Part shown: in pieces, positions 1 through 40,842 of the stretch
Layout of the letters: every line of letters begins with the position of its first letter
Numbering within the stretch: position 1 is the stretch's first letter
Assembly: GCA_013816405.1 (NCBI GenBank)
Contig: JACDEL010000020.1
Coordinates: forward strand, 1 to 40,842
From: Chloroflexota bacterium
Lineage (GTDB): Bacteria > Chloroflexota > Limnocylindria > QHBO01
Reading direction: 5' to 3'
DNA length: 40,842 bases
The notes under the pieces: model-generated
What the model saw: only the letters and a program-made list of their open reading frames with translations
Databases searched by the model: none
Told to the model about the DNA's origin: nothing
Made by a program: the position numbers and the translations under genes

Positions 1-72
1 GGTCAGCCCGGGGGGCAGCCGGGTGGGCAGCCGGGTGGGCAGCCGGGTGGGCAGCCTGGAGGGCAGCCGGGT
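1..72 (+). repeat. Six tandem 12-bp repeats encoding GQPG
   Basis: Six in-frame 12-base units, consensus GGGCAGCCGGGT, run from base 1 to 72 and probably continue upstream. Three inner units are identical at the DNA level, which suggests recent slippage expansion. They encode a Gly-Gln-Pro-Gly linker in the truncated first gene. Confidence 0.9.
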
Positions 73-456
73 ACCGGTGGCCAGCTGGGTGGCGGTGGCG
101 GCACGACCGTCCGCCGCATCCCGGGTGGCGGCGTGCGCATCGGCTCCTTCAATGGCCCGACCCAAAGCAACAAGGATTACACCGTGTCGGGGCTCGACGG
201 CCTGTTCGTCCCCTTCGACAGGGTCGGCAAGCCGGGCGATCCGAGCTACGTCGCCGGCCAGGGTGGGGACGGCGGGCAGGACCAGACCGGCAGCGACAGC
301 GGGGTCGGCTTCGACAACGACTCGGTGGTCCCCTACCGATCCGTCCTCGACCTGTTCCGCACCTTCGCCAACTTCCAATTGGACCGCCAGCAGGTACCGA
401 TCACCCTGAAGGACCTGGTGCGCGACTACTTCTCCCGCCTTGAACCCACGGAGTGA
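1..456 (+). CDS. C-terminal part of an unrecognised GQPG-repeat protein (5' truncated)
   Basis: The reading frame is open from base 1 and ends at TGA 454-456; its start lies outside the window. The first 24 visible residues are six GQPG-type tetrapeptides, followed by a Gly-rich stretch (to about residue 45). A folded-looking tail then ends in an amphipathic segment rich in Leu, Arg, Asp and Phe. I do not recognise the family. It stops 8 bases before the likely MoxR start, so it is probably the first known member of the MoxR/DUF58/VWA operon. The Gly/Pro/Gln linker suggests a flexible tether between an upstream, perhaps membrane-anchored, part and the C-terminal domain. No function is assigned. 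Confidence 0.75.
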   Translation, partial: GQPGGQPGGQPGGQPGGQPGGQPGTGGQLGGGGGTTVRRIPGGGVRIGSFNGPTQSNKDYTVSGLDGLFVPFDRVGKPGDPSYVAGQGGDGGQDQTGSDSGVGFDNDSVVPYRSVLDLFRTFANFQLDRQQVPITLKDLVRDYFSRLEPTE

Positions 457-464
457 ATGGACCG

Positions 465-1478
<1,014 letters not shown>

Positions 1479-1483
1479 GCTCC

Positions 1484-2401
1484 ATGACCGCGCCGGTCGC
1501 GCACGCCGCAGAGGCCGGTGCAGGCGCCGATCTTCTCTTCGACGAGGCGTTCCTGCGGCGCCTCGAGCAGCTGGAGCTCGCGTCCCGGCGTCTGACCGTG
1601 GGACGCATGAAGGGCGAGCGGCGCTCGGTGCGCCGCGGCCAGAGCGTCGAGTTCGCCGACTACCGCAACTACAGCGCCGGCGACGACCTGCGCCAGCTCG
1701 ACTGGAACGTCTACGCCCGCCTCGAGCGGCTCTTTGTCAAGCTCTTCGTCGAGGAGGAGGACGTCACCGTCCACGTCCTGGTCGATGCCAGCCGCAGCAT
1801 GGACTTCGGTGAGCCGAACAAGTTGACCTTCGCGCGTCGCGCGGCGGGGGCGCTCGCTTACCTTGGGCTGGTGCACCTCGACCGCGTCAGCGTCGCATTC
1901 CTGGGGGACGGACGGGCGATCAACATGCGACCGCTGCGCGGCAAGGCCCGCGTCTTCGAGGTCTTCAAGTTCCTCTCCGAGCCACGCTCGGAGAGGCTCA
2001 CCGGCGTTGCCGCTGCTGCGCGGGACTATGCAAGCAGGATCAGGGGCCGCGGCCCGCTGATCTTGGTGAGCGATCTCCTGGATCCGGGCTACCTCGACGC
2101 GCTGCGCGACCTCGCCGGAACCCGCTGCCAGCTGTCGGTGCTGCACGTGCTGGCGCCGGAGGAGCTCGATCCAGAGGTCCCGCGAGATGCCCGGCTGGTC
2201 GACAACGAGACCGGCCGTGGGATCGAGGTCACCGGCGACGACGACCTCGTGGACCGCTACCGCACGCGGCTGGGCGAGTGGCAGGAGGAGCTCGCCGCAT
2301 TCTGCTCGCGGCGTGGCGGCGCCTACGTCAGCGTCGCCTCGGACGTGGACCTGTCCGACCTGCTTTTCGACGTTCTCAGGCGCCGGAAAGTTATCGAGTG
2401 A
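1484..2401 (+). CDS. DUF58 domain protein (MoxR partner, VWA-like)
   Basis: A 305-residue protein with the DUF58 signature: an RxGxSxEFxDYRxYxxGDDLRxLDW-type block at about residues 51-74, then a VWA-like fold with DASRS (101-105) in the metal-site position and a later VSDLLDPG segment. DUF58 proteins nearly always sit beside MoxR ATPases and are thought to be part of the complex. Unlike many relatives it lacks the N-terminal membrane helices, so it is probably cytoplasmic and relies on the next two gene products for membrane attachment. Its stop overlaps the next start as GTGA (2398-2401), which indicates translational coupling. Confidence 0.93.
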   Translation: MTAPVAHAAEAGAGADLLFDEAFLRRLEQLELASRRLTVGRMKGERRSVRRGQSVEFADYRNYSAGDDLRQLDWNVYARLERLFVKLFVEEEDVTVHVLVDASRSMDFGEPNKLTFARRAAGALAYLGLVHLDRVSVAFLGDGRAINMRPLRGKARVFEVFKFLSEPRSERLTGVAAAARDYASRIRGRGPLILVSDLLDPGYLDALRDLAGTRCQLSVLHVLAPEELDPEVPRDARLVDNETGRGIEVTGDDDLVDRYRTRLGEWQEELAAFCSRRGGAYVSVASDVDLSDLLFDVLRRRKVIE

Positions 2402-4353
2402 TTGCCCCGCTGGCCCTCATCGGCCTGGTCAGCCTGCCGATTATCGTCGCGTACTACATGCTCCGGCTTCGCCGCCGGGACGTGCCGGTCGGCAGCACGT
2501 TCCTGTGGCAGCAGCTGGTGCGCGATGTCGAGGCCAACGCGCCGTGGCAGCGACTGCGCTTCAGCTGGCTCCTGATCCTGCAGCTGCTGATCGCGCTGCT
2601 GGTGGTGGTCGCGGCGGCGCGGCCGTTCCTGACCGTCAGCTCGGACCTCGCCGGCAACGTCGTGCTGATCGTCGACACCTCGGCCTCCATGGGCACCATC
2701 GAGGACGACACATCGCGCATGGCCCAGGCACAGGCCGCGGCACGTCGCGTGATCGGCCAGCTGCCGGAGGGTGGCCATGTGACGGTGGTTGCAGCCGACG
2801 ACTCGGCGCACGTGCTGGTCAGCGACACCGATGATCGAGCCGCGGCCCTGGCGGCCGTGGACGGGATCGTCGCCACCCAGGTCCCCAGCGACCTGACCGA
2901 CGCATTCGCGCTCGCGTCGGCGCTCGCCGCTCGCGACTCTGACTCAACGGTGGTGGTGGTGACCGATGCGAACGCCGACCGGCTGCCACAGGTCGGCATC
3001 GGCGCACCGGTGCAGGTGGAGCGGGTCGGTGCGACCGATGCCAACCAGGCGGTCGCGGCACTGTCGCTCCTTCGTCGCTCGGGCGGCGCGCAGCTCGACC
3101 TGTTCGTGGCGGTCAGCAACCCGTCCGGCGTTGACATGACACGGCGCCTGGAGATCTACGCGGACGACGTCCTCGTCGACGCGCGCGACCTGGCGATTCC
3201 CGCCGGCCAGCGCTCCGAGGCGCTGATCAGCAGCGTCCCCCAGGGCGCTCGGGTGGTGGAGGCGCGGCTGGCCGGCGATGACGCGCTGGCCGTCGACGAT
3301 CGGGCCTTTGCGCTCGTTCCATCCGCGGGCGCTGCGCGAGCGCTTCTGGTGGGCCCTGGCAACGCCTATCTCGAGAATGCGCTCGCCCTTCTGCCACGCC
3401 TCGAGCTGTTCGCGGTCGGGGCCGATGGCTACATGGATGCCCTGGCCGCTGCGGTCGCGGCGGGCAAGCCCTATCGCATCGTCATCTTCGATCGCACCGT
3501 CCCGGCCGATCCCCCCACCGTCCCCGCGCTGTACGTCGGTCCGGCTGCGGACGGAGCCTTCGGCACCGTCGGCCGCGTGCTCGACGGTCCCGCTCTCGAC
3601 CGCACCGATCCCGCCGATCCCCTGCTTCGATTCGTGGACCTCTCCACCCTGCACATCGGTCGTGCACGGATCGTCACCCTGACTGAGGGAATGCGCTCGG
3701 TGGTGACAAGCGTCGGCGGTGACCCGTTGGTCGCTGTGGGCCGGGTGGATGGGCTGGGCCTCGGCGTCCTGTCATTCGCGCTCGGCGACAGCGACCTGCC
3801 GCTGCAGGTCGCGTTCCCGCTCCTCATGAGCAATCTCGTGGACGCGCTGCTGCCGTCGACCGACGGGATCCTGCCGCCCTCCGTCGAGCTTGGTCAGCCG
3901 ATCGCGGTCAGCATCGACCCCGCCATCCGGCGCGTTGCCGCGGTCACGGTTGCCAGTGGGGAGCGGGTGGAGCTGGACGTGATCGGCGGACGCGTGACGG
4001 TGCCGGGCGCACGCGTGACTGGCCTGGTCGACCTGCAGGTCGTTGACGATGGAACCGGCCACGGCGGCGACTCGCTGGGCCGGACCGCGGCGAACCTCTT
4101 CAACCCCGGTGAGTCGCGCGTGACCCCCGGCGACCCGACTCGCATCGCGGACCTGGGGCGCGTGGGCCCGGCGCCGGGCGGAGAGGGCCTGACCGCGCGA
4201 TCCGAGTGGTGGTGGCCGCTGGCCGTGGTAGGGCTCGTCCTGCTCCTGGTCGAATGGTTCCTCTTCCATCGGCCAACCCGGCGTGCCGTGGCGCGCCGCC
4301 TGCGTCGCGGGCAGCCTCCGGCGTCTGCGCGTGCGAGCGGCGGTTCGCGATGA
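2398..4353 (+). CDS. BatA-like membrane VWA protein
   Basis: A 651-residue membrane protein starting at GTG 2398 inside the DUF58 stop; the sequence from this codon is the usual BatA-type N-terminal helix. Helices lie at about 1-21, 56-78 and 604-623. Between the second and third is a large domain that starts with a VWA fold bearing the metal-site motif DTSAS (93-97) and continues into a long beta-rich region without a motif I recognise. The C-terminus is a short Arg-rich cytoplasmic tail. With MoxR and DUF58 it probably forms an envelope complex; in other bacteria such Bat-like proteins are linked to envelope stress or enzyme maturation. The stop overlaps the next start as ATGA (4350-4353). 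Confidence 0.88.
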   Translation: MIAPLALIGLVSLPIIVAYYMLRLRRRDVPVGSTFLWQQLVRDVEANAPWQRLRFSWLLILQLLIALLVVVAAARPFLTVSSDLAGNVVLIVDTSASMGTIEDDTSRMAQAQAAARRVIGQLPEGGHVTVVAADDSAHVLVSDTDDRAAALAAVDGIVATQVPSDLTDAFALASALAARDSDSTVVVVTDANADRLPQVGIGAPVQVERVGATDANQAVAALSLLRRSGGAQLDLFVAVSNPSGVDMTRRLEIYADDVLVDARDLAIPAGQRSEALISSVPQGARVVEARLAGDDALAVDDRAFALVPSAGAARALLVGPGNAYLENALALLPRLELFAVGADGYMDALAAAVAAGKPYRIVIFDRTVPADPPTVPALYVGPAADGAFGTVGRVLDGPALDRTDPADPLLRFVDLSTLHIGRARIVTLTEGMRSVVTSVGGDPLVAVGRVDGLGLGVLSFALGDSDLPLQVAFPLLMSNLVDALLPSTDGILPPSVELGQPIAVSIDPAIRRVAAVTVASGERVELDVIGGRVTVPGARVTGLVDLQVVDDGTGHGGDSLGRTAANLFNPGESRVTPGDPTRIADLGRVGPAPGGEGLTARSEWWWPLAVVGLVLLLVEWFLFHRPTRRAVARRLRRGQPPASARASGGSR

Positions 4354-7238
4354 TCCCGGTCGCGTTCACCGACCCGATCTGGCTCTGGTTGCTCCTGCCG
4401 GCTGTGGCGCTGGTGATCGGCGGCTGGCGGGCTGCGTCACGGACGCTGCCGAGGGCCCGCAGGGTCGCCTCGCTCGTCCTTCGGCTGACCCTGGTCGCCT
4501 GCATCGTGGCGGCGCTGGCGGGAGCGCGGCTTGCGCTGCCGTCCGATCGGCTCTCGGTCGTCTTCCTCGTCGACGCATCGGCCTCCATGCTGGACGCCAG
4601 CCGCGAGGAGCTGCTCACCTTCGCCAGGCAGGCGGTGAGCCAGATCCCCGAGGGCGACACGGCGGGGGTCGTGGTCTTCGGGGCGAACGCGCTCGTGGAT
4701 CGACTTCCCTCCAACCTCGACGAGCTGCAGGCGCCAGGCTCGCTGCCCGTCGTCAGCGCGACCGACATCGCCGCCGCGGTCCGGCTCGGGACCGCCATCT
4801 TCCCGGCCGGCGCGCAGCGGCGGCTCGTCCTCCTTTCCGACGGCAATGACACAAGTGGCCAGGCGGAGCAGGCGATCCTTTCGGCCGCGCAGCAGGGCGT
4901 GCGCCTCGACGTGGTGCTGCCGGGTCGCGGGACGTACCCCGAGGCGCTCGTCGACGGCGTCGATGCTCCATCCGGAGCGCGCGTGGGGGAGACGATCGAG
5001 CTGACCGTGCGCGTGCGCTCGACGGTTGCAACCGCTGCGACGCTGCGCCTGCTCGCCGACGGCGCCACGGTCGCAACCCGCCTGCTCTCGCTCAAGCCGG
5101 GCACGACCACGGTCACCTTCACCGTGAAGACGGACGAGCCGGGCTTCCACGTCTTCCGCGCTGTCCTCGAGCCACAATCGGACCATTTCCGGGAGAACAA
5201 CGCAGCCGATGCCTACGTGCTCGTCACCGGCGAGCCGCAGGTGCTGGTTGCCACGGACGACCCGGTGCGGGCCGCGGACCTGGTCGACGCCCTGACCACC
5301 GCTCGCGAGCACGTGACCGTCGTGCCAGCCGGTGGGGTGCCGTCGTCAATCGCGACGCTCGCCGGCTACGACGCGGTCGTGCTCGACAACGTCTCGGCCG
5401 CCCAACTGGGCGCCACGGCCATGGCCAGCCTGCAGGTCTATGTCCGCGACCTCGGCAAGGGGCTGGTGATGCTCGGCGGCCGGAGCAGCTACGGCGCGGG
5501 GGGCTATCTCAACTCGATCCTCGAGGACGTGCTGCCGGTGTACATGACCGTTCCCGATCGCCAGCGCTCGCCGGACGTCGCACTCGTGGCGGTGATCGAC
5601 AAGAGCGGCAGCATGGCGGACTGCCACTGCACCAGCGACAACCGCGGCACCGGAACCGGCGGCAGCCGCGGATTCGAGAAGGTCGACATCGCCAAGGAGG
5701 CGATCCTGCGCGCCGCCGATGCCCTCTCCCCCACTGATCAGCTTGGCGTCGTGGCCTTTGACGAGGGCGCGCACTGGGCTGTGCACACCGGGCCGATCGA
5801 CCTCATCGGCCTCCAGAATTCGCTGGGCTTCAAGGCCGACGGTCAGACCAACATCTACGCGGGGCTTAAGGCGGCGTACGACGACCTGATCCGGAATCCC
5901 GCCAAACTGCGGCACATCATCCTGATCACCGATGGCTGGAGCCAGTCCGGCGCGTACGACAAGCTCCTGGCTGACATGAAGGCCGCGGGGATCACCCTCT
6001 CCACGATCGGCACCGGCGGCGGCTCGGCACAGATCCTGCGAGGGCTCGCCGAGCAGTCCGGCGGGCGCTACTACGAGGCCGATGACGCGACCCGCATCCC
6101 GGACATCTTCCTGAAGGAGACGATCCGCACCGCCGGCGAGCAGATCGTGGAGGAGCCGTTCCAGCCGGTCCCCTCCTCGCCATCCGAGATCCTGCGCGGC
6201 CTGGACCCGGGGCGCCTCCCGTCGCTCCTCGGCTACAACGCGACGACCGCCAAGGGGACCGCGACGGTGGCTCTCCTCACGGGCCGCGACGATCCGCTGC
6301 TCGCGCAGTGGCAATACGGCCTGGGGCGCTCGGTCGCATGGACCAGCGATGCGCGGCAGCGGTGGGCAGCGCCGTGGATCGGCACTGAGGCGTTCGGCAC
6401 GCTGGCCGCGCAGCTGGTGGCGTGGACCCTCCCTCCCCAGGACGAGCAGGGGATCGACGTGCGGTTCTCTCCCGGCCGCGACGGGGAGCTGAATGTGGAG
6501 GTCACCTCGGTTGACGACGACGGGGCGCCACGCAACTTCTATCGGACCGTGCTGCGCCTGGTGGCGCCCGACCTGGCGCCGCTGCAGAGCACGCTGACCC
6601 AGGTTGGCCCTGGCCGCTACGCCGGGACCGTGCGGGCGGACCAGCCGGGCGCCTACCTCGTCCGCGTGGCGCAGACCCGCGAGGGAGCGGACTCCGCGAA
6701 CCGAACGCTGGGCGTCGTGTCGCCCGCCGCGGAGGAGTTCCGGCGGCTGGGCGTCGACACGGAGTCGCTCGCGCGCTATGCGAGGGACGGGCAGGGACGC
6801 CAGGTCACACTCGACCCGGAGGATCCGGAGGTCGTGAGGCAGGTCTGGAGCCACGACATTGCAGCGGCCGCGTTCCCCACTCCGATCTGGCCGTGGCTGC
6901 TGCTGCTGGCGATGATCCTGGTGCCGATCGACGTGGGCGTGCGACGCGTGGCACTCACCCGGGGCGACATCATGCGGGCGCGCGGCTGGGTCGCTCGACG
7001 GGTGGGACTGGCACGGCCAGTCCCCGAGGTCGTCCCGGGGCTCGCCGAGCTGCGCGCCGCGCGGGGCCGGAGCCAGCGACGGGCGGACCGCTCCGCTCGA
7101 CCGAAGCCGGAGGCGCCGCCTCAACCGCCAAAGGCCGCAACGCCCGACGCTGCGCCCGCGGCCGAACCGACCATTGAATCGACTCCTGCCGGCGAGATGC
7201 TCGCCGAGCGCCTCGCACGCAGGCGGCGCGGAAGCTAG
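4350..7238 (+). CDS. Large membrane protein with two VWA domains and a GATase-like domain
   Basis: A 962-residue membrane protein starting at ATG 4350, which overlaps the previous stop. Two N-terminal helices (about 10-26 and 41-61) precede a VWA domain with DASAS (75-79). A beta-sandwich-like region (about 200-290) leads to a class I glutamine-amidotransferase-like fold (about 297-397) containing GLVMLGG but no obvious catalytic Cys. A second VWA domain follows, with DKSGS (417-421), Thr 500 and TD (527-528), so its metal site looks complete. A last helix lies near 846-862, followed by a Pro/Ala/Arg-rich tail of about 95 residues. The domain order matches bacterial VWA/DUF4159-like envelope proteins. 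The stop shares CTAG with the convergent gene. Confidence 0.87.
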   Translation: MIPVAFTDPIWLWLLLPAVALVIGGWRAASRTLPRARRVASLVLRLTLVACIVAALAGARLALPSDRLSVVFLVDASASMLDASREELLTFARQAVSQIPEGDTAGVVVFGANALVDRLPSNLDELQAPGSLPVVSATDIAAAVRLGTAIFPAGAQRRLVLLSDGNDTSGQAEQAILSAAQQGVRLDVVLPGRGTYPEALVDGVDAPSGARVGETIELTVRVRSTVATAATLRLLADGATVATRLLSLKPGTTTVTFTVKTDEPGFHVFRAVLEPQSDHFRENNAADAYVLVTGEPQVLVATDDPVRAADLVDALTTAREHVTVVPAGGVPSSIATLAGYDAVVLDNVSAAQLGATAMASLQVYVRDLGKGLVMLGGRSSYGAGGYLNSILEDVLPVYMTVPDRQRSPDVALVAVIDKSGSMADCHCTSDNRGTGTGGSRGFEKVDIAKEAILRAADALSPTDQLGVVAFDEGAHWAVHTGPIDLIGLQNSLGFKADGQTNIYAGLKAAYDDLIRNPAKLRHIILITDGWSQSGAYDKLLADMKAAGITLSTIGTGGGSAQILRGLAEQSGGRYYEADDATRIPDIFLKETIRTAGEQIVEEPFQPVPSSPSEILRGLDPGRLPSLLGYNATTAKGTATVALLTGRDDPLLAQWQYGLGRSVAWTSDARQRWAAPWIGTEAFGTLAAQLVAWTLPPQDEQGIDVRFSPGRDGELNVEVTSVDDDGAPRNFYRTVLRLVAPDLAPLQSTLTQVGPGRYAGTVRADQPGAYLVRVAQTREGADSANRTLGVVSPAAEEFRRLGVDTESLARYARDGQGRQVTLDPEDPEVVRQVWSHDIAAAAFPTPIWPWLLLLAMILVPIDVGVRRVALTRGDIMRARGWVARRVGLARPVPEVVPGLAELRAARGRSQRRADRSARPKPEAPPQPPKAATPDAAPAAEPTIESTPAGEMLAERLARRRRGS

Positions 7239-9202
7239 GCCCCGCCCAGAGCCCGAATCGGCTCCAGCGTCGAGGCATCCTCCAGCGAGCTGGTGTCGCC
7301 GGGATCGAGCCCAAGGTAGGCGGCCCGCGCCAGCCGCCGGAGGATCTTGCCGTTGCGTGTCCTGGGGAGGCTCGGCACCAGGTGGACCGCTCCCGGCTTG
7401 AACGACTTGCCGAGATGCTCGACAACCGTCTGGCCGATCTCCGCCGCCAGCCCGCCGCTCCGTTCAGCGCCCTCGCGTACGACCGCGAAGAGCGCGATCG
7501 TCTCGCCCTTGATCTCGTCGGGCACGCCCACCGCCAGCGCCTCGACCACCAGCGGATGCGAGACCGCAGCCGATTCCACTTCCGCGGGACCGATTCGCTT
7601 GCCGGCGACCTTGATCGTGTCGTCCGAGCGACCTGAGATGTACCAGAAGCCGGCATCGTCGATCCGCGCCCAATCGCCGTGCACCCAGACCCCGGGGAGA
7701 CGGCTCCAGTACGCCTCGAGATAGCGCTCCCGGTCGTGCCAGAAGCCCTGCGTCATGCCCGGCCAGGGCTGGCGGATCACCAACTCCCCTACCTCGCCGC
7801 GAACGGGACGTCCTTCGGCGTCAATCACGTCGGCCGCCATGCCCGGCGACGGGCCGGAGAACGAGCACGCGGCGATCGGCGCGATGGTGGTGCAGCCCAG
7901 GATCCCGCCGCTGATCTCGGTGCCGCCGGAATAGTTGATGATCGGCAGGCGCTCACCACCAACCGCCCGGAAGAGCCACCACCACGGATCGGGATTCCAC
8001 GGCTCGCCGGTCGAGCCGAGCACGACCAGCGACGAGAGGTCGTGGGCGGCGGGCGGCTCGTCGCCGTGGGTCATCAGGGCGCGCACCAGCGTGGGACTGA
8101 TCCCCAGGTGCGTGATCCGGTGGCGCTCGACCAGGCCCCAGAGCCGATCGGGACCCGGGTAATCGGGCGTTCCCTCGTAGATGAACAGGGTGGCGCCCAG
8201 CATCGGGGCCCCGGCGACGGCCCACGGACCCATCATCCAGCCCATGTCCGTGAACCAGAAGAGGGTATCGCCGGCCTGCAGGTCGAAGGCGTGGGCAAGG
8301 TCCACCGCGGCCTTGATCGGAAAGCCGCCGTGCACGTGGAGCGCCCCCTTCGGCCGGCCGGTCGTCCCCGAGGTGTAGATGACCATGAACGGGTCGTTGG
8401 CGTCGGTCGCCACGGTCTCCAGCGGCTCAGCCGAGGCCGATATCACAGCCGCATCCCACCACTCGTCCCGCTGCGGGTGCCAGGCGACCTGGCTTCCCGC
8501 GTGGCGGACCACCAGGCAGCGCTCCACCGACGCGGCCCGCGCCAACGCCTCGTCGGCGGTCGCCTTCATCGGCACCGGCTTGCCGCGACGCGCGAAGCCG
8601 TCGGCCGTGACCAGCAGCTTCGCCTCGCAATCGGCGAGGCGGCTGGCGACCGCATCGGCACCGTAGCCGGAGAAGATGGGGGTGTAGATCGCGCCGAGCT
8701 TGCCGACGGCAAGGACCGCGATCACCGCCTCGGGGATCATCGGCAGGAAGATGCCGACCCGATCGCCGCGCTCCACGCCCAGCCCGGTCATGGCGCGTGC
8801 CGCGCGGTCGACGGCCCAGCGCAGCTGCGCTCGGGTGAACTGGCGCATCTCGCCGTCCTCCCCTTCCCAGACCAGCGCCAACTCGTCCGGACGGGCGGCA
8901 GCGGGCTCGTCGACGGCCATGCGGACATAGTTGAAGCCGGCGCCGCTGAACCAGCGGGCCCACTCGATGCCGCGGGTCGTGTCCAGGATGGTGCCCGGCT
9001 CCGGATCGAACCGGACCCCGATATCCGCCACGGCGGCCTGCCAGAACCAGGCGGGATCGGCCACGGCGCGGGCCTGCAGCGCTTCGAGGTCGGCGGAGCC
9101 GGTGGCTGCCAGGAACCGGGCCAGGCGGCTCCGCTGCAGGTAGGCCGGCGAGGGACGCCAGGCCGCGGCGTCGGTATCGGTCCCGAAGAGCGGACCGCTC
9201 AC
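7235..9202 (-). CDS. AMP-forming acyl-CoA synthetase (acetyl-CoA synthetase family)
   Basis: A 655-residue ANL-superfamily ligase that would activate a carboxylic acid to its CoA thioester through an acyl-adenylate. It has the P-loop YTSGTTGRPKG (276-286), an NYSGGTEISGG adenine-binding motif, a GD...SGRSDD hinge and the C-terminal catalytic Lys in RNGK (Lys 619). The N-terminal extension and overall length resemble acetyl-, propionyl- and acetoacetyl-CoA synthetases rather than long-chain ligases; the exact acid cannot be told. It starts at GTG 9202, overlapping the acyl-CoA dehydrogenase stop as GTGA, so the two are translationally coupled and probably serve one acid-oxidation route. Confidence 0.9.
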   Translation of the reverse strand: MSGPLFGTDTDAAAWRPSPAYLQRSRLARFLAATGSADLEALQARAVADPAWFWQAAVADIGVRFDPEPGTILDTTRGIEWARWFSGAGFNYVRMAVDEPAAARPDELALVWEGEDGEMRQFTRAQLRWAVDRAARAMTGLGVERGDRVGIFLPMIPEAVIAVLAVGKLGAIYTPIFSGYGADAVASRLADCEAKLLVTADGFARRGKPVPMKATADEALARAASVERCLVVRHAGSQVAWHPQRDEWWDAAVISASAEPLETVATDANDPFMVIYTSGTTGRPKGALHVHGGFPIKAAVDLAHAFDLQAGDTLFWFTDMGWMMGPWAVAGAPMLGATLFIYEGTPDYPGPDRLWGLVERHRITHLGISPTLVRALMTHGDEPPAAHDLSSLVVLGSTGEPWNPDPWWWLFRAVGGERLPIINYSGGTEISGGILGCTTIAPIAACSFSGPSPGMAADVIDAEGRPVRGEVGELVIRQPWPGMTQGFWHDRERYLEAYWSRLPGVWVHGDWARIDDAGFWYISGRSDDTIKVAGKRIGPAEVESAAVSHPLVVEALAVGVPDEIKGETIALFAVVREGAERSGGLAAEIGQTVVEHLGKSFKPGAVHLVPSLPRTRNGKILRRLARAAYLGLDPGDTSSLEDASTLEPIRALGGA

Positions 9203-10350
9203 ATCGCGCGCACGCCGAGCAGGTTGCGTGCGATGACCATGCGCTGGATCTCGCTCGTCCCCTCACCAATCTCGGTCAGCTTCGCGTCGCGCAGGTAGCG
9301 CTCGACGCGGTACTCGGTGATGTAGCCATAGCCGCCGTGCACCTGCACCGCGTCATTGGTTACCTGGCGGGCGACCTCGCTCGCGAAGAGCTTGGCCATG
9401 GCGGCCTCCGTCGAGTACGGCTCATCGTTGTCCTTCAGCCAGGCGGCGCGATAGATCATCAGGCGCGCCGCGTCGATCTGCGTCGCCATGTCCGCGATCT
9501 TGAACGCGACCCCCTGGAATGAGGCGATCGGCCTGCCGAACTGCTGCCGCTCCCTGGCATACGCCGAAGCGGCCTCGTACGCGGCCTGCGCCAGGCCCAG
9601 GGCCATGGCGCCGATCCCGATCCGGCCGCCGTCGAGGGTCTTCAGGAAGAGCCGATCCCCGTCGCCCTCCTCCCCGAGCAGGTTCTCGGCCGGGATCCGG
9701 CAATCGTCGAAGAGCAGCTCGCCGGTGTTGCTGGCGTGGAGGCCCATCTTCTCCTCCATGCGTCCGATGGAGAAGCCAGGCGTCCCCGCCTCCACGATGA
9801 AGGCGCTGATCTTGCCGGAGTCGGCGTTGCGATCGGTGACCGCCGTGACGATGTAAGTCTCCGCCACCCCGGCATTGGTGATGAAGCGCTTGCTCCCGCT
9901 CAGCACCCATTCGTCGCCGTCGCGGTGCGCTCGCGTTCGCGTCCCGCGCGAGTCCGATCCGGCTCCCGCCTCGGTCAGGCCGTACGCGCCCAGCTTGGCC
10001 CCGCTGGCCAGCGGGCGCAGGTAGCGCTCCTTCTGCTCGGGCGTGCCGGCAGTGTAGAGAGGTGCGCACCCGAGGCTGGTGTGCGCGCTGACGATGATCC
10101 CGACGCTGCCGGAGACGCGCGACAGCTCCTCGACGGTGATGGCGTAGGCGAGCGAGTCGAGCCCCGTGCCCCCCACTTCCTCGGGGTAGGGCACGCCCAG
10201 CAGCCCGAGCCCCGCTGCCTTGCGGATGATCTCGGTGGGGAACTCGCCGCTGCGCTCCATGTCGTCGGCGACGGGAGCGATTTCCCGCTCGGCGAAGTCA
10301 CGAACGGTGCGCCGAATCTCGATATGCGGCGCTGAGAGGGCAAAGTCCAT
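9199..10350 (-). CDS. Acyl-CoA dehydrogenase
   Basis: A 383-residue FAD enzyme that oxidises an acyl-CoA to the 2-enoyl-CoA and passes electrons to ETF. Recognisable are the N-terminal helical domain, the FAD-binding stretch with YGLTEAGAGSD and FITNAG, and the C-terminal GEGTSEIQR segment, whose Glu (about 363) is the expected catalytic base of short/medium-chain members. Length is typical. I chose ATG 10350 because the conserved family N-terminus begins there. A TAGACT box lies 10 bases upstream. First gene of a two-gene unit with the acyl-CoA synthetase. Substrate chain length cannot be told from sequence alone. Confidence 0.93.
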   Translation of the reverse strand: MDFALSAPHIEIRRTVRDFAEREIAPVADDMERSGEFPTEIIRKAAGLGLLGVPYPEEVGGTGLDSLAYAITVEELSRVSGSVGIIVSAHTSLGCAPLYTAGTPEQKERYLRPLASGAKLGAYGLTEAGAGSDSRGTRTRAHRDGDEWVLSGSKRFITNAGVAETYIVTAVTDRNADSGKISAFIVEAGTPGFSIGRMEEKMGLHASNTGELLFDDCRIPAENLLGEEGDGDRLFLKTLDGGRIGIGAMALGLAQAAYEAASAYARERQQFGRPIASFQGVAFKIADMATQIDAARLMIYRAAWLKDNDEPYSTEAAMAKLFASEVARQVTNDAVQVHGGYGYITEYRVERYLRDAKLTEIGEGTSEIQRMVIARNLLGVRAM

Positions 10351-10379
10351 CGGTCCGGCGAGTCTAGCAGCCCGGCTCG

Positions 10380-10410
10380 TTGACACCGCCGCTCGGCGCG
10401 GTCCTATACT
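10380..10410 (+). promoter_or_regulatory. Promoter of the first polyamine importer, with inverted repeat
   Basis: TTGACA (10380-10385) and TATACT (10405-10410) resemble -35 and -10 boxes, with a 19-base spacer that is longer than ideal. The spacer holds CGCC-N4-GGCG (10387-10398), placed 7 bases after the first T of the -35 box. The same element in the same register occurs at the second importer promoter. Such placement suits a repressor. Confidence 0.6.
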
Positions 10411-10418
10411 CCGACCCT

Positions 10419-10431
10419 GGCCCGCAGGGCC
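10419..10431 (+). other. Small 5'-leader hairpin of the first pot operon
   Basis: GGCCC-GCA-GGGCC lies just after the predicted transcription start, so the mRNA would begin with a GC-rich 5-bp stem. It could protect the 5' end or be incidental. Confidence 0.3.
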
Positions 10432-10474
10432 GCCCTTCTCGATCAGGATCCCCAACTTCCCACGAGGGACCCGG

Positions 10475-11629
10475 TTGCCGCAAAGCGTCGACGTTCGGCT
10501 CGACCACATCACCAAGCGCTTCCACGAGGTCGTCGCGGTGGACGACCTGTCGCTGGAGGTCGAGCGGGGCGAGTTCTTCTCGATGCTCGGCCCATCGGGC
10601 TGTGGCAAGACCACCACCCTGCGCATGATCGGCGGATTCGAGGAGGCGACCTCCGGCACCATCTACCTCGGTGACGCCGATGTCACAGGCCAGCCGCCGT
10701 TCAAGCGCGACGTGAACACGGTCTTCCAGAACTACGCGCTCTTCCCGCATCTTTCCGTCTTCGAGAACGTCGCGTTCGGGCTCCGGCGGCGCAAGGTGGC
10801 CGCCAGCGAGATCGTGACCCAGGTCGGGGCGATGCTCGAGCTGGTCGAGCTGCCAGGCTACGAGGCCCGCAAGCCGTCCCAGCTCTCCGGCGGCCAGCAG
10901 CAGCGCGTCGCCCTCGCGCGCGCGCTCATCAACCGCCCGCGCGTCCTGCTCCTCGACGAGCCGCTCGGCGCGCTCGACCTGAAGCTGCGCAAGCAGATGC
11001 AGCTCGAGCTGAAGCGAATCCAGACCGAGGTCGGGATCACCTTCATCTACGTCACCCATGACCAGGAAGAGGCGATGACCATGTCCGACCGGATCGCAGT
11101 GATGCGCGCCGGTCGGATCGAGCAGCTCGGCAACCCCGAGGAGCTCTACGAGCGGCCGCGCACGGCATTCGTGGCCGGCTTCCTGGGCGTCTCCAACCTG
11201 CTCGAGGGCGACGTCGCCGGCGGCGATGGCTCGCTCGTCACGGTCAAGCTCCACGACGGGACGCTGCTGCGCGCCCCCGCCGATGGCGCGGCGACGACTG
11301 GCCCGGTCCGGATCGGCGTGCGGCCAGAGAAGCTGCGCGTAGATGCTCGCGCCGAGGCCGGCGCAAGCAACGGCCTGAACGCGCTGAGCGGAACCGTGCT
11401 TGACGCCAGCTACATCGGCGTGAGCACCCAATACCTCGTCCAGACCGCCGAGGGGCATCGGCTCACGGTCTATGCTCAGAACCTCGACACCGCCGGAGCC
11501 GGCGAGCTGCTGGCAGGGGGCCAGCATGTCCAGCTGACATGGAAGCCACAGCACACGTTCGTGATCAGCGGCACCGCCGAGCATGTCGCCGGCGATCCGC
11601 ACCTGACGGAGGAAGGAGAGTCCGCATGA
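10475..11629 (+). CDS. potA: Spermidine/putrescine-type ABC transporter ATP-binding protein
   Basis: A 384-residue ATPase of the CUT1/polyamine ABC group that powers the importer encoded downstream. Motifs: Walker A GPSGCGKT (39-46), Q-loop QNYALFPH (85-92), signature LSGGQ (137-141), Walker B VLLLDE (157-162), switch His in VTHDQEEA, and a C-terminal TOBE-like domain (about 290-375) typical of PotA. Start: TTG 10475, preceded by GAGGGA at 10465-10470; no ATG or GTG fits the family start better. The stop overlaps the substrate-binding gene as ATGA. It is the only transporter ATPase in the window, so it may also serve the second importer at 30491-33332. Confidence 0.93.
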
Positions 11630-12867
11630 GTGACCAGGAATCCCGGAGTCAGATCGAGCTGACGATCGACAACCTGCTACGGAGGGACCTCATCAGCCGT
11701 CGGACGTTCATGCGCCGCGCTGGGCGCGGTGGCCTGGCATTCGGCGCCGCCCTCACCCTTCCCTCGCTGCTGGCGGCGTGCGCGACTCCGGGCTCTTCAC
11801 AGAGCGCCACGCTCAAGTGGCTGAACTGGCCGGCCTATATCGACATCGACTCAGTCGACGAGTCGAAGTACCCGAGCATCCTGGCCTTCACCGACCAGAA
11901 CGGGATCCCCGTCGAGTACAACGAGGGGCTGCTCGACAACGCCGACTTCCTGTCTGCGTACGCTCCGGAACTGCGGGCCGGGAATAGCACCGGCTGGGAC
12001 GTCATGTCACCCGGTGGCTGGGTCGTCGAGCGCATGGCCCGCAACGGCTGGCTCGAGGAGCTCGACCACTCCAAGCTGCCCAACTGGACCGCCAACTGCG
12101 CCGATTACGCCAAGGGCCTGTGGTTCGACCCGGACAACAAGTACAGCGTCTGGTGGCAGGGCGGCATCACCGGGCTGGCCTATGACCCGAACCTGACGGA
12201 GCGTGAGATCACCAGCTTCGACGACCTGCTCGACCCCGCGTTCTCCGGGCGGGCCGGCGGGTTCAGCGACATGCGCGACATGTTCGGTCTCACGCTCCTT
12301 TCGCTCGGCGTGCATCCCGAGGACGCGACAGTTGATGACGTGAAGCGTGCCCAGGAAAAGCTGCTCGCGGTCCCTGAGGGGCACTTCCGCGGCTTCTACG
12401 ACAACTCGTACTACGACGCGCTGGCCGCGGGCGACCTGGCGATCTGCGTGGCCTGGTCCGGCGACGTCAGCCAGATGATCCTGAACGACAACGACCAGGT
12501 GAAGTTCGTGATCCCCGATTCAGGTGGGTTGCGCTGGAACGACAACCTCGTCATCCCCAAGTTCGGCGCCAACGTGGAGAACGCGCACAAGCTGCTGAAC
12601 TACTACTACGACAAGGCGGCTGCGACGATGCTGTCCGAGTATGTCGGGTACTTCACCCCGGTGAACGGAGTCTCAGAGCAGATCGCGGCCGACGCGGAGA
12701 CGGCCCGCGGCGAGGATGACGCCGAGACTGCCGACTACTACGACGCGCTGGCGCCGACGGTGGTCCCGTCCGCTGACCAGATCGACAACACGTTCCCCGA
12801 CAAGGAGTTGACCGAGGACGAGGAAAAGCAGTGGAACGACCTCTTCGAGAAGGTCATCGGCGCATGA
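11626..12867 (+). CDS. potD: Polyamine-type ABC transporter substrate-binding lipoprotein with Tat signal
   Basis: A 413-residue PotD/PotF-like solute-binding protein. The N-terminus carries SRRTFMR (24-30), a good twin-arginine motif, then a hydrophobic stretch and a lipobox LLAAC with Cys 52. It should therefore be exported folded and lipid-anchored on the outer face of the membrane. The mature part follows the PotD pattern: an LNWPAYID-like first strand, a hinge region near GWDVMSPGG, and a late DNLVIPKF strand. The ligand may be putrescine, spermidine or a related amine; sequence alone does not decide. The start overlaps the ATPase stop as ATGA, and a 39-base gap with a hairpin precedes the permease. 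Confidence 0.92.
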   Translation: MSDQESRSQIELTIDNLLRRDLISRRTFMRRAGRGGLAFGAALTLPSLLAACATPGSSQSATLKWLNWPAYIDIDSVDESKYPSILAFTDQNGIPVEYNEGLLDNADFLSAYAPELRAGNSTGWDVMSPGGWVVERMARNGWLEELDHSKLPNWTANCADYAKGLWFDPDNKYSVWWQGGITGLAYDPNLTEREITSFDDLLDPAFSGRAGGFSDMRDMFGLTLLSLGVHPEDATVDDVKRAQEKLLAVPEGHFRGFYDNSYYDALAAGDLAICVAWSGDVSQMILNDNDQVKFVIPDSGGLRWNDNLVIPKFGANVENAHKLLNYYYDKAAATMLSEYVGYFTPVNGVSEQIAADAETARGEDDAETADYYDALAPTVVPSADQIDNTFPDKELTEDEEKQWNDLFEKVIGA

Positions 12868-12886
12868 CCGAACGCTGAACCGCTCG

Positions 12887-12898
12887 GCCTTCGAAGGC
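12887..12898 (+). other. Palindrome between substrate-binding and permease genes
   Basis: A perfect 12-base palindrome, GCCTTCGAAGGC, can fold as a 4-bp stem with a TCGA loop. It lies in the only sizeable gap of the operon and covers the AAGG that may act as the permease ribosome-binding site. Confidence 0.4.
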
Positions 12899-12906
12899 GA
12901 TCAGGC

Positions 12907-13764
12907 ATGCGCTCGCTGAGCCGCGGCATCACGCCGCTGCTGCTGCTCCTGCCTGGCACGGCGTGGCTCATCGTGTTCTTCGTGGTGCCGATGGCCTTCA
13001 TGTTGCTCATCTCCCTGCAGCAGGGAACCTTCGACACCGGCTACCAGCTCACCTGGAACTTCGGGATCTACCCGGAGGTGATCGGCCAGTACTGGGAGCT
13101 GTATTGGCGTTCTGCCATCTTCGCGCTGGCGGCGACCGGCCTGACGCTTGCGATCGGCTATCCCGTGGCCTACACCATCGCCTTCCGTGGCGGCCGCCTC
13201 AAGAACGCGCTGCTGCTGATCGTGGTGCTTCCCTTCTTCGTCAGCTTCGTGATCCGCACGCTGAACTGGCGGATGATCCTGTCGGACAACGGGATCGTCT
13301 TTGGGTTCCTGAAGGACCTTGGGATCGTCGCACCCGACTTCCACTTCCTGGCCACCCCGGCATCGGTCATCTTCGGCCTGACCTACAACTTCCTGCCGTT
13401 CATGATCCTGCCCCTGTACGTGGCGATCGAGAAGATCGACCGCAGGCTGATCGAGGCGGCGACGGACCTCTACGCCAGCCGCCTCCAGGCCTTCTGGCGC
13501 GTCACGTTCGTCCTCTCCCTGCCCGGCGTGGTGGCGGGCTCGCTGCTCACGTTCATCCCGGCAGTCGGCGACTTCATCACGGCCGAGGTCATCGGTGCCG
13601 GCAACCCGCAGGTCTTCATGATCGGCAACATCATCCAGCGCAAGTTCCTGGACAGTCTCGACTACCCCGCCGCCGCAGCACTCGGGTTCGTGCTGGTTGC
13701 GGTGGTGATGGTGCTGGTTACCGTCTATACCCGCCTGGTCGGCAGCGACCAGCTCGCCGGATGA
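12907..13764 (+). CDS. potB: Polyamine-type ABC transporter permease, PotB-like
   Basis: A 285-residue inner-membrane protein with about six helices; the first is at residues 9-30. The cytoplasmic EAA loop is visible near residues 183-210 as EAATDLYAS followed by FWRVTFVLSLPG, which docks on the ATPase. This matches PotB/PotH permeases in length and layout. The gene starts at ATG 12907 and ends 7 bases before the second permease. Together the two permeases form the membrane channel of the importer. Substrate assignment rests on family resemblance and on the aminotransferase neighbour. Confidence 0.92.
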   Translation: MRSLSRGITPLLLLLPGTAWLIVFFVVPMAFMLLISLQQGTFDTGYQLTWNFGIYPEVIGQYWELYWRSAIFALAATGLTLAIGYPVAYTIAFRGGRLKNALLLIVVLPFFVSFVIRTLNWRMILSDNGIVFGFLKDLGIVAPDFHFLATPASVIFGLTYNFLPFMILPLYVAIEKIDRRLIEAATDLYASRLQAFWRVTFVLSLPGVVAGSLLTFIPAVGDFITAEVIGAGNPQVFMIGNIIQRKFLDSLDYPAAAALGFVLVAVVMVLVTVYTRLVGSDQLAG

Positions 13765-13771
13765 TGCTGCG

Positions 13772-14623
13772 ATGACCGCCGCGCCCGCTGCAGCGACTCG
13801 CCGACCAGGACTCGGGGCGCGCCTCGCGAACCTGGTGCTGCCGGTCTTCACAGGGCTGCTGCTCCTGTTCCTCTTCTCGCCCATCGGCGTGATGATCGCG
13901 TTCAGCTTCAACGACCCGGCGGGGCGGCAGAACATCACCTGGCAGGGCTTCACGGTGCGGAACTACTTCGACCTGTGGGGCCGCTCGCAGATCACCACGC
14001 CGATGATCAACAGCCTGCTGATCGCGACCGTCTCGACTGTGGTGGCCACCACCTTCGGCACCATGATCGGGCTCGCGCTGACCCGCTTCGCATTCCGGGG
14101 GCGGTGGATCATGAACATGCTCATCTTCATTCCGATCACCGCGCCGGAGATCATCCTGGGGGCCTCCCTGCTGACGCTGTGGGTCAGCCTGGGCGTCGAG
14201 CGCGGCTTCCTGACAATCCTGGCCGCGCACATCATGTTCAACATCAGCTTCGTGGTGGTCACCGTCCGAGCGCGGCTGGCCGGCATGAACCAATCGCTCG
14301 AGGAGGCCGGCATGGACCTCTATGCCGATGGTCGGACGACGTTCTGGAAGATCACCTTCCCGATCATCTTCCCCGGAATCCTGTCGGCCGCCCTGCTCGC
14401 CTTTGCGCTCTCGATCGACGACTATGTGATCACGCTCTTCTCGGCCGGTCACACCCTGACCTTCCCGCTCTGGGTCTTCGGGGTGAGCCGCCTCGGAATC
14501 CCCCCGGAGGTGAATGTGCTGGGCACCCTGATCTTCCTGACCGCGTTCGCGTTCATCGGCGTCCAGCTCTGGGGCCAGCGGCGCCAGGGCCGTGCAGCGC
14601 CGATCACCCTTGTCGGCAGGTAA
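13772..14623 (+). CDS. potC: Polyamine-type ABC transporter permease, PotC-like
   Basis: A 283-residue inner-membrane permease of the PotC/PotI type. After a short N-terminal cytoplasmic segment come about six helices, the first at about 19-42. The EAA loop reads EEAGMDLYADG then FWKITFPIIFPG (near 178-209), and the typical SIDDYVIT segment follows. It pairs with the PotB-like permease just upstream. The stop is separated from the aminotransferase start by 7 bases, so the enzyme is in the same operon and most likely acts on the imported amine or its product. Confidence 0.92.
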   Translation: MTAAPAAATRRPGLGARLANLVLPVFTGLLLLFLFSPIGVMIAFSFNDPAGRQNITWQGFTVRNYFDLWGRSQITTPMINSLLIATVSTVVATTFGTMIGLALTRFAFRGRWIMNMLIFIPITAPEIILGASLLTLWVSLGVERGFLTILAAHIMFNISFVVVTVRARLAGMNQSLEEAGMDLYADGRTTFWKITFPIIFPGILSAALLAFALSIDDYVITLFSAGHTLTFPLWVFGVSRLGIPPEVNVLGTLIFLTAFAFIGVQLWGQRRQGRAAPITLVGR

Positions 14624-14630
14624 GCGACCG

Positions 14631-15938
14631 ATGAACGACGAAGCCACTCCCTGGCAGGAGTTGCGTGCCGGCGTGCCGCCGGTATGGGCGCGCTACACCG
14701 ACTTGGTGGTCGAGCGTGGCATCGGCTCATGGATCGAGACGATCGACGGCGAGCGCTACCTCGACTACACCTGCGGGATCGGGGTCACCAACACGGGCCA
14801 CGCCCATCCGCGAGTGGCTGTGGCGATCGCCGAGCAGGCCGGCAGGATCATCCACGCGCAGCAGAACATCCTCTACCACAAGCCTGGCCTCGAGCTCCAC
14901 GCGCGCCTGCCGCGCACCTTCCCAGGGCTTCGGGGCGAGGAAGAGGCCGGCCTCTTCCTCTCCAATTCAGGGGCCGAGGCGATCGAGGCATCCGTCAAGC
15001 TGGCGAAGTACGCCACGCGGCGGCCCGCAATCATCGCCTTCCGCGGCGGCTTCCACGGCCGAACCCACGGAGCCATGGCGCTCACCAGCTCCGGGGTCAA
15101 GTACCGCGGTCATTTCGAGCCGCTGCTTGGCGGCGTGCACTTCGCGCCGTACCCGTACGTGCTGCGCAACCCAACCGGTCCTGACCCCGACGCGGCCGTG
15201 GCCTTCAGCCTGACGGGGATCGAGGAGCTGTTCGCGACCGTCATCTACCCCGACGACGTTGCCGCATTCCTGGTCGAGCCGATCCTGGGCGAGGGTGGCT
15301 ATGTGGTCCCGCCTGACTCATTCCTGCCCGCGCTGCGGGAGATCGCCGATCGGCACGGCATCCTGCTCATCGCCGACGAGGTGCAGTCCGGAATGGGGCG
15401 CACCGGCAGGATGTGGGCGACCGACTGGTACGACGCGCGCCCTGACATCGTCGTCCTCGCCAAGGGGATCGCCTCGGGCATGCCGCTCTCCGGCATCATG
15501 GCGCGCCGAGAGCTGCTTGACCGCCTCGGGCCGGGCGCTCACGGAGGGACGTACGGCGGCAACGCCGTCTCCTGTGCCGCGGCCGTGGCCACGCTCGACG
15601 TGATCGAGTCGGAGGGGCTACTGGCCAACGCCACCCGCCAGGGAGAGCGGCTGCTTGCCGGGCTGCAGCAGGCAGCCGAGGGACACACCTGCGTCGCCGA
15701 GGTTCGGGGGCGGGGGCTGATGATCGGGATCGAGCTCGCGCAGGGACCCGAGCTGACACCCCGGCCGGACCTGGCCAAGGCAATCCTGCACGAGGCCTTC
15801 GACCGCAAGCTGCTGCTGCTCAGCTGCGGCACCTACGGACAGGTGGTGCGCGTCATCCCGCCGCTGGTCACGACCGATGAAGAGGTCGAGACGGCCATCG
15901 GCGTCATCTCGGAATCGCTGGCCGTGGTCGGGGCCTAG
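14631..15938 (+). CDS. Class III aminotransferase (4-aminobutyrate/putrescine type)
   Basis: A 435-residue PLP enzyme of the ornithine/GABA aminotransferase class. It has the family's SNSGAEAIEASVKLA segment (111-126), GGFHGRTHG, the LIADEVQSGMGRTG block with cofactor-binding Asp 249, and the Schiff-base Lys 278 in VLAKGIASGMPLSG. Length is normal. It would move an amino group from an omega-amino acid or diamine to a keto acid. Position directly behind the importer genes favours GABA or putrescine as donor, but beta-alanine and similar amines are possible. ATG 14631 begins the conserved N-terminus. Its TAG stop shares the CTAG palindrome with the convergent flavin reductase gene. Confidence 0.9.
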   Translation: MNDEATPWQELRAGVPPVWARYTDLVVERGIGSWIETIDGERYLDYTCGIGVTNTGHAHPRVAVAIAEQAGRIIHAQQNILYHKPGLELHARLPRTFPGLRGEEEAGLFLSNSGAEAIEASVKLAKYATRRPAIIAFRGGFHGRTHGAMALTSSGVKYRGHFEPLLGGVHFAPYPYVLRNPTGPDPDAAVAFSLTGIEELFATVIYPDDVAAFLVEPILGEGGYVVPPDSFLPALREIADRHGILLIADEVQSGMGRTGRMWATDWYDARPDIVVLAKGIASGMPLSGIMARRELLDRLGPGAHGGTYGGNAVSCAAAVATLDVIESEGLLANATRQGERLLAGLQQAAEGHTCVAEVRGRGLMIGIELAQGPELTPRPDLAKAILHEAFDRKLLLLSCGTYGQVVRVIPPLVTTDEEVETAIGVISESLAVVGA

Positions 15939-16441
15939 CCCTCGAGCGGTTCAGCCGCGATGCGGCGGTAGTGCGACCCGAACCAGAGGAGCGGCTCGCC
16001 GCCCTCCTCGTACCCGGCGGCCACGATCTCACCGATGAAGATGGTGTGCGTTCCCGCCGTATGCGATTCGTGCAGCCGGCAGTCGAAGAAGGCGATCGCC
16101 CCGTCCAGGATCGGTGAGCCGGTCTCCGCCTCGTGCCACGGCGCGTCACAGAAGCGTTGCAGCTTTCCGGCGGTGGTGGGCAGGGCGAAGCAATCGGCGA
16201 TGGGGCGCTGCTCCGCGCCCAGGACGCTGACCGCGAACGAGTGGCTTCCGACGATGGCCACGTGCGTCTCGCTCCCCCGGTTGATGCTGGCCATCAGCAG
16301 GGGCGGGTCGAGGCTGATCGAGGCGATCGCGTTCGCCGTCATTCCGGCCAGCAGCGGCCCGTGCCGTGCCGCGACCACCGTCACGCCGGTGGCGAAGTGG
16401 CCCATCATCGCGCGCAGCCCGAGGAGGTGATCCTCGTCCAT
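15935..16441 (-). CDS. Flavin reductase-like protein (split-barrel FMN-binding)
   Basis: A 168-residue protein of the flavin reductase-like split-barrel family: an early FATGVTVV strand, a GMTANAIASISLDPPLL flavin-binding segment, a SFAVSVLG strand, and a late ESHTAGTHTIFIGEI segment. Members reduce free FMN/FAD with NAD(P)H for a partner monooxygenase, or act alone on other electrophiles. No monooxygenase is adjacent; the closest flavin-type enzyme is the LLM oxidoreductase three genes upstream on this strand, an attractive but unproven partner. ATG 16441 starts the family N-terminus. Four bases separate it from the unknown gene upstream. Confidence 0.88.
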   Translation of the reverse strand: MDEDHLLGLRAMMGHFATGVTVVAARHGPLLAGMTANAIASISLDPPLLMASINRGSETHVAIVGSHSFAVSVLGAEQRPIADCFALPTTAGKLQRFCDAPWHEAETGSPILDGAIAFFDCRLHESHTAGTHTIFIGEIVAAGYEEGGEPLLWFGSHYRRIAAEPLEG

Positions 16442-16445
16442 CGGC

Positions 16446-16739
16446 TCAGCGATAGCGCTCCAGCCGCTCGACGATGGCATTGGCGACCGCCCAATCCTCC
16501 TCGGTCGGCTGCTGCCCGCGGTGCAGGTGCACCAGCGGGACGGTGTTCCACGACGGGCCGTCGACCTGCGGGATGTGGGTCGCGAGGTCGCCAAGGTCCA
16601 GCACCGCCACGATCGTGGCTCCCCGCTCGCCGCCCCGTTCGATGGCGCGCTCGAGGGAGCGCTCGAACTCCTCAGGCGGGCCGAACTCCTGGCCAATGCG
16701 CATCGCGATCAGCCCCGAGGTTGGTGGGGTCAGAGCCAT
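16446..16739 (-). CDS. Small unrecognised protein (97 residues)
   Basis: A soluble, charged protein with no motif I recognise. It has a helical, Glu/Arg-rich middle, a short hydrophobic strand (ATIVAVLDLGDL) and a C-terminal helix. I chose ATG 16739, which overlaps the stop of the upstream membrane-protein gene by 10 bases; GTG 16760 is an alternative giving 7 more residues. Tight packing between the membrane-protein gene and the flavin reductase gene makes it a real operon member. Function unknown. Confidence 0.65.
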   Translation of the reverse strand: MALTPPTSGLIAMRIGQEFGPPEEFERSLERAIERGGERGATIVAVLDLGDLATHIPQVDGPSWNTVPLVHLHRGQQPTEEDWAVANAIVERLERYR

Positions 16740-17107
16740 CCGAGCGTCCAAAACAGCCACCCGAAGAAGGTGATGCTGCCGAGCACCATGAAGCCGACCG
16801 CCGCGATGACCAGCGTGAAGCCGACTGCGTTGGCCCAGGCCGGCACGTTGGAAGGCGGAGGCCCGATCGAGCCCTGCGACAGCCAGATGGCCAGGGCGTC
16901 GCCGTCGACCCGCATCTCGACGTCATTGTCGAGCGGCACGATGATCACCCGCTGCCGCTCGGGGCTTCCTCGTTCCACCGTCACGAGCGCCCGCGGCTGC
17001 TCGCCTTCTCGAACCAGCACTGCGTGGTTGCCGACCGCGTTGGTCAGCGGCTCAGCCTCGAGCCGGCCGTTCGAGCCGAGCGGAAAGCGGGCGGGGGGAC
17101 CCTCCAT
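16730..17107 (-). CDS. Unrecognised C-terminally anchored membrane protein (125 residues)
   Basis: The first 90 or so residues are soluble, with a beta-rich pattern including RVIIVPLDNDVEMRVDGD. Residues from about 91 are almost entirely hydrophobic and could form one long or two short helices, anchoring the protein by its C-terminus. I recognise no family. ATG 17107 follows a TATGCT box by 6 bases, so the gene may begin a leaderless sub-operon with the small unknown and the flavin reductase. The orientation in the membrane cannot be told with confidence. Confidence 0.7.
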   Translation of the reverse strand: MEGPPARFPLGSNGRLEAEPLTNAVGNHAVLVREGEQPRALVTVERGSPERQRVIIVPLDNDVEMRVDGDALAIWLSQGSIGPPPSNVPAWANAVGFTLVIAAVGFMVLGSITFFGWLFWTLGWL

Positions 17108-17113
17108 GTGCCG

Positions 17114-17119
17114 AGCATA
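17114..17119 (-). promoter_or_regulatory. Candidate -10 box (TATGCT), leaderless start
   Basis: On the minus strand TATGCT is followed after 6 bases by ATG 17107. There is no Shine-Dalgarno between them, as expected for a leaderless mRNA. Confidence 0.45.
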
Positions 17120-17135
17120 CCGCCCCGTGGCCGGT

Positions 17136-18047
17136 CTAGGCGCGGAGCTCCTTCAGCATCGGCGCGAGTCCCGCGATCGTCTCGGCGTCGATCGGGTCGA
17201 GGACCAGCTGTACGTGGGCAACCCCCTCCGCCTCGAACTCGCGCAGGGTCGCCGCCAGGGTGGCGGGATCGCTCGGGATCGGTTGGACATCGGCCTCCTT
17301 CAAGTCGCCGAGGGACCTGCCCTTCGCGCCAGGAAAGCCGACCATCAGTGCCAGCGTGCGCTCGACCTCCGACGGGTCGCGGCCGGCTGCCCGGCATGCC
17401 GCGTCGATCTTGTCGCGCAGCGGCCGGTAGCCCTCGACCGTGTTGCCGAACCAGGTGAACCATGCGTTCCAGGCCTGCACCCAGGGAAGGGTGATCCCAA
17501 GCATGCGCTCGCCCATCGAGCCGACCATCAGCGGCGGCCCATCCCCTTGAGGGTGGCGTGGGCCACGCGGAAGCAGCTCGCAGTCCTGCAGGTCGTAGTA
17601 GGTGCCGTGGAAGTCGCAGCGCCCCTCCGCGAGCAGCGCGCGAATGATCGTGAACGCCTCCTCGAATCTGCCGACCCGATGATCGAACGGGAAGCCGTAG
17701 GCCAGGTACTCAGCCGCGTTCCAGCCGGCGCCAAGGCCAAGGATCAGCCGCCCGCCGCTGATCTCATCCACGGTGGCAGCCTGCTTGGCGAGCATGGCAG
17801 GGTTGTGGAAGCTGGCCGCCGCCACCAGGGGGCCGATTTCGACTCGCTCCGTGACTGCGGCGATTGCGGCGAGGCTGGTCCACGCTTCCCACGGCCCGCG
17901 CGACGGCAGCCCGTCGCCGCGATAGAGCAGGTGATCGCCGACCCAGATCGAGTCGAGGCCGATCTCCTCGGCGGTCCGAGCCATCTCGCGCTGCTGCGGC
18001 CAGCGGGCCACCCACTCAACCTCGGGGAGCTGGACTCCGACCTTCAT
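17136..18047 (-). CDS. LLM-class flavin/F420-dependent oxidoreductase
   Basis: A 303-residue TIM-barrel protein of the luciferase-like monooxygenase class. Visible are the N-terminal VGVQLPE strand, GLDSIWVGDHLLY, the SGGRLILGLGAGW segment (97-109) typical of this class, and a conserved ATLREFEAEGVAHVQL C-terminal region. The lack of a partner luciferase subunit and the overall pattern fit single-subunit F420-dependent members, which reduce or oxidise unknown substrates; FMN-dependent activity is the alternative. The start touches the VWA gene stop (TGATG, 18045-18049), so it belongs to the same transcript as the AAA/VWA module, though a functional link is not obvious. Confidence 0.88.
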   Translation of the reverse strand: MKVGVQLPEVEWVARWPQQREMARTAEEIGLDSIWVGDHLLYRGDGLPSRGPWEAWTSLAAIAAVTERVEIGPLVAAASFHNPAMLAKQAATVDEISGGRLILGLGAGWNAAEYLAYGFPFDHRVGRFEEAFTIIRALLAEGRCDFHGTYYDLQDCELLPRGPRHPQGDGPPLMVGSMGERMLGITLPWVQAWNAWFTWFGNTVEGYRPLRDKIDAACRAAGRDPSEVERTLALMVGFPGAKGRSLGDLKEADVQPIPSDPATLAATLREFEAEGVAHVQLVLDPIDAETIAGLAPMLKELRA

Positions 18048-20080
18048 CAGGCGACCCGCTTGCGCTTCTTGTTGACGTAATCGACCAGGACGTACTCGCC
18101 CAGGTGCTCGGGCTCGACGTAGAAGGCCCGACCGCGGTTGATCCGGCTCATCAGGTCGACGAATTCGGAGAGGTAGCGCGACCGCTCCAGCATGAAAGTG
18201 TTGATAACGATCCCCTCGCGGGTCGCCCGTCCGACCTCACGCAGGGTCGACTGCATGGTTCGCATCGTCGGAGGGTAGGCGAACTCGACCTGCCCGTTGG
18301 CGATATGCGCGGTGGGCTCGCCGTCGGTGATCACCACGATCTCCTTGTTGCCGCCGCTCCGGCGGCCGAGCAGCTGGCGGGCGATGATCAGCGCGTGCTG
18401 CAGGTTGGTGCCGTACTCGAACTCGTAGGGCGAGAGAGTGGCGATCGCCTCCGGCTTGATCTGGCGCGCGTAGTACGCGAAGCCGACCACGTACAGCCGA
18501 TCGCGAGGGTACTTGGTGTGGATCAGCGTGTGGAGCGCCATCGCCACGCGCTTGGCCGCGGTCGAGCAGCCGCGCAGCAGCATCGATCGGCTCATGTCCA
18601 GCAGCAGGACGGTTGAGCTGACCGTCGTCTCTTCCGACCGATGCACCTCGAAGTCGGCCGGTGCGATGCGGACCGGGGTCCCCGGCCCGTTGCGTGCCAT
18701 GGCGTTGAAGAGGGTCCGGTTGAGGTCGACCGCGAACGGATCGCCGTGCTCGAACGGCTTGGTCTCGTCGGTCTGCTCGCCGCCGCTCCCTGAGGTCGGG
18801 AGCGCGTGGCCGCCCAGGGACTCACGCCGCAGCCGGCTGAAGATGTCGGTCAGCGCGCGCATCCCCAGCTTGCGCGCCGCGCGCGGCGTCAGCTCGAGCC
18901 GATCGTCCCCGCGCTCCAGGTAGCCCGCCTCCTCCAGGGCGCGGGTCAGCGCGCGGAGCTGCTCCAGATCGCCAGTGGCCTCGTCGCCACCCAGCGCCTG
19001 GAGCGCCTCCTCGTCGATCTGCTCGAGGGAATCGAGGTCGCGCGCAGCCAGCAGCTCCTCCTCCATGGCGTCGAATCCCTGCTGCCGCTCGATGGCCGCG
19101 AGCGCCTCGGGCAGACCCAGCGGCTCGTCGCCGCTGAACGGATAGGGCTCGCCGAAGGGGGCATCGGGGCGGAGAGCCTGGAGCGCGCCGGCCAGGCGGG
19201 CCATGTCCCAGCGCAGCCGGTCATCGCGCAGGAGCTCGTCCATCATGTGCTGCAGCTCGGCCCGCATCTCCGGGCTGAGCGAGGCCATCAGCGACGCCAT
19301 CTGCGAGGCCTGGCGGTGCATGTGGTCGATCAGCTGGTCGACCGTCTCGAGCGCCGGCGGGAAGTAGTGCCCGTGGCGGACCATGAAGCTCGCGAAGTCG
19401 GCGCTCGTGTCGGAGCCTGCCGCGTGCTTCTCGAGCAGCTTGTTGAGGTCGCGGACCATCGCCCGCACGCCGTCAAGGTCCTCGGCCGAGGTACCGGCGA
19501 CCCCATCCTTCAGCCCCTGGAAGTAGGTCTGCAACAGCTGCTGGCGGAGCTCGTCGGTGAGGGCGTTGAACGCGTCGCGGGCATCGGCATCCATGAACTC
19601 GTAATCGCGGAGGCCGGCCAGGCGCCCGGCGGGGTCGTCCGGGAGCACGTCGAGGCGATCGCGCCGCTGCTGGGCAGTGCGACGCAGCACCTGCTCCGCC
19701 ATCCGCGCCTGGTCCTGCGCTGGTCCGGGTGGCGCATCGAGGGCCCGCTGCTCCGCCTCGTGAACGCGCCGCGCGATCCCCGCCCGCTCATGCTCGACGA
19801 TCTGCTGCAGCCGCTCGGCGAGGTCGTCGAGCATGCCGTCGAGGTTGGCCCGCGAGAGCTCCTCGGCCCGGCGCGCGCGGAGCTGCTCGACGATGCGTCG
19901 GAGCCCCGGCACGTCACCGCCGCGGGTGCCCCGCATGCCGCGCTGCATCAGCCGCTGCAGGGCTCTTCGGATGTCGCCCTCGGCGAGGATGTCGTCAGAC
20001 AGCGCCTCCAGCACGTCGTCCGCGTCGAAGGGCGGCAGACTCTGGCTGCCGTCCCAGTGGGAGTAGCGGTAGCTGCTCAC
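18047..20080 (-). CDS. VWA domain protein of an AAA/VWA module (677 residues)
   Basis: A large, probably cytoplasmic protein with no signal peptide or membrane helix. The N-terminal 430 residues are strongly helical and charged, with Arg/Glu/Leu-rich stretches (about 25-240) that may form coiled coils. The C-terminal VWA domain (about 487-670) has a complete metal site: DMSRS with Asp 495, Thr 558 in EYGTN, and Asp 586 in VITDGEP. The layout resembles CoxE/BchD-type partners of MoxR or Mg-chelatase ATPases. GTG 20080 lies 3 bases behind the AAA gene, so the pair is co-translated and presumably forms one complex. Confidence 0.9.
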   Translation of the reverse strand: MSSYRYSHWDGSQSLPPFDADDVLEALSDDILAEGDIRRALQRLMQRGMRGTRGGDVPGLRRIVEQLRARRAEELSRANLDGMLDDLAERLQQIVEHERAGIARRVHEAEQRALDAPPGPAQDQARMAEQVLRRTAQQRRDRLDVLPDDPAGRLAGLRDYEFMDADARDAFNALTDELRQQLLQTYFQGLKDGVAGTSAEDLDGVRAMVRDLNKLLEKHAAGSDTSADFASFMVRHGHYFPPALETVDQLIDHMHRQASQMASLMASLSPEMRAELQHMMDELLRDDRLRWDMARLAGALQALRPDAPFGEPYPFSGDEPLGLPEALAAIERQQGFDAMEEELLAARDLDSLEQIDEEALQALGGDEATGDLEQLRALTRALEEAGYLERGDDRLELTPRAARKLGMRALTDIFSRLRRESLGGHALPTSGSGGEQTDETKPFEHGDPFAVDLNRTLFNAMARNGPGTPVRIAPADFEVHRSEETTVSSTVLLLDMSRSMLLRGCSTAAKRVAMALHTLIHTKYPRDRLYVVGFAYYARQIKPEAIATLSPYEFEYGTNLQHALIIARQLLGRRSGGNKEIVVITDGEPTAHIANGQVEFAYPPTMRTMQSTLREVGRATREGIVINTFMLERSRYLSEFVDLMSRINRGRAFYVEPEHLGEYVLVDYVNKKRKRVA

Positions 20081-20083
20081 CGT

Positions 20084-21499
20084 CTAGCGCGCGTAGCGCA
20101 CGCCGCCGCCACGCCGCTCCTTGTTCAGCCGCCGATTGAGGTGCAGTCCCTCCAGCACGAACTCGACACCACTGGCGACCCCTGCCGGCGATTCGCCGAT
20201 GTCCAAGCGGCCCACCGCGCGGCTCAGCTCCGGCAGCTCCGCGACGGTTCGCTGCAGCTGGTCCGAGGCGACCGCATCGCCCACCTCGACCTCGGCGCCG
20301 GCCTCGAAGCGCTCGACCAGGCTGACCAGCTCGGAGAGCGAGAAGTGCCGGTTGAAGACGTTGACCACGGCGCGCTGCACGAGCTTCTCGATCACCTTCT
20401 CCTCCCGCGTCTCGTCGCCGAGCGTCTCCAGCTCGATCTTGCCCGCGGTCGAGGCCACGATCGCGCCCAGGTCGCTGACGCGGGGCGCCCCGATCGGCTC
20501 ACCCAGGCGCACCGCCCGCTTCAGAGCAGCGGCCACCAGCGTCTCGTGGTTGGCGATGGTGACGCGAACGCTGACCCCGGAGCGCTGGCTCACCTCGGAC
20601 GACCTTCGGGCCAGCTGAGAAAGCTCCGCCACGATCTCCTTCATGAACGATGGCACCTGCACCGGGACCGATGTCGCAGTCTCGTCGTCGAAGGCCAGCC
20701 ACTCGGCCTCCATGATCGCGATCTCGGTCTCCGGATCCTCGGGGTAGTGCGTCCTGATCTGCGCGCCGAATCGGTCCTTGAGCGGCGTGATGATGCGGCC
20801 GCGACTGGTGTAGTCCTCGGGGTTGGCGGAGGCCACCACGAACAGGTCCAGGTTCAGGCGCACCTTGTAGCCCCGGATCTGGACATCGCGCTCCTCCATC
20901 AGGTTGAGGAGGCCGACCTGGATCCGCTCCGCCAGATCCGGCAGCTCATTCAGGGCGAAGATCCCGCGGTTGGTGCGTGGCAGCAGGCCGTAGTGGATCG
21001 TCAGCTCGTCGGAGAGGTAGCGTCCTTCGGCCACCTTGACGGGATCCACCTCCCCCACCAGGTCGGCGATCGTGATGTCCGGCGTGGCCAGCTTCTCGCC
21101 GTAGCGGTCCGCGGCCGCCACCCAGGCGATCGGGGTGGCGTCGCCCTGTTCCGCCACAAGCGAGCGGGCAAACGGGCTGACCGGCAGCAGCGGATCGTCG
21201 TGCAGCTCGGCGCCGGCGACGACCGGCATCCACTCGTCGAGCAGCCCCACCAGCGATCGGGCGATGCGGCTCTTGGCCTGGCCACGCTCGCCGAGCAGGA
21301 TGATGTCCTGCCCCGCCAGGATGGCGTTCTCGACCTGCGGCAGGACGGTCTCGTCGTAGCCGATGATCCCAGGCAGCAGCGTCTCTCCGCGGCGCAGGCG
21401 ATCCACCAGGTTGGCGCGCATCTCCTCCTTGACGCTCCGGGATCGATACCCACCGGCGCGCAGCTCTCCGAGGGTGCCGATGGTCGGTCGGTCGGTCAT
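20084..21499 (-). CDS. AAA+ ATPase of the Mg-chelatase/MoxR type
   Basis: A 471-residue AAA+ protein. Walker A is GERGQAKS (70-77), Walker B is IFALNE (180-185) with Asn in place of the usual Asp, sensor 1 is in VVASANPEDY (Asn 226), and KDRF (241-244) is a likely arginine-finger region. The MEERDVQIRGY insert between Walker B and sensor 1 matches the BchI/MoxR helix-2 clade. Length exceeds BchI (about 340), leaving a C-terminal extension. With the downstream VWA protein it forms an ATPase/VWA pair like BchI/BchD or MoxR/VWA. No porphyrin genes are nearby, so chelation is unlikely. Starts as ATGA inside the upstream stop. Confidence 0.9.
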   Translation of the reverse strand: MTDRPTIGTLGELRAGGYRSRSVKEEMRANLVDRLRRGETLLPGIIGYDETVLPQVENAILAGQDIILLGERGQAKSRIARSLVGLLDEWMPVVAGAELHDDPLLPVSPFARSLVAEQGDATPIAWVAAADRYGEKLATPDITIADLVGEVDPVKVAEGRYLSDELTIHYGLLPRTNRGIFALNELPDLAERIQVGLLNLMEERDVQIRGYKVRLNLDLFVVASANPEDYTSRGRIITPLKDRFGAQIRTHYPEDPETEIAIMEAEWLAFDDETATSVPVQVPSFMKEIVAELSQLARRSSEVSQRSGVSVRVTIANHETLVAAALKRAVRLGEPIGAPRVSDLGAIVASTAGKIELETLGDETREEKVIEKLVQRAVVNVFNRHFSLSELVSLVERFEAGAEVEVGDAVASDQLQRTVAELPELSRAVGRLDIGESPAGVASGVEFVLEGLHLNRRLNKERRGGGVRYAR

Positions 21500-22416
21500 G
21501 CGGTGGCTCCTTCGGGCAACGACGGATAGAGCGGGATGGCAGCCGCGACGGAGGCTGGATCGCAGATGCCGCGATCCGCCAGCGCGGTGAGGTATTCGGA
21601 ACGCGCCGCCAGCTCCGCCTCCAGCTCATCCGGCACGAGGCCGACGCTCGCGGCGAGCACAGCGTACGCCTCGGGCTCGTGCACGAGCGGCCGGCTGGAG
21701 CGCCCTCCGTCGCCCGCCAGCAGCGGCGGCTCCGGGTCGCGCTGCGCGCCCGTCAGACTCGGTGAGCGACCGCCCTCGAGCGTCGCAAGGCGGACCGTGG
21801 CGAGCGTTCCGGCATCGTCCAGCCGCAGGTGCCACGCCTCTTCGACGCGGCGGTACATGCCGGCCGGCGTGCGATAGGCGGAGTACTGCAGGTAGATGGT
21901 CAGGCCGGCAAGGTCGGCATCGGTCGCGCCGAGCTGACCGCGCAGCAGCGAGACCGCCTCGTCCAGCGAGTCGGCATGCATCGTGGCGCCCATCCCGTAG
22001 CCTCGCCCCGCCAGCTGCAGCGCGCCGCGGGCGTTGCGTCCCCAGACGTAGATCGGCAGGTGATCGCTCATCTCGTTGACCAGCAGGTAGCCACGCTCGG
22101 GGCCGATCTCATCGGTCCAATCGAAGTCCCCGCGCCACCCACGCAGGAAGACGCCGACCGTGCCAGGGGGCAGGAAGTCGACCAGCGCCGAGAGGGTCGT
22201 CGTCTTGCCGGCCATCGGCGCCTCCGAGGCGAGCATCACGCTCCCCCTCCGACTGGTCACGGCCCACACGGTCGCCATCAGGCGAGCGTCGAGGCTGCCG
22301 CTGCCGACGATCTCGACGGCGCTCATCGGGCGCGGCGGACTCCAGTGGTAGCCCCACCAGCCCTCCGGGAAGCGGCTGTACCACGCTTCGAGGCTGGCTT
22401 CGGACGAGGGCTCCAT
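21496..22416 (-). CDS. VirB11/GspE-like secretion-type ATPase (stand-alone)
   Basis: A 306-residue P-loop protein. The Walker A-like segment is EAPMAGKTT (65-73), a weak match at the first Gly; a Walker B-like strand YLLVNEMSDH (110-119) and a GATMHADS histidine motif (His 148) follow, as in VirB11, PilT and GspE ATPases. It lacks the long N-terminal domain of GspE, and no pilin, secretin or inner-membrane platform gene lies nearby. ATG 22416 is my choice; a TTG 13 codons upstream is possible. First gene of the module with the AAA and VWA proteins, overlapping the AAA gene as ATGA. Role unknown. Confidence 0.7.
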   Translation of the reverse strand: MEPSSEASLEAWYSRFPEGWWGYHWSPPRPMSAVEIVGSGSLDARLMATVWAVTSRRGSVMLASEAPMAGKTTTLSALVDFLPPGTVGVFLRGWRGDFDWTDEIGPERGYLLVNEMSDHLPIYVWGRNARGALQLAGRGYGMGATMHADSLDEAVSLLRGQLGATDADLAGLTIYLQYSAYRTPAGMYRRVEEAWHLRLDDAGTLATVRLATLEGGRSPSLTGAQRDPEPPLLAGDGGRSSRPLVHEPEAYAVLAASVGLVPDELEAELAARSEYLTALADRGICDPASVAAAIPLYPSLPEGATA

Positions 22417-22474
22417 GGTGGCGGCCACGGTACGCGGCCTCAACGGGGTGCGCAACCGGACCCGCGGGCGTCGG

Positions 22475-22480
22475 TATCAT
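22475..22480 (+). promoter_or_regulatory. Candidate -10 box (TATCAT), leaderless start
   Basis: TATCAT is followed after 7 bases by ATG 22488, with no Shine-Dalgarno. The ATG at 22479 overlaps the box itself, which favours 22488 as the start. Confidence 0.45.
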
Positions 22481-22487
22481 GCCCGCC

Positions 22488-23093
22488 ATGAGCGATGCCG
22501 AGGCGCCCGCGCCGCGTCCCATGATCCGCGGCGAGAAGGTCTGGCTGCGCCCCAGCGAACCGTCCGACATCATCCAGGACTCGACCTATACAGGCGACGC
22601 CGAGGTCGGCCACTTCCTGGGAGCGACGACGCCGATGTCGAAGGCCGGCGCCGAGCGCTTCAGCGCAGAGATCTTCTCCCAGAGCCCGATGGACCCGAAC
22701 AGCTACGGGTACGCCATCTGCCTGCTGGGCAGCGAGGAGAGCATCGGCACCGTCTTCCTGCGCAACGTCGACAAGGTCAACGGCAGCGGGATCGTGGGCA
22801 TCTTCATCGGGGACCGCCGCTACCTGGGCCAGGGCTACGGGACCGATGCGCTCAACGCTCTCGTCGATCTCGGCTTCGGCGAGCTGCGGCTGGAGCGGAT
22901 CGAGCTCGAAGTCTTCGACTTCAACCAACGCGCCGTCCGCTCGTACCAGAAGGCGGGCTTCCAGACCGATGCCATCCAACGCCGCGCACGCTTCCATCGC
23001 GGTGCGCACCACGACGTGCACATCATGTCGATCCTTCGGGAGGATTGGCTGGCGATGCCCCGCAAGCGCAGCTGGGAGCTGGCCGGGCCCTAG
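22488..23093 (+). CDS. GNAT-family N-acetyltransferase (RimJ/RimL-like)
   Basis: A 201-residue acetyltransferase that would move an acetyl group from acetyl-CoA to an amine. The acetyl-CoA binding region reads RRYLGQGYGTDALNALV (about 111-127), followed by LRLERIELEVFDFNQRAVRSYQKAGF, the usual motif B of RimJ/RimL-type members. The N-terminus IRGEKVWLRP is also typical. The acceptor could be a ribosomal protein, a small-molecule amine or a drug. It is a single gene between divergent and convergent neighbours; its stop shares CTAG with the histidine kinase stop. Confidence 0.9.
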   Translation: MSDAEAPAPRPMIRGEKVWLRPSEPSDIIQDSTYTGDAEVGHFLGATTPMSKAGAERFSAEIFSQSPMDPNSYGYAICLLGSEESIGTVFLRNVDKVNGSGIVGIFIGDRRYLGQGYGTDALNALVDLGFGELRLERIELEVFDFNQRAVRSYQKAGFQTDAIQRRARFHRGAHHDVHIMSILREDWLAMPRKRSWELAGP

Positions 23094-24424
23094 CCCGCGA
23101 GTGGCAGGCCTATCGCGAAGGTCGTCCCGTCCGCGCCCGTGCGCTCGACCGCGATGCGGCCGCCGTTTGCGGCCAGGAGCTCCCGTGCGATGGTGAGGCC
23201 GATCCCGCTGCCGCTGCGCGGCTCCCCGGCGCCCCGCGCCTGGTCCGCCCGATAGAAGCGCTCGAAGATGTGTGCCAGGTCCTCCGGGGCGATCCCCGGG
23301 CCGGCGTCGGTGACACGGACCAGCGCCTCGGCGCCCGCCGCCTCGACGGCGACGTGCACAGTCGCTTCCCGGGGAGATTGCTGGGCAGCGTTGGCGAGGA
23401 CGTTGCGCAGCGCGCGCCCGACCTGGGTGGAGTCGACGTCTACCCTGAGCGAGGCCGGCGCCTCGGCAACCCGGATGTCGACCCCTCGCTCGCGGAAGAG
23501 CGGCACGATCGCTCGCTCGACCTCGGCCAGGAGCTCGACCAGCGAGATGACCTGGGGGCGGCGCTGCATGACGGCTGACTCGGCGTCGACCAGCTCGCCC
23601 AGCTGGAGGATCACGCCCGAGAGCGCCCCGGCAGCGGCACGGGCGCGATCGAGCTGTTCGCGATCCGCGGGCACCACCCCGTCGACCATCGCCTGCAGCT
23701 GCGACTCGAGGACTGTGGCCGGCGTCGCCAGGTCGTGCGCCATGTCGCTGGCGGCGCGCCGACGCAGCATCTCGGAGCGCTGGACTCGCGCCGCCATGGC
23801 ATTGAAGGCATCGGCCAGCTCGTTCGACTCCCGGTCAGGCCCGCCAGTGGCGCGGGCGTCGAGGTCGCCGTGGCCCAGCCGCCGCGCGGCGGCCGCCACT
23901 GCGTGGAGGGGGCGCGTCAGGCGCGAAGCGAGAACCAACGCGATCAGCCCGACGGCAAGGGTCGCCAGCAGGCCGGCGACGAGCAGGCTCAGGTTGAAGA
24001 CGCCCAGGAACGCGCGATCCGCGCGCGGCACGTCGATCCGCAGGGTTGCGCCTGACCCCGTGATCGGCTCCGAGAGGGACTCGGTCGAGACTCCAGGTGG
24101 CAGGCGTCCGAAGTCGACCAGGAGGTCGCCAGCGGGGCCGATCAGCTGCACATGCCCGCGCATGGTGTTCGCGACACGACGGAGCACGACCTCGACGCCG
24201 TGCATCGCCTTCGGCGCGTTCAGGTCAACGCCGGCAATCGCTCCGGCCACGACGGTGATGCGGTCACGCTCCGCCGCGCTCAGCTCGCGCTCCAGAGAAC
24301 CGCTGACGATGCGGTTCACTGCCAGGCCGGCGACCAGAAGCACAGCCAGCACGGCTGCCGAGAGGAGCAGCGCCAGCCGCAGGCCGAGCGGCTGGCCGCG
24401 GATTTCGCTCTGGCCGACGGTCAC
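23090..24424 (-). CDS. Sensor histidine kinase
   Basis: A 444-residue membrane sensor kinase. Helices at about 14-37 and 142-166 flank an extracytoplasmic sensing domain of roughly 105 residues with no recognised fold. A HAMP linker (about 167-219) leads to the HisKA helix with His 230 in an unusual box, AHDLATP, where most kinases have HELRTP. The ATPase domain has the N box (NVLANAAQQSP), G1 box (DAGPGIAPED) and G2 box (GSGIGLTIAREL). The start is GTG 24424, overlapping the response regulator stop as GTGA. It should phosphorylate the regulator encoded just upstream; the signal is unknown. Confidence 0.92.
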   Translation of the reverse strand: MTVGQSEIRGQPLGLRLALLLSAAVLAVLLVAGLAVNRIVSGSLERELSAAERDRITVVAGAIAGVDLNAPKAMHGVEVVLRRVANTMRGHVQLIGPAGDLLVDFGRLPPGVSTESLSEPITGSGATLRIDVPRADRAFLGVFNLSLLVAGLLATLAVGLIALVLASRLTRPLHAVAAAARRLGHGDLDARATGGPDRESNELADAFNAMAARVQRSEMLRRRAASDMAHDLATPATVLESQLQAMVDGVVPADREQLDRARAAAGALSGVILQLGELVDAESAVMQRRPQVISLVELLAEVERAIVPLFRERGVDIRVAEAPASLRVDVDSTQVGRALRNVLANAAQQSPREATVHVAVEAAGAEALVRVTDAGPGIAPEDLAHIFERFYRADQARGAGEPRSGSGIGLTIARELLAANGGRIAVERTGADGTTFAIGLPLAG

Positions 24425-25134
24425 GACGGATCCCTGTCCGCCACCAGCCGATACCCGGTCGAAGGGATCGTCTCGATCAGCCATGGATCGGTGGCGTCGT
24501 CGCCCAGCTTGCGCCGGAGGTTGGCGACGTGGACGTCGACGACCCGCTCATAGACCTCCCCTGGACGGCGCGCGACCGCCTCGAGCAGCTGTTCCCGGGC
24601 CAGGACCGCGCCTGGCCGTCGAGCGAGCGCGACGAGGAGGGCGGACTCCCCGGGCGTCAGCCGGCCACCCTCGCCGCCGGACAGCGTGTAGCGTCTCGAG
24701 CTCGGATCCAGTACCAGGCGCCCGGCCGCGAGCGAGATCATGGCCTCGGTCCCCTCGGCTGCGGCGGGCCGTGAACGCCGAAGGATGGCGGCCACGCGAG
24801 CGGTCAGCTCGTGGGGGTTGAACGGCTTGGCCAGGTAGTCGTCGGCCCCGAGGCGAAGCCCGGCGATGCGCTCGGCGTCGGAGCGCTTGGCACTGGTGAT
24901 CAGGATCGGGACGTCCGCCGCTTCGCGCAGGGCCTCGAGCACCGCCTCGCCCTGCATCCCGGGCAGCATCAGGTCCAGGACCACCAGGTCCGCTCCATCG
25001 GCCGCGAAGGCGGCGAGCGCTGCAGTGCCATCGCCGGCATCCGTCACGGCGTAGCCGGCTCGCTCGAGGTACAGTCGCAGCAGCCCGCGCAGCTGCGGCT
25101 CGTCCTCGACGATCAGGATTCTGGCGTGCACCAT
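24421..25134 (-). CDS. OmpR-family response regulator
   Basis: A 237-residue regulator. The receiver domain has the acidic pair ED (10-11), phospho-acceptor Asp 54 in VVLDLMLPG and Lys 103 in LAKPFNP. The C-terminal winged helix (about 140-232) has the OmpR/PhoB pattern, with VDVHVANLRRKLGD as recognition region and IETIPSTGYRL at the end. ATG 25134 follows a TAGCAT box by 6 bases, so the mRNA is probably leaderless. The 7-bp direct repeat at 25188-25205, in the divergent intergenic region, is a likely binding site. Confidence 0.95.
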   Translation of the reverse strand: MVHARILIVEDEPQLRGLLRLYLERAGYAVTDAGDGTAALAAFAADGADLVVLDLMLPGMQGEAVLEALREAADVPILITSAKRSDAERIAGLRLGADDYLAKPFNPHELTARVAAILRRSRPAAAEGTEAMISLAAGRLVLDPSSRRYTLSGGEGGRLTPGESALLVALARRPGAVLAREQLLEAVARRPGEVYERVVDVHVANLRRKLGDDATDPWLIETIPSTGYRLVADRDPS

Positions 25135-25140
25135 TTGCGC

Positions 25141-25146
25141 ATGCTA
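25141..25146 (-). promoter_or_regulatory. Candidate -10 box (TAGCAT), leaderless start of the response regulator
   Basis: On the minus strand TAGCAT ends 6 bases before ATG 25134. No Shine-Dalgarno fits in the gap. Confidence 0.5.
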
Positions 25147-25187
25147 GTGGCAGCCTGATTCAGAGGATGTGAAGACCGAGGGTTAGA

Positions 25188-25205
25188 TCTTGATGCGTTC
25201 TTGAT
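25188..25205 (+). promoter_or_regulatory. Direct repeat TCTTGAT-N4-TCTTGAT, likely OmpR-type operator
   Basis: TCTTGAT occurs at 25188-25194 and 25199-25205, an 11-base period, which is the spacing bound by tandem OmpR/PhoB winged-helix dimers. It sits 66 bases before the secreted protein start and 54 bases from the regulator start. No good -35 box follows, which fits an activator-dependent promoter for the secreted protein. Confidence 0.6.
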
Positions 25206-25270
25206 CGCCGGAGCCGATGCTCCGCAGAACCGAGATCGCAGCAAGCGACGGTTCCAACGAGGACCATCAC

Positions 25271-25999
25271 GTGAAGAACATCAAGACCCTGGGCATGGCC
25301 GGCGGCCTCGTGGCCGCGGCGCTCGTGGGTGGAACCCTGATCAATGCCGCGCTGGCGGCGCCCTCGTCGCCGAACCCGAACGCATCGGCGGCCAATCCCG
25401 CCGAGAAGGCTGCGTACTGCGACACCTGGCAGAAGACGTTCGCCGATCAGCTTGGCGTCTCCGTCAGTGACCTCCTCCCGGCCGCAAAGGCAGCGAGCAT
25501 CGCCGCCATCAATGCGGCAGTCGCCGCCGGGGACATGACTGCGGAGCGCGCGACTGCGCTGAAGGACGAGATCGCAGCCGCCGATGGCACCACTGCCTGC
25601 CGATTCTTCGGTCATCCGTTCGCGGGGGGCGGGAACGGTGGCAAGGCCCACTTCGGCGGTCCGTTGCTCAGCACCGCTGCCGGCGCCCTGGGCATGGATC
25701 CCGGCGCGCTCATGCAGGCGCTGCGGAACGGTGACTCGCTGCAGGACGTGGCGACCGCGCAGGGCAAGGACTACGCCGCCGTCAGCAAGGCGATTCACGA
25801 TGCCGCGAAGACCAAGCTGGACGCCGCCGTGGCCGATGGTCTCGACCAGGCGCGCGCCGACGAGATGCTCGCGCAGATCGACCAGGCCCTCGCTTCCGGC
25901 GACTTCTCGCAGCTCCATCCCGGCCGTGGCCACGGTGGCGGATTCCCCGGTCTTGGCGCCGACAAGCCCGACGCGTCGGAGGAGCCCTCCGCCAGCTGA
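25271..25999 (+). CDS. Secreted helical protein, probable target of the adjacent two-component system
   Basis: A 242-residue exported protein. GTG 25271 has a good ribosome-binding site (GAGGA, 25259-25263). A Sec signal peptide covers about residues 1-31, ending near ALAAPSS. Two Ala-rich helical blocks share a pattern: Leu-Gly, then a helix, then an AVA-G-DM-AERA-type helix (about 61-105 and 145-215). The second resembles a widespread actinobacterial/Chloroflexota repeat of unknown role. Two Cys residues flank the first block and could form a disulphide. The C-terminus is Gly/His/Pro-rich and ends in Ser/Ala. No catalytic motif is visible; a stress-sensing or envelope-protective role is only a guess. 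Confidence 0.85.
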   Translation: MKNIKTLGMAGGLVAAALVGGTLINAALAAPSSPNPNASAANPAEKAAYCDTWQKTFADQLGVSVSDLLPAAKAASIAAINAAVAAGDMTAERATALKDEIAAADGTTACRFFGHPFAGGGNGGKAHFGGPLLSTAAGALGMDPGALMQALRNGDSLQDVATAQGKDYAAVSKAIHDAAKTKLDAAVADGLDQARADEMLAQIDQALASGDFSQLHPGRGHGGGFPGLGADKPDASEEPSAS

Positions 26000-26018
26000 C
26001 TCTCGTCCGTCTCTCTCG

Positions 26019-26048
26019 GAGGCCGTCTCGCTCGCGCGGGGCGGCCTC
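26019..26048 (+). terminator. GC-rich hairpin, candidate terminator of the secreted-protein gene
   Basis: GAGGCCG (26019-26025) and CGGCCTC (26042-26048) form a perfect 7-bp stem with a 16-base loop, 20 bases after the stop. There is no T-run, so termination efficiency is uncertain. Confidence 0.4.
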
Positions 26049-26076
26049 ATCGTCTCGGGAGAGCCGGTGACTCGGG

Positions 26077-26082
26077 TAGGCT
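26077..26082 (+). promoter_or_regulatory. Candidate -10 box (TAGGCT), leaderless start
   Basis: TAGGCT is followed directly by GTG 26083 and, after 6 bases, by in-frame GTG 26089. The 6-base distance fits a leaderless mRNA starting at 26089 and decides the start choice. Confidence 0.5.
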
Positions 26083-26088
26083 GTGACC

Positions 26089-27078
26089 GTGACGAAGATC
26101 GGCTACGCGGCCATGCTCGAGCAGTTCCATCCCACCGACCTGCTCGACTGGTGCCCACAGGCTGAGGCGGCCGGATTCTCGGCCGGCTACATGGTCAGCG
26201 AGCACTTCCACCCGTGGACGCCGCAGCAGGGGCAGAGCGCCTTCGCCTGGAGCTTCATGGGGGCTCTGGGGCAGCGGACCAGCCTGCCGTTCGGTGTGGC
26301 CGTGACCTGTCCGGGATTTCGCTATCACCCCGCGGTGATCGCCCACGCGGCGGCCACTCTGGGAGCCATGTACCCGGGCCGTTTCTGGCTCGGACTGGGT
26401 GCCGGTGAGGCGCTGAACGAGCACGTCATCGGCGGCGAATGGCCAGAGGTCGGCATCCGCAGCGCGATGCTGTTCGAGGCGATCGAGGTCATCAACAAGC
26501 TGTTCAGCGGCAACGTCGTCAAGCACGACGGCGAATACTTCACCCTCGAGTCAGCCAGGCTCTATACGCGCCCCGACCAACCGGTCCCGATCTACGTCGC
26601 CACCGCCGGGCCGATGAACGCCAAGCGCACGGGCCGGCATGCGGACGGGATGATCACGGTCGGCGCTGCCGACGAGAAGATCCACATGCTGTGGGGCAAG
26701 TTCGCCGAGGGTGCGACTGACGGGGGCAAGGATCCATCCGGCATGCCCAAGCTGCTCCAGATCCACGTCTCGTGGGCGGAGACGCAGCAGGTGGCGGAGG
26801 CGAATGCGGTGCGCGAATGGCCGAACGGCGCGATGGCCTTCCCCAAGCAGGACATCCGCAACCCCGAGGACATTGCCAACATGGCCAAGCTGATTCGGCC
26901 GGAGCACTTCACCAACCGAGTCCTCATCTCCGCCGACCTCGACGAGCATGCGGCGCACATCCAGAAGTTCGTGGACATGGGGTTCGACGAGGTCCACGTG
27001 CACAACGTCGGCCGCAACCAGGCCGAGTTCATCGCAGCGTTCGGGGAGAAGGTCCTGCCGCAACTCCGGCTGGGGTGA
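26089..27078 (+). CDS. F420-dependent oxidoreductase, glucose-6-phosphate dehydrogenase (FGD) family
   Basis: A 329-residue LLM-superfamily TIM barrel closest to the FGD/F420-dependent alcohol dehydrogenase group. The SEHFHPW segment (37-43) corresponds to the FGD active-site SDHFQPW, with His 39 and Trp 43 conserved. GRFWLGLGAGEALNEHV and the PVPIYVATAGP strand are also typical. FGD makes reduced F420 from glucose 6-phosphate, but related enzymes use alcohols or hydroxy acids, so the substrate is open. I chose GTG 26089 from its promoter spacing; GTG 26083 adds two residues. It implies the organism makes coenzyme F420, though no F420 synthesis gene is in the window. Confidence 0.88.
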   Translation: MTKIGYAAMLEQFHPTDLLDWCPQAEAAGFSAGYMVSEHFHPWTPQQGQSAFAWSFMGALGQRTSLPFGVAVTCPGFRYHPAVIAHAAATLGAMYPGRFWLGLGAGEALNEHVIGGEWPEVGIRSAMLFEAIEVINKLFSGNVVKHDGEYFTLESARLYTRPDQPVPIYVATAGPMNAKRTGRHADGMITVGAADEKIHMLWGKFAEGATDGGKDPSGMPKLLQIHVSWAETQQVAEANAVREWPNGAMAFPKQDIRNPEDIANMAKLIRPEHFTNRVLISADLDEHAAHIQKFVDMGFDEVHVHNVGRNQAEFIAAFGEKVLPQLRLG

Positions 27079-27082
27079 GGAG

Positions 27083-27718
27083 CTAGGACAGGTCGTACCA
27101 GGCGCGCACGCGCGCGGAGATCTCGATCTCTCCCGCGGCAATCTCGGTGGGTGCGGACTCCGCGGCGGCAGAGAACATGGCCACTCCGCGGTACGGGGCC
27201 TGAGCGCCGTCCACCTCCTCCTCGATGCGCCGGGGCGCGCCGAGCTTCAAGCCCGCCGCCGTTGCCAGCGCCTCCGCCCGGGATCTCGCTACCCCGACCG
27301 CCGCGGCCAGCGCCTCGCGTGAGGCGGCCTCCGGATCAGCGAGCTCCATGGACGTGCCATGGACCTGGGTTGCCCCGTCGTCCACCAGGCCATCGAGGAT
27401 CGTGCCGAGCAGGTCGATGTCGCGCACGCGAATCGTCATCGGGCGGGACGCCTGGTAGCCGCTGAGCTTCGGTGCGCCTCGGCCGTACTCGTAGGTGGGC
27501 TGCACCGTGAGAGCGGGCGCCTGCACGTCGGCCTCCGGGACGCCAATTTCGCGAAGGCGGGCAAGGATCGCCGACGCTCGACCGTTGGCCTCGTCTCGCG
27601 CGGGACCGGTCTTGCGGTCGCGAACTGATACCGAGAGCGACACGACCGCCAGGTCAGGGACCCTGCGCACGGTCGCCTCGCCGCTCACCACGATCGTCGG
27701 TCGGTCAGGTTCGCCCAT
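27083..27718 (-). CDS. SIMPL-domain (DUF541) protein
   Basis: A 211-residue protein covering one SIMPL/DUF541 domain: an N-terminal strand [22 protein letters not shown], a PTYEYG strand, a [12 protein letters not shown] strand and a C-terminal [11 protein letters not shown] segment. Many relatives have a signal peptide and sit in the envelope; here none is evident from ATG 27718, so the protein may be cytoplasmic. The function of the family is poorly defined (oxidative stress and signalling have been proposed). It starts 2 bases after the thiolase stop, so it is co-transcribed with that gene, which is an unusual pairing. Confidence 0.85.
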
Positions 27719-27720
27719 CC

Positions 27721-28947
<1,227 letters not shown>

Positions 28948-28956
28948 CAGGCGTGG

Positions 28957-28962
28957 ATGCTA
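28957..28962 (-). promoter_or_regulatory. Candidate -10 box (TAGCAT) of the thiolase gene
   Basis: On the minus strand TAGCAT precedes ATG 28947 by 9 bases, leaving a leader of about 3 bases. It lies back to back with the oxidase -10 box in a 38-base intergenic region. Confidence 0.4.
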
Positions 28963-28971
28963 GCACCGGGT

Positions 28972-28977
28972 TAGGAT
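28972..28977 (+). promoter_or_regulatory. Candidate -10 box (TAGGAT) of the FAD oxidase gene
   Basis: TAGGAT ends 8 bases before GTG 28986, so the mRNA would be leaderless or nearly so. The overlapping AGGA at 28973-28976 could alternatively be read as a Shine-Dalgarno. Confidence 0.4.
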
Positions 28978-28985
28978 CGCGCGAC

Positions 28986-30422
28986 GTGACCGCCCAAGCG
29001 CCACATGAGCTGCCGATCCCCGGCCAACGCCGCGCCTGGTGGCTGCGCGAGGCATTGGCAGGGGAGCAACCGACCCTGCTCGCTCCCTCGCTCTTCGGCG
29101 AGGAGAAGGCCGACGTCGCGATCGTGGGCGGTGGCTACACCGGGATGTGGACCGCCTACTTCCTGGGTGAGATGGCGCCGCAGACCCGGATCGTGCTGCT
29201 CGAGGCGGACATCTGCGGCGGCGGCCCGAGCGGTCGCAACGGCGGCTTCCTGCACGGCTGGTGGGAATACCTCCCCTACCTGGCCGAGCGATACGGACCG
29301 GCCGACGGCCTGCGCGTTGCTCAGGCATGCGACGAGGTGGTCGACGGCGTCGGCGAGTGGTGCCGGCGGCATGCCGTCGACGCATGGTTCACGCCCAGTG
29401 GCTACCTCCGCGTCAACGCCTTTCCGGGGCTCGCCAACGACTGGGGCGACACCATCGGCGAGATGGATCGGCTCGGCGTACCGGGGCAGCTGGTCCACAT
29501 GGACCGCCAGGCGGTGCAGGAGACATGCGCGTCGCCGGCATTCGGCGAGGGGCTCTTCATGCCCAGTGCCGCCACCGTCCAGCCGGCCCTCCTGGCCCGC
29601 GGGCTGCGCCGCGTCCTGCTCGAGCGCGGCGTCCGGATCCACGAGGGAACGGGCGTCGAGGGGATCGAATCCCGCCCCGGCGGCGTGTGCCTGACGACGG
29701 CTCGCGGGAGCGTACGAGCGGAGCGCGCAGTGCTGGCGGTGAACGCATGGGCCGCAGGATGGCCGGGCTTCAGGACCCGGGTCCTGGCGTGGGGCAGCTA
29801 CATGGTCCTCACCGAGCCGATCCCCGACCGCCTGGCCGAGCTGGGGTGGACCGGCGGCGAGGCGATCGCCGACTCGCGCTTCACGATCAGCTACTTCCGA
29901 ACCACGCGTGATGGACGCATCGCATTCGGCGCGGGAGTCGGCGCGGCCGGCTTCGACGGGCGCATCGGTCCGGTCTTCACGCACGATCGGCAGGCCATCG
30001 AGCGCGTTGTCGCGAACTTCCGCCACCTCTTCCCGATGCTTAGCGACGTTCGGATCGACGACGCCTGGGGTGGACCAATCGACATCACCGCGGATCGGTT
30101 CCCGGAGATCGGCTCACGGGATGGAGGTCGCGTCCTGTATGCCCACGGCTTCGCAGGAAATGGGGTGGGGCCGGCGCGTCTGGCGGGACGCATCCTGGCA
30201 GCACGCATCGCCGGCGGCGGCGACCCGATCGCCTCCCTGCCGCTCTTCGGCAAACGCCAGCGATTCCTGCCTCCCGAGCCCTTCCGCTACCTGGGAGCGC
30301 GGGCCATTCGCGAGGCCCTCATCAGCCAGGACGATGCCCTCGACGCCGGGCGTCGATCAGGGCTGCTCACCCGGCTGGTAGCGCTCGCGCCGAGCCTGCT
30401 CGGCTATCGGTTCAAGCATTGA
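28986..30422 (+). CDS. FAD-dependent amine oxidase (DAO family, PuuB-like)
   Basis: A 478-residue flavoprotein of the D-amino-acid oxidase/glycine oxidase superfamily. The dinucleotide-binding motif VAIVGGGYTGMWTAYFL (about 44-60) is followed by an acidic strand end (LLEAD). GGPSGRNGGFLHGWW is the typical second FAD contact, and YAHGFAGNGVGPA closes the C-terminal FAD site. The pattern fits gamma-glutamylputrescine oxidase (PuuB) and related polyamine oxidases. It lies 68 bases before a polyamine-type importer on the same strand, which supports an amine substrate; sarcosine or other amino acids are alternatives. GTG 28986 is set by its promoter spacing; an ATG at 28953 would overlap that promoter. 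Confidence 0.87.
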   Translation: MTAQAPHELPIPGQRRAWWLREALAGEQPTLLAPSLFGEEKADVAIVGGGYTGMWTAYFLGEMAPQTRIVLLEADICGGGPSGRNGGFLHGWWEYLPYLAERYGPADGLRVAQACDEVVDGVGEWCRRHAVDAWFTPSGYLRVNAFPGLANDWGDTIGEMDRLGVPGQLVHMDRQAVQETCASPAFGEGLFMPSAATVQPALLARGLRRVLLERGVRIHEGTGVEGIESRPGGVCLTTARGSVRAERAVLAVNAWAAGWPGFRTRVLAWGSYMVLTEPIPDRLAELGWTGGEAIADSRFTISYFRTTRDGRIAFGAGVGAAGFDGRIGPVFTHDRQAIERVVANFRHLFPMLSDVRIDDAWGGPIDITADRFPEIGSRDGGRVLYAHGFAGNGVGPARLAGRILAARIAGGGDPIASLPLFGKRQRFLPPEPFRYLGARAIREALISQDDALDAGRRSGLLTRLVALAPSLLGYRFKH

Positions 30423-30432
30423 GTCCGATTCG

Positions 30433-30462
30433 TTGACCGCGCCATCTGGCGCAGCGTAGGAT
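30433..30462 (+). promoter_or_regulatory. Promoter of the second importer, with inverted repeat
   Basis: TTGACC (30433-30438) and TAGGAT (30457-30462) have an 18-base spacer. GCGCCA-TC-TGGCGC (30439-30452) is a perfect inverted repeat that includes CGCC-N4-GGCG at 30440-30451, again 7 bases after the first T of the -35 box, as at 10380. A shared repressor is likely. Confidence 0.65.
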
Positions 30463-30490
30463 CCCGCAATCCAACCTTGAGGAGACGCCC

Positions 30491-31618
30491 GTGCCCGCCC
30501 GCCCTTCCCGATTCCCTGCCTGGCTCATCGCGTTCGTATCTGCGGCCCTGTTGCTGGCAGCCTGCCAGAGCCAGGGCGGCCCATCAAGCTCTGCGGACCC
30601 GTCTGCGGGGGCCGAGTCGGCTGCTGCATCGGTCAGTGAGCCGAATGCGCTGACCGTCCTCGAGTGGAGCGGCTACGAGGCCGAGGACTACTGGACCGAG
30701 TTCAAGGCCGCCAGCCCGGACACCAAGGTCGACTTCCAGTTCGGGATCAGCGATTCCGACATCCTGTCGCTGATGGAGGGGGACAGCACCGCCGACATCT
30801 TCCACTTCTACACCGGCTGGCAGCAGTTCTACGTGGACGAGGGGCTGGTCCAGGAGATCGACACCAGCAAGCTGACCAACTGGGACAAGGTCCCCGATAG
30901 CTTCAAGGCGATGGGTCAGGTCAACGGCAAACAGTACTTCCTGCCCTGGGACTGGGGCTTCACCTCGATCCTCTACAACACCGATCACGTAAACGGCGAG
31001 ATCACCAACTGGGACGCGCTCTTCGACGACGCCTATGCCAAGCACATCTCGATGTGGGACGACGGCCCGGCGGCCGTGACCACCTCGGCCTACATCCACG
31101 GCTACGACGAAACAGCCATCACTGACGACCAGCTGGCGTCCATCGAGGCCGAATGGAAGGCGCAAAAGCCGCTCAATCTGCATTACTGGACCGGCGAGTA
31201 CGTCGACTTCTGCCCGGAGGTCCAGAGCGGCGACATCTGGGTCGCCTATGCCTGGCAGGGATGCTATGCGACGGTCCTCTACGACGAGAGCCAGCCGATC
31301 GCCTACGCGAACCCCAAGGAGGGGCGCAACTCGTGGGTCGGCCTGTATGGCATCAGCTCGAAGACGGAGAGCTACAACCTCGCCCTGAAGTTCCTGGACG
31401 ACAAGCTCGGAGCGACGAGCTGTGGCAACGCCGTGGCGCTCTTCTACTACGGCTGCGCGAACCAAGAAGTCATGGATGCGATCACCGATCCGGTCCTGAT
31501 CCAGGCATTCGGGATCGACGATCCCACCATCCTGGAGCACACGAACTTCACGCCGCCGGTGACGGCTGACCAGCGCAAGGCCTGGACCGATATGTGGGCC
31601 CGGGTGAAGGCCGAGTAG
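30491..31618 (+). CDS. potD: Polyamine-type ABC transporter substrate-binding lipoprotein (second system)
   Basis: A 375-residue solute-binding lipoprotein with a Sec-type signal: a hydrophobic segment (10-22) and lipobox LLAAC with Cys 25, then a Ser/Ala/Pro linker to about residue 50. The mature domain follows PotD: LTVLEWSGYE at the start, DIFHFYTGWQQFY, YFLPWDWGFTSILYN and WVAYAWQGCY. GTG 30491 has a good ribosome-binding site (GAGGAG, 30479-30484). Unlike the first importer's protein it uses Sec rather than Tat. It is followed by two permeases but no ATPase. The oxidase just upstream suggests a polyamine or related ligand. Confidence 0.92.
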   Translation: MPARPSRFPAWLIAFVSAALLLAACQSQGGPSSSADPSAGAESAAASVSEPNALTVLEWSGYEAEDYWTEFKAASPDTKVDFQFGISDSDILSLMEGDSTADIFHFYTGWQQFYVDEGLVQEIDTSKLTNWDKVPDSFKAMGQVNGKQYFLPWDWGFTSILYNTDHVNGEITNWDALFDDAYAKHISMWDDGPAAVTTSAYIHGYDETAITDDQLASIEAEWKAQKPLNLHYWTGEYVDFCPEVQSGDIWVAYAWQGCYATVLYDESQPIAYANPKEGRNSWVGLYGISSKTESYNLALKFLDDKLGATSCGNAVALFYYGCANQEVMDAITDPVLIQAFGIDDPTILEHTNFTPPVTADQRKAWTDMWARVKAE

Positions 31619-31634
31619 CCTCGGCCATCTGACC

Positions 31635-31649
31635 GGCGCGCGACGCGCC
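31635..31649 (+). other. Hairpin between second substrate-binding and permease genes
   Basis: GGCGCG-CGA-CGCGCC is a perfect 6-bp inverted repeat with a 3-base loop, ending 7 bases before the permease start. The first importer has a palindrome at the same place in its operon. It may stabilise the upstream mRNA part so that more binding protein than permease is made. Confidence 0.5.
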
Positions 31650-31656
31650 AACTGCC

Positions 31657-32514
31657 ATGCTCGGACGGCGAGGTAGCCTCTGGTTCCTCGCCGTTCCACC
31701 CTATCTCTGGCTCGTGCTGCTTTTCGTCGTGCCCCTGGGAGTAGTGGCCGCCATCAGCCTGCTGCCCGGCGCGGGCCGAATCAACTTCAACGCCGGCTGG
31801 CCCTCGCTGAACCAGTACCAGCAGGTGCTGGAGACGCCAGCCTACCTGCGGCGCCTGGGCATCTCAGTGGGGATGGCCTTCGTCATCGCCGCGACGGCGA
31901 CGATCCTCGCCTATCCGGTCGCATACTTCCTTGCCTTCCGGGCGCGGGGACGAGCGACGATCTTCCTGATCCTGCTCCTCGTTCCGTTCGCATCGAGCTA
32001 CCTGCTGCGGGTGATGGCCTGGAAGCTTCTGCTGGGGCGTGAGGGAGCCATCAACTGGGTCCTCACCTCAACGGGCCTGACCCACGAGCCCGCTGGCCTG
32101 CTGGTCTACTCGCAGGCGGCCGTGGTGATCACCCTCGTCTACGTGTGGGTCCCGTTCGCGGCATTGCCGATCTACGCGGCGCTGCAGCGCGTCGACCGCT
32201 CCCATCTCGAGGCGGCGGCCGACCTGGGGGCCGGCCCGTGGACTCGCTTCGGACGGATCACGATACCGATGAGCCTGCCGGGAGCGCTCGCCACCTTCTT
32301 CATGGTCTTCATCCCCACGGTCGGCGAATACGTGACTCCGTCGTTGGTGGGTGGGACCGACGGCATCATGTACGGCAACCTGATCCAGGACTTCTTCACC
32401 CGGGCCGGGAATTGGCCGCTCGGCTCGGCCATGGCAGTGCTGATGCTCCTGGCCGTGCTCGTCCTCGTGTTGCTGGCCCTCAAGCTCGTTGACCTGCGGA
32501 GAGTTGCCGCATGA
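31657..32514 (+). CDS. potB: Polyamine-type ABC transporter permease, PotB-like (second system)
   Basis: A 285-residue permease with about six helices; the first is at 8-30. The EAA loop is EAAADLGAG then FGRITIPMSLPG (near 187-209), followed by the PTVGEYVTPSLVGG segment common to PotB/PotH proteins. ATG 31657 has no clear ribosome-binding site, and a hairpin ends 7 bases before it, so translation may be low or reinitiate from the upstream gene. Its stop overlaps the next permease as ATGA (32511-32514). It needs an ATPase from elsewhere; the PotA at 10475 is the nearest candidate. Confidence 0.92.
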   Translation: MLGRRGSLWFLAVPPYLWLVLLFVVPLGVVAAISLLPGAGRINFNAGWPSLNQYQQVLETPAYLRRLGISVGMAFVIAATATILAYPVAYFLAFRARGRATIFLILLLVPFASSYLLRVMAWKLLLGREGAINWVLTSTGLTHEPAGLLVYSQAAVVITLVYVWVPFAALPIYAALQRVDRSHLEAAADLGAGPWTRFGRITIPMSLPGALATFFMVFIPTVGEYVTPSLVGGTDGIMYGNLIQDFFTRAGNWPLGSAMAVLMLLAVLVLVLLALKLVDLRRVAA

Positions 32515-33332
32515 CCGCCCCGGCAGGAGCCCGGGGTGCCGGCAGGGCGATCGGCGTGGGGCGAACGCGAGTGCCGCTCGGGCTGGCCTACGTGCTGATG
32601 ATCGTCTTCCTGTACCTGCCGATCGCGGTCCTCTTCGTCTTCTCGTTCAGCACCAATACGACCCTCAGGTTCGCGATCCAGGGTTATACCCTCGACTGGT
32701 ACGCGGCGATCTTCGAGAACGAGCAGCTGCTGACCGCGGCCCGCAACAGCCTGGTGGTGGGCTTCCTGGCGGCCACCGTGGCGACCAGCCTCGGCCTGGC
32801 GGTGGGGATCGCGGTCGTCCGCTTCCGATTCGCCGGCCGCGGGCTCCTGATCGCGCTCGCCGGCGCGCCGCTGGTGGTCCCGTTCATCATGCTGGCGGTC
32901 GCGCTCTTCCTGCTCTTCAATCTCCTCGACGTGCCGCGCTCGATGTTCACCATCGCGGCCGGGCACAGCGTGATCGCGCTGCCGTACGCGACCCTGATCC
33001 TCCTCTCGAGGCTGGTCGGGCTCGATCCCGCGATCGAGGACGCGGCGATGGACCTGGGAGCCAGCTACCCGACCACGCTCCGTCGCGTCGTCTTGCCGCT
33101 GCTCGGACCGTCCCTGCTGTCTGCCTGGCTGACCTGCTTCATCGTCTCGTTCGACGAGGTAGCGCTGGCGATCTTCCTGGCGGGTGGCGACCAGACCTTC
33201 CCGGTCTTCCTCTACGGTCAGCTCCGGTTCGCGCAGACGCTGCCGGTGATGATCGCGATGGCAGTGCTGCTCATGCTGGGCACGGTCACGCTGACGCTGA
33301 TTGCGTTCCTGATCAGGTCGCGCAGCGAATGA
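32511..33332 (+). CDS. potC: Polyamine-type ABC transporter permease, PotC-like (second system)
   Basis: A 273-residue permease of the PotC/PotI kind. A short Ala/Gly/Arg-rich N-terminus precedes the first helix (about 22-45); the EAA loop reads EDAAMDLGASYP then RRVVLPLLGPS (about 176-200), and the SFDEVALAIFLAGG segment is conserved. It is the last gene of the operon: the next gene is convergent and ends one base after this stop, leaving no room for an ATPase gene or a classical terminator. Confidence 0.92.
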   Translation: MTAPAGARGAGRAIGVGRTRVPLGLAYVLMIVFLYLPIAVLFVFSFSTNTTLRFAIQGYTLDWYAAIFENEQLLTAARNSLVVGFLAATVATSLGLAVGIAVVRFRFAGRGLLIALAGAPLVVPFIMLAVALFLLFNLLDVPRSMFTIAAGHSVIALPYATLILLSRLVGLDPAIEDAAMDLGASYPTTLRRVVLPLLGPSLLSAWLTCFIVSFDEVALAIFLAGGDQTFPVFLYGQLRFAQTLPVMIAMAVLLMLGTVTLTLIAFLIRSRSE

Positions 33333-33333
33333 A

Positions 33334-33555
33334 CTAGCTCGCGCGACGGGCCGGGTGCGTGGCGGTCACTGCCTGCAGAAGGCGGCTCGAGGCGAGCGCG
33401 ATCTCCTCGACGGCATGGTTGAAGGCGTGTTCATTGGCCGGCGAGGGCTTGCGGTAGCCACTCACCTTGCGGACGTACTGCAGGGCGGCCGCGCGGACCT
33501 CCTCATCGGAGGCCGGCTCGTCGAGGGTTCGGAGGGTCTTGATGCTTCGGCACAT
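33334..33555 (-). CDS. DUF2277 family protein
   Basis: A 73-residue protein matching DUF2277: it starts MCRSIKTLR and has the family's core ALQYVRKVSGYRKPS (about 28-42) and a helical second half. The early Cys-Arg and the conserved Tyr/Arg-rich core are characteristic; function is unknown. It is predicted to be cytoplasmic and all-helical. ATG 33555 lies 7 bases after a TAGACT box that overlaps the stop codon of the upstream HAD gene, so it may be made from its own leaderless mRNA as well as from read-through. Confidence 0.88.
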   Translation of the reverse strand: MCRSIKTLRTLDEPASDEEVRAAALQYVRKVSGYRKPSPANEHAFNHAVEEIALASSRLLQAVTATHPARRAS

Positions 33556-33562
33556 GCCCGCA

Positions 33563-33568
33563 AGTCTA
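33563..33568 (-). promoter_or_regulatory. Candidate -10 box (TAGACT) overlapping the HAD stop codon
   Basis: On the minus strand TAGACT lies 7 bases before ATG 33555. Its first three bases are the TAG stop codon of the upstream HAD hydrolase gene. Confidence 0.5.
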
Positions 33569-34213
33569 CGCCTCGGCCAGGAGCGCCTCGAGCGAGTCGA
33601 TAACCTGGTCAGCTGCCGTGACATCGGTCTCGGCATACTGCGGCACCGCGATGCAGGTCAGCCCCGCGGCCTTGGCCGCGGCCACGCCCGACGCCGAGTC
33701 CTCGAGCGCGAGGGTCTCAGCCGGACTGACGCCCAACATGCGGCACGCCTCGACGTAGATGTCGGGTGCCGGCTTGGCGTGGACGACGTCCTCTGAAGTC
33801 ACGATCGCAGCGAAGAGATCGGTCAGGCCGGCCGTGGCAAGCGCGGCGTCCACCAGGCGGCGGGGCGAATTGGAGGCAAGCCCGAGCGGCACTCGCCCGC
33901 GCAGGCGGGCCACCAGCTCGAGCGCTCCGGGGCGTCCCCCGACCTCCCGTTGCAGGGCGGCGTACATCGTCTCGGTCATCTCCTCAACCAGCTCGGCGCC
34001 GCGCTCGGGAGGCTCGCCGAGCCGCTCCGCGAAGTAGCGAGCGGTGAAGTCGAACGAGGTCCCGATCACCTGCAGCTTGTCCTCCCGGCTGAAGACCCCG
34101 CCGTGCGCCGCGAAGAGTGCCTCCTCCGCCTCCTGCCAGAGCGTCTCCGTATCGAGCAGCAGGCCGTCCATATCGAAGACGACCGCCTTGTACCGATGGA
34201 GCAGCTCCTTCAC
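33566..34213 (-). CDS. HAD-superfamily hydrolase (beta-phosphoglucomutase/phosphatase-like)
   Basis: A 215-residue HAD hydrolase with the four motifs: FDMDG (Asp 14 nucleophile, Asp 16), LASNSPRR (motif II Ser), Lys in KPAPDIYVEA and LEDSASGVAAAKAAG (acidic motif IV). The helical cap between motifs I and II places it with the PGMB/CbbY/Gph-like phosphatases. Likely substrates are small phosphosugars or similar metabolites; the sequence does not decide. The start is GTG 34213, overlapping the 3-hydroxyacyl-CoA dehydrogenase stop as GTGA. It could act as metabolite repair in this beta-oxidation operon. Confidence 0.9.
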   Translation of the reverse strand: MKELLHRYKAVVFDMDGLLLDTETLWQEAEEALFAAHGGVFSREDKLQVIGTSFDFTARYFAERLGEPPERGAELVEEMTETMYAALQREVGGRPGALELVARLRGRVPLGLASNSPRRLVDAALATAGLTDLFAAIVTSEDVVHAKPAPDIYVEACRMLGVSPAETLALEDSASGVAAAKAAGLTCIAVPQYAETDVTAADQVIDSLEALLAEA

Positions 34214-35427
34214 GGGCGCGGCGCAAAGAACGATCCGCGGCTCTCGGCAAGGGAGCGCAAGAGCGGCATGACCCGATAACGCCCGTCCGGATCCACGGCG
34301 TCCAGCTTGTCCAGGGTGCTCACCACCCCGACCAGGCCGATCCGCTCGCCCCACTCCAACGGGCCGGAGGGGTAGTTGGCACCTAGCCGCATGGCAGTAT
34401 CGATCGATTCCGGAGGCGCAACGCTATCGGCCACCGCGGACGCCGCCTCATTCACGATCGTGGCCAGCAGCCGTTCCGCGATCTGCGACTTGGTCAGGCG
34501 CCCCCTGGCTGGCGCGGGTGCCAGTCCGGACCAGGCAGGGCCGCGCGCGCCATCGGGTGAGTAGTCATAGAAGCCGCGTCCGGTCTTGCGCCCGAGGCGC
34601 TCGGCATCAACAAGGGCACGCTGCATCTCATGCGGGCGGTAACGCGGATCGCGTCCGAAGGCCTCGAACACGCTCTGGCTGACCGCCAGGTTGACGTCGG
34701 CGCCGATGGTGTCCACCAGCTCAAAGGGCCCCATGCGGAACCCGATGCCGCGCGCAGCGGCGTCGATCTCGTCGATCTTCGCCGAGCCCTCGCCGGCCAT
34801 GCGCATCGCCTCGAGGTAGAAGGGACGCGCCACCCGGTTGACGATGAAGCCCGGCGTGTCAGCCGCGAGCACGGGCGTCTTGCCCAGCCGGCGCGCCGCG
34901 GCCATGGTCGCCTCCGCAACCTCTGGTTTGGTTCCCGGGCCGGCGATCACCTCGACGAGCGCCATGAGCGGGACGGGGTTGAAGAAATGCATGCCGACCA
35001 CCCGCTCCGGCCGGCTCGTGGCAACCGCGATGGCGCCGATCGACAGGCTGCTGGTGTTGCTCGCCAGGATGGTCCTCGCGGCAGCCGCAGCATCGAGACG
35101 ACGAAAGGCGTCGCGCTTGAGCTCCAGCTCCTCGGGGATCGCCTCGATCACGAGGTCCGCGGCCGCCAGGGCCTCAACCGTGACGACCGACGCGATGCGG
35201 GCGAGCGCGGCCTCGCGGGACGCGTCACTGAGCTGCGCCTTCTCGACCTTGCGGGCGAGGAAGCCGGCCGTCCGGTCCAGCGCGTGGTCGTACGCCCCCT
35301 CGATTGGGTCGTGGACGATGACCTCGATCCCCGCCTCCGCAGCGAGCTGGGCGATGCCCGCCCCCATCGTGCCGGCACCCAGGACCCCGATTCGCTCGAG
35401 GGCACGGGGCGCGGCGTCAGCGCCCAA
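34210..35427 (-). CDS. 3-hydroxyacyl-CoA dehydrogenase (PaaH/3-hydroxybutyryl-CoA dehydrogenase-like)
   Basis: A NAD-dependent dehydrogenase of about 405 residues. GVLGAGTMGAGIAQL near the N-terminus is the NAD-binding motif; SNTSSLSI and GMHFFNPVPLM carry the catalytic Ser and His; DTPGFIVNR begins the C-terminal domain, and a second, shorter C-terminal domain follows (VNEAASAVADSV and GANYPSGPLEWGE). This tandem arrangement is seen in PaaH-like enzymes. The start is uncertain: TTG 35427 overlaps the PaaG-like gene by 11 bases, and no ATG or GTG fits before the NAD motif. Together with the upstream hydratase it gives two consecutive beta-oxidation steps. Confidence 0.88.
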   Translation of the reverse strand: MGADAAPRALERIGVLGAGTMGAGIAQLAAEAGIEVIVHDPIEGAYDHALDRTAGFLARKVEKAQLSDASREAALARIASVVTVEALAAADLVIEAIPEELELKRDAFRRLDAAAAARTILASNTSSLSIGAIAVATSRPERVVGMHFFNPVPLMALVEVIAGPGTKPEVAEATMAAARRLGKTPVLAADTPGFIVNRVARPFYLEAMRMAGEGSAKIDEIDAAARGIGFRMGPFELVDTIGADVNLAVSQSVFEAFGRDPRYRPHEMQRALVDAERLGRKTGRGFYDYSPDGARGPAWSGLAPAPARGRLTKSQIAERLLATIVNEAASAVADSVAPPESIDTAMRLGANYPSGPLEWGERIGLVGVVSTLDKLDAVDPDGRYRVMPLLRSLAESRGSFFAPRP

Positions 35428-36202
35428 CGAAGCGCGGCTCCCGCTTCTCGCCGAACGCGGCCGATCCCTCGGCATGGTCCTCGGTCCGACCCGCCAGCTC
35501 CTGGAGCGACGCCTCCATGGCCAGGCTCTCGGCCAGGAGCGCGTCCTCGGCGTGGTTGATCGCCCGCTTGGCCAGGCCGATCGCCCGCGTCGGCCCAGCC
35601 GCGAGGGTGGTCGCCACCGCCTGCACGGTCGTGGCGAGCTGATCGGCAGGCACGACCTCGTTGACCAGGCCGACCGCCTGGGCCTCGGTCGCCCCCAGCG
35701 GTCCCCCGCTGAAGATCAGCGCCGCCGCCCGGTGGCGGCCCAGCGCGCGGACCAGGGTTCGGGTCGAGCCCGAATCGGGCACCAGTCCGATGCGCACAAA
35801 GGCCTGGATGAACCGCGCCTCCTCACTGGCGTAGACGAGGTCGCAGGCCAGGGCAAGGGAGACGCCGGCTCCCGCTGCGACGCCGTTGACCGCAGCGATC
35901 ACCGGCTTCGGCAGCTCCCTGATGGCGGCAATCAGCGGGTTGTACTCATCGGTCAGGACCCGTCGGAAAGCGCGCTCCTGGGCGCCGCCGCGCAGATCGG
36001 CTCCGCTGCAGAATCCACGACCGGCGCCGGTCAGAACCACCGCTCGGATCGCATCGTCACGCCCGGCCGCCTTGATAGCGGCCAGCAGCTCGCGACGCAT
36101 GGCGCCGTTCAGGGCGTTGAGAGACTCGGGCCGGTTGAGAGTGATGGTTGCCACGCCACCTGCCATCTCGACCAGGATAGTGTCGTAGCTGGCCTCGGGC
36201 AT
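35417..36202 (-). CDS. Enoyl-CoA hydratase/isomerase, PaaG-like
   Basis: A 261-residue crotonase. It has the GFCSGADL oxyanion-hole segment (63-70), VNGVAAGAGVSLALACD, and GLVPDSGSTRTL with Asp 143, which matches the catalytic Asp of PaaG rather than the Glu of classical hydratases. The AINHAEDALL and LAGRTEDHAEGSAAF C-terminal segments also resemble PaaG, the ring-epoxide isomerase of phenylacetate degradation. The ring epoxidase PaaABCDE is not in the window, so another enoyl-CoA substrate is possible. ATG 36202 follows TAGAAT by 7 bases. First gene of the run PaaG-like, PaaH-like, HAD, DUF2277. Confidence 0.9.
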   Translation of the reverse strand: MPEASYDTILVEMAGGVATITLNRPESLNALNGAMRRELLAAIKAAGRDDAIRAVVLTGAGRGFCSGADLRGGAQERAFRRVLTDEYNPLIAAIRELPKPVIAAVNGVAAGAGVSLALACDLVYASEEARFIQAFVRIGLVPDSGSTRTLVRALGRHRAAALIFSGGPLGATEAQAVGLVNEVVPADQLATTVQAVATTLAAGPTRAIGLAKRAINHAEDALLAESLAMEASLQELAGRTEDHAEGSAAFGEKREPRFVGR

Positions 36203-36209
36203 GTGGCGG

Positions 36210-36219
36210 ATTCTATCCT
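36210..36219. promoter_or_regulatory. Overlapping divergent -10 boxes
   Basis: ATTCTATCCT reads as TAGAAT on the minus strand (36210-36215, 7 bases before ATG 36202) and TATCCT on the plus strand (36214-36219). The two -10 boxes share 2 bases, so the two polymerases would compete. The plus-strand mRNA would have a leader of about 40 bases. Confidence 0.4.
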
Positions 36220-36250
36220 CAGACTGGACACGACCGACGAGTGGCGCGCT

Positions 36251-36257
36251 AGGAGGT
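36251..36257 (+). promoter_or_regulatory. Near-perfect Shine-Dalgarno AGGAGGT
   Basis: AGGAGGT lies 7 bases before ATG 36265. It is the strongest ribosome-binding site I see in the window and contrasts with the many starts lacking one. Confidence 0.85.
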
Positions 36258-36264
36258 TGATCAA

Positions 36265-36642
36265 ATGGATCGGAGCGACATCGAGCGCTGGCTGGCCGCC
36301 TACCGCCATGCGTGGGAGACCGATGATCCAGAGGCCATCGCCGCGCTCTTCACCGAGCAGGCGATCTACGAACCACGGCCCTTCGGCAAGCGGTGGGAGG
36401 GCAGGGATGCAATCGTGGCGAACTGGATCGAGCTTGGCGATTCGAAGAACGTTTGGCAGTTCGAGTCGGAGATCGTGGCGGTTGATGGCGATACCGGCGT
36501 GGTACGCGGCCTGACGACCTATCCGGCACATGACGCCGAGCCGGAAGAGGTGTACAGCAACATCTGGGTGGTTCGCCTGGCACCGGATGGTCGGGCCAGC
36601 TCGTTCACCGAGTGGTGGGTGGAGCTCCCGAAGCCAGGCTGA
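36265..36642 (+). CDS. NTF2-like/SnoaL-like small protein
   Basis: A 125-residue protein with the cone-shaped NTF2/SnoaL pattern: an N-terminal helix (DIERWLAAYRHAWE), ALFTEQAIYEPRPF, GRDAIVANW and a beta-rich C-terminal half ending in Trp-rich strands. Such proteins are isomerases, cyclases or ligand binders, and many have no known activity. It is one gene on the plus strand between two minus-strand beta-oxidation operons, with a strong ribosome-binding site. A role in handling a hydrophobic or aromatic intermediate of the neighbouring pathway is conceivable but unproven. Confidence 0.85.
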   Translation: MDRSDIERWLAAYRHAWETDDPEAIAALFTEQAIYEPRPFGKRWEGRDAIVANWIELGDSKNVWQFESEIVAVDGDTGVVRGLTTYPAHDAEPEEVYSNIWVVRLAPDGRASSFTEWWVELPKPG

Positions 36643-36646
36643 GCGG

Positions 36647-37429
36647 CTACCGGCCCTTGAAGTCGGGGTCGCGCTTCTCCAGGAAGGCAGCCATCCCTTC
36701 CTTCTGGTCCTCCGAAGCGAAGAGGAGGTAGAAAAGGCGGCGCTCGTGGGCGAGCGCATCGGTCAGGCTCATCTCGTACGCCGCATTCACCGCTTCCTTG
36801 GCCAGTCGCAGCGCCAGTGGCGACTTGGTGGCGATCTTCGCCGCCAGATCCAGTGCATCCTCGACGAGCAACTCGTTCGGGACGACGCGCGCGACCAGCC
36901 CGAGCCGATGCGCCTCGCGCGCATCGATCGGCTCACCGCTCAGGATCATCTCCATCGCCACGCTCTTGCCGACCGCCCGCGTCAGGCGCTGTGTGCCACC
37001 GGCACCCGGGATGACGCCGATGTTGATCTCCGGCTGGCCGAAGCGCGCGCTCTCGGCGGCGACGATCAGGTCCAGGGCCATTGCCAGCTCGCAGCCGCCT
37101 CCGAGGCACCAGCCGGCGACCGCGGCGATGACCGGCTTGCCGATCCGCCGGACGCGATCCCACTGGGCGATGCGGTTGGTGCGCAGCATGTCGATCGGGC
37201 TGGCGTCCGCCATCTCGCCGATGTCGGCGCCCGCGGCGAACGCACGCTCGTTGCCGGTCACCACCAGCACGCGAATGGCATCGTCCCGGTCCAACGCCTC
37301 GAGTGCGGAGCACAGCCCGTCCATCACCTGGCCGTTCAGCGCGTTGAGCTGCTTGGGCCGGTTGAAACGGAGTAGCGCCACGCGCCGCTCCTCGTCGCGC
37401 TCGACAAGGATCAGCGGCTCGTCAGTCAC
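36647..37429 (-). CDS. Enoyl-CoA hydratase (crotonase)
   Basis: A 260-residue classical crotonase that hydrates 2-enoyl-CoA to 3-hydroxyacyl-CoA. Both catalytic Glu residues are present: Glu 114 in LGGGCELAM and Glu 134 in FGQPEINIGVIPGAGG. FAAGADIGEM is the oxyanion-hole segment, and the C-terminus EKRDPDFKGR is standard. It resembles FadB/PaaF/EchA8-type enzymes closely. The start is GTG 37429, overlapping the upstream crotonase stop as GTGA. Together with the PaaG-like isomerase and the Oah-like protein it makes three crotonase paralogues within 3 kb. Confidence 0.94.
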   Translation of the reverse strand: MTDEPLILVERDEERRVALLRFNRPKQLNALNGQVMDGLCSALEALDRDDAIRVLVVTGNERAFAAGADIGEMADASPIDMLRTNRIAQWDRVRRIGKPVIAAVAGWCLGGGCELAMALDLIVAAESARFGQPEINIGVIPGAGGTQRLTRAVGKSVAMEMILSGEPIDAREAHRLGLVARVVPNELLVEDALDLAAKIATKSPLALRLAKEAVNAAYEMSLTDALAHERRLFYLLFASEDQKEGMAAFLEKRDPDFKGR

Positions 37430-38385
37430 GGGATCGCCTCAAACGCATCGGAGAGCTGCACTCCGCAGCCCGGGCAATAGTTCGCGTACGCCGAGATGCC
37501 GGTCTCCCCGCAGGAGGTGCAGGCGCGACCGGCGCCGGCCTGCACGCGGCGCAGTTCCTCGTAGCGCGGGCTGCGCTTCTCGTGGAAGGCGGCCACCGCC
37601 TCCCGCGTCTCATCTGCCGTTGAGTGGATGGCCAGCCAGTCGCGCGCGTGGGTGACCGTCTGCGACCAGGCGAGGTCACGCCACCAGTTGAGCTGGGTCT
37701 TCGTGTAGCGCATTGCTTCGGGCAGCTTGGCGCGCAGGTTGGCCGCCAGCGCCGCGACCGTCTGGTCCAGGTCGGAGCGTGGCACGACCCGGTTCACGAG
37801 GCCCCAGTCCAGGGCCTGGATCGGACGGATCGGCTCACACAGCATGAGGATCTCGCGCGCCCGCCGGTCCCCGACCAGGATGGGCAGCCACTGCGTCGCC
37901 CCACCGGCCGGAACGGAGCCGTGTTCAGGACCGACGTGCCTGATGTAGGCATCTTCCACGAGCACCGACAGGTCGCACGCCATCTGGAGCTCGTTGCCGC
38001 CGCCGACGCAGATCCCGTTGATGCGGGCAATGGTCGGCTTGCCGATGTTCCGGAGGCGATCGTGCATCTCGATGAAGGCGCCCATCCAGCGCCAGTACTG
38101 GCCGCTGGTGCCGCCCATGCCGGCCTGCTCGTCGAGGTCCGCGCCGGTGCAGAAGGCGCGGTCCCCCGTCCCGGTCACGATCACCACGGCAATGGCGTCG
38201 TCCCACGAGGCGTCCTCGAAGGCCCGACCAAGCTCGCGCAGCGTCTGGAAGTCGAAGGCGTTGAGGACCTGCGGCCGGTCGATGGTGACCGTCGCCACGC
38301 CGCTTTCCGCGTCCTTGACATAGCGGACCCGCTCGAAGGCGAGCATCTCCGGATCGACGGCGATTGGGGCGCTCGGCTCAGGCAT
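37426..38385 (-). CDS. Crotonase of the Oah/BadI type with a C-terminal zinc ribbon
   Basis: A 319-residue protein. The N-terminal crotonase domain (about 10-275) has FCTGADLDEQ, GICVGGGNELQMACD and the distinctive VGPEHGSVPAGGATQWLP segment followed by LCEPI. That last part resembles ring-opening 6-oxocyclohex-1-ene-1-carbonyl-CoA hydrolases (Oah) and BadI rather than simple hydratases. The last 32 residues contain CxxC-x11-CxxC (Cys 289, 292, 304, 307), a zinc-ribbon-like module I do not know from this family. ATG 38385 overlaps the EthD stop by 8 bases. Likely activity: hydration or hydrolysis of an alicyclic or branched acyl-CoA. Confidence 0.85.
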   Translation of the reverse strand: MPEPSAPIAVDPEMLAFERVRYVKDAESGVATVTIDRPQVLNAFDFQTLRELGRAFEDASWDDAIAVVIVTGTGDRAFCTGADLDEQAGMGGTSGQYWRWMGAFIEMHDRLRNIGKPTIARINGICVGGGNELQMACDLSVLVEDAYIRHVGPEHGSVPAGGATQWLPILVGDRRAREILMLCEPIRPIQALDWGLVNRVVPRSDLDQTVAALAANLRAKLPEAMRYTKTQLNWWRDLAWSQTVTHARDWLAIHSTADETREAVAAFHEKRSPRYEELRRVQAGAGRACTSCGETGISAYANYCPGCGVQLSDAFEAIP

Positions 38386-38692
38386 CGGTGGCAGCCTCGT
38401 CATCCGCAACGAACAAGGTGACGCCGGCCTGCGCGAACATGCGCAGGTCGCGGCCGCTCTCGCGTCCGGGTTCGGAGGCGAGCGCCTCATCGAGATCTGC
38501 CCGCGACACGAAGCTCATCTCGGCCATCAGGTAGAAGGCGGCGGGGCGGCCGCCGACTCCATCGGCCCTTGTCAGTCGCATGCTGACCAGGTTGGGGTAG
38601 CGGCGCACGATCGGGGCGTGCACATCGCGGTAGTGCGCGTCGAAGGCAGCCGGATCCTCGGGCTGGCTGTAGAGGACGATCAGGCGGACCAC
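38378..38692 (-). CDS. EthD-domain protein
   Basis: A 104-residue dimeric alpha/beta-barrel protein of the EthD/YciI-like type: VRLIVLYSQPEDPAAFDAHYRDVHAPIV at the N-terminus (given here as a family landmark around residues 2-28), a middle strand with MRLTRADG, and a C-terminal GVTLFVADD strand. EthD was named for ethyl tert-butyl ether degradation clusters, and related proteins act as cyclases or decarboxylases. GTG 38692 is 6 bases after the ferredoxin stop. Within this acyl-CoA operon it may process or bind an intermediate; no catalytic residue can be assigned. Confidence 0.85.
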   Translation of the reverse strand: MVRLIVLYSQPEDPAAFDAHYRDVHAPIVRRYPNLVSMRLTRADGVGGRPAAFYLMAEMSFVSRADLDEALASEPGRESGRDLRMFAQAGVTLFVADDEAATDA

Positions 38693-38698
38693 GATCCG

Positions 38699-38941
38699 CT
38701 ACTTCTTGAAGAAGTCAGCGTTGATCTGGAGGAAGTTGGTCCACTGCTCCGGTACGGCGTCCTCCGCGAAGATCGCGGTCACGGGGCACTCCGGCTCGCA
38801 GGCACCGCAGTCGATGCACTCGTCAGGATCGATGTAGTAGAGCGGCGCATCGTCGCTGGTGTGGATGCAATCAACCGGGCAGACGTCCACGCACGAGGCG
38901 TCCTTGACGCCGATGCACGGCTCCACGATCACGTACGTCAT
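38699..38941 (-). CDS. 7Fe-type ferredoxin
   Basis: An 80-residue electron carrier. Its Cys residues at 9, 17, 21, 25, 42, 45, 48 and 52 follow the spacing of seven-iron ferredoxins such as Azotobacter FdI and mycobacterial FdxA/FdxC, which hold one [3Fe-4S] and one [4Fe-4S] cluster. The CVDVCPVDCI and CIDCGACEPECPV segments are characteristic. ATG 38941 follows TATCCT by 7 bases, so the mRNA is probably leaderless. As first gene of an operon with EthD and two crotonases, it may supply electrons to a reductase or oxygenase of the same pathway encoded elsewhere. Confidence 0.95.
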   Translation of the reverse strand: MTYVIVEPCIGVKDASCVDVCPVDCIHTSDDAPLYYIDPDECIDCGACEPECPVTAIFAEDAVPEQWTNFLQINADFFKK

Positions 38942-38948
38942 GGTGGCG

Positions 38949-38954
38949 AGGATA
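38949..38954 (-). promoter_or_regulatory. Candidate -10 box (TATCCT), leaderless start of the ferredoxin
   Basis: On the minus strand TATCCT ends 7 bases before ATG 38941, without a Shine-Dalgarno between. Confidence 0.5.
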
Positions 38955-38973
38955 CACCGAGCGAGCGGCTCAC

Positions 38974-40086
38974 CTAGGCCAGGCCGATCTCAGCTGCCGA
39001 TGCCTCGCCCCGCAGGCGGGCATAGCCCGGCTTCACCTTTTCGTTGATGATCCGCAGCCGCCCGTCGAACGGCAGGAATGCGCTCTTGATGGCATTGAGG
39101 GTGAGCCATTCCATGTCCGCCAGGTCCCAGCCGAAGGTGGCGACCATGCTGGCGAACTCGTCCGACAGGCTGATCCGGCTCATCAGCCGATTGTCGGTAT
39201 TCAGGGTCACGCGGAAGCGGAGGCGCTTGAGCAGGTCGATCGGATGGTCCTCCAGCCGGGCGACCGCACCGGTATCGACATTCGAGGTCGGGCACATCTC
39301 TAGCGGAATGCGCCGATCGCGGACGTAGGCCGCCAGCCGCCCGATGGCGACCCGCCCGTCGGCCTGGGTAACGATGTCGTCCACGATCCGCACCCCGTGC
39401 CCCAGGCGCTCGGCACCGCAGAACTGGAGCGCCTCCCAGATGGATGGCAGCCCGAAGGCCTCGCCAGCGTGGATGGTGAAGTGGAAATTTTCGTGGGCGA
39501 TCAGCTGGAAGGCGTCGAGGTAGCGCGTTGGCGGGTAGCCCGCCTCCGGCCCGGCAACGTCGAAGCCCAGCACGCCACCCTCCCGATGACGAACCGCCAG
39601 CTCGGCGATCTCGACCGATCGCGCTGCCTGGCGCATCGCGCTCAACAGCAGCCCCACCACGATCGACCGCCCGGTGGACGCGCGCCGCACCCCGGCGGCG
39701 GCCGCCTCGACCACCTCGTCGAGCGACAGGCCCTCGCGCAGGTGCTGTTCCGGAGCGAAGCGGATCTCGGCATACACGACCCCATCCGCCGCAAGATCCT
39801 CGACCTCCTCGGCCGCCACGCGTTCGATCGCGGCTGCGGTCTGCATGACGGCGACGGTATGGTCGAACGCCTCCAGGTACCGCACCAGCGACCGGCCTCC
39901 CTCTCCCGGGGCCGGCTTGAACCAGCCGGCCAGCTCATCGGCATCGTGTGTCGGCAGCGCGGTGTAGCCGATACCGTCGGCCAGCTCGATCAGCGTGGAC
40001 GGCCGCAGGCCGCCGTCCAGGTGCTCATGCAGCAGGACCTTGGGTGCGCGGCGGATCGTCGCGTGGTCGAGGGCGATGGGCGCCAT
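38974..40086 (-). CDS. add: Adenosine deaminase
   Basis: A 370-residue zinc hydrolase that converts adenosine to inosine in purine salvage. The metal-binding HEH (His 20 and 22 in LLHEHLDGG) is near the N-terminus; IHAGE, ERLGHGVRI and TLNTDNRLMS carry the other zinc and catalytic residues. The TDN form, instead of the commoner TDD, is what actinobacterial-type Add enzymes show. ATG 40086 begins the conserved domain; a TAGGCT box lies 10 bases upstream. The ferredoxin operon starts 32 bases downstream on the same strand from its own box. No nucleoside transporter is adjacent. Confidence 0.92.
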   Translation of the reverse strand: MAPIALDHATIRRAPKVLLHEHLDGGLRPSTLIELADGIGYTALPTHDADELAGWFKPAPGEGGRSLVRYLEAFDHTVAVMQTAAAIERVAAEEVEDLAADGVVYAEIRFAPEQHLREGLSLDEVVEAAAAGVRRASTGRSIVVGLLLSAMRQAARSVEIAELAVRHREGGVLGFDVAGPEAGYPPTRYLDAFQLIAHENFHFTIHAGEAFGLPSIWEALQFCGAERLGHGVRIVDDIVTQADGRVAIGRLAAYVRDRRIPLEMCPTSNVDTGAVARLEDHPIDLLKRLRFRVTLNTDNRLMSRISLSDEFASMVATFGWDLADMEWLTLNAIKSAFLPFDGRLRIINEKVKPGYARLRGEASAAEIGLA

Positions 40087-40137
40087 GGTCTCGGGCAGCC
40101 TAGCCCCCCTCCTGCGCGGCCACAAGCGGAAAGCCGC

Positions 40138-40143
40138 TAGGCT
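40138..40143 (+). promoter_or_regulatory. Candidate -10 box (TAGGCT), leaderless start
   Basis: TAGGCT ends 7 bases before ATG 40151 and there is no Shine-Dalgarno in between. The divergent adenosine deaminase gene has its own TAGGCT at 40097-40102 on the minus strand. Confidence 0.5.
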
Positions 40144-40150
40144 TCCGACC

Positions 40151-40842
40151 ATGCCCGAACGGCCCCCGCTCATCGTCGCCGCCGCCACGCCGCTCGCCCA
40201 CGGTGGCGATGCGCTGGACGAGGCCGCGATCTGGCCAATGATCAGCTTCCTGGAGGATCGCGGCGCCGACGGGATCTTCGTCTGCGGCACCACCGGCGAG
40301 GGGATCCTGCTCAGCACGGACGAACGAAAGCGGGCGGCGGTCGTCTTCCGCGCCGCGGTCCGCGGGCGGTTGATCATGCACTGTGGAGCCCAGACGACCG
40401 CCGAGACGGTCGAGCTGGCCGCCCATGCGGGCGAGATCGCAGCTGATGCGGTCGCGGTCATCCCGCCGCCCTACTTCCCGCTCGACGAGGATGCGCTGAC
40501 GGCCCACCTCCTGGCCGCCGCGGAGGCCTGCGCGCCGCTTCCCTTCTACATCTACGCCTTCGCCGCCCGCAGCGGGTACCCGGTCCCGCTCGAGGTGGTC
40601 GCCCGCGTCCGCGACGGCGCCCGCAACCTGGCCGGGCTGAAGGTCAGCGAATCCCCGTTCCTCAAGGTCGAGCCCTTCCTCGACCTTGGGCTGCCGGTCT
40701 ACATCGGCTCCGAGCCGATCATCCCTGCGGCCATGGCTCGCGGCGCGCTTGGCGCTGTGTCCGGCCTGGCCGCCGCCTTTCCCGAGGTCGTCCGTGAGGC
40801 GCTCGACGCGCCCGACACGATCGCCGAGGCACGACTCCGGAC
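40151..40842 (+). CDS. Dihydrodipicolinate synthase/N-acetylneuraminate lyase family aldolase (3' truncated)
   Basis: The first 230 residues of a class I aldolase of the DapA/NanA family; the frame is open to the window end, and about 60-70 residues are missing against the usual 290-300. GTTGE (46-50) binds the keto-acid carboxylate, Tyr 135 is in the position of the catalytic Tyr, and Lys 164 in AGLKVSES is the Schiff-base Lys. The sequence is not clearly DapA: Arg 138 of E. coli DapA, which grips aspartate semialdehyde, has no obvious match, so a sugar-acid or other pyruvate/keto-acid aldolase or dehydratase is likely. Confidence 0.88.
   Translation, partial: MPERPPLIVAAATPLAHGGDALDEAAIWPMISFLEDRGADGIFVCGTTGEGILLSTDERKRAAVVFRAAVRGRLIMHCGAQTTAETVELAAHAGEIAADAVAVIPPPYFPLDEDALTAHLLAAAEACAPLPFYIYAFAARSGYPVPLEVVARVRDGARNLAGLKVSESPFLKVEPFLDLGLPVYIGSEPIIPAAMARGALGAVSGLAAAFPEVVREALDAPDTIAEARLR

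Follow-up and report, generated by a model that had tools for sequence, protein, structure and literature searches.

The described systems that come closest to the locus reported here are CpxRA-CpxP and ZraSR-ZraP of Escherichia coli and the PHO box bound by PhoB. The cpxP gene is oriented divergently. It encodes a small exported helical protein and neighbours the regulator gene, both genes belong to the regulon (PMC7657598), and CpxP inhibits CpxA (PMC4160245). The targets of ZraR are essentially its own operon and zraP (PMC7657598). The PHO box has been published as a 7-4-7 architecture (PMC4415409), and PhoB sites overlap the -35 position (PMC3348028).

Here we analysed a stretch of 40,842 nt from a Chloroflexota bacterium (GCA_013816405.1, contig JACDEL010000020.1, positions 1-40,842, forward strand), called the window below, in which, as in CpxRA-CpxP, a two-component regulator gene adjoins the gene of a small exported helical protein. 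The exported protein of the window is without detectable CpxP/Spy similarity in Pfam, PDB sequence or fold searches (the model pLDDT of 72.6 limits the fold test), and one locus is seen for its regulator, whereas CpxR has a broad regulon. The logic is the same as that of ZraSR-ZraP, a very small regulon consisting of the system and an exported accessory protein, but ZraR is a sigma-54 activator and the window regulator belongs to the OmpR family; sequence similarity between ZraP and the exported protein was not found. The operators resemble the PHO box in having two 7-base direct repeats 4 bases apart that replace the -35 box (PMC4415409, PMC3348028), but the half-site is TCTTSAY and not the PhoB consensus, and the regulator lies below the NCBIfam PhoB equivalog cut-off (171.5 against 296.2 bits). 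The system is ordinary in kind, an autoregulated OmpR-family system. What is less ordinary is that it appears nearly private, is mirror-built and has been retained in distant lineages alongside a family of exported proteins that is uncharacterised.

RESULTS

The two genes diverge from a 136-base intergenic region (25135-25270). The regulator (24421-25134, minus strand, 237 aa, ATG at 25134) has a receiver and a Trans_reg_C domain, both over the Pfam cut-offs (PF00072, 96.6 bits; PF00486, 79.3 bits), which places it in the OmpR/PhoB family, and among the matches listed it is also below the NCBIfam cut-offs for every other named equivalog. The sensor histidine kinase is encoded on the same strand (23090-24484, ORF of 464 aa). 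HAMP and HATPase_c were matched in Pfam, the HisKA match is sub-threshold, and two predicted membrane helices flank a small alpha/beta extracytoplasmic domain, for which a fold search with the sensor model (pLDDT 74.7) gave weak PAS-like matches and no confident one (WalK, KinD, CusS; all E > 0.08). Counted from its first ATG, the kinase ORF has 64 bases in common with the end of the regulator ORF (24421-24484), and the true start of the kinase may be internal to the ORF. A plasmid search gave no match.

The exported helical protein (25271-25999, plus strand, 242 aa) has a signal-peptide-like N-terminus and two invariant cysteines, C50 and C110; its most likely start codon is the GTG at 25271. 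No Pfam family is over threshold for this protein (P0001), and neither PDB sequences nor a fold search gave it a noteworthy match. For PF10925 (DUF2680), a family without a described function, it scores 11.6 bits against a gathering cut-off of 25, but some of its relatives pass, namely an orthologue (L008, 28.1 bits) and a relative in the distant family f21 (L125, 25.4 bits), and the protein is probably distantly related to DUF2680. A literature search on DUF2680 and TCTTGA operators yielded nothing relevant. Of 400 genomes sampled from the phylum, 166 encode a relative at E <= 1e-12.

The earlier note had described a direct repeat, TCTTGAT-N4-TCTTGAT, between these two genes, and the repeat is located exactly as claimed (25188-25205, plus strand, TCTTGAT-GCGT-TCTTGAT). 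Its 7-4-7 layout with an 11-base period supports the proposed PhoB/OmpR-class architecture, making it a predicted operator, hereafter the forward operator. The remark that the exported-protein gene has no good -35 box upstream was likewise borne out, as there is no sigma-70-like -35/-10 pair in the intergenic region. By eye, a candidate weak -10 box, GATGCT (25216-25221, plus strand), follows 10 nt after the forward operator; in relatives its position is constant and its sequence variable, again judged by eye, and it is weaker than the -10 box of the regulator promoter. The genome search that the note had proposed returned a single exact copy of the repeat in the 2.5 Mb genome. Allowing two mismatches added three other places, and none was found with the reversed-pattern control.

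Absence of the repeat upstream of orthologues had been named beforehand as one outcome that would refute the idea, and the comparison went the other way. In 13 of 15 loci the 190 nt upstream of the exported-protein gene contain the motif TCTT[GC]N-N5-TCTT[GC]A, where dinucleotide shuffles lead one to expect about 0.001 loci; the loci are mutually related, and such conservation counts are not independent. The 15 loci comprise genome G021, three loci of a second family of the class and the 11 family genomes whose upstream sequence was usable. The exceptions are G079, with a degenerate form only, and G021, with none.

A second predicted operator, overlooked in the earlier note, faces the regulator gene (TCTTCAC-ATCC-TCTGAAT, 25158-25175, minus strand). 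This mirror operator has the same 7-4-7 layout and 11-base period and lies 12 bp from the forward operator. It is followed after 11 nt by a -10 box, TAGCAT (25141-25146, minus strand), and because this box ends 6 nt before the ATG the regulator mRNA is probably leaderless. When orthologous upstream regions were aligned by eye, the mirror element was present at every locus with an adjacent regulator. A TA[CG][CG]AT box is found in 15 of 15 regulator loci. The mirror operator is found in 14 of these 15 promoters, and in all 14 the box follows at 10-11 nt, a distance that was not imposed, the operator patterns themselves having been composed after viewing the alignment and loci. In G086 there is no recognisable mirror site. 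As each operator stands 10-11 nt before its -10 box, it holds the -35 position of its promoter.

Comparison within the family links site, regulator and target in three ways. Of 22 family genomes, 11 encode the regulator orthologue together with the exported protein, eight have neither and three have only one (Fisher p 0.0015, uncorrected for relatedness); G017 has the regulator only, G004 and G021 the protein only, and the G004 gene is at a contig edge. In G007 an insertion separates the two genes by 7 kb on one contig; the forward operator is found upstream of the exported-protein gene, and the mirror operator has remained beside the regulator gene. Since each gene retains its own operator, the break fell between the two operators. 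In G021 an acetyltransferase, the exported protein and a luciferase-like gene are in unchanged order, and the regulator-kinase pair and the operator are absent. Taken as three natural experiments, the co-occurrence, G007 and G021 make the predicted link between site, regulator and target well supported. The earlier note had read the regulator as activator of the exported-protein gene. The assignment of the forward operator to the exported-protein promoter stands, given its retention in G007 and its loss in G021; what that reading lacked was the mirror operator of the regulator gene and the nearly private look of the unit in this family.

The two-operator pattern was found at 20 places in the 22 family genomes, 16 of them in this region or its two halves and four elsewhere, and its reversed control at two places. 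Because motif counts elsewhere are near background, the system looks almost private, with a single dedicated target, and the regulon predicted by this motif looks close to a single locus. A wider regulon in the organism's own genome (G000) was considered because of a perfect motif around C68:13277-13295 (L019:1501-1518), upstream of a gene for a membrane zinc-peptidase-like protein. Its -10 distance differs from the usual one, there is no counterpart in the other family genomes, and it was treated as background.

Similar repeats were also seen beside KdpE-like regulators. In the same genome TTCTTGAGCCGATCTTGAG is found where a KdpE-like regulator gene ends (L004:1486-1520, G000:C53:19358), and in G010 ATCTTGAGCGCTTCTTGA lies near such a regulator (L035, G010:C392:3089). 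Both loci have TCTTGAG direct repeats, and APC-type permease genes adjoin. This suggests that the half-site is common to several OmpR-family regulators here; given the first of these repeats, TCTTGA is not a wholly specific half-site.

Outside the family, the divergent layout recurs at three loci of another family of the class (L048, L049, L052), whose regulators are 58-71% identical, and at L048 and L052 the triad of regulator, kinase and exported protein recurs together with the motif. In the distant family f21, the exported-protein gene is divergent from a regulator at nearly all loci read, often with the kinase visible. TCTTGA-N5-TCTTGA is present there in 18 of 18 intergenic regions, many of these loci being close relatives of each other, and is unique in two of seven genomes searched (7-9 Mb). 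The f21 regulator is about 40% identical to that of the window, its recognition region differs, and the operator is farther from the gene than in the window family. The f21 regulator may not be an orthologue of the window regulator, and the f21 triad may reflect either a single ancient unit or parts recruited more than once. At the phylum-level loci read outside f21, most relatives of the exported protein have no regulator within 1.5 kb.

DISCUSSION

We consider it likely that the regulator, through two back-to-back operators, activates its own operon and the exported-protein gene, and that the exported protein is the single dedicated target of a system that is almost private. In the mechanism that we propose, the regulator would be phosphorylated by the kinase encoded with it. 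By analogy with described OmpR-family systems, it would then bind each of the two PhoB/OmpR-type operators, one for each divergent promoter and each at the -35 place, as a head-to-tail dimer on two 7-base half-sites, and the bound regulator would recruit RNA polymerase to both promoters. Activation of the probably leaderless regulator-kinase operon would amplify that operon's own expression, and activation of the exported-protein gene would provide the one dedicated output, a protein predicted to act at the cell surface. Sequence comparison directly shows the predicted operators and how they are conserved, the constant spacing to the -10 boxes, the co-occurrence, separation and loss with the regulator, and motif counts near background elsewhere. 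Binding by this regulator and a dependence on phosphorylation are what the known systems would lead one to expect, and from the geometry we infer activation rather than repression. That the exported protein would be under the control of the neighbouring two-component system is backed by strong comparative evidence.

The same operators could also serve a regulator that represses one or both promoters, for instance by auto-repression of its own gene. OmpR-family regulators can repress, which puts such a mode within reach, a fair -10 box stands immediately downstream of the mirror operator, and given the unequal quality of the two -10 boxes the promoters could respond differently. However, both operators replace the -35 box at a spacing typical of class II activation, the intergenic region has no independent promoter match, and the exported-protein promoter offers a weak -10 only, which suggests that an activator is needed. 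We regard repression as unlikely.

It is more doubtful still that TCTTGA is a generic OmpR-family half-site and that another regulator, such as a KdpE-like one, controls the exported protein. The repeats beside KdpE-like regulators would fit, as would the use of TCTTGA-N5-TCTTGA in f21, whose regulator is merely 40% identical, and the many relatives of the exported protein that are unlinked to a regulator. Yet family genomes without this regulator have either no exported protein or, in G021, no operator, and pattern matches elsewhere are near background. It is very improbable that the forward repeat serves the regulator gene only and that the exported protein is no target: the 136-base intergenic region is common to both genes and the position in the window alone cannot decide, but in G007, where the regulator gene and its mirror operator are 7 kb away, the forward operator remains upstream of the exported-protein gene, and on this split locus we ruled the reading out. 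A functionless chance repeat, conceivable when merely two 7-base copies in the window are considered, is hardly worth entertaining and was discarded, as sequence, spacing and position are conserved across two class families against an expectation of 0.001 loci.

Feedback of the exported protein on the kinase in the manner of CpxP or ZraP is plausible by analogy. We looked for signs that the exported protein and the kinase sensor had co-evolved, and their co-divergence gave a partial correlation of 0.82 when the regulator was controlled for but of 0.08 when the kinase domain was. Because the signal vanishes once the kinase domain is controlled for, it lends no specific support to the kinase sensing the exported protein, and this line of evidence was set aside. 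We offer only tentatively, as a minority prospect, the broader proposal that this protein is the first representative of a group of secreted feedback partners of histidine kinases that extends through the phylum. It would then be an analogue of CpxP and ZraP that arose independently, closes a sensing loop and has stayed together with its regulator, its kinase and a TCTTGA-N5-TCTTGA operator in two or more distant lineages.

The locus provides a testable assignment of regulator, operator and target for a phylum with little experimental genetics, and it points to a widespread exported protein family to which no function is assigned. A system this close to private, with a single target, lends itself well to asking how an exported accessory protein serves its kinase.

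Several further arrangements were seen in the phylum. Among the regulator-unlinked relatives (L103-L123), several seem by eye to have other 11-base-period repeats upstream, followed by a -10-like box. In family f5 (L060, L061), the gene for a relative of the exported protein diverges from that of a 35%-identical regulator, and the repeats there take the form TCTTACC-N4-TCTTACC; a changed operator specificity is possible. In genome G279 (G279:C2, about 57.6 kb and 71.7 kb; L146:2262-2304, L132), a stretch bearing a tyrosine-recombinase gene parts the regulator from the exported-protein gene, and the same 43 bases, including the complete operator, occur at either end of this stretch, as though the operator had served the element for attachment.
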